Positions 1-64,000 of a DNA stretch of 64,000 bases are shown here, one piece after another (within the stretch, counting starts at the first letter, position 1; each line of letters starts with the position of its first letter). Source of the DNA: Posidoniimonas corsicana (GTDB lineage: Bacteria > Planctomycetota > Planctomycetia > Pirellulales > Lacipirellulaceae); contig NZ_SIHJ01000001.1 in the NCBI RefSeq assembly GCF_007859765.1, positions 3,203,156 through 3,267,155 on the forward strand. Reading direction: 5' to 3'. The notes under the pieces are model-generated. The model searched no databases. It was given only the letters and a program-made list of their open reading frames with translations, and was not told the origin of the DNA. The translations under genes and the position numbers were made by a program.

Positions 1-2598
1 CTGGGCCTCGACCTCGCCGAGCTCCATCCGCTTGTCGGCGATGGTCACGTCCTGGCCGAGCGACTTCTGCTGCTCGGTCAGCGCGCCCTGCTGGGACTGC
101 AGGCCGCGGAGCTCCGCCTCGATCTCCTCGTGGCGCTCGATGAGCGTCTGCCACTGCGCGTCGAGCTGGCCGATCTGGTCCTCGGCGAGCAGCGGCGCGA
201 AGTCGTCCTCGGTCCCCAGCCGGCCGATCGCGGCGGCGATTTCGGCGGTGACGCGCTGGCGGCGTTCGCGGAGCTCCTCCGCCTCGGCCAGCTTGTCCGC
301 CAGCCGGCGGTAGGCGTCCTCGTCCTCGCAGCGGGCGGTACGGAACAGCGAGTCGCGGTGGGCCTCCAGGCTGTCGATCTCGGCCGAGTGGCGGGCCTGC
401 TTCTCCTTGAGCGCCTTGCCGCGCTCCATCAGCTTCTTGCGGTGGTCGATGCGGCCCTGCTGCAGCCGCCGCTCGGAGAGCAACGCCTCGAGCTGCTCGA
501 GGGGCGTGGCCTCGTCGACGACCAGGTCGGCCTCCTCGGCCAGCGCGGCGATGCGTTGCGTCACGCGCTCGTACTCGCGGGCCCGGCGGTCGACCTCGTC
601 CTGCCGGTTCTCGGCCTTCAGCTGCCACTCGGCGAGCTGCTCGTACTGGCCGGCCATGGCCGCCAGGTCCTTGGGCGTGATCGAGTCGGGCAGGCCGAGG
701 CTGGCCAGCGCGGCGGTCCAACGCTGCAGCGTGTCGGCCAGCCGCTGCTTGGCGGCGTCGTACTCGGCTTCGGCGGCGGCGACCTCCTCGCTCGCCTGGC
801 GGCGCTGGGTCTCGACCGGCAGGGTCTGCTCCAGCTCGGCCAGGTGCCGCTCGGCGTGCTGCAGCTGCAGCGACGCCGAGCCGTCGGTGATGTTCAGTTC
901 GGCGCTGAGCGCCTTGAGGTCCCGCTGGGCCTCCTTGATCTGCTTCGCCGCGACCTCCATCTGCCGCTCGCAGCCGTCCAGCTCCTCGGCGGCGTTGTCC
1001 TCGCGGTAGTACTTGTACATCCACACGCCGATCGACAGCGCGAGCCCCGCCAGCGCGAACCAGCCGCCGCCCAGGTTGACGAACGCGGTCTCTTGGTTGA
1101 GCAGCCACCAGCCGCAGACCAGCACGCCCACCATGAACAGGCCGCCCATGAAGAAGAAGCCCTCCAGCGGGATGACCTGGCGGTCCTCCAGCTCGAAGTT
1201 CTGCTCCTCCAACTCGCGGGCGTGGCGTTCGGCCAGCTCGAGCTTGTGCTCGGCCTGCTGGCGGCGGCGGAGCCGGGCCACCAACTCGCCCGCCTCGTTG
1301 ATGTCGGTCGGCAGGCCCATCTTGCCGCCGGCCGCCATCGCGGTTTCGATCTTGGACTGGTAGCTCCGTTCGCTATTGCGTTTGCGGTCGAGCTGCTCGC
1401 GGGCCTCGGCGGCGGCGCTCTCGGCGGCGGCGATCGCCCTGCCCTGCGGCTCCAGCTCGTCGACCATCTCGCGGGTCAGCTCGGGCGCCTCGTCGGGGTC
1501 GTGCGACCACATGGCGGCCAGCCGGGCGGTCTCGCTGTCGATGCGGGCGACCAGCTTGTTGAGCTCGGCGTCGCCGTCCTCGGCCTCGCGTTCGAGGGCC
1601 TCGATCCACTCGGCCTGCTCGCCCAGCGCGTCCAGGCGGCAGCAGCTCCGCATCAACACCTCGTTGACGCCCAGCTCGTCGGCCTCCTGGCGGACCTGCT
1701 TCCGCTGGCCGCGGAGCATGTCGCGCTGCCGGGCGTGCTCCTCGATCTTCTCGTTGAGTTCGTCGAGCTCCTCGATCGCGCCCTCGCCCAGCACGTGCAG
1801 CCCGGCGTAGCCGAGCAGCCGCTCGTCGATCTTCGCCCGCTCGGTCCACTGCGGCTTGAGGTTGATCGCGATCTCGAGTCGGCGGGCGGCGCGTTCGGCG
1901 TCCTTCAGGCGGGCGTGGGCGTCGTCGACACTTACGCCGAGCTCGTCGATCTCCACGGCGATCTTCGCCCACCGCCGCCCCTGGGCGGAGAGGTCGCTGA
2001 TCTCGGTGAGCAGCGTGTCGCGGCGGCCGACCAGCCCGCCGATCACCGAGTCGAGCTCTTGCGGCGCCAGCAGCTTGCGGCGCGACGACTCCAAGCCTTG
2101 GATCACGTCATACAGCGACACCCGGTCCAGCCCGGAAGTCAGCCGGTAGATCGCCTTGGCCACCTCGTCGCCGCTGAGGGCGCCGAGCGACTGGATCTCG
2201 TCGAGCCCAACGGAGAACACGTTGTTGTAGGTCGCCTCGTCGACGCCCTCGAGCGCCTCGCGGAGCAGCCGGTCGCCCTCGGTCTCGCCGTCGGGCCTGA
2301 AGACCGTGACGCGGCCGCGGTCGTCCTTGTCGCGTTCGGCGTAGCGGGTGGCCTCGAAGCGGCCGGCCTCGCTCTCCAGGCCCATGCGCCCGCCCGGCTT
2401 GCCGCCCTCGCGGGGCGGCAGGTACCGCTCGCGGCGGTCGGCCGACACGCCGTACAGCATGGTCCGCATGAACTGCATCAGCGTGGTCTTGCCGGCCTCG
2501 TTGGGGCCGTAGAACACGGTGATCTCGGGCGACAGCCGGTTGAGCCGCAGGTCGTGCCAGACGCCGAAGCCGTCAACGTGCAGGTCGGTGATACGCAT
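1..2598 (-). CDS. YhaN/SbcC-like coiled-coil AAA ATPase (partial, C-terminus outside window)
   Basis: The reading frame begins at the ATG at 2598 and stays open to base 1, so about 866 N-terminal residues are visible and the C-terminal part is missing. The N-terminus (MRITDLHVDGFGVW) leads to a Walker A motif, GPNEAGKTT, as in Rad50/SbcC/RecF-type ATPases. Most of the rest is Glu/Arg/Leu/Ala-rich and looks like long coiled coil. Around residues 480-525 (bases about 1020-1165) the coil is interrupted by two hydrophobic stretches that look like a membrane hairpin, a layout known in YhaN-like proteins. The gene lies 57 bases downstream of the phosphoesterase gene on the same strand, the usual SbcD-SbcC or YhaO-YhaN order. 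The likely role is DNA end processing or repair near the membrane. Family level is confident; the substrate is not known. Confidence 0.88.
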   Translation of the reverse strand, partial: MRITDLHVDGFGVWHDLRLNRLSPEITVFYGPNEAGKTTLMQFMRTMLYGVSADRRERYLPPREGGKPGGRMGLESEAGRFEATRYAERDKDDRGRVTVFRPDGETEGDRLLREALEGVDEATYNNVFSVGLDEIQSLGALSGDEVAKAIYRLTSGLDRVSLYDVIQGLESSRRKLLAPQELDSVIGGLVGRRDTLLTEISDLSAQGRRWAKIAVEIDELGVSVDDAHARLKDAERAARRLEIAINLKPQWTERAKIDERLLGYAGLHVLGEGAIEELDELNEKIEEHARQRDMLRGQRKQVRQEADELGVNEVLMRSCCRLDALGEQAEWIEALEREAEDGDAELNKLVARIDSETARLAAMWSHDPDEAPELTREMVDELEPQGRAIAAAESAAAEAREQLDRKRNSERSYQSKIETAMAAGGKMGLPTDINEAGELVARLRRRQQAEHKLELAERHARELEEQNFELEDRQVIPLEGFFFMGGLFMVGVLVCGWWLLNQETAFVNLGGGWFALAGLALSIGVWMYKYYREDNAAEELDGCERQMEVAAKQIKEAQRDLKALSAELNITDGSASLQLQHAERHLAELEQTLPVETQRRQASEEVAAAEAEYDAAKQRLADTLQRWTAALASLGLPDSITPKDLAAMAGQYEQLAEWQLKAENRQDEVDRRAREYERVTQRIAALAEEADLVVDEATPLEQLEALLSERRLQQGRIDHRKKLMERGKALKEKQARHSAEIDSLEAHRDSLFRTARCEDEDAYRRLADKLAEAEELRERRQRVTAEIAAAIGRLGTEDDFAPLLAEDQIGQLDAQWQTLIERHEEIEAELRGLQSQQGALTEQQKSLGQDVTIADKRMELGEVEAQ

Positions 2599-2655
2599 GA
2601 GTGCGGAGGGGTCGAGGGTCGTGGGGGGTGTGCGGGGGCGGCGGGGACGCGGCGG

Positions 2656-3870
2656 CTACTCGGTCAAGAGCGCCACGCCGAGCTTCTCCGCCCGGTCCAG
2701 CAGTTCCTGCTTGTCCTGAGGGACGATCGACGCGATCTTGGCGAGCGCGGGATCGGGCAGCGGCTTGGGCAGCATGTCCTTCATGTCGAGCACGAAGGCG
2801 TCGCTCTTGCGGAGCATGGCGAACTGCCGCAGCACGTCGCCGAGGATGGTCTCCTGGTCGACCCACTCGTGCGGCGCCACGAACCGGTCGCGGCAGTGCA
2901 CCGCGTAGCTCCAGCAGGCGGGCTGCTGCCGGCCGTCGAACTTCTGCAGGTCTTCCAGCAGCTCCTGGCACAGCCCGTCGGGACGCAGCTTGGCGAGCAG
3001 CGGGCCGGCGCCGCGCAGGTTCCAGGCGACCAGGTGGTCGGTCTCTTGGGTCGACGCGCGGAGCTTCTCCAGCCGCTCACGCATGCGGCGGTTGAGCTGC
3101 TCGGCGGTGGTGCCGTCGGTGAACTCGATGGTCTCGGTCGCCCACCGCACCACGTCGGTTGAGACGAACTTGGTCTTCGCCTTGCGGGTCTCGTCGACCT
3201 GCACCACGGCGCAGCCGGCCGGGCCGGGCTCGTCGGGCGAGCGCCCCTGCGGCGTGCCCGGGTAGTGGGCCACGCCCGGCTCGTGGTCGACCGTCGCGCG
3301 GCGGTGCCGTCCGCCGAGCGCCATGTAGTGGACGCGGTCGCCCTCCTTGCCGGGGGCGTCGCTGGTGCCGTGCGCCACGCCGACGGTGAACAGGCCGTGC
3401 GCGTCACGGTGGAAGCCCTTGGCGTTCACCACGCCGTCCTCGTCGCAGCTCATGCCCTGCACCTTGGCGATGACCTTGCCATCGCGCGAGATGTCGTACT
3501 GCGCCACCTTGCCGACCGGGAACACGTGCACGTTCTCCGGCAGCGGCGTGCTGGGGGGCCACAGCTCGGGGCGGTCGACGCGGCCGCCGGCCCAGAACAC
3601 CGGGATGCCCCGCGCCTCAAGGCGGCGGAACTGCTCCAGCAGGAACACCACCGCGCGGGGGCCGGCCAGCGGGATGTCGACCACGTCGCCCGCCAGCAGC
3701 AGCGCGTCGGCGTTCTCGGTGAGCGCGGTCTCGAAGACCTGCTCCGCCGCGTGGTAGGGGGCGTCGCGGAGCAGCTCGCGGAGGTGCTCGGGGATATTCG
3801 TCAGGCCCCAGAGCGGCTGCTCCAGGTGCAGGTCGCTCGCGTGAACGAACCGCATCGGCTTGTGCGACAT
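2656..3870 (-). CDS. SbcD/YhaO-like metallophosphoesterase
   Basis: This 404-residue protein belongs to the calcineurin-like phosphoesterase superfamily, like the nuclease partner of SbcC/Rad50 ATPases. Motif I is ASDLHL (D13, H15) and motif II is AGDVVD (G61, D62). A later HG (GVAHGT) and a terminal ALGGRH block match motifs IV and V. Motif III, normally GNHD, reads GGRVD here (residues 95-99), and the usual GHxH has lost its first His, so the metal site is altered. The ATG at 3870 has GGGAGG six bases upstream. The ATPase gene follows 57 bases downstream, suggesting one transcript and a complex. Whether the protein is still a nuclease is open because of the motif changes. Confidence 0.88.
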   Translation of the reverse strand: MSHKPMRFVHASDLHLEQPLWGLTNIPEHLRELLRDAPYHAAEQVFETALTENADALLLAGDVVDIPLAGPRAVVFLLEQFRRLEARGIPVFWAGGRVDRPELWPPSTPLPENVHVFPVGKVAQYDISRDGKVIAKVQGMSCDEDGVVNAKGFHRDAHGLFTVGVAHGTSDAPGKEGDRVHYMALGGRHRRATVDHEPGVAHYPGTPQGRSPDEPGPAGCAVVQVDETRKAKTKFVSTDVVRWATETIEFTDGTTAEQLNRRMRERLEKLRASTQETDHLVAWNLRGAGPLLAKLRPDGLCQELLEDLQKFDGRQQPACWSYAVHCRDRFVAPHEWVDQETILGDVLRQFAMLRKSDAFVLDMKDMLPKPLPDPALAKIASIVPQDKQELLDRAEKLGVALLTE

Positions 3871-4197
3871 CGACGCCTCCCTGCGTGCGTTGTTGGCCGA
3901 CGCGGCTGCTTGCCATCCCTGCGAGCGCGCATGCCTTGCCAGCGAATGCCCCGCAGTTTACCCCGGGGCACAAGATCCACCAACTTCAATCCCCGTGAAT
4001 ACTGACGGCCTGGCCAGACCGGGTCCCGAGCTTGCTAGCACGCGGCGGCAGAGCATGGGGGCGCCGGAGATAGGGGTGCCGGGGGCGCTCCGCGACAGCG
4101 GAAGCCCCCGGGCGGCAGATCGACCTTGAAGAGTACACCGCGGGGGCTTCCCTACGGGAGCGCCCCCGGCACCCTAGATAATCTGAGCGACACACCA
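3871..4197. other. Intergenic region with a large hairpin
   Basis: No gene is seen in these 327 bases between the phosphoesterase start and the ABC ATPase stop. The right two-thirds are dominated by the long inverted repeat described separately. The promoter for the phosphoesterase/ATPase pair should lie at the left end, but no clear -35/-10 pair was recognised. Confidence 0.6.
4068..4183. repeat. Long imperfect inverted repeat
   Basis: The left arm (about 4068-4112) and right arm (about 4139-4183) are near-perfect reverse complements of about 45 bases, separated by a loop of about 26 bases. The core GGTGCCGGGGGCGCTCC on the left pairs with its complement on the right, and a second block (GGAAGCCCCC / GGGGGCTTCC) pairs nearer the loop. 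No T-run follows either arm, so a simple intrinsic terminator is unlikely. Length and symmetry suggest a dispersed palindromic repeat or small non-autonomous element, or a very stable transcript end behind the ABC ATPase gene. Confidence 0.8.
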
Positions 4198-4977
4198 CTA
4201 ACCCCAAACGGGCCACATCCGGCCCTGCGAGCGGACCATCTGGTCGACGCCTACGCCGTACAGCCGTGACAGCAGCCCCTCAGTCACGACCTCCGCGGTC
4301 GGGCCGGCGGCGGCCACCCGTCCCGCTTCCATCACCAGCGTCCGCTCGACGCCGGGCATGATCTCCTCCACGTGGTGGGTCACCAGCAATAGCGACGGGG
4401 ACCGCTTGTCGGTGAGCTGCGTCTGGAGCCAGGCCAGGAACCGCTCGCGCGTGCCGGGGTCCATGCCGGCGCACGGCTCGTCGAGCACCAGCAGCGTGGG
4501 GTCCGTCATCCGCGCCCGCGCGACCAGCACCTTCTGCCGCTCGCCCTGCGACAGCACGCGGAACGGCGAGTCGACGATCCCGCCGCAGCCGCTGTCGACC
4601 AGCAGCTGCTCGGCCCGCTGGTAGTCTTCGTCGGTGGGGTCGACCTGCCCGATCAGCCGCAGGCCGATCTGCCCGATCGCGCCCGAGGCGGCGATCTGCA
4701 GCGCGGTCTGCTCGCGCGGCACGCGGGACAGCAGCTCCTCGCCGACCCAACCCATCCGCCGCCGCAGCTCGGACAGGTCGGTCAGCTCGGCGCCGCCCCG
4801 CAGCACCCGCCCCGACGTGGGCCACTGGTAGCCGCACGCCACCCGCAGCAGCGTGGTCTTGCCCGACCCGTTCGGCCCCAGCACGGCCCAGTGCTCGCCG
4901 CCGCGGATCGCCCAGTCGACTTTCTTCAAGATATCTACGCCGCCCTGCTTGTAGCCGACGTTCTGCAACTCAAACAT
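4198..4977 (-). CDS. ABC transporter ATP-binding protein
   Basis: This 259-residue nucleotide-binding domain shows Walker A GPNGSGKTT, signature LSQGERQKVL, Walker B LLVLDEP and an H-loop THH. The chosen ATG at 4977 (MFELQNVGY) has AGGA about seven bases upstream. An 18-residue Pro-rich upstream extension is possible but does not look like protein. No permease gene is adjacent, so the membrane partner, if any, is elsewhere. Its compact single-domain form resembles stand-alone YlmA/ModF-type ATPases, but the substrate cannot be read from the sequence. It diverges from the multihaem cytochrome gene, with 83 bases between the two starts. Confidence 0.85.
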   Translation of the reverse strand: MFELQNVGYKQGGVDILKKVDWAIRGGEHWAVLGPNGSGKTTLLRVACGYQWPTSGRVLRGGAELTDLSELRRRMGWVGEELLSRVPREQTALQIAASGAIGQIGLRLIGQVDPTDEDYQRAEQLLVDSGCGGIVDSPFRVLSQGERQKVLVARARMTDPTLLVLDEPCAGMDPGTRERFLAWLQTQLTDKRSPSLLLVTHHVEEIMPGVERTLVMEAGRVAAAGPTAEVVTEGLLSRLYGVGVDQMVRSQGRMWPVWG

Positions 4978-5060
4978 GGGTGGTCCTGGGCTGCCCTGTG
5001 GCTGAGGGGGAGGCGGGTAAGGTTCGACCACGGCGGGCCGGTTTGTTATGCTCGCCCCCT

Positions 5061-7517
5061 ATGCACAGGGCAGGGCATCTAGGAACGGCGGGCCTGCTGG
5101 TCGGCTTGCTGCTGGGCGGCGTGCCGCTGGGTGTTCCGGCGGCGCACGCCGACCCTATCACCGACCACTTCCCGGAAGCGGCCAACTCGGGCTGCATGAA
5201 GTGCCACGCCGGCGTCGAGCTGATCCGCGAGCCCGACTCGCCGATGATGCAGCAGATTATGACCCTCGGCGCCGCCGAGGGCGACCCCGCCGGCTGCGTC
5301 ATCTGCCACGGCGGCGACCCCAGCGAGACCGCCGACAAGGCGGTCGCCCACGGCGGCGACTTCTACCCCGCCCCCGGCAGCCCCTGGATCAACGAGCACA
5401 CCTGCGGGCGCTGCCACGCCGAGCACGTCGACGTGCAGTGGACCAGCCTGATGATGACCGAGGCCGGCAAGATCCAGGGCGTCGCGTGGGCGTTCGGCTC
5501 GCTGACCGGCTACCAGCACAAGTGGGGCAACTACGCGGTCGAGAACCCCACCGACCCGGCCGACCGCCTCGGCACGCCGGAGTATCGCGCGTACATGGCC
5601 CGGCTCAAGCAGCTGGAGCCCAACGTGTTTGTCGACAAGCACGAGCCGCTGCCCGACGCCCCCGCCAAGGAGGAGCTTGCCCGCCTGCACGAGGACCCGA
5701 GCCTGGCGGCGTTCACCTACCTGAGGCAGGAGTGCCAACGCTGCCACCACGCCGTGAAGGGCCGCCAGAAGCGGGGCGACTACCGCGGCATGGGCTGCGC
5801 TTCGTGCCACACCCCGTACGGCAACGAGGGCTTCTACGAGGGGGGCGACCCCACGATCGACCGCACGGCGCCCGGCCACATGCTGGTGCACTCCCTCCAG
5901 GGCACGCGGGACGCGCAGGTCACCGTGCACGAGAAGACCTACAGCGGCATCCCGGTCGAGACCTGCACCACCTGCCACGACCGCGGGAAGCGGATCGGCG
6001 TCTCGTTCCAGGGCCTGATGGAGACCCCCTACCACTCGCCCTTCGCCGCCGACGGCGGCCCGCAGCCGGCGCTGCACACCAAGCACTACATCGCCATGGA
6101 GCAGGACATCCACTACCAGAAGGGGATGACCTGCCAGGACTGCCACACGTCGATCGACGTGCACAGCGACGGCTTCCTGGCGGCCGCCAACCTGGCCGCG
6201 GTGCAGATCGAGTGCGCCGACTGCCACGGCACGCCGGAGAAGTTCCCCTGGGAGCTGCCGCTGGGCTACATGGACGAGTTCGCCATGGCGCCCGCCGACG
6301 GCGGCCCCCGCGGCGTCGCTCAAGAGCAGCTGCCCCACACCCTGCAGGGCGACCCGGTCGACGCCCGCGACGGCTTCCTGCTCACCGCCCGCGGCAACCC
6401 CTACGAGAACGTGGTCCGCGACGGCGACCAGGTCATCGTGCACACCGCCGCCGGCCAGGACCTCCGCATCAAGCCGCTCAAGACGCTCATCGACGAGGGC
6501 GCGGTGTCGTCACGCGGCGTGGTGGCGATGAAGTCGGTCGCCAGCCACATGGAGAAGATGGAGTGCTACACCTGCCACTCCACCTGGACCCCCCAGTGCT
6601 ACGGCTGCCACGTGAAGGTCGACTACTCGCAAAAGGACAAGTGCCCCGAGTGCGCCGAGGACATGCAGGCGTTCGACTGGGTCGCCGCGGGCCGCAAACA
6701 CCAGGACGAGCCCGACCACCGCGCCGACCGTGGCGAGGCGGGCTACGACACCGTCATCCCCGGCAAGGTCAGCGAGCAGCGGTCGTACCTCCGCTGGGAG
6801 GAGCCGATGCTGGGCGTCAACGGCGAGGGCCGCGTCACGCCGCTCGCCCCCGGCTGTCAGCCGTCGGTCACCATCATCGGCGAGGATGGTAAGCCGGTCC
6901 TGGTGAACCACATCTTCAAGGTGGAGCCGGGCCTTGAGCGGAGCGACGACGGCCAGCTGGCCATCGACATGAGCCCGGTTCAGCCCCACACCACGACCAA
7001 GAACGCCCGCACGTGCGAGTCGTGCCACGCGTCGGCCAAGGCGCTCGGCCTGGGCATCGGCGGCCCCCGCCCGTGGGACGAGCAACGCACGGTCGACCTG
7101 CAGGCGATCGACGGCACGATCCTCCCCCGGCAGTCCCAGCCGCAGATGGAGCCGGTCGAGAACCTCACGCACGACTGGTCGCAGATTGTCGACGCCGAGG
7201 GCAACCAGCTCGCCACCGTGGGGCACCACTTCCAGCTGTCGCGCGCGTTCAACCGCGAGGAGCAGCTGCGGATCAGCCGCGAGGGCACGTGCCTGTCGTG
7301 CCACCGCGAGATCCCCTACCAGTCGACGGCGGTCAACCTGCTGCACCACGTGGCGAAGTACACCGGACAGCTCCCCAAGCACCGCGACGAGCACGACAGC
7401 CTGGTCCACAAGATCCTGCTGCTCAGCGCATGGGGCCAGGTGCTGGGCGTGCTGACGGTGGTCTGTGCGGTCGGCGGCGGGGCGTACTGGTGGCGGCGGC
7501 GCCGTGCGGCGGGGTAG
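5061..7517 (+). CDS. Exported 12-haem c-type cytochrome with C-terminal membrane anchor
   Basis: The 818-residue product starts with a Sec signal (MHRAGHLG... ending AHA) and contains twelve CxxCH haem c sites: CMKCH, CVICH, CGRCH, CQRCH, CASCH, CTTCH, CQDCH, CADCH, CYTCH, CYGCH, CESCH and CLSCH. A thirteenth-like block, CPECA, follows CYGCH but lacks the His. One transmembrane helix precedes a terminal RRRR cluster, so the haem domain should face the periplasm. Spacing and length recall the octahaem and larger cytochromes of nitrogen, sulfur or electron-conduit pathways, but no specific enzyme is recognised. The start at 5061 is preferred over upstream in-frame codons because it opens directly into the signal peptide. 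No cytochrome maturation or partner genes are adjacent. Confidence 0.9.
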   Translation: MHRAGHLGTAGLLVGLLLGGVPLGVPAAHADPITDHFPEAANSGCMKCHAGVELIREPDSPMMQQIMTLGAAEGDPAGCVICHGGDPSETADKAVAHGGDFYPAPGSPWINEHTCGRCHAEHVDVQWTSLMMTEAGKIQGVAWAFGSLTGYQHKWGNYAVENPTDPADRLGTPEYRAYMARLKQLEPNVFVDKHEPLPDAPAKEELARLHEDPSLAAFTYLRQECQRCHHAVKGRQKRGDYRGMGCASCHTPYGNEGFYEGGDPTIDRTAPGHMLVHSLQGTRDAQVTVHEKTYSGIPVETCTTCHDRGKRIGVSFQGLMETPYHSPFAADGGPQPALHTKHYIAMEQDIHYQKGMTCQDCHTSIDVHSDGFLAAANLAAVQIECADCHGTPEKFPWELPLGYMDEFAMAPADGGPRGVAQEQLPHTLQGDPVDARDGFLLTARGNPYENVVRDGDQVIVHTAAGQDLRIKPLKTLIDEGAVSSRGVVAMKSVASHMEKMECYTCHSTWTPQCYGCHVKVDYSQKDKCPECAEDMQAFDWVAAGRKHQDEPDHRADRGEAGYDTVIPGKVSEQRSYLRWEEPMLGVNGEGRVTPLAPGCQPSVTIIGEDGKPVLVNHIFKVEPGLERSDDGQLAIDMSPVQPHTTTKNARTCESCHASAKALGLGIGGPRPWDEQRTVDLQAIDGTILPRQSQPQMEPVENLTHDWSQIVDAEGNQLATVGHHFQLSRAFNREEQLRISREGTCLSCHREIPYQSTAVNLLHHVAKYTGQLPKHRDEHDSLVHKILLLSAWGQVLGVLTVVCAVGGGAYWWRRRRAAG

Positions 7518-8110
7518 CAGGCGTTACTGGCTAGCAGTCATGAGCGGCACACACCGCCCGCAACTATCCTTTGCTGCCTAAGACACCATTCGTTGCCGTG
7601 CTCCACACTGCCACGTAGCGGTAGGTATGACACCAGGCTCTCACTTGCGGCGAAGTGATGCCCAACTTCGCGGCCGTTCGCACCGCTTTTCAATAGAAAC
7701 CGGCCACCCAGCGCGGTCTAATGCAGGGTTGGCGCGCGGGCCGTGGCGGCCTGGGTGGGGACGGCGGCGGGCGGGGTTTTGGCCGCTGTGGGGCGCAAGA
7801 ACGGACAAAACCCCGGCGCGCTGGGCACACGGGGTTCGCTGCAAGTCGTTGTTTTAAAACGGCTTAAGCGGGAAATAGGGCGGAGCTGTGCCCCGAGTTT
7901 TGTCCCCTCCGCGCGTGTTTTTGGACAAAACGAGGCGGACAAAACCCCGGGCGCTACGCCCGGCTTTGAAACAGGCGCATAGGCACTGGGGATGGTGGCA
8001 AGCTGCCTGGGCTGCGGCTCAGCTGCTTGACCCTCGTCGATTTTGATCGGTGCTGGCCGCCGCGTTATCCTGGGGCCGCAGACGACTTGCCACCCGCAGT
8101 AGGAGCCGCC
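7518..8110. other. 593-base intergenic region with short repeats
   Basis: No convincing gene is present; a 76-codon frame at 7627-7857 looks random. The right half (about 7795-7965) contains repeated GGACAAAAC words and a small GC hairpin, listed separately. The final bases carry AGGAG at 8101-8105, the ribosome binding site of the dehydrogenase gene. Confidence 0.6.
7803..7963. repeat. Clustered GGACAAAAC repeats and hairpins
   Basis: GGACAAAAC occurs at 7803-7811, 7923-7931 and 7937-7945, and its reverse complement GTTTTGTCC at 7897-7905. The copies at 7897 and 7923 can pair as a nine-base stem. Two of the direct copies continue into CCCCGG. At 7947-7963 CCGGGCG and CGCCCGG form a seven-base stem around CTA. 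This is probably a repeat cluster or an RNA structure; its function is unknown. Confidence 0.6.
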
Positions 8111-10018
8111 GTGCCGATCCGCCGGAGTCTTGTTGGACGAACCCTTGCTGTGATCGCGATCGTGACGCTGCTGCCCGCCCGGCCCGTGGCGGCCGGCGGG
8201 GGCGACTGGCCGGTGGTTGGGGGCGACCCGGGCGGCGCGCGGTACTCGGAGCTGACGCAGATCAACCGCGAGAACGTCGACCGGCTGGTGCCCGCCTGGA
8301 CGTTCCACACCGGCGAGCTGGACGCCAACGGGAACGGGCGCACGATCGAGTGCACGCCGATCGTGGTAGAGGGGGTGATGTACCTCACGACCGGCGGGCT
8401 CAAGCTGGTCGCGCTCGACGCGGCGACCGGCGAGGAGCGGTGGCGGTTCGACCCGTTCGGCGACGACCCGGCCGTGCAGGGCTACCCCCACAGCCCCACG
8501 TCCGGCGGCGTGAACCGCGGCTGCGCGTACTGGTCCGACGGCCAGCCCGACGGCGAGCGGCGGGTGATCCATGGCACGTCCGACGGGCGGCTGTTCTCGC
8601 TCGACGCGCGCACCGGCGAGCTCGACCGCGCGTTCGGCGAACAAGGCGTGCGCGACCTGCGGGCCGAGCTCGACCCGGCGGTGGCCAACCTGGGCTACGG
8701 GCCGACCTCGGCGCCGGCGGTCTGGGAGGACACGATCATTGTGGGCGTGTCGTGCGGGGAGGGTCCGGGGGTCGCGGCGCCGGGCGACATCCGCGCATTC
8801 GACGTGCGCACCGGTAAGCAACGGTGGAGCTTCCGCACCGTGCCGCGGCCCGGCGAGTTCGGCGCCGAGACCTGGGACGGCGAGTCGTGGCGGAACCGCG
8901 GCGGCGCCAACGCGTGGAGCGGTCTGACGGTCGACGCCAAGCGGGGGATGGTGTTCGCCGGCCTGGGGTCCGCGGCGTTCGACTTCTTCGGCGGCGACCG
9001 CCTGGGCGAGAACCTGTTCGCCAACTGCACCATCGCGCTGGACGCCCGCACCGGCGGCCGGGTGTGGCACTTCCAGACCATCCACCACGACCTGGCCGAC
9101 CACGACCTGCCCACGCCGCCGAACCTGGTGACCGTGCAGCACGACGGCCGCACGATCGACGCGGCCGCGCAGGTCACCAAGACCGGCTTTGTGTATCTGT
9201 TTGACCGCGAAACGGGTGAACCGCTGTTCGACATCGAGGAACGCCCGGCGCCCGCGTCCGACGTGCCGGGCGAGCAGGCCTGGCCGACGCAGCCCGTGCC
9301 GGTGAAGCCGCCGCCGCTGGCCGCGCAGACGCTCGACGAGTCCAGCGTGACCAACATCGGCCCGGCCAACCGCGAGGGGGTGCTGGCGCGGCTCAAGGGG
9401 CTGCGGACCGGTGAGCCGTTCGAGCCGCCCAGCGTGCGCGGCACGGTGATCATGCCCGGCTTCCACGGCGGCGCCAACTGGTCGGGCGCCTCGTTCGACC
9501 CGACCTCGGGGCTGCTGTTCGTGAACGTGACCAACTGCCCGAACATCATGACGCTGAAGCCGGCCGCGGCGTCGGACCGCGCATACGGCGGGTTCGCCCA
9601 CTACGGCTACATCCAGTTCCGCGACCACGAGGGCTACCCGGCCAACCAGCCGCCGTGGGGAGAGCTGGTGGCCGTGGACCTGAACCAGGGCGAGATCGCG
9701 TGGCGGGTCCCGCTCGGCGAGCACCCGGAGCTGACCGCGCGGGGCGTGCCGCCGACCGGGACCGAGTCGTTCGGCGGCAGCGTGGCGACCGCGGGCGGGC
9801 TGGTGTTTATCGGCGGCACGAAGGACGAGCGGTTCCGCGCGTTCGACAGCCGCGACGGCCGCGTGCTGTGGGAGCACCAGCTGGACGCCGGCGGCTACGC
9901 CACGCCGTGCACCTACAGCGTCGGCGGGCGGCAGTACGTGGTGATCGCGGCCGGCGGCGCCGGCAAGCAGGGCACGCGGGCGGGCGACGCGTTCGTGGCG
10001 TTCGCGCTGGGCGACTGA
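8111..10018 (+). CDS. PQQ-dependent dehydrogenase, glucose dehydrogenase-like
   Basis: The 635-residue protein has an N-terminal signal sequence (about residues 8-24, ending VAA) and then the beta-propeller of quinoprotein dehydrogenases. Repeated 'ALDAxTG..xW' blades are visible (LVALDAATGEERW, AFDVRTGKQRW, ALDARTGGRVW). The segment HHDLADHDLP matches the membrane glucose dehydrogenase signature (HHDLWDxDxP). It should oxidise a sugar or alcohol in the periplasm and pass electrons to the quinone pool; the exact substrate is unclear. Several N-terminal membrane helices of classical Gcd are absent, so this is the soluble-domain form. The GTG at 8111 has AGGAG five bases upstream. The gene converges on the DUF1552 gene with 35 bases between stops. 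Confidence 0.88.
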   Translation: MPIRRSLVGRTLAVIAIVTLLPARPVAAGGGDWPVVGGDPGGARYSELTQINRENVDRLVPAWTFHTGELDANGNGRTIECTPIVVEGVMYLTTGGLKLVALDAATGEERWRFDPFGDDPAVQGYPHSPTSGGVNRGCAYWSDGQPDGERRVIHGTSDGRLFSLDARTGELDRAFGEQGVRDLRAELDPAVANLGYGPTSAPAVWEDTIIVGVSCGEGPGVAAPGDIRAFDVRTGKQRWSFRTVPRPGEFGAETWDGESWRNRGGANAWSGLTVDAKRGMVFAGLGSAAFDFFGGDRLGENLFANCTIALDARTGGRVWHFQTIHHDLADHDLPTPPNLVTVQHDGRTIDAAAQVTKTGFVYLFDRETGEPLFDIEERPAPASDVPGEQAWPTQPVPVKPPPLAAQTLDESSVTNIGPANREGVLARLKGLRTGEPFEPPSVRGTVIMPGFHGGANWSGASFDPTSGLLFVNVTNCPNIMTLKPAAASDRAYGGFAHYGYIQFRDHEGYPANQPPWGELVAVDLNQGEIAWRVPLGEHPELTARGVPPTGTESFGGSVATAGGLVFIGGTKDERFRAFDSRDGRVLWEHQLDAGGYATPCTYSVGGRQYVVIAAGGAGKQGTRAGDAFVAFALGD

Positions 10019-10053
10019 TTCGGCTGGCTGCGCTGGCCAACCGGCTGGCCGGC

Positions 10054-11376
10054 CTACGCCTTGAGCCCCTGCAGGGCGCCGGTGCTGTCGCCGAAGGAGG
10101 CGATCGGCGCGCGGGCGGCCTGGGCCATCGAGACGAACAGGTTGGCGGCGGGGGTCTCGCCGGGGAGTTTGAGGTGCCGGCCGGTGGTGATCGCGCCGCC
10201 GGCCTGACCTGCCACCACGCACGGCAGGCGGTCGTGGTTGTGGCGGCGTCCGTCGCCGATGCCGGAGCCGTACACCACGGCGCAGCGGTCCAGCAGCCGG
10301 CCCTCGCCCTCGCGGATCGAGGCCAGCCGCTCGACGAACAGGCTAAACTCGCGGAGCAGGTACTCGTCGATCTGCTGCATCTGGTTCGCGGCGACCTCGC
10401 CCCGGTCGTGCGTGATCTGGTGGTGGCCGGAGCGGATGCCGAGCGCCTCGTAGGGCCGGTTGGTGCCGGCGTTGGCGAGCATGTAGGTGGCCACGCGGGT
10501 GGCGTCGGTCTGGAAGGCGAGGGCGATCACCTCGTACATCAGCCGCATCCGCTCGCCGAGCCCCTCGGGGTCCTCGGCCGGCACGCCGTGGTCGGGGACG
10601 TCGAGCGGCGGCATCGTGACGGTTTTCTCGATCCGCTTCTCGACCTCGCGGACGCTCTGGAAGTACTCGTCGATCTTGCGGCGGTCGGTCTGGCCCAGCC
10701 GGCCACGGAGGCGCTGGGCGTCGGAGCTGACGAAGTCGAGCACGCTCTGCCGGCGGGCGAGCCGCTCGGCCGCGGCGGGCGAGTCGGCGCCGCCGTTGAA
10801 CAGACGCTCGAACGCTCGGCGGGGGCTGATCTCCTTGCCGCTGGGCTGCGTGGCGGACCGCCACGACACGTTCGACACGTACGCGCAGCTGTAGCCGGAG
10901 TCGCAGCGGCCGTTTTTCTGGTTCGGCTCCAGGCCGAGCTCGAGCGACGGCATGCGGGTCTCGTGCCCGATGTGGCGGGCCACGGCCTGGTCGATCGACT
11001 GGCCGAGGTAGATGTCCGCGCCGCCGGTCTTCTTGGCCTGGGCCGCGGTCAGGTAGGTGGCGGCGCAGCGGGCGTGGTCGCCGGGGCCGTCGCCGTTGGC
11101 GCGGGCGTAGTGGTGCGCCAGGTTCGACACCACCAGCACGTCCTCGCGGACCTTCTCGAGTGCGGCGGTGGTCTTGTTGAAGGTGAAGTCGCGGCCCTCG
11201 CCCTCGGGCGTCCAGAACTCGCGGGCGACGCCGTTGGGGGCGAACACCCAGGCCGTGCAGACCGGCAGCCCGGCGGCGGGCGCCGCGGCCGTGGACGACG
11301 CCATCGCCTCGAGCCAGGGCAGGCCGAGCGTCGCGCCGATTCCGTGGAGGAAGGTCCTGCGGGGGAGGGGCGTCAT
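10054..11376 (-). CDS. DUF1552 domain protein
   Basis: This 440-residue protein starts MTPLPRRTFLHGIG, a twin-arginine-like signal (RRTFLHG), so export in folded form is likely. The body matches the DUF1552 family, common in planctomycetes and relatives and generally encoded next to DUF1592 cytochrome-like proteins. Conserved-looking blocks include GDGPGDHARCAATYLTA and GSGIGDGRRHNHDRLP. No catalytic residues can be assigned. Its ATG overlaps the stop of the upstream DUF1592 gene (ATGA at 11376-11373), indicating translational coupling. The biochemical role is unknown; a function in periplasmic breakdown of complex substrates has been inferred for the gene pair. Confidence 0.9.
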   Translation of the reverse strand: MTPLPRRTFLHGIGATLGLPWLEAMASSTAAAPAAGLPVCTAWVFAPNGVAREFWTPEGEGRDFTFNKTTAALEKVREDVLVVSNLAHHYARANGDGPGDHARCAATYLTAAQAKKTGGADIYLGQSIDQAVARHIGHETRMPSLELGLEPNQKNGRCDSGYSCAYVSNVSWRSATQPSGKEISPRRAFERLFNGGADSPAAAERLARRQSVLDFVSSDAQRLRGRLGQTDRRKIDEYFQSVREVEKRIEKTVTMPPLDVPDHGVPAEDPEGLGERMRLMYEVIALAFQTDATRVATYMLANAGTNRPYEALGIRSGHHQITHDRGEVAANQMQQIDEYLLREFSLFVERLASIREGEGRLLDRCAVVYGSGIGDGRRHNHDRLPCVVAGQAGGAITTGRHLKLPGETPAANLFVSMAQAARAPIASFGDSTGALQGLKA

Positions 11377-13781
11377 GAGGGCTCCTTGCTGTCTTGCGGG
11401 GGCTGGTCCGCGCCGGCGGGGTCGACGCGGTGCAGCCGGAACGGCCGGCTGAGCACCACCTCGCGCACCAGCTGCGAGAATCGGTAGTCGTCTTCCTTGA
11501 TGGACCGCACGATGTCGTCCACGGCGATGCGGTCGTAGTGCTCCAGGCCGCGGCCCAGGGCAAAGGTGAGCATCTTCCGCGTGACGCACTCGGCGAACGC
11601 CTGGTCGCGTTGGCGGAGGATCTCGATCAGCTCCAAGGCGTTGCCGAACGACTCGCCCGACGGCAGGTCGCCGGCGGCGTCGATCGGGGCGCCCTTGTCC
11701 TTGTCGCGCCACTGGCCGATGGCGTTGTAGTTCTCCAGGCCGAAGCCGATGGGGTCCATCACCTCGTGGCAGGACGCGCAGGTGGCGTCGGTCAGGTGCA
11801 GCGCGAGCTGCTCGCGCAGCGGCAGGTCGGGGCTGTTGGCCTGGGTCTCGGCCAGCTCCGGCACGTCGGCGGGCGGGGCGGGCGGCTCGTCGCCGAGCAG
11901 GTTCTCCAGCACCCACGCGCCGCGGCGTGGCGGCGAGGTGCGGTTGGGATAGCTGGTAAGCGTGAGCACGCTGGCGTGGGTCAGCATCCCGCGGCGGGGC
12001 AGGCCCTCCAGCTCGACCCGGCGGAACGCGTTGCCGCGCACGCCGTCGATGCCGTACAGCCGGGCCAGCGAGCGGTTGATGAAGGTGTAGTCGGCGGTGA
12101 TCAGCTGCAGCAGGCTCTGGTCCTCGCGGGCGATCGACTCGGCCAGCATGAGGGTCTCGGTCTGCATGTCCTCCTTGAGCTGCGAGCTTACCCGCCGGAA
12201 CACCGTGGTGTCGATCGGCAGCCCCTCCAGCTTCCGGAGCCCGAGCCACTGGCCGAAGAACGACTCGATGAACCGCTCGGAGCGTGGGTCGGCCAGCAGG
12301 CGGGCGATCTGCTCGGTCAGGGTGGCGTCGGCGCTGAGCTTCGCCTCGTTCGCCAGCCCGAGGAGCTCATCATCCGGGGCGCTGCACCAGAGGAAGTAGG
12401 AGAGCCGCGAGGCCAGGGCCGAATCGGCCACGACGGCGTGCTCTGCCTGCTGCGGTTCGGGCGGCAACAGGTCGACGCGGAACAAGAACTGGGGGCTGAC
12501 TAGCACCGCCTGCACCAGCGACGATGCCGCGTCCTCAAACGGGGCGCCGTCGGCCAGTCGGTCCAGCGCGAAGCCCGCGTAGGCGTCGACCTCTTCTGGC
12601 GAGGCGGCGCGGCGCCAGCATCGGCTGAGCACCGCCTCGGTGACGCGTCGGACAGCGGCTTCGGGCGCCTCGCCATCGGCGGGCCGGTCGAACAACAGGG
12701 CCCGCCCCGCGGTGGGCCAGGATTCGGGCGGCGCGTCGCCGATCCGGCGGGCGATGGTCGTGCCGATCGCGATCGGCTTGAGGTCGGCCGCGGACAGTTC
12801 TTCGCCGTCGCGCGGCTCGGGGATGGCGTACTCGATGCGGATAGTGTGCTCGCCGGCGGCCAGCGTCAGCTCTCCCCCGACGCGGTCCTTGCGGCCGCGG
12901 TCGGGGCTGGTCGCCTCAGGCACAAACACGCCGACGCTCTGCTCGCCGCAGTCGATCCGCACCGCCGCGTGGCGGTCGCCCTCCTGGGCGTCGTGCCGCC
13001 AGGCCTCGCACGCAACGCGGTATCGCCCGGGGGCGGGGACCTCGATCGTCGTGACCGCGGTAGCGCCGGGCCGCATCAGCCGGGCGCCGTCGACGCCGTC
13101 GGTGTCGCCATCGGTGAGCAGGTGGTCGAACAGGATCCGTTCGGTGTGCTTGCTGCCGGCCACCTTGAACAACGCGGCGGTCAGCTCCTCCGCGGCGCCG
13201 AGGTACTGCTCCAGGTGCAGGGGCGACAGACTGAGCACGTCGCCGTTGTTGTCGAAGCCGTATCCGGCGTCGTCGTCCGGGAAGGCGTGCGAGAGTCTCA
13301 GCTCCAGGCCGAACAGGTCGCGAATGGTGTTGTCGTACTCATGCTTGTTGAGCCGCCGCGCAGTGACCCGGCCCGGGTCGACCGGTTTCGTGGGGTCGAC
13401 GTACTCGAGCAGCGCGCCAAGCTGTTCGACGAACGCCGCGCGGTCCTCTTTCGCCACCGCGCTCGAGCCGTCCGGCGGCATGGCGCCGGCGCGGACCTGC
13501 TTGAGCACCCGCTGCCAGGCGTTGCGGTCGCTGAGGATCTGGCCGACCTCTCCGAAGTGGTCGAGCATGACGCCCGCCTCGGCGTAGCCCTCACTGTGGC
13601 AGTCCAGGCAGTGCTCTTCGACGAACGGCAGCACCCGCTCTGCGTTCGGCAGGGTAGCCGCGTCCGGAACTGGGAGCCGGGGCGACTCGGCGGTTGCCGC
13701 GCCAACGATTGCCGTAAGCGCTAGCACCAGCGGCGCGGCGCCGCGGACGAGCAGATCGTATAAGGGTCGGCTAAGGATCAC
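11373..13781 (-). CDS. DUF1592-type protein with N-terminal cytochrome-like domain
   Basis: The 802-residue product has an N-terminal signal (VILSRPLYDLL... to ATA) followed by a CLDCH haem-binding motif in HCLDCHSEGY, typical of the planctomycete cytochrome C domain. Downstream order fits DUF1587 (around RRLNKHEYDNTIRDLFGLE), DUF1595, DUF1592 (LASRLSYFLWCSAPDDELL), DUF1588 (NRTSPPRRGAWVLENLLG) and DUF1585 near the C-terminus. A second motif, CASCHEVMDPIG, lies in the DUF1588 region. The GTG at 13781 is chosen because it opens the signal peptide and has AGGA about seven bases upstream. It is translationally coupled to the DUF1552 gene. Probably a periplasmic redox or hydrolytic partner of that protein. 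Confidence 0.9.
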   Translation of the reverse strand: MILSRPLYDLLVRGAAPLVLALTAIVGAATAESPRLPVPDAATLPNAERVLPFVEEHCLDCHSEGYAEAGVMLDHFGEVGQILSDRNAWQRVLKQVRAGAMPPDGSSAVAKEDRAAFVEQLGALLEYVDPTKPVDPGRVTARRLNKHEYDNTIRDLFGLELRLSHAFPDDDAGYGFDNNGDVLSLSPLHLEQYLGAAEELTAALFKVAGSKHTERILFDHLLTDGDTDGVDGARLMRPGATAVTTIEVPAPGRYRVACEAWRHDAQEGDRHAAVRIDCGEQSVGVFVPEATSPDRGRKDRVGGELTLAAGEHTIRIEYAIPEPRDGEELSAADLKPIAIGTTIARRIGDAPPESWPTAGRALLFDRPADGEAPEAAVRRVTEAVLSRCWRRAASPEEVDAYAGFALDRLADGAPFEDAASSLVQAVLVSPQFLFRVDLLPPEPQQAEHAVVADSALASRLSYFLWCSAPDDELLGLANEAKLSADATLTEQIARLLADPRSERFIESFFGQWLGLRKLEGLPIDTTVFRRVSSQLKEDMQTETLMLAESIAREDQSLLQLITADYTFINRSLARLYGIDGVRGNAFRRVELEGLPRRGMLTHASVLTLTSYPNRTSPPRRGAWVLENLLGDEPPAPPADVPELAETQANSPDLPLREQLALHLTDATCASCHEVMDPIGFGLENYNAIGQWRDKDKGAPIDAAGDLPSGESFGNALELIEILRQRDQAFAECVTRKMLTFALGRGLEHYDRIAVDDIVRSIKEDDYRFSQLVREVVLSRPFRLHRVDPAGADQPPQDSKEPS

Positions 13782-14062
13782 CGGGGGTCCTAGAGCGGGG
13801 ACGGTCGGGGGGGACGACAGCTCCCCAGGTTGGGGCACTGTACGCAACGGCGGGTCTCGAAAACGCAGCCAGGTGGGAGCGCCAACCATACCCGATCCGG
13901 GGGGCGCGAAGCAAACTAAAAACCGCTCCACCCCGCGGGCGGCGGCGGGACGCCCCGGAAGCTGCGGCGCCTACGCGGCCTGTAAGGGCCCGGCCTGCAC
14001 GGCTCAGCGGCGGGACCTGCGGCAAACCACAGCAGACCGGGATAACCGCGACGCCCGTGCTC

Positions 14063-15061
14063 TCACAGCCCGTGAGTAGCCTGAAACGTGCGGATATCCT
14101 GGACGTTGCCGAGCACGATCAGGGTGTCGCTGCTCTCGAGCGGGCTGTCGGGGTCTGGATTGAACACCATTAGCCCATCCGCTCTGCGGATCCCCACCAC
14201 CAGCAGGTTGTGCCGCTGGCGGGCGGCTACTTCGCGGACCGTCTGGCCAACCAGCCCGTTGCCCTCCGGCAGGGTCAGCTCTTCCAGGCCGGCGTCGATC
14301 CGTTCGTGGTTGCTGAAGTGGTCCATCATCTCCGCGGCGTAGGGCCGCGTGACCATAGCGGCCATGCGGCGGGCGCCGATCACCGCCGGCAGCACCACCT
14401 CGTTGGCGCCCGCCTGCCGCAGCTTCTTCTCGGTAGAGGGCAGCTCGCCGCGGGCGATGATCCGCAGGTCCGGCGACAGGTTGCGGGCGGTCAGTGTGAG
14501 GAACACGTTCTCGGCGTCGCCGTGCAGGGCAACGATCAGGGTCTTGGCCCGCGGAACGCCCGCTTCGACGAGCGTTTCTTCATCTGTGGCGTCGGCGGCG
14601 ACCACCAGGTAGCCGGCGTCGGCCGCCTCGCGCGCCGCGTCCTGATCGCGTTCCACGACGACGAACTCCGACTTCCGCAGCGACAGCTCCTCGGCAAGCG
14701 TTTGGCCGATGCGGCCGTAGCCGCAGATGACCGTGTGGCCCGACATCTGCTGGATCTCGCGTGTCATGCGCATGACTCCCAAAGCTAGATTGATCTGCCC
14801 CTCCACCATCGACTGGATGATCAGGCCGATGGTGTACGCGACCACGACGCTGCTGGTCGCGATGATCGCGATGGTGAGCAGCTGCACCGGCGCGGTCGCC
14901 GAAGACTCCTCGCTGTAGCCGACTGTGGACGCCGTGATTACGAAGAAGTAGACCGAGTCCAGCCAGCTCTTGCCGGTCAGCATCCGGTAGCTGACCACCG
15001 ACACGAGCAGCAGCACGCCCAGAGCGGAGAGACCACGGCGGATGCGGAGCAGGATGGACAA
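14063..15061 (-). CDS. Potassium channel protein with RCK (TrkA-N/TrkA-C) domains
   Basis: The 332-residue protein has one N-terminal membrane helix, a pore loop with filter TVGYSEE, and a second helix, followed by a TrkA-N domain beginning HTVICGYGRIGQ (a nucleotide-binding GxGxxG) and a C-terminal TrkA-C domain (about residues 245-332). This is the two-helix, MthK-like plan of ligand-gated K+ channels. The filter keeps TVGY, but the following residues are SEE rather than the common GD. It stands alone, transcribed away from argJ. Likely role: K+ conductance gated by a nucleotide or ion. Confidence 0.92.
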   Translation of the reverse strand: MSILLRIRRGLSALGVLLLVSVVSYRMLTGKSWLDSVYFFVITASTVGYSEESSATAPVQLLTIAIIATSSVVVAYTIGLIIQSMVEGQINLALGVMRMTREIQQMSGHTVICGYGRIGQTLAEELSLRKSEFVVVERDQDAAREAADAGYLVVAADATDEETLVEAGVPRAKTLIVALHGDAENVFLTLTARNLSPDLRIIARGELPSTEKKLRQAGANEVVLPAVIGARRMAAMVTRPYAAEMMDHFSNHERIDAGLEELTLPEGNGLVGQTVREVAARQRHNLLVVGIRRADGLMVFNPDPDSPLESSDTLIVLGNVQDIRTFQATHGL

Positions 15062-15205
15062 GATCGACGCAGGCAGTCGGCGGTGTAGTGGTGCCCGGCG
15101 ACTCGGTCCGACGATCGGCGGCGGGGCAGCCCCGAGTATAGCCAGGAAGCGAGCCGGTGGGGCCGCCGCCCCAGCAGCAAAGCTTTGGCCAGGTGCGCCC
15201 GTTCG

Positions 15206-16399
15206 CTAGGTGTGGTAGTCGGCGTTCAGCCGGACGTACTCGGCGGTCAGGTCGGTGGTCCAGAAACGCGCCGACTCGGCGCCCTCTGATAGGATCAGCA
15301 CCAGCCCCGTGTCGCGGTTGTCGCGGATCGAGGCGCTCACCTCCTCCGCGTCGAACTTGACCGGCACCCCGTGCTCGTAAACAAGCAGGCCGTTGATCAG
15401 CAGCGTGACGCTCTCCGGCTGGAATGGCACACCCGCGTAGCCCGCCGCAGAAACGATGCGGCCCCAGTTGGGGTCGGCGCCGGCGATGGCGGTCTTGACC
15501 AGCGGGCTGTCGGCGATCGTCTTGGCGATCTGCACGGCGTCCTTGCGGGACTTGCAGCCGTGGACCTCGACCGTGACCAGGTGGGTGGCGCCCTCGCCGT
15601 CGGCGGGAATCGCCTGCGCCAGGTCCTCGCAGACCTCGAGGATTGTCGCCCGCAGGATGGAGAGCGACTTGCCTTCCACGACCGGGCCGCCCGCCGCGCC
15701 GTTGGCCAGCAGCAGCACGGTGTCGTTGGTGCTGGTGTGGCCGTCGACGCTGATGCAGTTGAACGACTCGTCCACGGCCTCGGAGAGCGCCGCCTGCGCG
15801 TCCGCGGCGCTGATGGCCGCGTCCGTCATCACGACGCCCAGCATGGTCGCCATGCTGGGCCCGATCATCGCCGCGCCCTTGGCCAGGCCGACCACGTTGA
15901 CCGGCGCCCCGTCCAGCTCGAACGAGCGGGCCCGGATCTTAGGCACGGTGTCGGTGGTCATCATGCCCCGGGCGGCGAGCGTTAGCGCGTCTCCGCCGCC
16001 GCCCAACCGGCCGGCCGCGTCCGCGATGCCCTGCTGGATCTTCGGCATCGGCAGGTGCTCGCCGATGATGCCGGTAGAAAGAACGAGGGCGTCATCGCCC
16101 GAGAACCCGCAGGCGTCGCCGAACCAGTCGGCCATCTGCCGCGCGTCACGCAGGCCCTGCTCGCCGGTGCACGCGTTGGCGTTTCCCGAGTTGATGACCA
16201 CCCCGCGGACGGACTCGCTGGGGGTCCGCTCGCGGTCGAGCTGGACCGGCGCCGCGAACACGAGGTTGCGGGTGTAGACCCCGACGCCAACGGCCGGTCG
16301 GTCCGAGACGATCAACGCCAGGTCTTCCGCCTGCGCGTTGCTCTTTATGCCGCAGTGCAGGCCGGAGCCTGTGAAGCCTTTGGGAAACTGGTGTTCCAT
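15206..16399 (-). CDS. argJ: Bifunctional ornithine acetyltransferase / N-acetylglutamate synthase
   Basis: The 397-residue product matches ArgJ, which transfers acetyl from N-acetylornithine to glutamate in the cyclic arginine pathway. The self-cleavage site is visible as KGAAMIGPSMATMLG, where the Thr after Ala becomes the N-terminal nucleophile of the beta chain. GHTSTNDT and the ending NADYHT are also characteristic. The ATG at 16399 (MEHQFPKG) is preferred; a longer TTG-initiated form overlapping argC by a few codons is possible. argC lies immediately upstream on the same strand, so the two probably form an operon. Confidence 0.95.
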   Translation of the reverse strand: MEHQFPKGFTGSGLHCGIKSNAQAEDLALIVSDRPAVGVGVYTRNLVFAAPVQLDRERTPSESVRGVVINSGNANACTGEQGLRDARQMADWFGDACGFSGDDALVLSTGIIGEHLPMPKIQQGIADAAGRLGGGGDALTLAARGMMTTDTVPKIRARSFELDGAPVNVVGLAKGAAMIGPSMATMLGVVMTDAAISAADAQAALSEAVDESFNCISVDGHTSTNDTVLLLANGAAGGPVVEGKSLSILRATILEVCEDLAQAIPADGEGATHLVTVEVHGCKSRKDAVQIAKTIADSPLVKTAIAGADPNWGRIVSAAGYAGVPFQPESVTLLINGLLVYEHGVPVKFDAEEVSASIRDNRDTGLVLILSEGAESARFWTTDLTAEYVRLNADYHT

Positions 16400-16427
16400 G
16401 TAAGTTGGGGGCGCCTGTTGTGCGGGC

Positions 16428-17438
16428 CTAGGTGAGACCAAGCGTCTCTTCTTGCCCGCTCATGAGATTAAAGTTTTGCACGGCCGCCCCCGCCGCGCCC
16501 TTGATCAGATTGTCGATCACAGCAATCACCACCGCCCTGCCCCGCGCCAACCGCGCGGTAACGTGGCAGTTGTTCGTGCCCGCCACGTGCTTGGTGGCGG
16601 GCAGCCCTTCAACGACCTGCACGAACGGCTCGTCCCGGTAGAAATCGGCCAGCGCGCTCATCAGCCCGTCCTGGTCGACCCCGTCGGCAGGGGTCGCGTA
16701 GCAGGTGCTCAGGATGCCGCGGTCCATCGGCACGAGGTGCGGTGTGAACAGCACCTCGACGCCTGACCCGGCCGCGTCGGTCAGCACCTGGTCGATCTCC
16801 GGCATGTGCCGGTGGACGCCAACACCGTATGCGGTGAAGCTCTCGTTGCACTCGGGGAAGTGGAAGGCCGGCTTGGGGTCTCGCCCGGCGCCGCTGACGC
16901 CCGACTTACTGTCGATCACGATCCCCTCGCCCGAGATCAGCCCCGCCTTGAGCAGCGGCGCCAGCGCGAGGATCGCCGACGTCGGGTAGCAGCCGGGGTT
17001 GGCGACCAGATCCGACTCGCGGACGCGAGACCGATACAGCTCCGGCAGCCCGTAAGCCACGTGCCCCAACCGATCGGGGTCCGGGTGGGTGACCTTGTAC
17101 CATTGCTCGTACACCGTACGGTCGGTCAGCCGGTAGTCGGCGCTGAGGTCGACCACCTTCAGCCCCGCATCGAGCAGCTCGGTGATCATCGCTGCGCTGG
17201 CGGCGTGCGGCAGGCACGCGAACGCGTAGTCGGCCCGGTCGGCGAGCTCGGCCGGCGAGAGTGCCTCGAGCCGCAGGTCGAACACGCCACGCAGCGAAGG
17301 GTGCACGTCGGCCACGTGCGGCGCGTCGGTCTGACGGGTGGCCAGCGCCGTGACCTCCATCCCGGGGTGCCGCGCGAAGAGCCCCAGCAGCTCTAAGCCG
17401 GTGTAACCCGATGCGCCAATGATCGCGACTCTCGCCAT
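16428..17438 (-). CDS. argC: N-acetyl-gamma-glutamyl-phosphate reductase
   Basis: This 336-residue protein carries an N-terminal NADP-binding fold (ARVAIIGASGYTGLELL) and the active-site cysteine in NPGCYPT. SKSGVSGAGR and the later HRHMPEI are also conserved in ArgC. It reduces N-acetylglutamyl phosphate to the semialdehyde in arginine synthesis. The ATG at 17438 fits the start of the nucleotide-binding strand. argJ follows 28 bases downstream. Confidence 0.96.
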   Translation of the reverse strand: MARVAIIGASGYTGLELLGLFARHPGMEVTALATRQTDAPHVADVHPSLRGVFDLRLEALSPAELADRADYAFACLPHAASAAMITELLDAGLKVVDLSADYRLTDRTVYEQWYKVTHPDPDRLGHVAYGLPELYRSRVRESDLVANPGCYPTSAILALAPLLKAGLISGEGIVIDSKSGVSGAGRDPKPAFHFPECNESFTAYGVGVHRHMPEIDQVLTDAAGSGVEVLFTPHLVPMDRGILSTCYATPADGVDQDGLMSALADFYRDEPFVQVVEGLPATKHVAGTNNCHVTARLARGRAVVIAVIDNLIKGAAGAAVQNFNLMSGQEETLGLT

Positions 17439-17536
17439 GCGGGCGTGCGCCTCTCTGCTAGCGGATGACCGAAACAGCACTCCAGTATAACAAGCCGGCG
17501 GCTCGGCTGCAGCACAGCCCCGACCGAGCGGGCGGG

Positions 17537-18166
17537 TTAGGCGTCGATCAGCCGGTCCTGGATGACCCCCAGAATCCCGCGTGCGACGTCCGCTTTCGGC
17601 CCGGCAAACTGGCCGAGGGTCTGACCGTCGGGCGTCAGCACCTCGACGTCGTTGGTGTGGGCGTGCATCGCCTCGGCGCCGTTCGAGACCATCAGGTCGC
17701 AGTGTTTGCGTTCCAGCTTGGCCAACGCTCGCAGCCGGTGGTCTTCGGTCTCGAGCGCGAACCCGACCACCCACCGGCGTCCCTTGTCGGCGGCCAGCGT
17801 CGCGACAACGTCCTCCGTCTCGACAAGCCGCAGCTCGAGAGGTTCGCCCGTCTTGGCGATCTTCTGCTCCGCGACCAGCTTCGGGCGGTAGTCGCACGGC
17901 GCAGCGGCGCCGATCAGGCCGTCGGCCTGGTCAAACTCATGCCTGGCGGCCTCAAGCATCTCCTCGGTCGACACCACCGGGACGACCCGGCAGCCGTCTG
18001 GGTAACGGACGTCGACCGGGCCGCTGACCACCATGACCTCGTGCCCCAGTTCGAGCGCCGCAGCCGCCAGGCCGGCGCCCATCCGCCCGCTGCTGGCATT
18101 GGTCAGGTACCGCACGGGGTCGAGGTACTGACGCGTGGGGCCGGAGGTGATGAGGATGCGGGCCAT
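17537..18166 (-). CDS. coaB: Phosphopantothenate-cysteine ligase domain protein
   Basis: The 209-residue protein matches the CoaB half of bifunctional Dfp/CoaBC. It opens RILITSGPTRQYLDPVRYLTNASSGRMG, with the ITSGxT and NxSSGxMG motifs of the nucleotide-binding ligase domain. KxxK-type residues are visible in APCDYRPKLVAEQKIAK. It joins cysteine to 4'-phosphopantothenate in coenzyme A synthesis. In most bacteria this domain is fused behind CoaC; here it is a separate gene starting four bases after the coaC stop. The ATG at 18166 removes an unlikely 17-residue basic extension. Confidence 0.93.
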   Translation of the reverse strand: MARILITSGPTRQYLDPVRYLTNASSGRMGAGLAAAALELGHEVMVVSGPVDVRYPDGCRVVPVVSTEEMLEAARHEFDQADGLIGAAAPCDYRPKLVAEQKIAKTGEPLELRLVETEDVVATLAADKGRRWVVGFALETEDHRLRALAKLERKHCDLMVSNGAEAMHAHTNDVEVLTPDGQTLGQFAGPKADVARGILGVIQDRLIDA

Positions 18167-18170
18167 CGGG

Positions 18171-18716
18171 TTAGGCGGTTGTCTTGAGGGCCGCCTTGAC
18201 GGCGCTGACAATCTCATCGGGCTCGGCCATGCGGCCGGCGCCCTGGTCGCGGCAGCTCAGCCAGCCGCTCCCGGGTCCGATGACCACCGCGCCATCGCCC
18301 TGCAGCGTAGCGACGTTGCGTTGCACGGCCGGCTTGGCCCACATCTCAGTGTTCATCGCGGGCGCCACCAGCAGAGGCCCGGTGAGCGACAGCGTCAGCG
18401 TGGACAGCAGGTCGTCAGCCAGGCCGCTGGCCGCCTTGGCCAGGTAGTCCGCCGTCGCCGGCGCGACGCACAAGAGCTCGGCCCGGCGGGCCAGTTCGAT
18501 GTGCGGGCCGAGCGGCATCTCGTCCGCGTCGAACACTTCGCAGTAGACCTTGCGTCCGGTCAGCGCGCGGAATGTGGCGGGGCCGACGAACTCACGCGCC
18601 GCGCGGGTCATGACCACGGTCACGCCAAGGCCGTCCTGCACCAAGCGGCTGACCGCCGCGGCGGTCTTGTACGCGGAGACCCCGCCCGTCACGCCGATCA
18701 GGATTTCGTGTGCCAT
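18171..18716 (-). CDS. coaC: Phosphopantothenoylcysteine decarboxylase
   Basis: This 181-residue flavoprotein of the HFCD family decarboxylates phosphopantothenoylcysteine. It has the N-terminal ILIGVTGGVSAYK, the catalytic His in LGPHIELAR, PAMNTEMW for substrate binding, and the C-terminal Cys in GWLSCRDQGAGRM. It ends where the CoaB half of a fused CoaBC would begin, and coaB follows four bases later, so this looks like a split of the usual fusion. Confidence 0.95.
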   Translation of the reverse strand: MAHEILIGVTGGVSAYKTAAAVSRLVQDGLGVTVVMTRAAREFVGPATFRALTGRKVYCEVFDADEMPLGPHIELARRAELLCVAPATADYLAKAASGLADDLLSTLTLSLTGPLLVAPAMNTEMWAKPAVQRNVATLQGDGAVVIGPGSGWLSCRDQGAGRMAEPDEIVSAVKAALKTTA

Positions 18717-18758
18717 GGCGCGGCGCTCCGCCGCTAGGGGTTAGCGGCGCGGGAGGAC

Positions 18759-19025
18759 CTACAGGCTGTCGAGGTCGAACTCGGGCGCCTCGTCCGCCGG
18801 CGCGGGCGCGTCGCTGACGGTCCGCACCTCGTTCGACGCGTCCAGGAAGATCTTGTCCTGCAGGATCTCCTGCACGACGATCTCCATCTTCTCGGGGGTG
18901 TCGAGATCAACCAGCGGACGTGCGCCGCTGTTTAGCGCGACCAGACGCTTCTGGATGAGCGTCGAGAGCTTGAAGCGGCCGCCCACCTTGTTGACGATCT
19001 CTTCTTCTTTGAGCGCTTCAATCAT
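18759..19025 (-). CDS. rpoZ: RNA polymerase omega subunit-like protein
   Basis: The 88-residue protein matches the small omega subunit, which helps assemble RNA polymerase. The segment [22 protein letters not shown] corresponds to the conserved omega core, where one usually sees 'GNRYxLxxxxxxRAxQL'. The C-terminal 20 residues are acidic and Pro/Ala-rich. The order gmk, rpoZ, coaC/coaB is common in bacteria and supports the assignment despite short length. Confidence 0.88.
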
Positions 19026-19119
19026 TTAACTGGATCCCTTATTCCGTTCTGTCGCCTGGCCGCAGCCCGCTGGCCACGGTCCCCGCCAATGTGTATCTTC
19101 TGCGCCGCCTGCCCCAACC

Positions 19120-19707
19120 TCAGCCGGTGGGCCGGAGGCCGCGGTCCTGCAGCACCGAGCAGATCTCGGCGACCGCGCCGTCGATGGTGTCGTTCACCAC
19201 CCGGTAGCGATATTCGCCGGCCCGCTGCATCTCTTCGGCGGCCACGGTGAGCCGACGCTGGATCGCCTCTTCGGTGTCGGTCTTGCGCGCCCGCAGCCGC
19301 CGCTCGAGCTCGTGCATCGACGACGGCTCGATAAAGATCGTTAGGGCGGACGGGTACTCGTCCAGCACCCGCCGGGCCCCGTCCACATCGATCTCCAGCA
19401 TAACCCAGACGCCCCGCCGGAGCCTAGGGATCACCTCGTCCTTGAGCGTGCCGTACCAGTGCCCGCGACCGAACACCTCGACCGACTCGAGGAACTCGCC
19501 CTCGGTCAGCCGCCGGCGGAACTCGGCGGCCGACAGGAAGTGGTAGTTCTTGCCGTCCACCTCGCCGGGACGCGGCGGACGGGTCGTGGCCGAGACGCTC
19601 GGAACCAACCCGCCCCGGAAGTGGGACAGCACCAGCGGCACGATCGTCGACTTCCCGACCCCCGAGGGGCCCGAGATAATAACAAGTTGTCCGGGCTGGT
19701 CTGACAT
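19120..19707 (-). CDS. gmk: Guanylate kinase
   Basis: This 195-residue enzyme phosphorylates GMP to GDP. It has the P-loop SGPSGVGKST at residues 10-19, the GMP-binding block SATTRPPRPGEVDGKNYHF and the lid region ERRLRARKTDTEEAIQRR. The ATG at 19707 (MSDQPGQLVIISG) is the natural start; the in-frame upstream stretch is basic and not protein-like. It lies between the yicC-like gene and rpoZ, a frequent arrangement. Confidence 0.96.
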   Translation of the reverse strand: MSDQPGQLVIISGPSGVGKSTIVPLVLSHFRGGLVPSVSATTRPPRPGEVDGKNYHFLSAAEFRRRLTEGEFLESVEVFGRGHWYGTLKDEVIPRLRRGVWVMLEIDVDGARRVLDEYPSALTIFIEPSSMHELERRLRARKTDTEEAIQRRLTVAAEEMQRAGEYRYRVVNDTIDGAVAEICSVLQDRGLRPTG

Positions 19708-19759
19708 ACGAAACGGGTCGCCGGCGGGGGCGCAGGACGCGGGTCCGCGGTAGGGACGC

Positions 19760-20653
19760 TTACTCGACGTTCTGCACCTGCTCGCGGATCCGCTCCAGGG
19801 CGGTCTTGATCTCCACAACGTGCTTGGAGATCTCGGTGTCGTTGGCCTTGGAGCCGATGGTGTTGGTCTCGCGGCCCATCTCCTGGGCGATGAACTCCAG
19901 CTTCTTGCCGCTGATGCCCGGATCGGCCAGGGCCGCGTTGAACTGCTTGATGTGGCTCCGCAGCCGCACCACCTCTTCGGAGATGTCGCTGCGGTCGGCG
20001 AACAGGGCGACCTCGCGGAGCAGGTCGCTCGGCTCCACCGTCACGTTCAGCTCGGACATCGCCTTGTTGACCCGCTCGGTCAGGCGTTCGCGGTAGCTCG
20101 TGGTGACGTTCGGCGCACGCTGCTCAATGCCGCCCAGCTGCTCCTCGATGATCCGGCAGTTGGCGGCCAGGTCGTCGGCGAGGGCCAGGCCCTCCCGCAG
20201 CCGCATGTCGCAGACCGCATCCACGGCCTCCAGCACCACCGGCTCGATCGCCGGCCACACGGCGCGGGGGTCGACCGAAGCGGCGCCCTGCTCAATAACT
20301 ACGCCGGGCAGCTGCAGCAGCGAGTCGAGCGGGACCGCGGCGCCTTCTACGCCGATCTCCACCAGCTGCTGGTGGTAGCCCTGCAGCACGTCCGCGTTGA
20401 TCTGGTAGTCGTCCGCCTGGTTGAGCCGCGACACGCGCAGGTTCATCTGCACGGTGCCCCGCCGGAAACGCGACCGGATGGCGGCGTCGATCTCCGGCTC
20501 CAGCGCGCCGTAGCCCTCGCTGGCGCGGAGGCTGAGCTTGTAGTGCCGGCTGTTAATGGTCCGCACCTCGACCGCCACGGCGAGCCGGTCCGACTCGCCG
20601 CGGGCCTCGCCGAAGCCGGTCATGCTAGAGAGCGCGCTGGCGGTGTTGGGCAC
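19760..20653 (-). CDS. YicC family endoribonuclease
   Basis: The 297-residue protein has the family signature SMTGFGEARGE near the start, NSRHYKLSLR, and the C-terminal DUF1732-type end with EIKTALERIREQVQNVE. E. coli YicC has been characterised as an endoribonuclease acting on small RNAs. KLEFIAQEMGRETNTIGSKAND is the best conserved part. A GTG at 20653 with GGGAG ten bases upstream is chosen; the ATG at 20623, just before TGFGEA, has no evident binding site. It precedes gmk, the usual partner in this neighbourhood. Confidence 0.92.
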   Translation of the reverse strand: MPNTASALSSMTGFGEARGESDRLAVAVEVRTINSRHYKLSLRASEGYGALEPEIDAAIRSRFRRGTVQMNLRVSRLNQADDYQINADVLQGYHQQLVEIGVEGAAVPLDSLLQLPGVVIEQGAASVDPRAVWPAIEPVVLEAVDAVCDMRLREGLALADDLAANCRIIEEQLGGIEQRAPNVTTSYRERLTERVNKAMSELNVTVEPSDLLREVALFADRSDISEEVVRLRSHIKQFNAALADPGISGKKLEFIAQEMGRETNTIGSKANDTEISKHVVEIKTALERIREQVQNVE

Positions 20654-20681
20654 GTAGGGGGATCTCCCGAGGGCGGTTGGG

Positions 20682-21128
20682 CTACTCGTCCTCGGCGGGC
20701 GCATCGGCCGCGTCGTCGGACGGGCCTTCCATCGCCGGGCCTTCGTCGCCGCTGTCGGCCGGCAGGCCGGCGCCGGGGGTCTCGTCCTCGTTGGCCGCCG
20801 TTTCGGCGTCGGTGTCCTCACCACTGCCGGTCATGCCGGGCTCCGAAAGGTCGATGCTCGAGCTCACGGTCGAGGGCTTGGCCTTGCCGAAGGCGTCGCC
20901 GCGGTGCGAAGCCCAGTAAGACGCGCCCACGCAGGTGACGATCCAGATGGACGCCGCCCAGATGGTGATCCTGGTGAAGGTGTCGCCGGCCTTGGCGCCG
21001 AACGCGCTCGACCCGCCGGCGCCGCCAAAGGCGCCAGCCAGCCCGCCGCCCCGCCCGCGCTGCACCAGCACCAGCAGGATCAGGAAGACCGCCATCAGGA
21101 AGAGCACGATCAGGAATAGGTTTTCCAT
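20682..21128 (-). CDS. secG: SecG preprotein translocase subunit
   Basis: The 148-residue protein has two membrane helices (about residues 3-22 and 52-70) flanking a Gly-rich loop, [13 protein letters not shown], as in SecG. It assists SecYE during protein export. Beyond the second helix is an acidic tail of about 65 residues rich in Asp, Glu, Ala and Pro, longer than in E. coli SecG (110 residues). It sits between tpiA and the yicC-like gene; the tpiA-secG pairing is common. Confidence 0.93.
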
Positions 21129-21205
21129 AACTTTCGTATCCCGCAGTGTTCAGTCGTCGCCCGGCGAACGGCGCCAGGCGGTAGCTCGGGTGAGCGGCGC
21201 GGCGG

Positions 21206-21961
21206 TCAGCCGGCCGCCTTGGCGATGCCGATGAAGTCCTCGGCCTTCAGCGCGGCGCCGCCGATCAGCCCGCCGTCGACGTTGGGCTGCGCCATCAGCT
21301 CGGCGGCGTTGCCCGGCTTCATCGAGCCGCCGTACAGGATCCGCACCTGGCCGGCAATCTCGGCATTGTAGCGATCGGTGAGCAACTGGCGAAGATCGGC
21401 ATGCACCTCCTCGGCCTGCTCCGGCGTGGCGACTTTGCCGGTGCCGATTGCCCAGACCGGCTCGTAGGCGATCACCACGCTCGTGGCCTGCTCGGCGGTG
21501 ACGCCCTCGAAAGCGGCCTCAAACTGGCGGCGGTTGACCGCGGCGGTCTCGCCCGCCTCGCGTTCCTCCAGCTTCTCGCCGACGCAGACGATCGGGGCGA
21601 TGCCGGCTGCCAGGGCCTTGAGGGTCTTCTTGTTCACGTCCTGGTCGGTCTCGCCAAGGATGTGCCGCCGCTCGCTGTGGCCCAGGATCACGTACTCGGC
21701 GCCGACGTCGGTCAGCATGGCGGAGCTCACCTCGCCGGTGAACGCCCCGTTGTCCTCGAAGTACATGTTCTGCGCGCCCAGGGCGACCGCCTTGCCGGCC
21801 AACGCCTGTGCGACCGGCGCCAAGTAGATGCTCGGCGGGCAGACCAATAAGTCCACGTCCTTCAGGTCGGCCGCCTGCTCGGCGATCGCCGTGGCTAGGG
21901 CCACGCCGGTCGAGCGGTCGGTGTTCATCTTCCAGTTACCGGCGATTAGGTAGCGTCGCAT
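21206..21961 (-). CDS. tpiA: Triosephosphate isomerase
   Basis: The 251-residue enzyme interconverts dihydroxyacetone phosphate and glyceraldehyde 3-phosphate. The catalytic Lys is in GNWKMN, the His in ILGHSERR and the Glu in [11 protein letters not shown]. The phosphate-binding end, [11 protein letters not shown] and [11 protein letters not shown], is intact. Full length, no anomaly. It lies directly upstream of secG. Confidence 0.97.
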
Positions 21962-22085
21962 GGCTGGTAATGTCGGTTGAGTTGGGGTGGGTGCCTGTGT
22001 GATTTACCTGTGGGGCCGCTGGTGACGGCCGCGCCGCCCGGCTGCTACTGGCGATCGGAGCTGGCGGCCAGGAAGCCCCGGGGTT

Positions 22086-23111
22086 TCAGAACTTCTTGCC
22101 GATCGCCTCGGCGACCTTCTTGAGCTGGCCCATCAGCTCGGCGTACTGCTCGGGTAGCAACGCCTGCGGCCCGTCGGACATGGCCTCCTCGGGGCAGTTG
22201 TGCACCTCGATATGGATGCCGTCGGCGCCGGCGGCCAGGCCGGCCAGCGCGCAGCTGGGGATCAACTCGGGCCGGCCGGTGGCGTGGCTCGGGTCGACGA
22301 TGATCGGCAGGTGGCTCATCTGCTGCACCTGCGGCACGGCCGCGACGTCCAGCATGTTGCGGCAGCTGTTGTCGAAGCCCTTCACGCCCCGCTCGCACAG
22401 CACCACGTCGGTGGTGCCGTTGGCGATGACGTACTCGGCGCTCATCAGCAGATCCTTGACCGTGGCGGCCATGCCCCGCTTCATGAGCACCGGCTTGTGC
22501 GTCTTGCCGACCTCGGTCAGCAGCACGAAGTTCTGCATGTTGCGGGCGCCGAGCTGGATCATGTCCGTGTACTCGGCGATCAGCTCCACGTGCCGCGGGT
22601 CGATCACCTCGGTGACGATCGGCATGCCGTGGCGGTCGCCGACCTCCCGCAGGATCTTCAGCCCCTCCTCGCCCAACCCTTGGAACGAGTACGGGCTGGT
22701 GCGCGGCTTGAACGCCCCGCCCCGCAGGATATTGGCGCCGGCCTTCTTCACCTCACCGGCGATCTGGTCCAGCCGCTCCGCCGACTCGACGGCGCACGGC
22801 CCCGCGATCATGCCGAGGTGGCCGCCGCCGACCTTGGTGACCGCCTTGCCCGAGCCGACCTCGACGATCGTGGGCTGCGGATGAGCCTCGCGGCTGGCCA
22901 GCTTGTACGGGGGCATCACCGGCACCACCTTGGCGACGCCAGGGATCGCCTCGGGCGAGGCGGCTTGAAGCTTCTCCTCGTCGCCGATGACGCCAATCAC
23001 CGTGCGGTAGGTGCCGCGGCTGAGGTGGGTCGCCAAGCCGAGCCCCTCGACCCGCTCGACCACGTGGTCGATCTGGGCGTCGGTGGCGGACTCTTTCAGG
23101 ATGATGAGCAT
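22086..23111 (-). CDS. aroF: 3-deoxy-7-phosphoheptulonate synthase (DAHP synthase)
   Basis: The 341-residue protein is a type I-beta DAHP synthase, the entry enzyme of aromatic amino acid synthesis. A small N-terminal ferredoxin-like domain (about residues 1-70, [17 protein letters not shown]) precedes the barrel, as in the Thermotoga enzyme, where it mediates feedback control. The barrel shows [32 protein letters not shown] and [11 protein letters not shown]. The next gene downstream in the same direction is tpiA; pheA lies just upstream, so aromatic synthesis genes are paired here. Confidence 0.96.
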
Positions 23112-23200
23112 AGCGTTACGCGGCTTGAGTCTGTGGGGGCTGCCGGGCGTGGGGCCAGCCCTGCCTGGCGCCGTTGATCCCAGAATCCGAGCCCCCCACT

Positions 23201-24292
23201 TTAATCGATAGGATCGGCTTGTGGATAGGAGCCGAGCACCTCTAATTGGGTCGCCTTCTTGCCGAGCGACTCCAGCGCCCGGCGGACGCGGGCCTCGGCC
23301 TGGTGGCCGACGAATTCAAGGAAGAACAGGTACCGGCCTCGGCTGCCGGGGATCGGGAACGACTCGATCCAGGTCAGATTCAGCTTCTGACGCTTGAAGA
23401 TCGCCATGGCGTCGGCCAGCGAGCCCGGCTCGTGGGGCGCCTCGAACCACAGCGCAGTCTTGTCCCGACCGGTTTTTTCCGGGGTTTCGCCGCCGATCAC
23501 GGCGAACCGCGTCACGTTGTCGGGCTGGTCCTCAATATTCTCTGCCAGCAGCTTCAGGCCGAGCGGCGCGGCGGCAGAGCCGCTGGCGATCGCCCCCACC
23601 GTTGGGTCGTCCTTCGCCATCCGGGCCGCGTCGGCGGTGCTGGCCACCGGGCGGAGCTCGGCGCCCGGCAGGTGCTGCGCCAGCCACTTACGGCACTGCG
23701 ACAGGGCCTGGGGCTTGCTGCAAACGGTCGTCAGCTTGGCCCGCGGGCCGCTGCCCAGCAGGCAGTGGTGGATCCTCAGCGGCAACTCGCCACAGACCGT
23801 GACCCGTGTCTTGGCGAAGCAGTCCAGCGTGTCGGTGACCCGGCCATCAGTGGAATTCTCCAGCGGAACCACGCCGAAATCGCTGGTCCCGCGGTCCACC
23901 TCCTCGAACACTGCCGCAATCGAGCTGACCGGCGTCAGGTCCGCCGCCGCCCCGAACCGGTGGACCGCTGCCAGGTGGCTGAACGTGTGCTCCGGCCCCA
24001 GGTAGGCGATCCGCACGGCCCGCTGACCGACCCGGCAGCCTGCCATCACTTCGCGGAGGACGGCCCGCACGTATGCGTCTGGCAGGCCGCTGCTGGCGTT
24101 CCCAGCGAGCTTTTCGATGGCCTCGTCCTCGGCGGCTAGTTGCGCAGAAGCAGTGGATGCAGCCTGTTGAGCAAGCTCCTCGGCCAGCCGCCGACGCTGG
24201 CTTAGCAGCTTGAGCAGCTCACGGTCGAGCTGGGTGATCTGCCGCTTCGGCCCGGCGGGTCGGGCGGTGGCTGGTGACTTCTTCTTGGCCAT
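23201..24292 (-). CDS. pheA: Chorismate mutase / prephenate dehydratase
   Basis: The 363-residue product has an N-terminal chorismate mutase-like helix region (about residues 20-95, [20 protein letters not shown]), the prephenate dehydratase domain (from [15 protein letters not shown], with [11 protein letters not shown] and the catalytic DNVTRF), and a C-terminal ACT domain with the phenylalanine-sensing [10 protein letters not shown] and [18 protein letters not shown]. It makes phenylpyruvate for phenylalanine. The ATG at 24292 (MAKKK) is chosen over a longer low-complexity extension. It lies upstream of the DAHP synthase gene. Confidence 0.95.
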
Positions 24293-24659
24293 CGCTGGGG
24301 CGGCGGTCGCCGCGGAGGATCTGGTTACCGAGGAAACGCCATGATCAGGACTATCGGACTGCCAATTTGGCAACCGAGCAGGATAGGTGCTGGCAGGCCA
24401 GGTCTGCCACGACTGCGACTTTGGCAGCCTGCTTGCGGAACGTCGCCCCGCTGCGGACAGCTCAAGGCCGCCTGCAATTGACACAAGTATTTTTCATCAT
24501 GGGGTTTATGTCAACGCCGACCAACCGACTGGGACGCCGGCACGTCCTTTGCTCCTGAACGCTGCGGCTGGCTGTGTAGCCACCCCAACCCAATTAAAAA
24601 GCGGCCCGCGGGCCGACGTTTCGACAAGGCCCCCAGGGTTTTCATAAGGAGTAAATCTC
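24293..24659. promoter_or_regulatory. Divergent pheA-dnaK intergenic region
   Basis: This 367-base gap separates divergent pheA and dnaK and should hold both promoters. A TTGACA hexamer lies at 24478-24483, but no good -10 element follows at standard spacing. A perfect 14-base palindrome, CGGCCCGCGGGCCG, lies at 24602-24615. The dnaK ribosome binding site AAGGAG is at 24646-24651, eight bases before the ATG. No CIRCE element (TTAGCACTC-N9-GAGTGCTAA) was seen, so HrcA control is not supported. Confidence 0.5.
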
Positions 24660-26573
<1,914 letters not shown>

Positions 26574-26640
26574 GGCCTCCGCAGGCCGTTGGCCGTTCAC
26601 TACAGGCAAGCAGCCAACGCAATCGGAACCGCGACCAACA

Positions 26641-26672
26641 GGGAGCGACCAGTAATGGTCGCTCCCTGTTTT
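26641..26672 (+). terminator. Intrinsic terminator of dnaK
   Basis: GGGAGCGACCA (26641-26651) pairs perfectly with TGGTCGCTCCC (26656-26666) around a GTAA loop and is followed by TGTTTT. Its position just after dnaK fits a rho-independent terminator on the plus strand. Confidence 0.88.
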
Positions 26673-26676
26673 GCGT

Positions 26677-26726
26677 TAGGCCCGGAGGGCCGACAGCGCC
26701 TAGCCAGGGTCGCGAGCCCCTGGGAA
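26677..26726 (+). repeat. REP-like repeat, left copy
   Basis: This roughly 50-base unit contains a small CCCGGAGGG palindrome and a CCAGGG / CCCTGG hairpin (26704-26723). An inverted copy of the same unit lies at 26807-26855, directly before the transposase gene. The two match at most positions when one is reversed. The arrangement resembles repetitive extragenic palindromes mobilised by associated tyrosine transposases. Confidence 0.75.
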
Positions 26727-26806
26727 AGAGATTCCCAACCGACACAGCCCCAGCGGGGCGGCGGCGTTTCGGGCGAATTATAATTGATATCGCCGTGCTC
26801 GCCGCG

Positions 26807-26855
26807 TTCCAGGGGCTGACGCCCCTGGCTAGTGGCTGCCGTCCCTCCGGGACTA
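26807..26855 (-). repeat. REP-like repeat, right inverted copy
   Basis: An inverted copy of the 26677 unit. Its hairpin is perfect: CCAGGGGC (26809-26816), loop TGAC, GCCCCTGG (26821-26828). The CCCTCCGGG palindrome follows nearer the transposase. It ends five bases before the transposase ATG at 26861, so it may also influence that gene's expression. Confidence 0.78.
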
Positions 26856-26860
26856 TACAG

Positions 26861-27313
26861 ATGCCATCGACGTACAATTGCCTGACCTACCACCTCGTAT
26901 TCAGCACCAAACACCGCGCGCCGCTCATCACCTATGAAGTTCGAGAGCCGCTCTACAGGTACCTGGGCGGTATCCTGCGGAGTGAAAGCGGCACGCTCAT
27001 CGAGATCGGCGGCGTGCAGGACCACGTCCACCTCCTCGCCCAACTGAAGACGACCCAAGCGGTCGCCGATATCCTCCGCGTGCTCAAGTGCAATTCGTCA
27101 AAGTGGATCAACGACGGAGCATTGCTGCGTGAACGGTTCGCTTGGCAAACTGGCTACAGCGCGTTTACGGTCAGTAACTCGCAGATCGACACCGTACGGC
27201 GTTACCTCAATCGGCAAGCCGAACACCACAAGCAAACGACCTACCGCGACGAGGTCGAGGCCCTCTGCCGCAAACACGGCGTCGAGTTCGACGCTGAGCA
27301 TTTCGACGAGTAG
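26861..27313 (+). CDS. IS200/IS605-family (RAYT-like) HUH transposase
   Basis: The 150-residue Y1 transposase has its metal-binding HUH motif as DHVHLL (H55 and H57) and a likely nucleophile Tyr115 in RRYLNRQAEHH. The opening STYNCLTYHLVFSTKHR is typical of TnpA of IS200. Such enzymes cut single-stranded DNA at hairpins. No TnpB/IscB gene is present, and paired inverted REP-like repeats lie just upstream, so it may be a REP-associated transposase rather than a complete insertion sequence. The ATG at 26861 is preferred over an earlier in-frame codon that would run through the repeat. Confidence 0.9.
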   Translation: MPSTYNCLTYHLVFSTKHRAPLITYEVREPLYRYLGGILRSESGTLIEIGGVQDHVHLLAQLKTTQAVADILRVLKCNSSKWINDGALLRERFAWQTGYSAFTVSNSQIDTVRRYLNRQAEHHKQTTYRDEVEALCRKHGVEFDAEHFDE

Positions 27314-27325
27314 CCCGACTTCCCC

Positions 27326-27826
27326 ATGGACGACCACGACACCCTCACCGCCTACCACGAAGCAGGCCACGCCGTGGTCGCCTACGCATTGGGGGCTACC
27401 GTCGAACAGTTGCGGCTCGGCGGGTTCGATGATGCGGACGAGCTGCCTCAACGGTTTGGCGACTGTCGGGTCAACTGGGGCCGTGTAGATCCCAAGACCG
27501 ATTGGCAGCTGCAGCGGGAGTTGCTGGCCGTGCTCGCCGGACCGGTGGCGGAGATGATCTACCGTGACGAGCCGCTGCACCCGGCGCTCGACGGCCCCAG
27601 CCAGGGCGACTGGGCCCACGCGTGGGAACTGTGCCGAGCTGCGGTACCTGCCCCGGAGCTCCGCACTCGAGTGCTCGAATCGCTTATCGCCTCGCTTCGG
27701 CAGACGATGCAGCGAGACGCGTGGTGGGCGGCCATCGCCGCGGTGGCCGACGAGCTCTTGGCGCACGAGGTGCTTGACCAGGAGCAGACCGACGAAACGC
27801 TTAGCTTCTGGATCGGGCGGATTTAG
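27326..27826 (+). CDS. Stand-alone M41 (FtsH-type) peptidase-like protein
   Basis: The 166-residue protein carries HEAGHAVVAY at residues 11-20, the zinc-binding HExxH of the FtsH peptidase domain. LAGPVAEMIY follows about 50 residues later, like the LAGRxAEE helix of FtsH. D95 in SQGDWAHAWEL sits where FtsH has its third metal ligand (SNDLxxAT). There is no AAA ATPase domain or membrane helix, and the length covers only the protease part. It starts 12 bases after the transposase stop. It may be a small zinc peptidase or an inactive relative. Confidence 0.75.
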   Translation: MDDHDTLTAYHEAGHAVVAYALGATVEQLRLGGFDDADELPQRFGDCRVNWGRVDPKTDWQLQRELLAVLAGPVAEMIYRDEPLHPALDGPSQGDWAHAWELCRAAVPAPELRTRVLESLIASLRQTMQRDAWWAAIAAVADELLAHEVLDQEQTDETLSFWIGRI

Positions 27827-28043
27827 TCGCTGTTCGCCGCTTTCACGCCTGCGGAATTTGGGCCGAAGCCCACCGCTTGTGTGCTCTAATAGGACTCGGC
27901 CCGAGGTTTGGCGATGAATCGGATCGAACTTCACGTGGGATGTCGCCGCTTCTCATCACGATTGGCAGTATCCCTCAAGAGCCGACGAAGTATCGTGGCC
28001 ACCCATTAGGGTGATTCCCCCTCTCCTTGCGCACCAATTACCG

Positions 28044-28784
28044 ATGAACTTGCGATCTTGCCTACTGGCGCCGTGGCTTCTGGTGCTGATGTGTGGCGCG
28101 GCTTTCGGCCAGCCCGCCACAGCCGATAAGCCGGCCGTAGAAAGCGTCCGGCCGGGGATCAATGACAATTACCTGGACCCGGACCTGAATCCGGAAGAGT
28201 GGGTCAAGCGATTCGAAGTTGAGAGCCGCGAGGTGTTCCGCGCCCGGCGCCAGATCGCGAAGATCTGCCGCCTTGAGCCCGGCCAACGGGTCGCGGATAT
28301 AGGGGCCGGCACGGGGCTGTTCACGATGATCTTCGCCGAGCAGGTTGGCCCGCGGGGTCGGGTGTTCGCCGTGGACATCGTGCCAAAGTTCATTGAGCGG
28401 ATCGACCTGATCGCCAAGCGGAAGGGCCTCCTCCAGGTCGAGGCCCGGGTGGTCGGCGACCGGGATCGGCGGATGCCGATGAGCGACGTTGATTGCGTCT
28501 TTGTGTGCGATGTCTATCACCACTTCGAGTTCCCCACGATCACCAACCACGCGCTGCTGCGGCTGTTGAAGCCGGGCGGCCGATTGATCGTGGTCGACTT
28601 TGAGCGGATCGAGGGGCAAAGCCGTGAGTTCGTGCTGGGCCACGTGCGGGCCGGCAAGGCGACCTTCCGCGAGGAGATCGAGCAGGCCGGGTTCGAGTTC
28701 GTGCGGGAGCACGAACCGGCGGGCCTGGAGGAAAACTACTGCCTGGAGTTCCGCCGCCCTCCAAAGCAGGCTGACAAGCCGTAA
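28044..28784 (+). CDS. Exported class I SAM-dependent methyltransferase
   Basis: The 246-residue product opens with a Sec-type signal (MNLRSCLLAPWLLVLMCGAAFGQ) followed by a methyltransferase fold. Motif I is VADIGAGTGLF (about residues 83-93), an acidic post-II position appears in AVDIVPKF, and LLKPGGRLIVVDF is the usual strand-4/5 region. Methyltransferases are normally cytoplasmic because SAM is, so export is odd; similar signal-bearing forms do occur in planctomycetes. The methyl acceptor cannot be predicted. The ATG at 28044 is chosen because it begins the signal; an upstream GTG-like start would add eleven residues. Confidence 0.78.
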   Translation: MNLRSCLLAPWLLVLMCGAAFGQPATADKPAVESVRPGINDNYLDPDLNPEEWVKRFEVESREVFRARRQIAKICRLEPGQRVADIGAGTGLFTMIFAEQVGPRGRVFAVDIVPKFIERIDLIAKRKGLLQVEARVVGDRDRRMPMSDVDCVFVCDVYHHFEFPTITNHALLRLLKPGGRLIVVDFERIEGQSREFVLGHVRAGKATFREEIEQAGFEFVREHEPAGLEENYCLEFRRPPKQADKP

Positions 28785-29100
28785 CCTGCAATTCACGCGG
28801 CACTTGCGTCGGGCCGCGATGCGCCGCTGGCGCGGTTTACCGGTCCGGCTCCGTAACGCGGGGCCCGCTTCGCCGTACAGGTAAATAACCGCCGCCGGGC
28901 GGTAGTGGGAAACCTCCGATTACCTATAATACCGGGCTTAGCTAGCAACACTCAGACAACCGCCCCGCTCGGCGCGTCCGCCCCACCTCCGGGCGCGCCG
29001 CCGGCGATTCCTGGCTGCAGAACGCTGCGACATGGCCCGCGACCCAAGTGTGTCGCCGGCCGAGCCGGGTGAGGGAACGCCAACCAGCAGAGAACGAACG
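28785..29100. other. Intergenic region before the acyl-ligase cluster
   Basis: This 316-base stretch should hold the promoter of the acyl-activation cluster. TATAAT at 28925-28930 resembles a -10 element but has no clear -35 partner. An in-frame ATG at 29032 would extend the ligase by 23 residues; nothing else gene-like is seen. Confidence 0.4.
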
Positions 29101-31218
29101 ATGCAGCCTAGCTTGACCACCGCCGCCACGGCTGATGGGACCATGGTCACCGCGGCCCAGTCCGCCCCCAGCCTGGTGCACGCTCTGGGCGCCCTGAGCG
29201 AAGCGATCCCCACCAACATTGCGTACACGTTCCTCGTCGACGGCGAGACCGAGCAGCACATCACCTTCCGCGAACTCGACTGGCGGGCCCGCTCGATCGC
29301 GGCCAAGCTGCAGGAGCTGGGCAAGTTCGGCGACCGCGCGGCGTTGGTGTACGAGCCAGGCCTGGAGTACATCTCGGCTCTGCTGGGCTGCTTTTACGCG
29401 GGCGTGGTGGCGGTGCCTATCTACCCGCCCGACCCGATGCGGATGCAGCGGACGCTGAGCCGGCTGCACGCCATCATGGACGACGCCCAAGCGCGGTTCG
29501 TGCTGACCGGCCGCCACGAGTCCGAGCGCTTCGGCCCGGCGACCGCCGGGAGCGGCGAGTTGATCATCACCGACGACATCCCAACCGAGGACGGCGCCGA
29601 CTACCGGCAGCCCCCAATCGACGGCCAGACGCTCGCGTTCCTGCAGTACACGTCCGGCTCGACCGGCCGCCCCAAGGGGGTGATGCTGACGCACGCGAAC
29701 CTGATGTTCAACTTCGAGCACATCAAGAAGTTCGACGAACCCAACGCGGTGGCGGTGTCGTGGCTCCCAATGTACCACGACATGGGCCTCATCGGCCTGG
29801 TGCTGCAGGTCCTGCAGAGCGGGCGCCGCACGGTGCTGATGTCACCGCTTTCGTTTGTGAAGCACCCTGCGCGGTGGCTCCAGGCGATCTCGAAGTACCG
29901 CGCTTACGCCACCAGCGGCCCCAGCTTCGCCTACGACCTGTGCGTGCAGAAGATCAGCGACGAGGAGCTCGCCGAGCTCGACCTCAGCTGCTGGACCCTG
30001 GCGTGCAACGGCGCCGAACCGGTCCGGCCCGACACGCTGGAGCGGTTCGCCGAGAAGTTCGGCCCCGCCGGGTTCCGAGCACAAACCTTCTACCCCTGCT
30101 ACGGCCTAGCCGAGGCGACCCTGATTGTCAGCGGCGGCGAGAAGCAGTCCGACCCCATCGTGAGGACGTTCGACGCCCAGCTGCTCACCGAGAACCGCGT
30201 CCGCCGCGTCGCCCCGGGCGACGGCGCGCGGGAGATTGTCGGCTGCGGGACCAGCGTTGAGAACCAAGAGATCGCGATCGTCGACCCGCTGACGCTCAAG
30301 CGCTGCGGCGACGACCAAGTCGGCGAGATCTGGGTCCGCGGGCTCGGCGTGGCCCAGGGCTACTGGGGCAACTCCGAAGCGACCAAAGCTACCTTCAACG
30401 CTAGGCTGTCCGGCGACGATGACGCGGGCGACGAGGGACCGTTCCTGCGGACCGGCGACCTCGGCTTCCTGGACGAGGGCGAACTGTTCGTCACCGGGCG
30501 GTTGAAGGACCTGATCATCATCCGCGGCCGCAACCATTACCCGCAGGACCTGGAGCGGACGGTCGAGGGCTGCTGCCCGGCTCTGCGGCGCGACCACGGC
30601 GTGGCGTTCGGCGTCGACATCGACGGCGAGGAGCGGCTGGTGATTGTGCAGGGCGTGCAGCGCCCGCAGAAGCTGGACCTCGATCAGGTCATGGCCGACA
30701 TCCGCGCGTCGCTGCTCCACGAGCACGAGGCCGCCCCCTACGCCATCGTGCTCGTCAAAGGGGGAGAGATCCCCAAGACCAGCAGCGGCAAGCTGCAGCG
30801 GCGGGCGTGCAAGGAGCTGTACCTGGCGGGCGATCTGGCCGCCGCCGCCCAGTGGTGCGAGCGGGATGATCAGGCGTCCGCTGAGCGTCGAGACGCGGCC
30901 GACGCCACCCCGCCAAACGGCCGCCCGGCCGCGGGCGGCAACCGCGTCTTTAACGACGTCGAGTCGATCATCCGTGAGCTGAAGAACGGCTCGACGCCGG
31001 CCCAGATCAGCGAGCAGTCGCTCTTCTTCGCCGACCTGTCGATCGAGTCGATCGACCTGGTGATGCTCAACGAGATGGTCGAGCGTCGGTACGAGCAGCA
31101 GTTCCCCTTCTTCGACTTCATGGCGGAGCTCGGCCGGCAGAACCAGCGGGATGTCTCGATGGGCCAGTTCGTCGAGTTCATCACGGTCAACCTGCCGGAT
31201 GGCCCGTTGAACAACTAG
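29101..31218 (+). CDS. Fatty acyl-AMP ligase with C-terminal acyl-carrier domain
   Basis: This protein (705 residues from the ATG at 29101) belongs to the FAAL branch of acyl-activating enzymes. The AMP-binding motif YTSGSTGRPKG is near residue 181, FYPCYGLAEATL matches the A5 region, and RTGDLGFLDEGELFVTGRLKDLIIIRGRNHYPQDLE matches A7-A8; the 'NHYPQDIE' form is typical of FAALs. C-terminally, LSIESIDLVML places Ser650 where carrier proteins have the phosphopantetheine-bearing Ser. The enzyme should activate a fatty acid as acyl-AMP and load it on its own carrier. It begins a co-directional run with a hydrolase, an RND exporter and a desaturase. A start at 29032 is also possible. Confidence 0.9.
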   Translation: MQPSLTTAATADGTMVTAAQSAPSLVHALGALSEAIPTNIAYTFLVDGETEQHITFRELDWRARSIAAKLQELGKFGDRAALVYEPGLEYISALLGCFYAGVVAVPIYPPDPMRMQRTLSRLHAIMDDAQARFVLTGRHESERFGPATAGSGELIITDDIPTEDGADYRQPPIDGQTLAFLQYTSGSTGRPKGVMLTHANLMFNFEHIKKFDEPNAVAVSWLPMYHDMGLIGLVLQVLQSGRRTVLMSPLSFVKHPARWLQAISKYRAYATSGPSFAYDLCVQKISDEELAELDLSCWTLACNGAEPVRPDTLERFAEKFGPAGFRAQTFYPCYGLAEATLIVSGGEKQSDPIVRTFDAQLLTENRVRRVAPGDGAREIVGCGTSVENQEIAIVDPLTLKRCGDDQVGEIWVRGLGVAQGYWGNSEATKATFNARLSGDDDAGDEGPFLRTGDLGFLDEGELFVTGRLKDLIIIRGRNHYPQDLERTVEGCCPALRRDHGVAFGVDIDGEERLVIVQGVQRPQKLDLDQVMADIRASLLHEHEAAPYAIVLVKGGEIPKTSSGKLQRRACKELYLAGDLAAAAQWCERDDQASAERRDAADATPPNGRPAAGGNRVFNDVESIIRELKNGSTPAQISEQSLFFADLSIESIDLVMLNEMVERRYEQQFPFFDFMAELGRQNQRDVSMGQFVEFITVNLPDGPLNN

Positions 31219-31298
31219 ACCGACTGCCACCGCGCCGCGCGCGGCGGAGCCGCAATGGTCCCCGAAGCCCTCCCTCCCGCACACTCAGCCGCCACAGC

Positions 31299-32207
31299 AT
31301 GCCGCACACCCAGACCACCAACGCCAAGCTGTTCTACCAGCAGGTCGGGCCGGCCGGCGCGCCGGACGTGGTGCTGGTCCACGGCGTTACGGGAAACATG
31401 GCTGTGTGGATGCTGAGCGGCCTGCTGCAGAAGCTCTCGACGCAGTTCCGCGTCACCGCCTACGACATGCGTGGCCACGGCCACAGCGACACGCCCGACG
31501 CCGGCTACACCACCCGCCACATGAGCGACGACTTCGCCGCTCTGCACGAGGAGCTGGGCCTGGGCCCCGCCTACGTGCTGGGCCACAGCTACGGCGGGGC
31601 GGTAGCGTTGCACTCGGCTCTTCGGTTCCCGGACAGCGTGGAGGGGTTGGTGCTGTCCGACCCGTTCGTGCCCGCGCTGCACCACCTGCAGAAGGACCCG
31701 CGGAAGTGGAAGGGCTACCTGAAGTACAAACTCAACGCCGCCACGGCCGGCATGTACATCGGCGGCGACCTGTGGGACCTCAGCGCGATGCTCGAGCAGG
31801 CGGCCAACCTCTCGCCGCGGCGGCGGAGCATGTTCGTCAAGCGCGCCGGCCAGGGCGCGCTCGACCGCCTCGTGCGGCTGCACCCCACCACCTGCGGCAA
31901 GGACGTGGCCGACCAAGCCGGCATGGGCGAGGCCGACCTTCCAACCATCGGCTGCCCCACGGTCTGCCTGTTCGGCGAGCACTCGCCCTTCATGCCGATG
32001 GGCGAACGGCTGGCCGAGCTGCTGCCCAACGCCACGACTGACACCGTCCCCAAGGCGCAGCACTTCGGGTTTGAGGAGAACCCGGCCGAGTTCGTCGACC
32101 GCGTCGAGCGGGCGTTCTGTGGCATGGCCGGCCTGACGCCGACCGCCCCGTCCCGCCCGCTGGCCGAGGCCCGCGTCAACGTGATGACCAACTCGCAGCA
32201 GGTCTAA
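31299..32207 (+). CDS. Alpha/beta hydrolase
   Basis: The 302-residue protein has the alpha/beta hydrolase fold: oxyanion-hole HG in LVHGVTGNM, nucleophile Ser97 in GHSYGG, a likely acid in CLFGEHSPF and the catalytic His in AQHFGFEENP. Hydrolases of this type in acyl-carrier clusters often release or transfer the product. It lies 80 bases after the acyl ligase and 14 bases before the transporter. The substrate is unknown. Confidence 0.9.
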   Translation: MPHTQTTNAKLFYQQVGPAGAPDVVLVHGVTGNMAVWMLSGLLQKLSTQFRVTAYDMRGHGHSDTPDAGYTTRHMSDDFAALHEELGLGPAYVLGHSYGGAVALHSALRFPDSVEGLVLSDPFVPALHHLQKDPRKWKGYLKYKLNAATAGMYIGGDLWDLSAMLEQAANLSPRRRSMFVKRAGQGALDRLVRLHPTTCGKDVADQAGMGEADLPTIGCPTVCLFGEHSPFMPMGERLAELLPNATTDTVPKAQHFGFEENPAEFVDRVERAFCGMAGLTPTAPSRPLAEARVNVMTNSQQV

Positions 32208-32221
32208 GCAAGGAAGCAGTT

Positions 32222-34534
32222 GTGGGCAGCGGTAGAGCGAATCAGCAGCGGCTGCTCGTGACCGTGGTGGCGTCCCTCGTCGCGACGCCGTTCCTGATCA
32301 TCGGCGCCATCCGCACGATGGACAGCATGCACACCTCGGCGCTGCACTGGCTGGACCCGTCCGAGCCGGCGCGGGTCGAGTACGAACGGTTCACCGAGCA
32401 GTTCCAGAGCGGCAACACGATCCTCCTCTCGTGGCCGGGCTGCACGCTCGACGACCCGCGACTGGCCGAGCTGGAACGGACCATCGCGCACTACGCGGCG
32501 GCCGCCACGCCCGACGGACCGCTGGTTCAGCACGTTCTCTCGGGCCGCAGCCTGGTGGAGGACCTGTCGAGGCCCGAGCTGGGGCTGACTCGCGAGCAGG
32601 CAATCGCCCGTTTGCAGGGCGCGATGATCGGCCCGGACGGCGAGAGCACCTGCCTGGCCGCCGTCCTGTCGCCGCGGGGAGAGCGGCAGCGGGCCGAGTC
32701 TCACGGCTACCTGGTCGAAACTGCTAAGCAGGTTACCGGCGTTACAGACGAAGAGCTGCGGGTCGCGGGCCCGACGGTCGATGCGCTCGCGGTCGACATC
32801 GAGAGCGACCGCAGCGTTGATTACTACTCCGGCCCATCGGCGTTGGTGTCGTTCCTGGCCTGCCTGTGGTGCCTGCGTTCGCTGCGGTACTCGTTAGCGA
32901 TCCTGGCGGTAGCGGGGTTCGGCGAGCTGATGATCCTCGGCTCGCTCCACTACCTGGGCGTGACGATGGACGCGGTGCTGATCGTACTGCCGCCGCTCGT
33001 GTTCGTGCTCACGGTCTCCTCTGGCATCCACCTGGTGAACTACTACTACGACCAGGTGCGGGCCGGCGCCGGCGACGACGCCCCGCGGCGGGCGGTCCGC
33101 CAGGGCTGGGCGCCCTGCAGCATGGCCGCGCTCACCACCGCCCTGGGACTCGGCTCGCTGCTGGTCAGCCGCATCACCCCGGTCGCGACCTTCGGCAAGT
33201 TTGCCGCCGGCGGGGTCGTGATCGCGGTGCTGCTGCTGTTCTTCACCCTGCCGGGCGTGATGTCGCGGTGGCCTATCTCGCGTTCGGCGATCACCGCGGG
33301 CGAGACCACCAGTGCTCTGGTGGTTTACCTGGTGCGGATGGCCAGGGCTGTGTGCCGCCGGGCGTCGCTGATCACGGCGCTAGGGATCGGCTGCCTGATC
33401 GTTGGCGGAATGGGGCTGGCCCAGCTGCGGACATCGATCGGCGTTAATAACCTGTTCGCGCCCAACAGCCGCGTGATCCAAGACTTCGAGTGGATGGAGG
33501 ACAACGTCGCGAACCTGGTGCCGCTGGAGGTGATCGTCCGGTTCCCCCCCGACGACGGCCTGCGGATGATCGACCGCCTGACCCTGCTGATGCGGGTCGA
33601 GCAGGCCGTGCGCGAGGTCGACTCGGTCGGCGGCGTGATGTCCGCGCTTACCTTCTGCCCCCGCGTGCCGACGGCGCGCGGCAGCAACTCGATTTTCCGC
33701 CGAGCCCAGTTTAACGCCCGGCTCGAGGCCAACCGCGAAGAGCTGCTCGCGAGCCACTACCTGCACGAGGCCGACGGCGGGCAGGACTGGCGGATCAGCG
33801 CCCGGGTTTCGGGCGTGGGGCAGATCGACTACCAGGTGGTGCTGGATGAACTGCGGGGCCGCGTGGAGCCACTGCTGGACGAGTACGCCGCCGACCCCCG
33901 CCACGGGTTCCGACCCCAGACGAGCTACACGGGGACCATGCCGTTGGTGTACGGCGCTCAGCACGCCCTGCTGGAGGACATGTTCTACAGCATGCTGCTG
34001 GCGTTTGTGCTGGTGTGGCTGGTGATGAGCATGATGCTGACCGACTCCGGCGTCCGCGGCTTCGCGCGGGCCGGGGCGCTGCTCAAAGGCTTGTGGCTGG
34101 GCGTCCTGGCGATGCTGCCCAATGTGTTCCCCATTGTGGTCGTGTTCGGGCTGATGGGCTGGCTCGACTGGCCCGCCGACATCGGCTCCACGATGACCGC
34201 CTGTGTGGCGCTGGGCATAGCTGTTGACGACACGCTGCACTTCCTCGCCTGGTACCGCCGCGAAACGGCCAAGGGCGACCCGCCGCAGCTCGCCATCCGG
34301 CACTCGTTCCAGCACTGCGGCCGCGCGATGATCCAGACCACCGTGATCTGCGGTTTCGGCATGCTTGTGTTCGGGCTCAGCGGTTTCATGCCGACCAAGC
34401 GATTCTCGCTGCTGATGTTCACGCTGCTCAACGCCGCCTTGGTGGCCGACCTGGTCTTCCTGCCGGCAATCCTGGCCAGCCCGCTGGGGGGGATGTTTGC
34501 AGTCCGCAAGCGTCGGGCCGAGGGGGTTGCTTGA
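32222..34534 (+). CDS. RND/MMPL-family lipid exporter
   Basis: This 770-residue protein has the RND layout: one N-terminal helix, a large extracytoplasmic loop, a group of five or six helices (from about residue 205, FLACLWCLRSLRYSLAILAV), a second loop and a second helix group, ending near residue 760. The size and two-loop plan match MMPL/HpnN-type lipid transporters. VALGIAVDDTLHF in helix 10 contains an acidic pair typical of proton-coupled RND pumps. The GTG start at 32222 has AAGGA upstream, and the gene follows the hydrolase by 14 bases. The context suggests export of the acyl product made by the neighbours. Confidence 0.9.
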   Translation: MGSGRANQQRLLVTVVASLVATPFLIIGAIRTMDSMHTSALHWLDPSEPARVEYERFTEQFQSGNTILLSWPGCTLDDPRLAELERTIAHYAAAATPDGPLVQHVLSGRSLVEDLSRPELGLTREQAIARLQGAMIGPDGESTCLAAVLSPRGERQRAESHGYLVETAKQVTGVTDEELRVAGPTVDALAVDIESDRSVDYYSGPSALVSFLACLWCLRSLRYSLAILAVAGFGELMILGSLHYLGVTMDAVLIVLPPLVFVLTVSSGIHLVNYYYDQVRAGAGDDAPRRAVRQGWAPCSMAALTTALGLGSLLVSRITPVATFGKFAAGGVVIAVLLLFFTLPGVMSRWPISRSAITAGETTSALVVYLVRMARAVCRRASLITALGIGCLIVGGMGLAQLRTSIGVNNLFAPNSRVIQDFEWMEDNVANLVPLEVIVRFPPDDGLRMIDRLTLLMRVEQAVREVDSVGGVMSALTFCPRVPTARGSNSIFRRAQFNARLEANREELLASHYLHEADGGQDWRISARVSGVGQIDYQVVLDELRGRVEPLLDEYAADPRHGFRPQTSYTGTMPLVYGAQHALLEDMFYSMLLAFVLVWLVMSMMLTDSGVRGFARAGALLKGLWLGVLAMLPNVFPIVVVFGLMGWLDWPADIGSTMTACVALGIAVDDTLHFLAWYRRETAKGDPPQLAIRHSFQHCGRAMIQTTVICGFGMLVFGLSGFMPTKRFSLLMFTLLNAALVADLVFLPAILASPLGGMFAVRKRRAEGVA

Positions 34535-34595
34535 TGTCCGCCTGCCGGGAGCAAAGAATAACCGCTAGCAACCGCCGTCCAGCCGAGTCGACGCC

Positions 34596-35612
34596 ATGAG
34601 CATCACCACGTTCACCGAGGAAGAGTCTCGGGCCATCGCCAACCGGCGGACGGCCCTGCGGTTCCTGTTCTTCCCGCTGCAGATCGCGGCGATGGTGCTG
34701 ATCGCCCACCCCTGGCCTGGGGACCACTGGTCGGTGCAGGCGTTCTGGGTGCTGGTCACCAGCTACCTGATGTTCTGCTGGACGAGCTGCTTCCACGAGA
34801 CCGCCCACCAGACGCTATTCCTCTCGCACCGGCTCAGCGTGGCATTGGGGCGGGTGCTCGGCTGGCTGATGCTGGTCCCGTACACCGCATACCGAGAGAC
34901 CCACATCCGGCACCACGCGTACCTGAACAAACCGAGCGACTGGGAGCTGTGGCCCTACTCTGACCCGGACTCGCCGCTCTGGTTCCGGCGGGTGTTCGTC
35001 TGGCTCGATCTCTTGGCTGGCGTGTTCACCGCGCCGGTGGTCTACGCCCGGATCTTCTTCCACCGCGACTCGCCGCTCAAGCCGGACCAGCGACGCGCGG
35101 TGCGGTGGGAGTACGTGGGCATGGCGTTGTTCTGGGCGGCCATCCTGGGGTACGTCGCGTACTGCAACGCCTGGACCACCTTCCTGCTGGTCTACGTGCT
35201 GCCGTACTACTTGGCGGGCGTTTATCAGAACGGCCGTAAGCTCACAGAGCACCTTGGCATGATCAGCTACGACCCGATGCTGGGCACACGCACCGTGGTC
35301 GGCAAGAGCCTGTGGACCAAGCTCTGCACGTTCCTCAACTTTGACATCTTCGTGCACGGCCCGCACCATCGGCACCCGCGGGTCTCGCACGACCAGCTCG
35401 AGAAGCTCACCCAGGAGTACGTCGCGGCCGCCGAAGACGGGTCGCTGCCGATCTTCCGAACCTACGGCGCCGCCGTCCGCGACATGGCGCCCTGGATGGT
35501 CCGCAACCCGGGCGTCGGCGTAAACGTCGGCGCCGCCCCGCCCGGCGCCTCCCGCCGCGGCGAGGTCGACAACTTTGTGGCCGACGTCACCACCGAAGTG
35601 CTCAACGCATAA
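34596..35612 (+). CDS. Membrane fatty acid desaturase/hydroxylase
   Basis: The 338-residue enzyme has the three His boxes of membrane di-iron desaturases: HETAH (67-71), HIRHH (103-107) and HGPHH (254-258), plus an extra His near residue 219. Four or so hydrophobic segments flank them. It should introduce a double bond, triple bond or hydroxyl group into an acyl chain using O2 and electrons from a redox partner not encoded nearby. It follows the exporter by 61 bases in the acyl-activation cluster, so the substrate may be acyl-carrier-bound. Confidence 0.92.
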   Translation: MSITTFTEEESRAIANRRTALRFLFFPLQIAAMVLIAHPWPGDHWSVQAFWVLVTSYLMFCWTSCFHETAHQTLFLSHRLSVALGRVLGWLMLVPYTAYRETHIRHHAYLNKPSDWELWPYSDPDSPLWFRRVFVWLDLLAGVFTAPVVYARIFFHRDSPLKPDQRRAVRWEYVGMALFWAAILGYVAYCNAWTTFLLVYVLPYYLAGVYQNGRKLTEHLGMISYDPMLGTRTVVGKSLWTKLCTFLNFDIFVHGPHHRHPRVSHDQLEKLTQEYVAAAEDGSLPIFRTYGAAVRDMAPWMVRNPGVGVNVGAAPPGASRRGEVDNFVADVTTEVLNA

Positions 35613-35627
35613 ACACCGCAGGCGGCA

Positions 35628-36017
35628 ATGCTCAAGACCGGCATCCTCAACCCGCAGATCAACTCGCTGCTGAGCCGCGTGCGGCACACCAACACGCTGG
35701 TGATCGCCGACCGGGGCTTCCCCTACTGGCCACAGATCGAAACGGTCGATATCTCGCTGGTGGACGGGCTGCCGACCGTGCTGGACGTGCTCCGTGCAGT
35801 GCGGCCGAACTTTGTCATCGGCAAGGCGTGGATGGCGGAAGAGTTCGCATCCAGCAACGACGACGCCACCCGCGCGTCGTTCGAGCAGGCGCTCGAAGGA
35901 ATCACGATCACCCGCCAGCCCCACAACGAGTTCAAACAGCGGATCCCGCACGCCATCGGGCTGATCCGCACCGGCGACACCACGCAGTACGCCAACCTAG
36001 TGCTGGAGTCGGCCTAG
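35628..36017 (+). CDS. RbsD/FucU-family sugar mutarotase
   Basis: The 129-residue protein matches the RbsD/FucU family: MLKTGILNPQINSLLSRVRHTNTLVIADRGFP closely follows RbsD, with the catalytic-type His at position 20. These enzymes interconvert ring forms or anomers of ribose or fucose. It starts 15 bases after the desaturase stop, so it is probably co-transcribed, though a sugar role in that cluster is unexplained. It could equally serve the ribulokinase region downstream. Confidence 0.9.
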   Translation: MLKTGILNPQINSLLSRVRHTNTLVIADRGFPYWPQIETVDISLVDGLPTVLDVLRAVRPNFVIGKAWMAEEFASSNDDATRASFEQALEGITITRQPHNEFKQRIPHAIGLIRTGDTTQYANLVLESA

Positions 36018-36022
36018 GCACA

Positions 36023-36991
36023 TCAGGCGTCTGGGGCGGTCTTGCCGACGTGGATGATCGCGTCACCCTGGTGCACCAGCGGGCTGGTGGTGTGCCCGAT
36101 CACCATCCCCGCAATCGGCGAGGTCACGACCCGCTCCTCGGCCCCAAATGCGTCGGCGATCACGCCCAGCGGCTCCTTGCGGCTCACCCGCTGGCCCAGC
36201 TGAACCGACAGCCTGAGGATCCCCCCCTGCTTGGCCCGGGCCCACACGCTCTCGCGGATGAACTGCCCGGCGTAGGGTTTCAGCGGCGCCTTGCGGGACC
36301 GCATCCCGAGGTGGGCCATGACGCGCAGCACGCCGTTGACGCCGCGGCTGATGGCGTCCTCGTCGAACCGCATCGGCTCGCCGGCCTCGTACACCAGCAC
36401 CGGGATGCCCCGCTTGGTGGCCGCGTGGCGGAGGCTGCCGTCACGCGTCTGGGCGTGCATCACCACCGGCGCGCCGAACGCCTCGGCGCAGGCGCGGGTC
36501 TGCGCGTCCGACAGGTTGGCGCGGATCTGGGGCAGGTTGGTCCGGAAGTTCGACCCGGTATGCAGGTCGATGCCGAAGTGGCAATTGCTGACCACCTCGT
36601 CGAGAAACTTGTGCGCCAGCCGACTGGCGAGCGACCCGTTGGCCGACCCGGGGAACGACCGGTTCAGGTCCCGCCGGTCGGGCAGGTACCGGGACTGATC
36701 GATAAACCCGAACACGTTGACCAGCGGCGCCGCGATCAACGCCCCGGCCAGGCTGCGGGCCTTGATCCGTTCGAGCACCCGGCGGACTATCTCGACGCCG
36801 TTCAACTCATCCCCGTGGACCGCGGCGCTCACCCACATCACGGGCCCCGGCTTCGCGCCGTTGACTACCTGCAGCGGCACGGTGAGCTGGGTCCCGGTCG
36901 GCAGCCGCGAGACCTTCAGTTCCACACGCTCGGTCGCCCCGGGGGGGGTCACCACGCCGACCACGTTCAGCGGCTCGTTCTTCTTGGTCAT
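36023..36991 (-). CDS. Succinylglutamate desuccinylase/aspartoacylase family protein
   Basis: The 322-residue product matches the AstE/AspA zinc carboxypeptidase-like family. The zinc motif is AAVHGDELNG (H and E), and a further metal His is in GIDLHTGS. RDLNRSFPG supplies substrate-binding Arg residues and YEAGEP a likely catalytic Glu. The C-terminal region (SPIAGMVIGHTTSPLVHQGDAI) is a beta-sandwich typical of the family. It should deacylate or hydrolyse an N-acyl amino acid-like compound; the exact substrate is not predictable. It converges on the RbsD-like gene, with five bases between stops. Confidence 0.87.
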   Translation of the reverse strand: MTKKNEPLNVVGVVTPPGATERVELKVSRLPTGTQLTVPLQVVNGAKPGPVMWVSAAVHGDELNGVEIVRRVLERIKARSLAGALIAAPLVNVFGFIDQSRYLPDRRDLNRSFPGSANGSLASRLAHKFLDEVVSNCHFGIDLHTGSNFRTNLPQIRANLSDAQTRACAEAFGAPVVMHAQTRDGSLRHAATKRGIPVLVYEAGEPMRFDEDAISRGVNGVLRVMAHLGMRSRKAPLKPYAGQFIRESVWARAKQGGILRLSVQLGQRVSRKEPLGVIADAFGAEERVVTSPIAGMVIGHTTSPLVHQGDAIIHVGKTAPDA

Positions 36992-37129
36992 GGGGTTGGG
37001 GTCGCTCCTGACGCTTCGGGTCACGGGCGAAAGCTTAGCTAAGTTTCCCGGATTCGGCGCTAGCCGTGGGCCGGTTTCGTCATTAATCTAAATGGTTCTT
37101 ATTCTTTTCGACAGGACTCGGAGGGCGGC

Positions 37130-38809
37130 ATGACGGTCAGTTATGCAATCGGCGTAGACTACGGCACCAACAGCGTCCGGGCGTTGGTGGTGGATATTTC
37201 AACCGGCCGCGAGGTCGCAACCCACGTCTACGACTACCCCAGCGGCGACGCGGGCATCCTGCTGGACCCCAAGGACCCGAACCTTGCTCGGCAGAGCCCG
37301 GCCGACTACCTGGAGGGGTTCCGCGTCTCGGTCCGCGAGGCGGTCAAGGCGGCGGCCGCGGACCAAGACTTTTCGCCCGAGTCGGTGGTTGGCATCGGGG
37401 TCGACACGACCGGCTCCACCCCGATCCCGGTCGACGCCAGCGGCACGGCGCTGGCACTGCTCGACCAGTTCAAGGACAACCCGGCCGCGCACGCGTGGCT
37501 GTGGAAGGACCACACCTCGCACGCCGAAGCGGAGGAGATCACCCGCGTCGCCAAGGAGCGGGGCGAACCCTACCTGGCCAAGTGCGGCGGCGTGTACTCG
37601 TCGGAGTGGTACTGGTCGAAGATCCTGCACTGCCTGCGGACCCAGCCCGAGGTCGCGAAGGCGGCCGCCAGCTGGGTCGAGCTGGCCGACTACATCCCGG
37701 CCCACGTCACAGGCAACACCGACCCGGCCACGCTGCCACGCGGCATCTGCGCCGCCGGGCACAAGGCGATGTATAGCGAGGAGTGGGGCGGCCTGCCGAG
37801 CGTTGAGTTCCTCGAGTCGCTGGAGCCAGGCCTGTCCCGGTACCGCTACGAGACCAAAGCCGTTGCGTCCGACCAGCTCGCAGGCAAGCTCTGCCCTGAT
37901 GTCGCCGAGGCGGTCGGGCTGCCAGCGGGAGTCGCGGTCGCCGTGGGCGCGTTCGACGCGCACATGGGCGCTGTCGGCGCCGGCTGCGGCGACGGCTCGC
38001 TGGTCAAGATCATGGGCACCAGCACCTGCGACTGCGTCCCAGCGCCGCTGAGCGCAAAGCTGCCAGACATCCCGGGTTTGTGCGGCGTCGTGCCCGAATC
38101 GATCATGCCCGGCATGTACGGGCTGGAGGCGGGCCAGTCGGCCGTGGGTGACATCTTCAACTGGTTCGTGCGGTATTTGTCGCCCTCCGAGTACGGCAAC
38201 GACGCTCAGGCACACGTCAAGCTGACGGACGACGCGGCCAAACTGAAGCCGGGCGAGTCGGGCCTGTTGGCGCTCGACTGGAACAACGGCAACCGCACCG
38301 TGCTGGTCGACCCGCGGCTCACGGGCCTGCTGATTGGCCAGACCCTGCACACCACAGCGCCCGAAGTGTACCGGGCCCTGGTCGAGGCAACCGCGTTCGG
38401 CGCTCTGACCATCATCCGCCGCTTCGAGGAGTACGGCGTCAACGTCAACGAGGTGATCAACTGCGGCGGCATCGCCGAGAAGAACGCGTTCGTGATGCAG
38501 GTCTACGCCGACGTCTGCAACCGCCCGATGAAGGTCAGCCGCTCCGCCCAGACCTGTGCCCTGGGGGCGGCGATCTTTGGCTCCGTGGCCGGCGGCGCGC
38601 ACTCGGACGTGCCGTCCGCCCAGGCGGCGATGACCGGGGTGAAGGACGTGGTCTACGAGCCGATCGCGGAGAACGCCGCGGTGTACGAGCGGCTGTACGG
38701 CCTGTACAAGCAGCTGCACGACGCCTTCGGCGGGCAGAACCGCTCGGCCGACCTGGGCGGAGTGATGAAGGAACTGATGGACATCCGGCAATCCGCCCGG
38801 AAAGGCTGA
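37130..38809 (+). CDS. araB: Ribulokinase
   Basis: The 559-residue FGGY-family kinase begins AIGVDYGTNSVRALVVD, the phosphate-binding start of these enzymes, and has TTGSTPIPVD and AFDAHMGAVGAG, as in AraB. The length fits ribulokinase (E. coli AraB is 566). It phosphorylates L-ribulose. A GGAG lies upstream of the ATG. AraA and AraD are not adjacent; a secreted aldose epimerase gene follows. Confidence 0.94.
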   Translation: MTVSYAIGVDYGTNSVRALVVDISTGREVATHVYDYPSGDAGILLDPKDPNLARQSPADYLEGFRVSVREAVKAAAADQDFSPESVVGIGVDTTGSTPIPVDASGTALALLDQFKDNPAAHAWLWKDHTSHAEAEEITRVAKERGEPYLAKCGGVYSSEWYWSKILHCLRTQPEVAKAAASWVELADYIPAHVTGNTDPATLPRGICAAGHKAMYSEEWGGLPSVEFLESLEPGLSRYRYETKAVASDQLAGKLCPDVAEAVGLPAGVAVAVGAFDAHMGAVGAGCGDGSLVKIMGTSTCDCVPAPLSAKLPDIPGLCGVVPESIMPGMYGLEAGQSAVGDIFNWFVRYLSPSEYGNDAQAHVKLTDDAAKLKPGESGLLALDWNNGNRTVLVDPRLTGLLIGQTLHTTAPEVYRALVEATAFGALTIIRRFEEYGVNVNEVINCGGIAEKNAFVMQVYADVCNRPMKVSRSAQTCALGAAIFGSVAGGAHSDVPSAQAAMTGVKDVVYEPIAENAAVYERLYGLYKQLHDAFGGQNRSADLGGVMKELMDIRQSARKG

Positions 38810-38960
38810 GCCGGCCGGCGCCGCCCCCACGGACGGGGTACAATAGCGACTCCGGCGGCGCCGCGCCGCCAACCAGTAGACTGTCCCTGACGCGTCAAGC
38901 CACGAAGTCCTCCTGGCAGATCGACCGCTTCTCGACGCATCTCATCCCGAGGAGAACCCG

Positions 38961-40097
38961 ATGTTGAAACCCCTTACGTTCTGTTTGTTAGGCCTGATCG
39001 CCATGCCCACGCTCGCCGGTTCCGTTGACAAGTCGTCTTTTGGCAAGACCAGCTCCGGTGAGGCGGTCGACAAGTACACCGTCAAGAACGACAGCGGCAT
39101 GTCGATCGAGCTGCTCACCCGCGGCGCCACGCTGGCGGCTATCGACGTGCCCGACCGCGACGGCAAGGTGGCCGACGTGGCCTTCGGCTTCGACACCGTG
39201 GCCGACTACGAGTCCGACAAGAACCAGTACTTCGGCCACACGATCGGCCGCTACGGAAACCGGATCACCGCCGGCAAGTTCTCGCTCGACGGCAAGGACT
39301 ACGAGCTGGCCGCCAACAATGAGGGCAACCACCTCCACGGCGGCGTCGAGGAGAGCTTTGACAAAGTCGTGTGGGACGCCGAGCCATTCAGCGGCCCGGA
39401 CGGGTCGGGCGTAAAGTTCTCGCACACCAGCCCCGACGGCTCTGAGGGCTACCCGGGCGAGCTGACCGCCGAGGTCACCTACACGCTGACCAACGACAAC
39501 GAGGTCCGTATCGAGTACAAGGCGACCACCGACAAGCCCACCGTTATTAACCTCACCAACCACGCCTACTTCAACCTCGAGGGGGCCGGCGCCGACACCA
39601 TCAACGACCACGTGCTGATGATCAACGCCGACAACTACACGCCCGGCAGCGCCGACTCGATCATGACGACCGGCGAGATCAAGCCGGTGGCGGGCACGGC
39701 GCTCGACTTCCGCAAGCCGACCCGTATCGGCGACCGCGTCGACGAGTACAACGACAGCCCCGAGCTCGGCTACGACCACAACCTCGTGCTCAACCGTAAG
39801 GGCGCCTCCGAGGGCGAACTGGTCACCGCGGCCGTGCTGAAGGACCCCAAGTCGGGCCGCACGCTCACCGTGAAGACCACCGAGCCCGGCCTCCAATTCT
39901 ACGGCGGCAACTTCCTGACGGGCCAGGCGGGCAAGGACGGCCAGTCCTACGCCTACCGCAGCGGCCTCTGCCTCGAGACGCAGCACTTCCCGGACTCGCC
40001 TAACAAGCAGGGCAAAGAGGGTTGGCCCAGCGTGGTGCTGCGGCCGGGCGAGACCTACACTCACACCTGCATCTACGCGTTCGGAGTGGACAAGTAG
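38961..40097 (+). CDS. galM: Secreted aldose 1-epimerase (mutarotase)
   Basis: The 378-residue GalM-family protein has an N-terminal signal sequence (MLKPLTFCLLGLIAMPTLAG). The catalytic His is in NLTNHAYFNL and the general base Glu in LCLETQHFPDSPN; GRYGNRI and GYDHNL are also conserved. It equilibrates alpha and beta anomers of sugars, here in the periplasm. It follows araB and is followed by a strong terminator at 40125-40155. Confidence 0.95.
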   Translation: MLKPLTFCLLGLIAMPTLAGSVDKSSFGKTSSGEAVDKYTVKNDSGMSIELLTRGATLAAIDVPDRDGKVADVAFGFDTVADYESDKNQYFGHTIGRYGNRITAGKFSLDGKDYELAANNEGNHLHGGVEESFDKVVWDAEPFSGPDGSGVKFSHTSPDGSEGYPGELTAEVTYTLTNDNEVRIEYKATTDKPTVINLTNHAYFNLEGAGADTINDHVLMINADNYTPGSADSIMTTGEIKPVAGTALDFRKPTRIGDRVDEYNDSPELGYDHNLVLNRKGASEGELVTAAVLKDPKSGRTLTVKTTEPGLQFYGGNFLTGQAGKDGQSYAYRSGLCLETQHFPDSPNKQGKEGWPSVVLRPGETYTHTCIYAFGVDK

Positions 40098-40124
40098 ACC
40101 GGGGAAACGGCTAAAAAGAAAACG

Positions 40125-40155
40125 TGGGGCGGGCCGGTCGGCCCGCCCCATTTTT
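40125..40155 (+). terminator. Intrinsic terminator of galM
   Basis: TGGGGCGGGCC (40125-40135) pairs perfectly with GGCCCGCCCCA (40140-40150) around a GGTC loop, followed directly by TTTTT. Placement 27 bases after the galM stop fits a rho-independent terminator. Confidence 0.92.
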
Positions 40156-40447
40156 GTGCGCGGTGCAAGCGAACGCATCCTCGGGGTTACGAACGCAGCA
40201 AGGGCGTCACTCCAGATTGGCATTCTCTCCGTGACGAGAGATCCCAATTCGAGACCATCTGTACCGTTCTAGCGCCGCCAGATTGATCATCGGACGACCA
40301 GCGTCGACCTACAACCTCCTTAACTATTTCCTCAGACGCCAAGTTTCCCGTGAGATTCTTGTCCTTCTATCGCTGCGCTGTCGTTCGGCACGCCATTCGC
40401 TATGTCACGATCCATTAAGTTTTCTGCACACATACGAGGACGGATCG
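40156..40447. other. Less GC-rich intergenic region before a small gene
   Basis: No gene was recognised in these 292 bases. The stretch from about 40250 to 40440 is visibly less GC-rich than its surroundings. GAGGA at 40436-40440, seven bases before the ATG at 40448, is a likely ribosome binding site for the small protein that follows. Confidence 0.5.
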
Positions 40448-40621
40448 ATGACTATCCAGCAAGCCGCTGCTCACCCCGAAACTATCCGCGATCGCTGCGC
40501 CGCCATCCGCCAGGAATGGACCCCGAGCGAGCGTTGTCGGCGCCGCCAGGCGGCGAATGCCGCTGCCGATCGACTGCTCCGCCAGATCCAGGCCGGCCAG
40601 CGCCAGCTCGCCACCGCCTAA
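40448..40621 (+). CDS. Small Arg/Gln-rich protein of unknown function
   Basis: The 57-residue product starts MTIQQAAAHPETIRDRC and ends GQRQLATA; it is basic, helical-looking and rich in Arg, Ala and Gln, with two Cys. The ribosome binding site GAGGA at suitable spacing supports translation. No domain is recognised. RCAAIRQEW and SERCRRRQAA could be part of a small DNA- or RNA-binding helix, but that is a guess. It sits between galM and the GH13 enzyme. Confidence 0.6.
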   Translation: MTIQQAAAHPETIRDRCAAIRQEWTPSERCRRRQAANAAADRLLRQIQAGQRQLATA

Positions 40622-40707
40622 ACGGCGTGTGCTATCATTCCCAGGCGTAGACTCCACGTGCCCCTGAGGCGTCGCCGCGGGGCCTCCCTCTTGATGAGCG
40701 CGTGACA

Positions 40708-42525
40708 ATGACCCGCCTTTTGAGCGATCCCCCGGCGAGCCCTGCGCCGCCCGCCGCCCCGCTGCCCGGCATGGGCAGCCTGCCCCACCCCAATGGCGTC
40801 GCGTTCCGAGTCTGGGCGCCCAACGCCGAAGCCGTGTTTATCGTCGGCGACTTCAACAGCTGGGTTGAGGACGCCACGCCGATGAGCCGCGAGGAGAGTG
40901 GCACGTGGTACGCCGACTGCCCCGACTCGAAGCCGGGCGACGAGTACCGGTACCTTATCATCAACGGGGATCAGCGTCTCAGCCGCATTGACCCCTACGC
41001 CCGCGAGGTGACCAACTCGGTTGGCAACGGCGTAATCTACGCCGACGAGTTCGACTGGGAGGGGGACAGTTTCGAGCTGGCCAACTTCAACGAGTTGGTC
41101 ATCTACGAAATGCACATCGGCACCTTCAACGCCACGAAGGACGGCGTGCCGGGGACCTTCGACGAAGCCGCCAAGAAGCTCGCCTACCTCGCGAAACTGG
41201 GCGTCAACGCCGTTCAACTCATGCCGCTGGCGGAGTTCGCCGGCGACTACTCGTGGGGTTACAACCCCGCCCAGATCTACGCGGTCGAGTCCGCGTACGG
41301 CGGGCCGGACGGGCTCAAGAAGTTCGTCAAGCTCGCCCACCAACACGGCATCGGTGTGATTCTCGATGTGGTCTACAACCATTTCGGGCCGAGCGACCTC
41401 TCCATCTGGCAGTTCGACGGCTGGAGCGAGAACGGCAAAGGCGGCATCTACTTCTACAACGACTGGCGTTCCAAGACCCCCTGGGGCGACACCCGCCCCG
41501 ACTACGGCCGCGGTGAGGTGCGGGCCTTCATCCATGACAACGCCCGGATGTGGCTCCGCGATTTCCACATGGACGGCCTGCGGTACGACATGACCCTGTA
41601 CATCCGCACGGTCGATGGGGGCTCTGACATCCCAGAGGGTTGGTCGCTGGCCCAGTGGGTCAACTCGACCCTGGCCCAAGAGTTTCCCCGCGCGATCACC
41701 ATCGCCGAGGACCTGCAGAACAACGACTGGCTTACCAAGCCGCCCGAGTGGGGCGGCGCCGGCTTCAGCAGCCAGTGGGACGCCGGCTTCGTCCACCCCG
41801 TTCGTGACGTGGTGCAGGCGACCAACGACGCCGACCGCTCGATGGGAAAGATCTGCGGGGCCCTGCTCCACCGGTACAACTTCGACGCCTTCGAACGCGT
41901 CATCTACAGCGAGTCGCACGACGAGGTCGCCAACGGCAAGCAGCGGGTCCCTTCGGAGATCTCGCCCGACGACCCCACCAGCCTGTTCGCTCAGAAGAGA
42001 TCAACGCTGGCCGCCGTGCTGATGTTCACCGCGCCGGGAGTCCCCATGCTGTTCCAGGGGCAGGAGTTCCTCCGCGACGGGTGGTTCGACGACGGCCGCC
42101 CGATTGACTGGGACCAGGCCCAGGAGTTCCGCGGCATCGTGCGAATGTACCGCGACCTGATCCGGCTGCGTCTGAACCGGGACGGCGTCTCCTCCGGGCT
42201 GATCGGCCAGCACATCGCGCTGACGCACGTCAACGACGCCGAGAAGGTGATCGCCTTCACCCGCTGGTCGGGCGACCACGCCGGCAGCAGAGTGCTAGTC
42301 GTTCTCAACTTTGCCAACAAGGAGTGGACCGACTACCGCATCGGATTCCCCGGGCCCGGCCCGTGGCGGCTGCGCTTCAACAGCGACGCCCGCGTCTACA
42401 GCGAGGACTTCGACGACACCCCGGCCGAGGACGTCTTGCCGGAAGAGCATGGCTGGGACGGCTTGTCGCACAGTTCGGCGCTGCCGTTGGCGCCGTACTC
42501 GGCGCTCATCTACTCAACCGACTAG
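40708..42525 (+). CDS. GH13 alpha-glucan enzyme with N-terminal CBM48 domain
   Basis: The 605-residue protein has a CBM48-like N-terminal domain (VAFRVWAPNAEAVFIVGDFNSW) and a GH13 barrel. Catalytic positions are visible: nucleophile Asp in GLRYDMTLYI, acid Glu in ITIAEDLQ, and Asp in ESHDEVANG. DVVYNHFGPSD matches the first conserved region. The layout resembles glycogen branching enzymes and maltooligosyltrehalose hydrolases; the shorter length and YEMHIGTF leave the exact activity open. The ATG at 40708 was chosen, with a GTG at 40702 as alternative. Confidence 0.88.
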   Translation: MTRLLSDPPASPAPPAAPLPGMGSLPHPNGVAFRVWAPNAEAVFIVGDFNSWVEDATPMSREESGTWYADCPDSKPGDEYRYLIINGDQRLSRIDPYAREVTNSVGNGVIYADEFDWEGDSFELANFNELVIYEMHIGTFNATKDGVPGTFDEAAKKLAYLAKLGVNAVQLMPLAEFAGDYSWGYNPAQIYAVESAYGGPDGLKKFVKLAHQHGIGVILDVVYNHFGPSDLSIWQFDGWSENGKGGIYFYNDWRSKTPWGDTRPDYGRGEVRAFIHDNARMWLRDFHMDGLRYDMTLYIRTVDGGSDIPEGWSLAQWVNSTLAQEFPRAITIAEDLQNNDWLTKPPEWGGAGFSSQWDAGFVHPVRDVVQATNDADRSMGKICGALLHRYNFDAFERVIYSESHDEVANGKQRVPSEISPDDPTSLFAQKRSTLAAVLMFTAPGVPMLFQGQEFLRDGWFDDGRPIDWDQAQEFRGIVRMYRDLIRLRLNRDGVSSGLIGQHIALTHVNDAEKVIAFTRWSGDHAGSRVLVVLNFANKEWTDYRIGFPGPGPWRLRFNSDARVYSEDFDDTPAEDVLPEEHGWDGLSHSSALPLAPYSALIYSTD

Positions 42526-42551
42526 AGCGCGATGTCCCAAGGCCGCCTCGC

Positions 42552-43301
42552 CTAGCGGAAGAGGTCGTCCGCGGCGAACGGGTGGCTGACCCCCTTCGGC
42601 TTGGCCGCGGGCCGATTCTTGAGGATCTGCTCAGCCAACTTGAGGTCGGGCTTGGTGGTGATCTTCAGGTTCAGCAGCGTATCCTCCACCAGGCAGACCG
42701 GCTCGCCGAGCCGCTCCACCAGTTGAGCGTCGTCCGTTGCCGTGGCCGCGTTGGGCTGCTCGTAGGCCCGCGTGAGCAACGCCCGGGCAAACACCTGCGG
42801 GGTCTGCGCCGCCCACAGGTTCTCGCGGGACACGGTCTCGGCGATCACGTTGTGCCCGTCCTGCGGGGCCGCCCGCTTGAGAGTGGACGAGACCGGCGCA
42901 GCCAGGATGGCGGCCCCGGCGCGTTCCGCGGCCTCGAACACGCTGGTCACTGCCTTGTCGGTCACGCACGGCCGGGCGGCGTCGTGGACGGCGACAAAGT
43001 CGACGGTGTCTTTGATCTTGGCCAGGCCGGCGGCTACCGAGTCGGCACGCTGCGCTCCGCCGGTAGCGACATCGAACCCCATGATCGCCCGGTTGGCGCC
43101 AAAGCGGCGGTCGAAGTCCTCGCGGTCTTCCTCGGCGATCACCACGACCAGCTGCTCGACGTCCTCCCGGTTGAGGAACAGCTCAGCGGAGTGAAGCCAG
43201 ACCGCACGCCCCGCGAGGTTGGCGAACGGCTTCTTGTAGTGCTTGTCGCCGAAGCGGCGGCTGCCGCCGGCAGCAACGAGGATCACTCCGAAGCGGCTCA
43301 T
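42552..43301 (-). CDS. ispD: 2-C-methyl-D-erythritol 4-phosphate cytidylyltransferase
   Basis: The 249-residue enzyme has the nucleotide-binding LVAAGGSRRFG and VAVHDAARPCV motifs of IspD, which makes CDP-ME in the MEP isoprenoid pathway. The Lys after the P-loop (KPF) and TDDAQLVE near the C-terminus fit. The N-terminal Arg usually found in AAGxGxR is displaced by a Ser-Arg-Arg variation. Its ATG overlaps the upstream peptidase stop by four bases, so the two genes are coupled. Confidence 0.92.
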   Translation of the reverse strand: MSRFGVILVAAGGSRRFGDKHYKKPFANLAGRAVWLHSAELFLNREDVEQLVVVIAEEDREDFDRRFGANRAIMGFDVATGGAQRADSVAAGLAKIKDTVDFVAVHDAARPCVTDKAVTSVFEAAERAGAAILAAPVSSTLKRAAPQDGHNVIAETVSRENLWAAQTPQVFARALLTRAYEQPNAATATDDAQLVERLGEPVCLVEDTLLNLKITTKPDLKLAEQILKNRPAAKPKGVSHPFAADDLFR

Positions 43302-43930
43302 GCGATCCCCACCCCGTCGGCCACCGGCGCGTGCCGCCGCTTGAGGTCGTCGACGATCAGCCCGATCGCGCGGGCCGACTCCTCGACCGGCAGCGACGCC
43401 ACGCCGCGTTGGTCGGCGAGCACCTGCGACGGGTCCAGCGGCAGGTGGAGGAAGGTCGCCAACGGCTCGCGCCCCGCCTGCTCGCAGAAGTAGTGGGTGA
43501 GGTAGAGGGCCGCGTTGCAAAGGTAGGCGCCCGCGTGGTACGAGACCGCCGCCGGGATGCCCTCGGAGCGGAGGGCGGCCTCCCACTGCTCCAGCGGCAG
43601 GCGGCTGCGGTACGCGTCCGGCCCGTCAGAGGCCAGCGGGAACGCCTGTTCGGCGGCGGCGCCACGGTCGCGACCGATGTTAAGGCCGAACGCTTCGAGC
43701 TCGACTCGGCAGGCCCCGGGCGCCTGGCCCAGGTGGAGCACCACGTCGGGTTGGTCGGCAATGTCCGATTCAAGCCGAGTGCGGAGCTGGTTGAAGTCGA
43801 CCGGGTAGAGCCGGGTCTTGATCTCCACGCCGTCGGGCAGGTCCCGCAAAAAGGCCTGGAGCGCTAGCCAACTAGCGTTTTCCGCCCAGTCGTCATACGG
43901 CCCGTAGGCGGTGATCAGGATCTTGAGCAT
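43298..43930 (-). CDS. pcp: Pyroglutamyl-peptidase I-like protein (family C15)
   Basis: The 210-residue protein matches peptidase family C15, which removes N-terminal pyroglutamate. The catalytic Cys is in GAYLCNAALY, the His in ATFLHLPLDP, and a Glu in VELEAFGLN corresponds to the third active-site residue. ITAYGPYDDW matches the N-terminal GFGPF region but is less canonical. It is translationally coupled to ispD through an ATGA overlap. Confidence 0.9.
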   Translation of the reverse strand: MLKILITAYGPYDDWAENASWLALQAFLRDLPDGVEIKTRLYPVDFNQLRTRLESDIADQPDVVLHLGQAPGACRVELEAFGLNIGRDRGAAAEQAFPLASDGPDAYRSRLPLEQWEAALRSEGIPAAVSYHAGAYLCNAALYLTHYFCEQAGREPLATFLHLPLDPSQVLADQRGVASLPVEESARAIGLIVDDLKRRHAPVADGVGIA

Positions 43931-43991
43931 GACACGATTGGACCGGATGCGGGAGCCAGGATCAAGCACGCCGTACGGCCCCATCCCCGGG

Positions 43992-44600
43992 CTACGGCTG
44001 GTCCGCAGCGATCGGCAGCAGGGCTGGGCCGGTGATCGGGCTGAGGAACAAGTGGTCGGAACGGCCCCGGATCCTCGAGAGCCCCTTCATCACCGCGTCC
44101 GATCCGTCCTCCTTGGTGTAGCCGGGCCCGGTCGGCGCCAGGTCACCGAAGAAACAGAGCCGGCCGCGGGCGTCGTAGGCGACGCACACGCCCGAGGTCG
44201 ACGCGCCGAAGCGGCTCGCCTCCACGCCGCCGACGTCCCGGTGGACGCCCAGGCCCATGCGCCGGATGGCGCCAAACAACGGCGTGTCGAAGTAGGCCTC
44301 ATCGGCGTCGGCGGGGCCTACAAAGCAGAAGGTGAAGGGGGCGCCGCTGCGGGCGCTCACCTCGATGGCCTGGCTCATGGCCGTGCGTCCGCGGTAGTCG
44401 TTGGGGTCGACAAACACGATCGCCTGCCGCTGGCCCTGCATGCGTTTCATCATCGATTCCACTGGCCAGTCCAGCGGCGCCATCACGGTCACCACCGCGT
44501 TCGCCGCACGGCAGGGACAAGCCGAGGGAACCGAAATCGCGACGAATGCTAGCGCGAACAACAGGACCAACCGCCCGCCGTCATCATGACGACCGATCAT
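43992..44600 (-). CDS. Exported protein of unknown function
   Basis: The 202-residue product (start at 44600, MIGRHDDGG) has an N-terminal hydrophobic segment, LVLLFALAFVAISV, suggesting export. Residues after it include APLDWPVESMMKRMQGQRQAIVFVDPNDYRGRT. No family was recognised. The start choice removes a likely non-protein extension of 17 residues. It lies just upstream of the peptidase gene on the same strand. Confidence 0.6.
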   Translation of the reverse strand: MIGRHDDGGRLVLLFALAFVAISVPSACPCRAANAVVTVMAPLDWPVESMMKRMQGQRQAIVFVDPNDYRGRTAMSQAIEVSARSGAPFTFCFVGPADADEAYFDTPLFGAIRRMGLGVHRDVGGVEASRFGASTSGVCVAYDARGRLCFFGDLAPTGPGYTKEDGSDAVMKGLSRIRGRSDHLFLSPITGPALLPIAADQP

Positions 44601-44791
44601 GGGTGCATCTCCAGGAAGGTAGCCAATCCTCGCCGCCGAGGGACGCGGCAAGCCGCCAGGATGGCCAGAGAAAAGGTGGGGTAGGACCGGTGAGATCCAC
44701 TACGCAAACCTAGCCCACGCGGTAGGGAATGCAAGCAATCCACCCCTCGGGTGCACCAAACGTCATCCCACGGTCAGCGGGCCGCTAACGG

Positions 44792-44959
44792 CTACTTCTG
44801 CAGGATCAATCGGTTATTCCGGGTGACGATCAACCGGTAGCTCTCGCCGTCGTGCCGGATGATGAGCTGCTTCTGACCCCGCATCAGCGTTTGGCTATCG
44901 ATCTCTTGCGGCTCGCAGGGTCGATCGCTGGAGGGTCCCGGTGGAGGCGGTGGATTCAC
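44792..44959 (-). CDS. hemP: HemP-like hemin uptake protein
   Basis: The C-terminal part (from about IDSQTLMRGQKQLIIRHDGESYRLIVTRNNRLILQK) matches the HemP family, in which 'GQ(K/R)ELxIxHxGExYRLRxTRxGKLIL' is typical. HemP proteins are small and found with haem uptake genes, but none are adjacent here. The start is uncertain; a GTG at 44959 gives a 55-residue protein with a Pro-rich lead, and a longer TTG form starting at 45058 is possible. Promoters for this gene and the PEP-CTERM gene would lie in the region between them. Confidence 0.72.
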   Translation of the reverse strand: MNPPPPPGPSSDRPCEPQEIDSQTLMRGQKQLIIRHDGESYRLIVTRNNRLILQK

Positions 44960-45257
44960 GGCGGATAGGTGGGGCCGGGTGTGAGGGAAATATTCGGCAT
45001 AGGGGGTTGCCTTAAAGCAACGAGCCGGTAAGTTACTGCTATTGCGACTCGTTCGCAAGACCTCAGCCAGCCTAAACGCCAGCTAATTGTCCCACCTCGA
45101 TTGACTCGCTTCCGCCTGACCCACGCCTCGTCCGCTGCCGTTCCTACGGACAGTGAGCATGGTCAAAGGAGCCAGAGCAGCTCGAGCACCGGACGACCGC
45201 GGATAGAAACACGGAGCAATGGCGCTCCCCCGAATCCCACACCTGTGAGACGATCCA

Positions 45258-45950
45258 ATGAAGATGTTTGCTCGAGTTAGTTGCCTCGTTCTGCTGGCCG
45301 CGGTCGGCCAAGCGAACGGCGCGGTTCTTGTTCCCAACAGCATCGACGCTCCGTTCGAGGACTGGTCGCGCGGCTACGACGACTCGACGTACGCCGAGTG
45401 GGACGCCTTCACCTCGGCGTTCGGCGCGCCCAACTCGCCGGACGTTGGCGAGGTTGAGAACGCCGCGGCGACGCTCCAGCAAACCTCCTTCGGTGCGATC
45501 ATCACCAGCACCAACAACATCTACTCGCCGGCCGGGCCTTCCGCGTTCGACGTGAACATCCCAGGCCTCGGCCTCGGCGCCGGCACGACGCGCGTGGTTG
45601 CCCAGATCGTGCTTTCGGCCTTCGGCACGGAACTCGATACGGATTCGGTCCTGCTAACGCCCGCCGCCGGGTCCGCTGCGGCCCCCACCTACACCGTGGC
45701 CGGCGCCGGAGCCGGAGTCCTTGAGTACCTGTTCGCCTGGGACGTGCCCGGGAACGATTCGAGCTACCAACTTCAGTTCGCCGCGGGCGGCGCCCACATG
45801 AGCCTCGACCGCGTCGTGGTGGACACGTACACCCAGGCCGACGCCTTCACAGCCTTTCCGACGAACGTCCCCGAGCCGGCGACCGCGGCACTAGCCGCCC
45901 TGGGGCTGCTCACCGCGGTCGGCGTTCGCCGCCGGGCCACGCAAGGCTAA
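45258..45950 (+). CDS. PEP-CTERM sorted exported protein
   Basis: The 230-residue protein begins with a signal peptide (MKMFARVSCLVLLAAVGQANGA) and ends with a PEP-CTERM sorting signal: VPEPAT, a hydrophobic helix and RRR. Such signals are processed by exosortase and anchor proteins to the envelope or extracellular polysaccharide. The body (residues 25-200) looks beta-rich and has no recognised domain. A GC hairpin lies about 20 bases after the stop. Confidence 0.9.
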   Translation: MKMFARVSCLVLLAAVGQANGAVLVPNSIDAPFEDWSRGYDDSTYAEWDAFTSAFGAPNSPDVGEVENAAATLQQTSFGAIITSTNNIYSPAGPSAFDVNIPGLGLGAGTTRVVAQIVLSAFGTELDTDSVLLTPAAGSAAAPTYTVAGAGAGVLEYLFAWDVPGNDSSYQLQFAAGGAHMSLDRVVVDTYTQADAFTAFPTNVPEPATAALAALGLLTAVGVRRRATQG

Positions 45951-45969
45951 CCATGCAACCAGCCGCTGA

Positions 45970-45997
45970 GGCGGGCGGGCCGCAGGGTCCGCCCGCC
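45970..45997 (+). terminator. GC hairpin after PEP-CTERM gene
   Basis: GGCGGGCGG (45970-45978) pairs with CCGCCCGCC (45989-45997); three further pairs, including a G-T wobble, extend the stem to a GCAG loop. No T-run follows, so it may be a pause or weak terminator or an RNA structure. Confidence 0.55.
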
Positions 45998-46057
45998 GCT
46001 GGCGACTCGGCCGACACAACCGCTTAGAACGAACCAAGCTATCGCAGCCGTACGGAA

Positions 46058-47419
46058 ATGCACCATTCAACGAGCTTCAGGACGGGATTGCGACTGGTTG
46101 GAACGCCGCTTCGGGGTTTGGTGCGTTCCACCGCGATCCTCACGACCTGCCTGATTTCCAACGCGGGCCTGGCGGAGTCCTACAGCCACGTCAGCGCCCA
46201 TCCCGAGATCCAGATGTGGACCTACCCCAACGCATCCGCCGCCGGCGGGGCGTCGGTGCAGAGCCGGGGCCCCACCTTCGCTGCGTTCCTCGGTGAGGAC
46301 TCGGGAACAGGCCAGACGGTCCCCGTGCCCGGCAGCGGCGCCGGGCCGTCCCGCCTGGCAAGCGTGCTGGTCGCCACCGACACGTCTCAGACCGTGCCCA
46401 CCGGGCTGCCGCTGAGCCAGTACCAGGTGGACTCGCTGCGGGTCACGGTGACGCTGGTCGGCAGCCTGATCTACGAGCCGGCCGGGTACACGCTGCCGTA
46501 CGACAACACACTCGACGACCTCGAGTCGCTGATCAATGGAACGGACGACCCGGGCCGACCGATTGAGATGTACGGCGTCGGCCTGCAGGGCGACTACAGC
46601 GGGTTTGGGTTCGACGATACGGCGGACCCCGCTACGCTGCAGCTAGGCGACCCCCGCTGGCGGCGTTTCCGCGAGGGGGAAGAGGGGTACATCGAAGGCG
46701 AGCCGGCGGCGGGTCAGCCGATCGCCCCCTACCAGTTCTACGCCGTAGACGCTCAGGGACGGGACGCGGAGAACTCCATCTCCGGCGGCTACAGCGCGAC
46801 CGACCCGACCGGTGAGACGGAGCCGTTCTTCGCGGACGCCCTCGCGGTTGGCAAGGTGTACGGCGCCGGGGGGGAGGAGCTCACTCCGGGCACGCTGATG
46901 AACAGCGGCGACCAGCTGATCTTCGAGCCCAACCTCGCCAACCCGGGCATCTTGAGCTACGTGCAGCAGTCGCTCGCCAACGGCGCCTTGGGATTCATGT
47001 TCTCGTCGCTGCACGAGCCGGGCGGGCAGGCCGCGACCGCCGCCTACCCTGACTTCTACCTCGACGACCTCGACGTGGGGAACAATCCGGACGGCGCCGC
47101 GCCCCTTATTGAGCTGTCGGTCACCGTCGGTGAGGCTCTGCCGGGCGACTACGACGGCGACGGCGTCGTCGACGCGTTCGACTACGCCTTGTGGCGGGAG
47201 CAGTTCGGCGGCCCCGGACCGGAGGCCGACGGAAACGGGGATGGCACTGTCGACGCGGCCGACTACACGGTCTGGCGGGACAATCTTCCGCCGGCCAGTG
47301 CGGCGACCGCCGCCCCTGAGCCCTCCAGCGTGGCGATGCTGGGGCTGTTTGGCGTGGCGATGGCGTTCTGCGGATGGGCCGAGTGGTTCGTCCGGCCTAA
47401 TCGAAACGGGGAGGGTTGA
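46058..47419 (+). CDS. Exported protein with dockerin-like repeats and PEP-CTERM end
   Basis: The 453-residue product has an N-terminal signal region and ends with a PEP-CTERM type segment (APEPSSVAMLGLFGV). Before it are two dockerin type I-like calcium repeats, GDYDGDGVVDAFDYALW and DGNGDGTVDAADYTVW, each carrying the DxDxDG-like loop. Dockerin-like repeats are common in planctomycete surface proteins, probably for protein-protein attachment. The first 330 residues are beta-rich and unassigned. Three bases separate its stop from the next gene's ATG. Confidence 0.88.
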   Translation: MHHSTSFRTGLRLVGTPLRGLVRSTAILTTCLISNAGLAESYSHVSAHPEIQMWTYPNASAAGGASVQSRGPTFAAFLGEDSGTGQTVPVPGSGAGPSRLASVLVATDTSQTVPTGLPLSQYQVDSLRVTVTLVGSLIYEPAGYTLPYDNTLDDLESLINGTDDPGRPIEMYGVGLQGDYSGFGFDDTADPATLQLGDPRWRRFREGEEGYIEGEPAAGQPIAPYQFYAVDAQGRDAENSISGGYSATDPTGETEPFFADALAVGKVYGAGGEELTPGTLMNSGDQLIFEPNLANPGILSYVQQSLANGALGFMFSSLHEPGGQAATAAYPDFYLDDLDVGNNPDGAAPLIELSVTVGEALPGDYDGDGVVDAFDYALWREQFGGPGPEADGNGDGTVDAADYTVWRDNLPPASAATAAPEPSSVAMLGLFGVAMAFCGWAEWFVRPNRNGEG

Positions 47420-47422
47420 GCG

Positions 47423-48385
47423 ATGGGCATCCGACGCCTAAGCCGTGGGTTTACCCTGGTCGAGTTGCTGGTGGTGATCGCCATTATCGGCGTGCTGATC
47501 GCGTTGCTGCTGCCCGCCGTGCAATCGGCCCGGGAAGCCGCCCGCCGCATCCAGTGCACCAACAACCTCAAGCAGATCGGCCTCGCCACACTCAACTTCG
47601 AGAACACCCACCAGACGCTGCCGCCGCCTCAGGTGCTTGGCCCGGGCGACGGGCTGGTCGCCTCCAGTTCGTTCTACAGCCACCTGGGCAGTATGTTTGT
47701 GCTGCTGCTCCCCTACCTGGAAGAAGGGAGCCTCTTCGAGCAGTACGACCTCAGCCACCCGCCAACGTACCGGGGCGCCGACGCCGACAACCTGAGCATC
47801 GCCGAGACCGCGCTGCCAGCGTATACCTGTCCCACCATGCACCTGCCCCGCACCATGCCCGACCCCTGCGGCGAGTCGCTGGGCCCGGGCAGCTACCTGA
47901 TCAGCTCGCGGGTGCGCTACCAGCCGCAGTTCGCGCTCGACGGGGCCTTCAACGCGCCGCCGCGTGAGGGCAAGCGGTATGACCTCGGCCTGGAGAAGGT
48001 GCTGGACGGATCGTCCAAGACCGCGCTGATCGGCGAGACCAGCTTCGGGCTGGAAAACTACAGGTGGTCGAACCACTCGGCGTCCGGGTGCCAGAGCCGG
48101 GATGGCGTCTGCTGGGGCGACTACGCGTGGGCCGAGGGCTACTGGCACCACGCGTTCGGGCACACCGGCTGGACGCCGAGCCAGCCCTCCAAGTACCACT
48201 TCAACAACACCACCGCGGCCTGGGACTCGCGGCAGCGGACAACTTTCCGCAGCGACCACCCCGGCGGAGTAAACTTCCTGTACATCGACGGCTCGGTCCA
48301 CCTGATCTCGAGCGACGTCTCGCAGGAATCGCTGTTTGCACTGATCACCCGGGCAGGCGAGGAAACCGTCGCCGACCCGCTCTAA
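47423..48385 (+). CDS. DUF1559 pseudopilin-like protein
   Basis: The 320-residue protein begins with a type IV pilin/pseudopilin N-terminus (RGFTLVELLVVIAIIGVLIALL), including the conserved Phe-Thr-Leu and Glu5. Its end carries the H-x9-DG motif (SDHPGGVNFLYIDGSV) that defines the planctomycete DUF1559 family. This is one of the most expanded families in the phylum; its role is unknown but a pilus-like or secretion role is inferred. It follows the dockerin gene by three bases, so co-expression with that surface protein is likely. Confidence 0.95.
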   Translation: MGIRRLSRGFTLVELLVVIAIIGVLIALLLPAVQSAREAARRIQCTNNLKQIGLATLNFENTHQTLPPPQVLGPGDGLVASSSFYSHLGSMFVLLLPYLEEGSLFEQYDLSHPPTYRGADADNLSIAETALPAYTCPTMHLPRTMPDPCGESLGPGSYLISSRVRYQPQFALDGAFNAPPREGKRYDLGLEKVLDGSSKTALIGETSFGLENYRWSNHSASGCQSRDGVCWGDYAWAEGYWHHAFGHTGWTPSQPSKYHFNNTTAAWDSRQRTTFRSDHPGGVNFLYIDGSVHLISSDVSQESLFALITRAGEETVADPL

Positions 48386-48395
48386 CCAACCTTTC

Positions 48396-50033
48396 ATGGA
48401 AACCCCAATGCTCTCTCTCCGTTCGACGCTCGCGCGTCGCGTGCTGGCCGCCGCGGCAATCGCGTTGGCCCCCGCCGCCACCTTCGCCCACTTCCCCTGG
48501 CTGACCACCGACCAGGACGGGCACGCGCTGATGTTCTTCTCCGAGGGCATCGGCGAGCGCGACTACCACACCCCCGAGTGCGTGGCGCAGGCCAAGGTCA
48601 CCACCACCGGCGACGCCGCCCAGGCGGTCGCGATGAAGCCGCTCGAGAAGGAAGGCTTCACCGGGCTGCGGAGCGACAACAAGGTGGGCGACGCCGGCTT
48701 GGCGTCCACCATCGAGTACGGCGTCTACCACGGCACGATGCTCCGCTACGAGGCGCTGCACGCCGCGCTGGGCGACAAGGCCCCCAAGCCGAGCGGCGAC
48801 AAGCAGCAGACTATCGCCGCCCAGCCGTGGGTCGACGGCGACTTCCTGCGGCTGCTCGTCACCTGGCAGGGCGAGCCTCTGCCGGGCGCCGAGGTGACCA
48901 TGACCGACTCGCGTGGCGAGGCGGTCTCCGCGTCGACCAACAAGCGTGGCGTCGCCAAGTTCCCTCTGCCCGCCGAGGGTGAGGTCGGCCTAATGGCCGG
49001 TCACACCGTGAAGGACACCAAGGGCAAGTTCAAGGACGACGACTACACCAGCGAGAGCTACTACCTGACCCTGACCACCAGCTATGCGCCGCAGTCCAAG
49101 GGTTCGGGCGCGACCGCAGAGAGCTCGTACCCGGAGCTGCCCGCCGCGATCGCCAGCTTCGGCGCGGCCGTTTCCGACGGCTGGGTCTACGTGTACAGCG
49201 GCCACACCGGCACCGAGCACGAGCACTCGCGCGAAAACCTGTCGAAGCACTTCTGCCGGCTGAAGATCGACGGCGGTTCCGAGTGGGAGAGCCTGCCGAT
49301 GCAGACGACGCTGCAGGGCCTGCCGCTGGTGGAGCACGGCGGCAAGCTGTACCGCATCGGCGGCGTGCACTCGCGCAACGCCGCTGATGAGGAAGAGGAC
49401 ATGCACAGCACCGACGAGTTCGCCTGCTTCGACCCGGCTACCGGCGAGTGGACCGCGCTAACGCCCCTCCCCACCCCGCGATCGTCGCACGACGCCGTCG
49501 TGATCGGTGACACGATCTTTGTCGTCGGCGGCTGGCAGCTGGCCGGCGAGAGCCCGGGCGAGTGGACCGACGCCGGTCTCAGCTTCGACCTCAACCACCC
49601 CGAAGCGGGCTGGAAGCCGATCGCCGAGCCCCCGTTCAAGCGGCGTGCGTTGGCTACCGCGCAGCTCGACGGCAAGGTGGTAGTGCTCGGCGGCATGCAG
49701 GAGGAGCAGGGGGTCACCAACCGCGTCGACGCGTACGACCCCAGCACCGACACCTGGAGCGAGCTGCCGGCTCTGCCCGGCAAGCCGTTCTCGTGGTTTG
49801 GCGTTTCGGCCTGGAACATGGGCGGCGTGCTGTACGCCTCGGGCATGCAGGATGACGTCTACGCCCTGGGGCCGGGGGCCGAGAAGTGGACCAAGGTCGG
49901 CAAGGTCGGCGCCCCGCGGTTCTTCCACCGGCTGCTGCCGGCCGGCGACAACTCGCTGCTGGTCGTGGCCGGCGCCTCGACCGAGAATGGCCACGTCGGG
50001 ACCGTCGAGAAGATCGAGCTGGACCGCCAGTAG
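48396..50033 (+). CDS. Exported DUF4198-like and kelch-repeat protein
   Basis: The 545-residue protein has a signal (about residues 10-31, ending TFA), then a DUF4198-like N-terminal part (AHFPWLTTDQDGHALMFFSEGIGE and VTWQGEPLPGAEVTMT), followed by a kelch-like beta-propeller from about residue 255. Several blades are visible, for example DAVVIGDTIFVVGGWQ and ATAQLDGKVVVLGGMQ and the paired YDPSTDTWSELP. It starts 10 bases after the DUF1559 stop, so it is likely in the same transcript. A carbohydrate or metal-related surface role is possible but unproven. Confidence 0.85.
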   Translation: METPMLSLRSTLARRVLAAAAIALAPAATFAHFPWLTTDQDGHALMFFSEGIGERDYHTPECVAQAKVTTTGDAAQAVAMKPLEKEGFTGLRSDNKVGDAGLASTIEYGVYHGTMLRYEALHAALGDKAPKPSGDKQQTIAAQPWVDGDFLRLLVTWQGEPLPGAEVTMTDSRGEAVSASTNKRGVAKFPLPAEGEVGLMAGHTVKDTKGKFKDDDYTSESYYLTLTTSYAPQSKGSGATAESSYPELPAAIASFGAAVSDGWVYVYSGHTGTEHEHSRENLSKHFCRLKIDGGSEWESLPMQTTLQGLPLVEHGGKLYRIGGVHSRNAADEEEDMHSTDEFACFDPATGEWTALTPLPTPRSSHDAVVIGDTIFVVGGWQLAGESPGEWTDAGLSFDLNHPEAGWKPIAEPPFKRRALATAQLDGKVVVLGGMQEEQGVTNRVDAYDPSTDTWSELPALPGKPFSWFGVSAWNMGGVLYASGMQDDVYALGPGAEKWTKVGKVGAPRFFHRLLPAGDNSLLVVAGASTENGHVGTVEKIELDRQ

Positions 50034-50142
50034 CCGAGTCCCGGCAGCGGCGGAGCCTGTTTGACCACCCGCGGCGCGGGGCCTAGACTGGCCTAGAGGG
50101 CCCGGTGCGCCGCGGGGCCCCGCCCGCCCCAGTGAGCCCGCC

Positions 50143-51375
50143 GTGTCCACGCCCCCGCCCGATCAGCCCGCGGAAGAGACGCCCACCGTCTCGGCCAGTG
50201 GTCTGAGCGGCCCGGGGGACGATTCGGCGCTCATCAGCGAGATCGAGAATACCGTCTACTCGAGCGGCCAGCCGATCGACTCGGACGTCGCGTATGCGGG
50301 CCTGCGTCCCAAGGAGTTGGGCCTCGCCCTCCGCGGGCAAACGATCAACGATGTGCTCCTCGAGGAGTTTGTCGGCGGCGGCGGCATGGGCGCCGTGTTC
50401 CGCGGCGTCGACCTTGCTCTGCAGCGCACCGTGGCGGTCAAGGTCCTCTCGACCCACCGCGCCGCCGACGAAGACACCAAGCGTCGCTTCGAGGTCGAGG
50501 CCCAATCGGCCGCCAGGCTCGACCACCCCAGCATCGCCCGAGTCTACTCGGTGGGCGAGGCTCAGGGGCTGCGGTACATCGTGTTCGAGTACGTCGATGG
50601 CGCCAACCTCCGCGACCTAGTCGCCGAGCACGGCCCGCTGGGCCTGAACGACGCGCTCAGCTTCGCGATCCAGATAACCGACGCCCTCGAGCACGCGTGG
50701 CAGCGCGATGTCGTGCACCGCGACATCAAGCCGTCGAACATCCTGATCACGCGTGAGGGGCGGGTGAAGGTCGTCGACATGGGCCTGGCGCGGCTCAAGC
50801 AGGTCGACGACGGCCGCCACGACCTGACCGCCAGCGGCGCGACGCTCGGGACGTTCGACTACATCGCGCCCGAGCAGGCCCGCGACCCGCGCAACGCCGA
50901 CGCCCGCAGCGACATCTACTCGCTGGGGTGCACGCTGTTCTTCATGCTGGCCGGACGGCCGCCGTTCCCGGAGGGGACGGCCCTGCAGAAGCTGCTGCAG
51001 CACCAGGGCGATCGCCCGCCGGACATCCGCACGCTCCGCACGTCCGTCCCGCGGGACGTCGCGCGGACCATCTCACGGATGCTGGCCAAACGCCCCGAGG
51101 ACCGCTACGCCGACCCGTCGGCGCTGCTGACGGCGCTGCTGCGGCTCGCCCAGCGGCTCGGCATCAGCCCCGGGCTGCTGACCACGGCGCGGTCGCTCAC
51201 TTCCGACGACATGGCCCTGCGTCGGCACGCGCCGTGGATGGTCGCGGCGACGGTTCTGGTGGCCGGTTGGCTGCTGTGGCCGCGTCTGGCGCCGTCGCCG
51301 TCGCCGCCGCAGCCGTTCGAGCTCACCGGCGAGGCCGACCAGCCTGGCGTGCTGCCGCTCACGCCGCCACGCTGA
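50143..51375 (+). CDS. Membrane-anchored Ser/Thr protein kinase
   Basis: The 410-residue Hanks-type kinase has the Gly loop VGGGGMGAVFRG (residues 78-89), the ATP-binding Lys100 in VAVKVL, the catalytic loop HRDIKPSN (192-199) and APEQ in the activation region. The metal-binding DFG reads DMG (D212), retaining the Asp. One membrane helix (WMVAATVLVAGWLLW) is near the C-terminus, with only about 30 residues after it, so there is no large sensor domain. The GTG start at 50143 was chosen. About 107 bases separate its stop from the POT transporter start. Confidence 0.93.
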   Translation: MSTPPPDQPAEETPTVSASGLSGPGDDSALISEIENTVYSSGQPIDSDVAYAGLRPKELGLALRGQTINDVLLEEFVGGGGMGAVFRGVDLALQRTVAVKVLSTHRAADEDTKRRFEVEAQSAARLDHPSIARVYSVGEAQGLRYIVFEYVDGANLRDLVAEHGPLGLNDALSFAIQITDALEHAWQRDVVHRDIKPSNILITREGRVKVVDMGLARLKQVDDGRHDLTASGATLGTFDYIAPEQARDPRNADARSDIYSLGCTLFFMLAGRPPFPEGTALQKLLQHQGDRPPDIRTLRTSVPRDVARTISRMLAKRPEDRYADPSALLTALLRLAQRLGISPGLLTTARSLTSDDMALRRHAPWMVAATVLVAGWLLWPRLAPSPSPPQPFELTGEADQPGVLPLTPPR

Positions 51376-51481
51376 CGGCGGGCCACCCGCGCTGTGCTGG
51401 CGGCGGGCCTCGGTTAGACTGGGTCGCGGCCGCCCCGGCCCCCCCAGCTGCCCGCCCTGCCCTCCAGCCGAACGGAAGCGG

Positions 51482-52891
51482 ATGTCCGAGCCCCAGTACC
51501 GCACCACACCCGACAACAGCAGCGGCATGCCCAAGGGCATCCCCTACATCGTGGGGAACGAGGCCGCCGAGCGGTTCAGCTTTTACGGGATGCGGGGCAT
51601 CCTGTATCTGTTTCTGACAGAGCACCTGCTCAACGCCAGCGGCGACCTGGCGGTGATGGAAGAGAACGAGGCGAACTACTGGTACCACAGCTTTGTGGCC
51701 GGCGCCTACCTCACGCCTATCGTCGGCGCCGTGCTCAGCGACTGGTTGTGGGGCAAGTACCGCACGATCATCATTCTGTCGCTTGTCTACTGCCTGGGGC
51801 ACGCGGTGATGGCGTTGGTCGACTTCCCCCTCGTGACTCACATCGCGCCACGCACGGCGTTGTTCATGGCGCTCTCGCTGATAGCCATCGGCACCGGTGG
51901 GATTAAGCCGTGCGTATCGTCGCACGTCGGCGACCAGTTTGGGACGAAGAACAAGCACCTGATCCCAGCCGTCTTCAGCATTTTCTACTTCTCGATCAAC
52001 CTCGGGTCGATGGCGTCGTACATCATCATCCCACGACTGCTGGACAGCTACGGACCCGGCGTCGCGTTCGGGGTCCCGGGAGTGCTGATGGCTTTGGCGA
52101 CCCTTGTCTTTTGGATGGGACGCAAGGTGTTCGTCCACGTGCCGGCTACGGGAAGCAAGATGTGGACCGACATCGTCAGCCCCGCAGGGCGGTCGGCCAT
52201 CCTCAACCTTGTTCCGCTGTACATCTTCGTGGCCGCCTTCTGGATGCTGTTCGACCAGACATCTTCCGCCTGGGTCGAGCAGGCCAAACACCTCGATCGA
52301 AACATGTTCGGCTACGAGCTGAACCCCGCGGAGAGCCAGGCCACCAACCCGCTGCTGGTAATGCTGATGATCCCGCTGTTCAGCTTCGTCATCTATCCCG
52401 TGGTCGGCAGGTTCTGGGAATTCACGCCACTGCGTCGCATCGGCGCCGGGCTGCTCGTGACGCCCATCTCCTTCGCCATCGCGGCGCTGCTGCAGCGTGG
52501 CATAGACGCGGGCCAGAGCCCGCACATTAGCTGGCAGCTGCTGGCCTACGTCGTGATGACCGCCGCGGAGATCCTCGTGTCGATCACTGCCTTGGAGTTC
52601 TCCTACACGCAGGCGCCCCGCACGCTCAAGTCGTTTGTCATGGGTCTGTTCTTCCTGTCCGTTTTTCTCGGCAACATGGCGACCGCCCAGGTCAACCACT
52701 ACGTCCAAGCCCAGAAAGACGCCGGCAACCCTGTGCTCGACGGCGAGAACTACTACTGGTTCTTCACGTGGGCCATGCTGGCGACCGCCGTGGCGTACGT
52801 GGTCTGGTCGCAGTTCTACCGTGGCAAGACCTACATCCAGGGCGAAGAGGAACTCGACGCGGTCGCGACGGCCGAGGGAGTCAACGAGTAG
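51482..52891 (+). CDS. POT/PTR-family proton-dependent oligopeptide transporter
   Basis: This 469-residue transporter has about 12 membrane helices and the POT signatures NEAAERFSFYG (the ExxER motif near residue 27) and GTGGIKPCV. It should import di- and tripeptides with protons. It is a standard-length member with no visible anomalies. It follows the Ser/Thr kinase gene and converges on the DUF1080 gene. Confidence 0.94.
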   Translation: MSEPQYRTTPDNSSGMPKGIPYIVGNEAAERFSFYGMRGILYLFLTEHLLNASGDLAVMEENEANYWYHSFVAGAYLTPIVGAVLSDWLWGKYRTIIILSLVYCLGHAVMALVDFPLVTHIAPRTALFMALSLIAIGTGGIKPCVSSHVGDQFGTKNKHLIPAVFSIFYFSINLGSMASYIIIPRLLDSYGPGVAFGVPGVLMALATLVFWMGRKVFVHVPATGSKMWTDIVSPAGRSAILNLVPLYIFVAAFWMLFDQTSSAWVEQAKHLDRNMFGYELNPAESQATNPLLVMLMIPLFSFVIYPVVGRFWEFTPLRRIGAGLLVTPISFAIAALLQRGIDAGQSPHISWQLLAYVVMTAAEILVSITALEFSYTQAPRTLKSFVMGLFFLSVFLGNMATAQVNHYVQAQKDAGNPVLDGENYYWFFTWAMLATAVAYVVWSQFYRGKTYIQGEEELDAVATAEGVNE

Positions 52892-52910
52892 CGACTCTCC
52901 TCCATCGGGC

Positions 52911-53519
52911 TCACTCCAGCCCGGCCGCGCGGATGTTGCGGAAGTCGATCGACATTTCCCGGTCCGGGTGGAGCTGGATGCCGATCGGGCCGCGTTTGAC
53001 GGACGTCTCTGACTCGTAAGTCATGACCAGGCGGTTGTTGAGCCAGACGGCATAGTCGGGCCCCTTGGCGACCACCGTCATCGTGTTCCAGCCGGCCGCC
53101 TTGAGCAGCTCCGCCACTCCCTTGGCCTCAACCGGGTAGCCCTTGCCCACGATGTAGGGCGAGGCAGTCAGGTCGCGTTTCAGCGACCCCGAGATGCCGA
53201 TCTGGATCTGCTCGTGCTCGGTCCGCACAAACACGCCCGAGTCGATGGTCCCGGAGACGAAGCGGAAATCAAGCTCCAGCACGAAATTCTCGTACTCGTC
53301 GTCGGTCCAGAGGGTCTCGCCCTGCTTGTCTGCGTTGTTCTTCACGTGCAGCACACCGTCCTTCACCTGCCAGCACTTGCTTTCCTTGGGAACCTTCCAG
53401 CCAGACAGGTCCTTGCCGTTGAAGATCTTCGGAAGCTCGGCCGCAAGGCAGCTAGGGGCCAGCCCGAGGGACGAAACGCAGCTGCAGAGCAGAAACAGGC
53501 GAACAGAGCGGTAAATCAT
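52911..53519 (-). CDS. Exported DUF1080 (3-keto-disaccharide hydrolase-like) protein
   Basis: The 202-residue protein has an N-terminal signal (MIYRSVRLFLLCSCVSSLG) and a DUF1080 concanavalin-like fold. Recognisable segments are FNGKDLSGWK, GVLHVKNN, NFVLELDFR, GVFVRTE and GPIGIQLH. Members of this large planctomycete family act on, or are thought to act on, glycosides. The ATG at 53519 was chosen. It lies between the POT transporter and the VWA gene, on the minus strand. Confidence 0.9.
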   Translation of the reverse strand: MIYRSVRLFLLCSCVSSLGLAPSCLAAELPKIFNGKDLSGWKVPKESKCWQVKDGVLHVKNNADKQGETLWTDDEYENFVLELDFRFVSGTIDSGVFVRTEHEQIQIGISGSLKRDLTASPYIVGKGYPVEAKGVAELLKAAGWNTMTVVAKGPDYAVWLNNRLVMTYESETSVKRGPIGIQLHPDREMSIDFRNIRAAGLE

Positions 53520-53618
53520 GGCGGAACAGCCTCGGATGAAAAGTAGTGTTGAGTACTTGTCGACAGCCGGCCTTGGCCGGTCGGTGGGCGGAGGAATGAA
53601 GAGCCGCACCGCGTCCAA

Positions 53619-55679
53619 TTAGATGTAAACCCGGCGGTTGTAGATGTACCATTCCGCCATCAGCACCACCAGCGCCAGCACAAGCAGCAGCTGCCACAGC
53701 TCCTTGCGGGCGGGGGCGCCGCCGGCCTGGGCCGCCACGTCGGTGTAGCCGATGCGGATGGCCTCGACGGGCGTTCCCACTTCCTGCTGCGTGGCGCGGA
53801 GCCGGATGTCGCTCTCTTGTCGGTCGAATAGGTTGATGGCGAACCGCTTGCTCACCTGGCCTCGCTCGAGCACCTCGTAAACGCCGGGCTCGGCGGTGTC
53901 TTGGTACTGGAAGGTTGTGTCGCCCGCCCGTGTCAGCGTCACTTCTTTCCCGGCGGGTGAACGGACCACCACTTCCGGGACGTTGGTCACGGGGCGGAAC
54001 TCCACCGGCTCGCCCGGCGCCGCCTGGCTGTTGGCGTCGCCCGAGAGTTGACCGACCAGGTAGCTGAGCGTGTTGAGCCAGAAGGTGGGGAAGCTGCGGC
54101 GGCGGAACCAGCGGGTGTTGCCCATCGCGACGCCGTCGCGGTTGACGATAATGGGGAACCCCAGCACGACGTCCTCGTAGCTCTCGCGGGGGGCGATCGC
54201 CATCAGCGAGCCGTCACCCGTGTCGATCAGGTCGACCCCGCCGGTAGGAGCGTCGACCAGTTGGCTTTCGAAGATCCACAGGTCGTTCAGCTCGACGTAG
54301 GCCAGGAGCGGGTGCGCGCGGTTCCAGTCGATCACCTGCGGGAACTGCTCGGTTCGAGGCTCGGCGGCGTCGGCGCCCTCCTCACTCTTACCGCCCCACG
54401 CGGCGGTGGGCGGCCGGCTGCCAATAAAGAACGTGTGCGACCGGGGCATCTCCTCCGGTGAGCAGACGTCGTAGATGATTAACGCGTACTCGCCTGACTG
54501 CGCCGACTTCTTGTACTCATCCGACGCCAGCTTGTCGGGGCTGACAATTGTCAGGTCCGCGATCCGGGCCGCCCGCTCGGTGCTGAGCGCGGCCTCCAGC
54601 ACCTTGTTCCCGTTGGTCACCAGCAGCACCTTCCCCTGCTCCTGGGGATTGAGACCGGCGTACGCCACGTTGTCGACCGCCAGCTTGTCGTCGGCGGACT
54701 GCAGCGACTCGAAATCGAGCGAGGCCGTCAGCTTGCCGGGCGGCGCGTCCGCCAGTGGGAAGCTGAGCGAGGCCGACTCGCCCGCCTTGGCGGCCGAACT
54801 CTTGGCGTCGAGGAACTGGCCATCCAGCTGCACCTCCACGACGAACTCCTGGTCGGCCTCGGTGAAGTTAGTCACCTGCACAAACGCCTCGCGCTCTTCC
54901 GGCCGCACCTCATTGCGGCGGGTGCTGAACGCGGTGATGGCGAGGTTGGCCGCTTCGGTCGAACCGACCGGCACGTACACCGGGTCGAGCCCGCCCAGGT
55001 CGAACCCCTCGACGTCTGCGAATCGGCCGTCGCTAAAAATGTAAAGGCTGGTGGTTACCGGCTCCACCACCTCGACCTCCACCCCAGAGTCTTGCATGGT
55101 CATCTGGCCGGGGTTGGCCAGGCCCCCGGCCAGCTTGAGCGCGTCGAGCAGGTCGGTCGGCTGGGCGGTGAGCTCGATCGACTCGAGCCGTTCGCGGAGC
55201 ACGCCCCGGCTGCCGGTGAACTGCTGGATCACCTGCGGGGCGTCGGCGAACGCGATGAGCATCGCGGACATGTCGGAGTCGAGCTGGTCGATCAGCCCGG
55301 CGACCTTCTGCTTCGCGTCGGCCAGGCGGTTCTCGGCGTCGTCAACGTCCTCGGCGCCCATGCTGGCGGAGTTGTCGATAACGAAGATCACCCGCTCGCC
55401 GTTCAGCTCGGTCCCCTCCCAGCCCGGACGCAGCAGCGCGAAGATCGCCAGCGCGACGATCAGCAGCTGCAGCAGCAGCAGCAGGCTCTGCCGCAGCCGC
55501 TGCCAGAAGCTGTTCACCCGCAGGTCTTCGATCGACTTGCGCCACAGGTAGGTGCTGGGCACCTCGACCGGCATCCGCTTGAGCTTCAGGAAGTACAGCG
55601 CAAGGATCGCGGGCGGGATCGCCAGCAGCAGCGACCACTGCACGGGAGAGAGCGTGTTGCGGAACAGGCCTTCGAGCAT
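53619..55679 (-). CDS. BatA/aerotolerance-type VWA membrane protein
   Basis: The 686-residue protein has an N-terminal BatA-like double-helix region (residues 13-31 and 65-84) followed by a VWA domain beginning with a MIDAS-type VIDNSASMG (D102, S104, S106). A further hydrophobic helix lies at the C-terminus (LWQLLLVLALVVLMAEWYIYN). Such proteins work in complexes with DUF58 and MoxR-type ATPases and are linked to stress resistance or protein maturation. It overlaps in operon position with the DUF58 gene, whose stop (55699) lies 20 bases upstream of its ATG. No MoxR gene is in the window. Confidence 0.86.
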   Translation of the reverse strand: MLEGLFRNTLSPVQWSLLLAIPPAILALYFLKLKRMPVEVPSTYLWRKSIEDLRVNSFWQRLRQSLLLLLQLLIVALAIFALLRPGWEGTELNGERVIFVIDNSASMGAEDVDDAENRLADAKQKVAGLIDQLDSDMSAMLIAFADAPQVIQQFTGSRGVLRERLESIELTAQPTDLLDALKLAGGLANPGQMTMQDSGVEVEVVEPVTTSLYIFSDGRFADVEGFDLGGLDPVYVPVGSTEAANLAITAFSTRRNEVRPEEREAFVQVTNFTEADQEFVVEVQLDGQFLDAKSSAAKAGESASLSFPLADAPPGKLTASLDFESLQSADDKLAVDNVAYAGLNPQEQGKVLLVTNGNKVLEAALSTERAARIADLTIVSPDKLASDEYKKSAQSGEYALIIYDVCSPEEMPRSHTFFIGSRPPTAAWGGKSEEGADAAEPRTEQFPQVIDWNRAHPLLAYVELNDLWIFESQLVDAPTGGVDLIDTGDGSLMAIAPRESYEDVVLGFPIIVNRDGVAMGNTRWFRRRSFPTFWLNTLSYLVGQLSGDANSQAAPGEPVEFRPVTNVPEVVVRSPAGKEVTLTRAGDTTFQYQDTAEPGVYEVLERGQVSKRFAINLFDRQESDIRLRATQQEVGTPVEAIRIGYTDVAAQAGGAPARKELWQLLLVLALVVLMAEWYIYNRRVYI

Positions 55680-55698
55680 CGGAGGTTCGATCGATCCT

Positions 55699-56589
55699 TT
55701 AGCGGACAAGCCCGCGGCGGCGCATGTAGTTGGTCATCAGCTCGTTGACCGGCATCTGGTTGTTCGCCAGCAGGTAGGCCATGCCGCGTTTAGCGCAGAA
55801 CTCCTGGGCGCCGGCGGTAAAGGCGGCCAGCGTCTGCTTGTACCTTGAGAGCAGCGGGGCGCTGACGGTGATCTCGGCGATGTCCTGGTCCTCGCAGTCA
55901 ACCAGCCGCAGGTCGCCCGCGACGTCCGGGTCGATCTCCTCCTGGCTGAGCACGTGGATCAGGTAGACGTCCACCCGCTGGGCCATCAGGTACTTCAACG
56001 CCGGCTCGTAGCCCTGCTTGTCCATCAGGTCGCTGATCAGCACCACCACCCCCTTGCCGGCGTTGCGGAGGCAGAACCGCTTCACGCCCTCGACCAGCGA
56101 GCCCTCCTGGTTTGGCTCGATCGCGGAGAGCTGGTCCAGCATCCGCCACACACTCTTGCGGCCGCGGAGCACGGGCGAGCGTTCGCGGAGGCCCTGGCCG
56201 AGGGTCTCGATCACGACCCGGTCGCTCTTCACCAGGCCGACGAACCCGAGCGCCGCCGCCAGCCGCTTGGCGTACTCCAGCTTGGTGGGGTCGCCGAACG
56301 CCATCGACGGCGACGCATCGATCAGGGTGTAGAAGTGCAGGTCCTCTTCTTCCAGGAAGAGCTTGAGGATCAGCTTGTCGAGCCTCGCGTAGAGGTTCCA
56401 GTCCAGACGCCGCAGGTCGTCGCCCGGGGTGTAGTTGCGGTAGTCTGCAAACTCGACCGACTCGCCCTTCCGCTTGCTCCGGCGTTCGCCCTTCATCCGG
56501 CCGCGGAACACTTTGCGGGTGACTAGCTCAAGCCGCTCGAGCTGGCTCATCAGGTCGGGCGGGAGCAGCTCGGGTGGGGAGATCGGCAT
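55699..56589 (-). CDS. DUF58 domain protein
   Basis: The 296-residue protein has the DUF58 signature ADYRNYTPGDDLRRLDWNLYARLDKLILK (about residues 48-76) followed by a VWA-like fold, LIDASPSMAFGD. DUF58 proteins are usually encoded with MoxR ATPases and VWA membrane proteins. Here it precedes the VWA protein in the same direction, so they probably form one transcript. The ATG at 56589 (MPISPPELLPP) is chosen over a longer basic extension. The MoxR partner is not seen nearby. Confidence 0.9.
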   Translation of the reverse strand: MPISPPELLPPDLMSQLERLELVTRKVFRGRMKGERRSKRKGESVEFADYRNYTPGDDLRRLDWNLYARLDKLILKLFLEEEDLHFYTLIDASPSMAFGDPTKLEYAKRLAAALGFVGLVKSDRVVIETLGQGLRERSPVLRGRKSVWRMLDQLSAIEPNQEGSLVEGVKRFCLRNAGKGVVVLISDLMDKQGYEPALKYLMAQRVDVYLIHVLSQEEIDPDVAGDLRLVDCEDQDIAEITVSAPLLSRYKQTLAAFTAGAQEFCAKRGMAYLLANNQMPVNELMTNYMRRRGLVR

Positions 56590-56939
56590 CGGCGGCGGGT
56601 CGGTCGTGCGGGCGCGTTGCTGGCTTCGGTTTCGCGTATCGGATTCTACCCGATCATCGCCTGGCGTGCGCAAATCACGCCGCCTGCCTGCGGTTTGGTT
56701 GACGGAAGGCCACAGACGCTAGCGCTGGCCGACGGCAAACCCGGCCCAAACCTAAGAATCATGAGAATCCGGAAACGAACTACCTGCAACCGGCGTCATA
56801 TGCCTTGCGGGATTCAGGCGGAAGTGCGCAATATAGAAGAGGAACAGGGAAGCAGCGTCCTCGGCCCGCCCCGACGGGTCTTGAGCCACAGGGGCGGCGT
56901 GGACCAAACGCTTGCGATACTCCCGGAGACCACCGCGAT
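56590..56939. promoter_or_regulatory. Divergent region between the DUF58 operon and the VWA-PP2C-kinase triad
   Basis: No gene is visible in these 350 bases, which should contain both divergent promoters. No convincing -35/-10 pair was found. A GGAG lies about 12 bases before the VWA start at 56940, rather far for a ribosome binding site. Confidence 0.4.
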
Positions 56940-57623
56940 ATGGACCAGCTCCGTGCTGACAGCGTCTTTAGCAACGTCGAGTTTGCTGAAAACCCCGAGC
57001 CCCGCGTCCCGTGCGTGCTGCTGCTGGACACCTCGACCAGCATGCACGGCCCGAAGCTGGACGAGCTGAACAAGGGGCTGCAGATTTACCGCCAGGCCCT
57101 GCTAACCGACCCGCTCGCCTCGAAGCGGGTGGAGGTCGCGGTGGTAACTTTTGGGGGACGCGTGAACCGCGTGGTGGACTTTGTCACCGCCGAGCAGTTC
57201 GAACCCCCGACGCTCAACGCGATCGGCGGCACGCCGCTGGGCGAGGCCGTGTCGACCTCGCTGGACATGATCGAGCAACGCAAGGACGCCTACCGCGAGA
57301 ACGGCGTCGCGTACTACCGGCCCTGGGCGTTCCTGATCACCGATGGCGAGCCCAACGACCACTGGAAACCGGTCATCAGCCGGATTGAGTCGGGCGAGAA
57401 GGCCAAGGCGTTCAGCTTCTTCTGCGTTGGGGTCGAGGGCGCCAACATGGAGATCCTGGGCGAGCTGAGCGTGCGTAAGCCGCTGTGGCTGCAGGGCTTA
57501 AAGTTCGCCGAGCTGTTCACTTGGTTGTCCAACTCCCAGCAGTCGGTGTCCCGTTCTTCGCCCGGCGAAGAGGTCCCCCTCGAAGACCCGACCTCCGGCC
57601 CCACCGGCTGGGCGGCCGTCTAG
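56940..57623 (+). CDS. YegL/TerY-like VWA domain protein
   Basis: The 227-residue protein is essentially a single VWA domain with complete MIDAS: LLLDTSTSM (D30, S32, S34), the Thr in GGTPLGEAVS and the Asp in LITDGEPND. The family is TerY/YegL-like. In E. coli, yegL-yegK-yegI encode VWA, PP2C-like and kinase proteins, and the same trio follows here. The likely role is a metal-dependent adaptor in a phosphorylation signalling module. The stop is 22 bases before the phosphatase ATG at 57646. The ATG at 56940 removes a non-protein-like extension of 45 residues. Confidence 0.88.
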   Translation: MDQLRADSVFSNVEFAENPEPRVPCVLLLDTSTSMHGPKLDELNKGLQIYRQALLTDPLASKRVEVAVVTFGGRVNRVVDFVTAEQFEPPTLNAIGGTPLGEAVSTSLDMIEQRKDAYRENGVAYYRPWAFLITDGEPNDHWKPVISRIESGEKAKAFSFFCVGVEGANMEILGELSVRKPLWLQGLKFAELFTWLSNSQQSVSRSSPGEEVPLEDPTSGPTGWAAV

Positions 57624-57645
57624 CTTGAACGTCAGGACGACCGAC

Positions 57646-58404
57646 ATGTGGCGGCACATCGCCGGCAGCGTCAGGGGAGCTTCGCACGAACGGGGCGGCG
57701 AACCCTGCCAGGACACGCACATCGCGTGCGTCATCGATTCCGCTTGGGGGCCCGGCATGGTCGCCTGTGTGGCCGACGGCGCCGGCAGCGCGAGCGACAG
57801 CCAGCACGGGTCGCAGATCGCCTGCGAGGCGATCGCCGCCAAGGCCCGCCAGCACTATGAACGCGTGGGGGGCTTCCAGATCGTTTCGCGGGACGACGCC
57901 ATCGTCTGGTGCGACCACGCCCGGTCGGAGATCAACCGCCGCGCCGAAGCCGACGGCAAGCAGCCCCGCGACTACGCGTGCACATTGAGCGCGGCCCTGC
58001 TGTCCGAGCGGGGTTCGGCGTTCCTGCAGATCGGCGACGGCGCCATCGTGGCCCGCCGCGGCGGCGTCTACGGGGTCGTGTTCTGGCCCCAGTCGGGCGA
58101 GTACGCCAACAGCACCAACTTCCTCACGCAGGAGGGCTACCAAGACCAACTCGAGTTCCTCGCCTCGCCCAGCACCTTCGGCGAGGTCGCATTGTTCACC
58201 GACGGCCTGGAACGGCTGGCGCTGAGTTTCGAGGGGCAGACCGCCCACGCCCCCTTCTTCGACCCACTGCTGCAGGCGGTCCGCCAGACAGACGACCTCG
58301 AGGGGCTCAACCAGGGGCTGCACGGCTTCCTGACCTCCGAGGTCGTTCAGAACAGGTCCGACGATGACAAGACCCTCGTCCTCGCTGCTAAGAATCCCGG
58401 TTAA
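57646..58404 (+). CDS. YegK-like PP2C-family protein phosphatase
   Basis: The 252-residue protein has PP2C metal motifs: VADGAGSAS (Asp and the GxG-like turn), LQIGDGAIV and SDDDKTLVL near the C-terminus. Its size is close to the catalytic core only. It should remove phosphate from Ser/Thr, most likely from targets of the kinase encoded next. The ATG at 57646 has AGGAC eight bases upstream; a TTG form starting at 57625 is possible. Its 3' end overlaps the kinase start by 41 bases, strongly suggesting co-translation. Confidence 0.88.
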   Translation: MWRHIAGSVRGASHERGGEPCQDTHIACVIDSAWGPGMVACVADGAGSASDSQHGSQIACEAIAAKARQHYERVGGFQIVSRDDAIVWCDHARSEINRRAEADGKQPRDYACTLSAALLSERGSAFLQIGDGAIVARRGGVYGVVFWPQSGEYANSTNFLTQEGYQDQLEFLASPSTFGEVALFTDGLERLALSFEGQTAHAPFFDPLLQAVRQTDDLEGLNQGLHGFLTSEVVQNRSDDDKTLVLAAKNPG

Positions 58405-60469
58405 GAAGCCGCTGGTCACCGACGCCCAGGGCAACGTGGTGCCGCTCGGCGAGCCGATCGGCGTCGGCGGCGAGGGCCGCGTGTTCGAGGTGGTCAAGGA
58501 ACCGGACTGCGCGGCCAAGATCTACCACCGGACGCCGCTCGCCGGTCAACAGCTCAACAAGCTGCAGGCGATGCTGACCATCGGCGCCAAGGAGCTGGCG
58601 CCGATCGCCGCCTGGCCGCAGAAGCTGCTGCTGGACGCGCAGAACGACAAGCCGTGCGGCATCGTGATGACCCGCGTCAACGACGCGCTCGAGCTGCACG
58701 AGCTGTACGGCGCCTCGACCCGCGCGCGGCACTTCCCCCACGCCTACTGGCACCACCTGGTGCTGGCCGCGCGCAATGCGGCCGCGGCGTTCGAGGCGTT
58801 GCACTCGCGCGGCGTCGTGATCGGCGACGTGAACCAGGGCAACCTGCTGGTCGACCAGGAGATGTGCGTCCGGTTCATCGACTGCGACTCGTTCCAGATT
58901 CGCTACGGCAAGCGGGTGCTGCCGTGCCTGGTCGGCACGCCGCACTTCACCCCGCCCGAGCTGCAGTCGGTCCGGCTGTCGGAGGTCGTCCGCACGCCGC
59001 AGCACGACGCGTTCGGGCTGGCGCTGTTGATATTCCACCTGCTGTTCGTCGGTCGTCACCCCTTCGCCGGCCGCTACCGCGGCGAGGGGGAAATGCACAT
59101 CGAGCGGGCGATAAGCGAGCGGCGGTTCGCGTTCAGCAGCAGCCGTGACGCAACCCAGATGGACCCGCCGCCGGCGTCGCTCAGCCTGTCGGACCTGCCG
59201 AAGCAGATCGCGGACATGTTCGAGGCCGCCCTCCGCTGCGACCCGGCCAAGGGGCAGGAGCGTCCCATGCCGCGGCAGTGGGTGATGGCGCTAGAGAATC
59301 TGCTGAAGAACCGCCGGGAGTGCGACATCGACTCGTCGCACGTCTACTACAACGGCTCGAAGGAGTGCCCGTGGTGCCGGATCGAAGCCAACGGCGGGCC
59401 TGCTTTCTTCGTCAACTCGGCGCTCGTGGGCGGGTCGATGCAGTCCCGGCTCGAGGCCTACGACCGCTGCGTCGCGAAGGTTGAGGAGATATACTTCCCG
59501 GACCTCGCCCGCAAGACGGTCAAGGTCCCGGCGATGCCGATCATCAAGAAGGCCGAGGAGCGGTTCCCGATGCGGGCCGCCGACTGGATCGCGCTGGGCG
59601 CCCCGCTTGGCGCGGCCCTGGCCTTGGGCGGCGCCTTCTTCTGGCCGGTGCTGGCGGGCGGCTGGGCGGTCTCGCTAGCGACCTCCGCCCTGCTCTGGCT
59701 GCACGCCGGCGCCAAGGGCCGGCGCACCACCAGCCTCGAGTACGCCGAGCGGGTCGACGAACTGACCGACAAGCTCGAGACCGCCGGCGCCAACGTCATG
59801 GCGCGGCACCGCCAACGCGAGGCCGAGTTTGACACCTACGCGGCGGTGGTCAACACTGGCCGGGAGCGCTACGCAACCGACGCCGAGGACCTGGAGACCA
59901 TCGTCAAGCAGCTGCGCGTCGAACAGCGGGAAGACTACCTCCGTGGTCTGGAGATCCGCCAGTACCGCCGCAAGATTCCCGGCCTGCAGCGGGGTCACGT
60001 CGCGGTGCTGCAGTCGTACGGCGTCGAGACCGCCGCCGACTGCGAATCGCACCTGCTGGCCGGCATCCCCAGCATCCCACCGGAGATCACCATCGAGCTG
60101 ATGCAGTGGCGTGAGGCGAGGCTCGAGCAGTTCGCCTTCCAGCCCGAGGCCGGCGTCACCGAGCGGGAGGTCGAGATCGACCGCCAGGAGGCCGCCGCCC
60201 GCTTCAAGATCTCCCAGGCCCGCAAGGTGCTGAACGGCGCCACGAGGCTAAGATCCATGGCTCACCAGGGCCGCAAAGCGTTGCAGCAGGATCTGGAGGT
60301 CTTCGAACAGCTGGCCGCCCGGTTCCGCGCCCTGGCCCGGGAGTACCAGGACTTCCAGGCGACCCGCAGCACGGTCGAGCGGAAGGTCAATCAGAGCGCG
60401 ACGACCATCGCCGTGGCGGCGGTCGCGGCCCCGCTGGTCGGCACGCTGCTGTGGCTGGTGCTGGGCTGA
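58364..60469 (+). CDS. YegI-like protein kinase with Cys motif, HhH and membrane helices
   Basis: The 701-residue protein has an atypical kinase domain (about residues 25-315): Gly loop IGVGGEGRVFEV, Lys52 in AAKIYH, catalytic loop GDVNQGN (154-160) instead of HRDxxxxN, and DCD (173-175) in the DFG position. A Cys/His group (C320, H326, C335, C338 in ECPWC) follows and may bind zinc. Two membrane helices lie at about 406-447, a coiled segment at 455-530, a helix-hairpin-helix-like IPGLQRGHVAVLQSYG region at 538-585, and a last helix at 680-699. This resembles E. coli YegI. Together with the preceding VWA and PP2C proteins it forms a signalling triad at the membrane; the signal is unknown. Confidence 0.87.
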   Translation: MTRPSSSLLRIPVKKPLVTDAQGNVVPLGEPIGVGGEGRVFEVVKEPDCAAKIYHRTPLAGQQLNKLQAMLTIGAKELAPIAAWPQKLLLDAQNDKPCGIVMTRVNDALELHELYGASTRARHFPHAYWHHLVLAARNAAAAFEALHSRGVVIGDVNQGNLLVDQEMCVRFIDCDSFQIRYGKRVLPCLVGTPHFTPPELQSVRLSEVVRTPQHDAFGLALLIFHLLFVGRHPFAGRYRGEGEMHIERAISERRFAFSSSRDATQMDPPPASLSLSDLPKQIADMFEAALRCDPAKGQERPMPRQWVMALENLLKNRRECDIDSSHVYYNGSKECPWCRIEANGGPAFFVNSALVGGSMQSRLEAYDRCVAKVEEIYFPDLARKTVKVPAMPIIKKAEERFPMRAADWIALGAPLGAALALGGAFFWPVLAGGWAVSLATSALLWLHAGAKGRRTTSLEYAERVDELTDKLETAGANVMARHRQREAEFDTYAAVVNTGRERYATDAEDLETIVKQLRVEQREDYLRGLEIRQYRRKIPGLQRGHVAVLQSYGVETAADCESHLLAGIPSIPPEITIELMQWREARLEQFAFQPEAGVTEREVEIDRQEAAARFKISQARKVLNGATRLRSMAHQGRKALQQDLEVFEQLAARFRALAREYQDFQATRSTVERKVNQSATTIAVAAVAAPLVGTLLWLVLG

Positions 60470-60498
60470 GAGCGGCCGCGGACCCCGCCGTGCTACGC

Positions 60499-62787
60499 TT
60501 AGTCAAGTTTCGCCAGTCGTGCGACGTCGGCGGCCGCCTGAGTCGGGTCGAGGGCCGTGTTGGCGATCCCCGACACAACCTTAGTGATGTTGTGGTCGAC
60601 CTCGCCGGCCCGCCCCCACACCTCGCCCGACGCGGACGTGATATAGGTCGAGAACGTGCGGTGGCCAGTTCCCGGGCGTTCACCGATCACGTGCAGGATT
60701 GTGCGGCGTCCCTCAAGGCCCGCGAAGAGCGTTTCGCCGATGCTATAGCCGGCCCGGACACGACCCGAGTTCACGATCAGGTGCTCGGAGGCGACGCGTC
60801 GGTCCCGCTCGGCAAGCGCCGCCCGCAGCGCAGTAAGAAAGGTAGTCAGCTGCCCGGGCTCCATGATCGCCAGCGCATTGAGCCCGTCGGAGATCACAAT
60901 CTGAAGATCCACCTCGCCCGCCCGGTGCTCGCGGAGCGACCGCACCGTGCTTTGGGACCGCTCGCTGAGTTGCTCCCCCGTGACGGGATGGAGGATGTAG
61001 TCGGTCCGGTCGACCGAGTTGGTCTCCAGCACCAGGGCGTCGGGGGCTTCGGCGACAAACCGATCGTCTAGCTCGGCCCAGATGCCCAGCTTGGCGTCGT
61101 CGTAGATGCGGCGGACCCCCTCGCGCAGTTTTTGCGGTGGGTCTCCGTGCCGGTCGCCGTGGCCCTCGGCGATAAACACCCCGCGGCTACGCACCTCCGC
61201 CAGCTTCCGGCGCCCCTCCGCAAACACCACGTCGTCCGCTCGCGGGTCCCCCTTGCGACGGCGGTATTGCAGGTACACCCAGAGCGGGTCGCCAAACCGA
61301 CCGCCTGGCCGCCCGTCTGACTCGATGACCCCAAGTTGTTGGAAGAACGCCCACATCGCGTCGTTGACGCGGTAGCCGAACTTCTCACGCAGCCGCACGT
61401 GGTCGTGGTAGCCGGTGGTCAGGTACCCGAGCATCGGGTCGATCTTGGTCGGCAGCGCCATCAGGTACGCCGGGTTGGCGGGCAGTATCTGGTCCAGGCA
61501 CCAGTCGAGGTCCTCCAGCGACACGTCCATGTGCAGGGTCGAGCACACGTCCAGGCCGATGCACAGCCCGTGCAGCTTGCCCATGACAATGTCCTCCAGG
61601 CAGCAGCGGACGAGCTGCTCGCGGGTGCGGAACACCTCGGGGCCGATGAACCCGGCGACGTCGTTCAGGTGCACCCACGCCGCGGGTTCGTTGCCCGAGG
61701 CGGCTCGCGCCGCGGAGACCTGGCTGCTGAGGGTGCGTGCGAAGCCGTACTTGCGGGCCTCGTGCAGCACCATGTCGAAGCCGTGGCTGTGCCCGTTGGT
61801 GAAGTCGGCGCCCTGGCCGGTCTCGAAGTACAACCCGTAGCGGCCGCTGCGGGACGAGGCGTGCCGCTCCATCTTCGCGACGCTGATGTCGAAGGTGGCG
61901 TTCGCCGCGTCGCAGCCGGCGATGCTCTGGAACCACAGCGCGGTGCTGCCCGGGTCGGTCCGCTCGACCTCCGCCTGCACGTCGATGTGCGACAGCACGC
62001 AGTGTGGCATGTGCTGCTCAACACCAAACGTTTGGAGCAGGTCCTGCAGCGTCCGCTCGACCGCCGCGACCGAGGCCGCTTCGCTGGACACCGGGTTCGT
62101 GCCCAGCAGCATGTCCCCAACCCCGTACGACCAGGCGTCGAACACCTGCCACGCGATGTCGTCTACGTTGTCGGTAGGCGAGTTCGGCTGCACCCGCGCG
62201 CCGAGGTAGCCCTTCGCGCCGAGCTGGCTGCCCGGAAGCGGGTTGAAGACCTTGCGTCCAACCTGGATCAGCTCGTCGTTGGTCATCAGCTTCACGACGC
62301 AGCCGATGACATCGCTCGACAACGCGGGGGCCGCCTCTTTGATGCTCGCCTCGTCGGCGACCAACAGAAACCGCTTGAGTGTTCCCAGCGTTGGCTGCCC
62401 TGGAAGCAGCTGGCCCAGCCCAGGCCGATCCAGCGAGATGAATCGGTACAGTTCGTCGGTGTGGATCGGGTTGGCGTCGAGGGCCGACAGCCGCGTGGCT
62501 CCGAGCAGGCGCCGGGCGTGGATCCGGGACCGGTTGTCCGACGCCGCGACGCCGATCGCCTGGTCGCCCTCCTTGAACTCGTTCGCGGCGCCCAGGATCT
62601 GGGCGTACATCCGCGGGTCGTGCCCGCCGTGGCGTCGGTGGATGAACGAGAAGACATCCTCCCCCTGCCTGGGCGCAGGGATCTCGAGCGGGCCTTCGTT
62701 GGAGAGGCAAGCGGGCACGGCGGCGCCGTAAGCGACGGCGGCAGAACCGCCGGCAACCTGCCGCAGGAACGAACGTCGCGATGGCAT
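60499..62787 (-). CDS. eutBC: Tat-exported EutB-EutC ethanolamine ammonia-lyase fusion
   Basis: The 762-residue product carries both subunits of adenosylcobalamin-dependent ethanolamine ammonia-lyase. The EutB part is about residues 42-510, with EGDQAIGVAA (73-82), GARVQPNSP, GTNPV, FETGQG and GLDVC; R198, Q200, N231, E322 and D413 correspond to substrate-binding residues of E. coli EutB. The EutC part is about 515-762, with ISDGLNALAI, NSGRVRAGYSIGE and HVIGERPGTGH. The N-terminus MPSRRSFLRQVAGG is a clear twin-arginine signal, and AVPACLS could be a weak lipobox. The start at 62787 was chosen for that signal. No other eut genes are present. The usual enzyme is cytoplasmic, so localisation is the main oddity. 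Confidence 0.9.
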   Translation of the reverse strand: MPSRRSFLRQVAGGSAAVAYGAAVPACLSNEGPLEIPAPRQGEDVFSFIHRRHGGHDPRMYAQILGAANEFKEGDQAIGVAASDNRSRIHARRLLGATRLSALDANPIHTDELYRFISLDRPGLGQLLPGQPTLGTLKRFLLVADEASIKEAAPALSSDVIGCVVKLMTNDELIQVGRKVFNPLPGSQLGAKGYLGARVQPNSPTDNVDDIAWQVFDAWSYGVGDMLLGTNPVSSEAASVAAVERTLQDLLQTFGVEQHMPHCVLSHIDVQAEVERTDPGSTALWFQSIAGCDAANATFDISVAKMERHASSRSGRYGLYFETGQGADFTNGHSHGFDMVLHEARKYGFARTLSSQVSAARAASGNEPAAWVHLNDVAGFIGPEVFRTREQLVRCCLEDIVMGKLHGLCIGLDVCSTLHMDVSLEDLDWCLDQILPANPAYLMALPTKIDPMLGYLTTGYHDHVRLREKFGYRVNDAMWAFFQQLGVIESDGRPGGRFGDPLWVYLQYRRRKGDPRADDVVFAEGRRKLAEVRSRGVFIAEGHGDRHGDPPQKLREGVRRIYDDAKLGIWAELDDRFVAEAPDALVLETNSVDRTDYILHPVTGEQLSERSQSTVRSLREHRAGEVDLQIVISDGLNALAIMEPGQLTTFLTALRAALAERDRRVASEHLIVNSGRVRAGYSIGETLFAGLEGRRTILHVIGERPGTGHRTFSTYITSASGEVWGRAGEVDHNITKVVSGIANTALDPTQAAADVARLAKLD

Positions 62788-62944
62788 CAGACCGGCTCCG
62801 GTGGCGCGCCGCGCGGCACGATGAACGCCTATGCCCGCCCAGGCTACCGCCGGCCGACGCACCGGTCAATGAACGCTGAGGGGGGAGCTGCCGTGCAGCG
62901 CACTCCGCTTGACCCCATCCGTGGAACCACCCACAAACACGAGC

Positions 62945-64000
62945 CTAGTAGCGGATCGTCACGCCCGACACCACGTAGCTGCGGCCGCCCATGCCGCCCT
63001 CGACCATCACCTGCAGGCGCTCGTCCAGCGCCCACAGCCCGCCGACTAGGAAGTTCCACGGGTTGGGCTCGAACTGATCGACCTCGACCTTCAGTCCGGG
63101 ACCGAGGAGCGGGTGGTTGATCGTCAGCTCAACCGTCTGCGCGGTGTCCTGCCACATGGCGCCGATGTGCACCTCGCCCTTGAATAGCGGGCGGTCGACC
63201 ACCAGTCCGACCCGCGGGGTCACCACCAGCGCGGTGAGCGACCCGTCGAGGTTCGAGAAGGTGGTCCAGGACTTGTTCACGTCGAGCATCGCGAACCAGT
63301 CCTTGGCGCCGATACCGGTGGTGCAGCCCCAGCCCAAGGTTGGCCCCTGCATGCTCACCGGGACATCGATTGTGACATCCGGCGAGACCGGCAACGGGAA
63401 GTCGCTGACCACCACGTCGACCGAGCCGGTCGTGCGCGTGTGACCGGCGATCCCGTAGATGTTCAGGCAGGGGAGCACCCACAGGTCGACCCGCGCGATC
63501 TGCGTTGAAGCGTGGAACTTGGTCTCGGGCACGTCGATCCGCTCCACCGAGGACGGGTCGACCGTCCCCAGCCCGAGGCGGACGTCCGACACCGCAACGG
63601 TGCGGTTGAGCTCGGTCCAGACGACGCCGGTCCCCAGCGGCAGCGGAAGGACCACGTCACGCCCCTCGGTCAGCCCCTTCAGCAGCGGGAAGGGGAGGTT
63701 CGAACGGGGCAGGAACCGGTCGACGCAGCCGTCGTGCTGCTCCTGCTGGCCGCACGTGTCGCCACAGCCGCAGGCGTCGCCGCATCCCACGCCGTCGCAG
63801 CAGGCAGAACCGTCGAGCGACATCAGCTGGATGTGGGTGTCGTAGGTCGCGGGGGCGGTCTCCGCAGGCGGGTCCACCCAGCCGGCGGCCGGGTTCTCGA
63901 GCGTTTCCCCCATACGCAGCCCGGCCCAGTCGGCGGCGACCGCTGCCTGGGCAGCCAACGCTAGCACAACGACCGCGGCGATAGGAGTTCTTGCAGCCAC
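62945..64000 (-). CDS. Exported Cys-rich envelope protein, probably partial
   Basis: The frame gives 351 residues ending at 62945; the first codon, GTG, falls on the last bases of the window, so the true start may lie outside. Residues 6-23 look like a signal peptide. A Cys-Gly cluster, CCDGVGCGDACGCGDTCG, spans residues 67-84, with a seventh Cys at 92. The remainder alternates polar and hydrophobic residues in a beta-rich way and ends in VVSGVTIRY, with a terminal aromatic residue as in outer-membrane barrels. No family is recognised. It lies upstream of eutBC on the same strand, with 157 bases between them. Confidence 0.75.
   Translation of the reverse strand: MAARTPIAAVVVLALAAQAAVAADWAGLRMGETLENPAAGWVDPPAETAPATYDTHIQLMSLDGSACCDGVGCGDACGCGDTCGQQEQHDGCVDRFLPRSNLPFPLLKGLTEGRDVVLPLPLGTGVVWTELNRTVAVSDVRLGLGTVDPSSVERIDVPETKFHASTQIARVDLWVLPCLNIYGIAGHTRTTGSVDVVVSDFPLPVSPDVTIDVPVSMQGPTLGWGCTTGIGAKDWFAMLDVNKSWTTFSNLDGSLTALVVTPRVGLVVDRPLFKGEVHIGAMWQDTAQTVELTINHPLLGPGLKVEVDQFEPNPWNFLVGGLWALDERLQVMVEGGMGGRSYVVSGVTIRY

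Follow-up and report, generated by a model that had tools for sequence, protein, structure and literature searches.

The closest described relatives of the protein investigated here are the EutBC ethanolamine ammonia-lyases (EAL) of known structure from E. coli (3ABO, 5YSR) and Listeria (2QEZ), with which it shares the fold and the residues of the substrate and cobalamin sites, while it differs from them by the fusion of both subunits, the presence of a twin-arginine (Tat) leader and the absence of a eut operon. A second point of reference is the EAL of Acinetobacter baumannii, which requires neither a metabolosome nor EutA and is located at the cell periphery (PMC9426561). Its association with the membrane and its function without microcompartment and EutA liken this enzyme to the fusion, from which it is distinguished by its separate EutB and EutC subunits, an AbEutC that lacks a predicted N-terminal signal and a cotranscribed aldehyde dehydrogenase, which the authors suggest to assist the lyase (PMC9426561). 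Finally, the corrinoid reductive dehalogenase RdhA is a cobamide enzyme that is exported via a twin-arginine signal (PMC3939436). It thus offers a precedent for the export predicted for the fusion, although RdhA, as Fe-S/cobamide respiratory reductase, belongs to an unrelated family, whereas the fusion would be an AdoCbl radical lyase.

The gene under study is located in the window, by which we refer to the entire analysed stretch of 64,000 nucleotides from Posidoniimonas corsicana (Table 1). Its frame (62787-60499, minus strand) is unbroken from ATG to TAA, and the encoded protein scores above the curated cut-offs of both Pfam domains, with E-values of 3.5e-130 for EutB (PF06751, 435 bits) and 4.1e-29 for EutC (PF05985, 102 bits), in line with the initial annotation, which had placed both EAL subunits in one chain. 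The protein also reaches a score of 565.5 with the model NF011649 (cut-off 554), whereas it stays below the cut-off of the EutC equivalog NF003971 (79.6 vs 230), which defines its EutC part as a divergent member. On sequence grounds, the window protein is a EutB-EutC fusion from the family of B12 radical enzymes that split ethanolamine, an activity that is predicted for it as well. The fused gene is solitary, with a convergent kinase-like gene downstream and, 157 bp upstream, a codirectional, unrelated gene without Pfam match.

Table 1. Location of the fused gene and its elements in the window.
Feature	Positions	Strand	Basis
Fused ethanolamine ammonia-lyase (EutB-EutC), 762 aa	60499..62787	-	Frame, Pfam, AlphaFold model, fold match to E. 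coli EAL
Twin-arginine leader, about residues 1-28, MPSRRSFLRQVAGGSAAVAYGAAVPACL	62704..62787	-	Motif statistics, residue conservation
EutB domain, residues 62-493	61309..62604	-	Pfam, E. coli residue correspondence
EutC domain, residues 562-760	60508..61104	-	Pfam, E. coli residue correspondence
GGAG Shine-Dalgarno-like sequence, 8 nt from ATG	62788..62799	-	

An AlphaFold model of the protein (pLDDT 90.6, pTM 0.89) superimposes on E. coli EutB (3abo_A, Z 42.4, rmsd 2.0, 432 residues) and, in its second part, on EutC (5ysr_D, Z 23.9, rmsd 2.7, 225 residues). Structure alignment with the EAL of known structure yields identities of 31-34% in EutB and about 22% in EutC. At the inspected positions of EutB, 15 of 17 residues are identical to E. 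coli. Among them, R160, Q162, N193, E287, F329, D362, M392 and L402 correspond to R198, Q200, N231, E322, F380, D413, M443 and L453 of the window protein and R206, V207 and E228 of EutC to R676, V677 and E703, all of which are invariant in 39 relatives. We take R160, Q162, N193, E287 and D362 of EutB to be the substrate contacts of EAL and R206, V207 and E228 of EutC to be residues of its cobalamin site. The retention of substrate residues claimed in the initial annotation is thus manifested in the invariance of R198, Q200, N231, E322, F380 and D413 among the 39 relatives. For Glu287 of EAL, PMC4413051 cites a role in the formation of the radical pair.

The conservation of these sites bears on the question of what the protein would do once exported. 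It might act as a non-catalytic corrinoid-binding protein, for example in the capture of cobamides. In favour of this, EutA was not found in the fusion genomes, and a reactivation factor is not expected to work beyond the cytoplasm. We consider such a function highly improbable since the catalytic residues of EutB show the same invariance as the cobalamin site, and mere binding would place no such demand on them. The exported enzyme might alternatively act on another amino alcohol or a related amine. This would be compatible with the deep divergence from ordinary EAL, with the fact that genes of the ethanolamine pathway are not consistently adjacent and with two replacements in EutB, where Thr replaces both E257 and S295 in all 39 relatives (E257T, S295T), an observation that also counts against our preferred reading. 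As all five of the presumed substrate contacts are kept, together with M392 and L402, a change in substrate appears rather unlikely to us, and we favour ethanolamine.

The N terminus of the window protein, MPSRRSFLRQVAGGSAAVAYGAAVPAC, contains the sequence SRRSFL at residues 3-8, an S/T-RR-x-F-L-K-like motif near the start, and residues 1-29 are the sole stretch of the AlphaFold model with a pLDDT below 50. The occurrence of such leaders was evaluated in 82 sequences of less than 85% identity, 81 of them with enough upstream sequence, which were taken from the best 80 of at least 562 relatives identified in a scan of genome contigs and from loci of Myxococcota and Bacteroidota. A Tat-like test, defined as RR-x-hydrophobic with a subsequent hydrophobic stretch free of charges, is passed by 71 of 81 non-redundant fusions (a frequency that is biased to close relatives of the query as the contig scan contributes its best 80 of at least 562), compared to a mean of 2.2 and a maximum of 7 in 300 rounds of shuffled upstream sequences and to none of 25 unfused EutB proteins. 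In an alignment of 39 relatives, R4 and R5 are 95% and F7 85% conserved, whereas other leader columns do not exceed 69%. Within the 71 leader-bearing sequences, each of both arginines is encoded by all six Arg codons and a phenylalanine is found two residues after the pair in 64 cases; the consensus is SRRxFL-like. With start codons assigned by rule as the nearest start upstream of RR, the position of the pair relative to the start is the same in most members. As judged from these patterns, the twin-arginine motif is under selection.

Several observations count against export by the Tat system. The Tat signal model TIGR01409, which spans 29 positions, assigns the window protein 14.8 bits, narrowly below its cut-off of 16.7, and matches only four of the 39 relatives at E<=0.1. 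Three Bacteroidota members (L099, L105, L155) contain RK instead of RR, and a minority of the fusions is devoid of a leader, although one of those failing the automatic test (L061) still carries MRRRNFIKSTAFGTALAADWKCAG. Due to its score below the cut-off, we describe the window protein as Tat-like in its mode of working and refrain from listing it among curated Tat substrates. The clear twin-arginine signal noted in the initial annotation is therefore upheld by the statistics and conservation of the RR motif and by its recurrence with the fusion across several phyla, as found in the survey of homologues that the annotation had suggested, with the score of TIGR01409 as a qualification. The low score of this model would also be expected for a chance twin arginine or a wrongly assigned start codon in an ordinary cytoplasmic enzyme. 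We reject this explanation and regard its probability as negligible in view of the 71 leaders where 2.2 were expected, the diversity of codons, the failure of all 25 unfused controls and the constant position of the pair in most members.

A different question concerns the fate of the leader. Those of a Myxococcus protein, RFLLHRRAVLTAMVGGAAVSVLGC, and of a Bacteroidia metagenome-assembled genome (MAG), NRRIFLYQAGILGINLSLLNGC, resemble Tat lipoprotein signals, and several myxobacterial and Bacteroidota leaders terminate in a lipobox cysteine. The window leader contains the sequence VPAC (Cys27), a possible atypical lipobox. Of the 71 leaders, only 32 contain a clear A/V-x-A site where one would be expected, which would be in accordance with a mere N-terminal membrane anchor that leaves the enzyme on the cytoplasmic face, akin to the membrane-associated EAL of Acinetobacter, where A. 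baumannii EutBC resides at the membrane without a signal (PMC9426561). An anchor would, however, need neither two arginines that are 95% conserved despite free codon use nor the trailing phenylalanine, and the occurrence of lipobox cysteines in several lineages indicates processing beyond the membrane. We thus view a cytoplasmic orientation as unlikely and translocation by the Tat system as the better account of the leader.

EutBC fusions related to the window protein are found in Planctomycetota, Myxococcota, Bacteroidota and Acidobacteriota, with several of the hosts being MAGs, whose labels may be wrong. Full-length fusions are contained in 16 of 392 genomes of the planctomycete phylum. In a quick tree (LG+G4), the fusions form one clade, separated from unfused EutB by a long branch. 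Leaderless fusions appear at a few places of this tree, including a strongly supported Myxococcus/Archangium group, of which several genomes also hold a leader-bearing copy. Two leaderless fusions (L016, L017) belong to other classes of the same phylum. One Myxococcus genome encodes a leaderless fusion (L110, 8001-10157) and a Tat-lipoprotein fusion (L058, 8001-10298), and the same pairing recurs in Archangium. A further myxobacterial protein (L153) groups with leader-bearing copies while its N terminus contains no recognisable Tat leader, possibly as a consequence of a recent loss or a sequencing error. In open-access full texts, we found no papers on a fused Tat-led EAL family; measured by this literature, the fused Tat-led clade is new, whereas the catalytic family is known.

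The genome of P. corsicana (95% complete) encodes TatC (E 1.8e-61) and a PduO-type adenosyltransferase. EutA and BMC shell proteins were not detected in the whole assembly, which extends the initial observation that no microcompartment or reactivase genes are nearby, and EutH was equally undetected in this genome. Matches resembling EutA in myxobacteria and Echinicola were rejected as they cover 45-65 of the 475 model positions. EutA also escaped detection in six tested planctomycete genomes with unfused EutB, and its absence is thus no mark of the fusion. Since the A. baumannii enzyme works without shell or EutA (PMC9426561), the lack of both is by itself not new either, and of the new arrangement for ethanolamine use that the initial annotation had envisaged, it is the conserved export signal that stands as novel.

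A contrast to the fusion is provided by short loci in four planctomycetes (G121, G333, G321, G373), which belong to the same phylum and harbour a member of the EutB family. These genomes contain no fused full-length match, their EutB has no Tat motif and an ethanolamine permease is adjacent, while EutA was not found in the two that were tested (G121, G333), as in the fusion genome. In general, the ethanolamine permease model TIGR00908, which is not specific for all kinds of ethanolamine importers, exceeds its cut-off in none of 22 fusion genomes compared to four of nine with unfused EutB (Fisher p 0.004, uncorrected for phylogeny), and in all four the permease adjoins eutB. Its absence agrees with a fusion that would not need import of ethanolamine into the cytoplasm. 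Beyond near relatives, no gene family is repeatedly encountered next to the fusion, and neither a conserved partner gene nor a chaperone for maturation or an aldehyde enzyme acting downstream was found adjoining it, which counts against our preferred reading. Pfam searches of 20 neighbours identified unrelated families with only single suggestive cases. In Echinicola, the fusion is preceded at a distance of about 100 bp by a codirectional gene for an iron-containing alcohol dehydrogenase (L105, 6628-7785, plus strand), a possible aldehyde sink, and at another locus by a glutamine-synthetase-like gene (L065, 6510-7523, plus strand), likewise in the same orientation.

In light of these properties, we consider it probable that the protein is a fused AdoCbl-dependent EAL that is loaded with its cofactor in the cytoplasm, exported via Tat and splits ethanolamine outside the cytoplasm. 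Actual export, prior loading, turnover of ethanolamine and the physiological purpose of this arrangement are our inferences. In the proposed mechanism, the single chain would fold and bind AdoCbl in the cytoplasm and Tat would carry the folded, cofactor-loaded chain over the inner membrane, with the fusion of EutB and EutC offering one covalent, correctly paired unit for transport. Its final location would be the periplasm or, in several myxobacterial and Bacteroidota members, that of a membrane-anchored lipoprotein. There, ethanolamine would be converted to acetaldehyde and ammonia, both of which may subsequently be taken up or diffuse. Action on the outside would make an importer unneeded and keep the production of acetaldehyde away from the cytosol. 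We know of no route for the reactivation of damaged cobalamin outside the cytoplasm, which counts against export, and to our knowledge no AdoCbl radical enzyme has been shown to work there. The broader proposition, that several phyla employ such an extracytoplasmic EAL as alternative to the microcompartment and without ethanolamine importer, appears evenly balanced to us. Confirmation would establish a third strategy for handling the toxic aldehyde from ethanolamine breakdown, beside microcompartments and free cytoplasmic enzymes, and raise the question of how durable an enzyme would be without reactivation. With hundreds of relatives, some of them from culturable myxobacteria and planctomycetes, the proposal is directly testable.

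The surroundings of the fused gene contain two further groups of genes. Downstream of it, at 56805-60469 of the plus strand, a vWA domain protein, a PP2C phosphatase and a kinase-like protein extended by a long C-terminal part are encoded consecutively, a trio that resembles TerY-type vWA/phosphatase/kinase triads. At 53619-56673 of the minus strand, a DUF58 protein adjoins a BatA/vWA membrane protein in a typical MoxR-associated pair.
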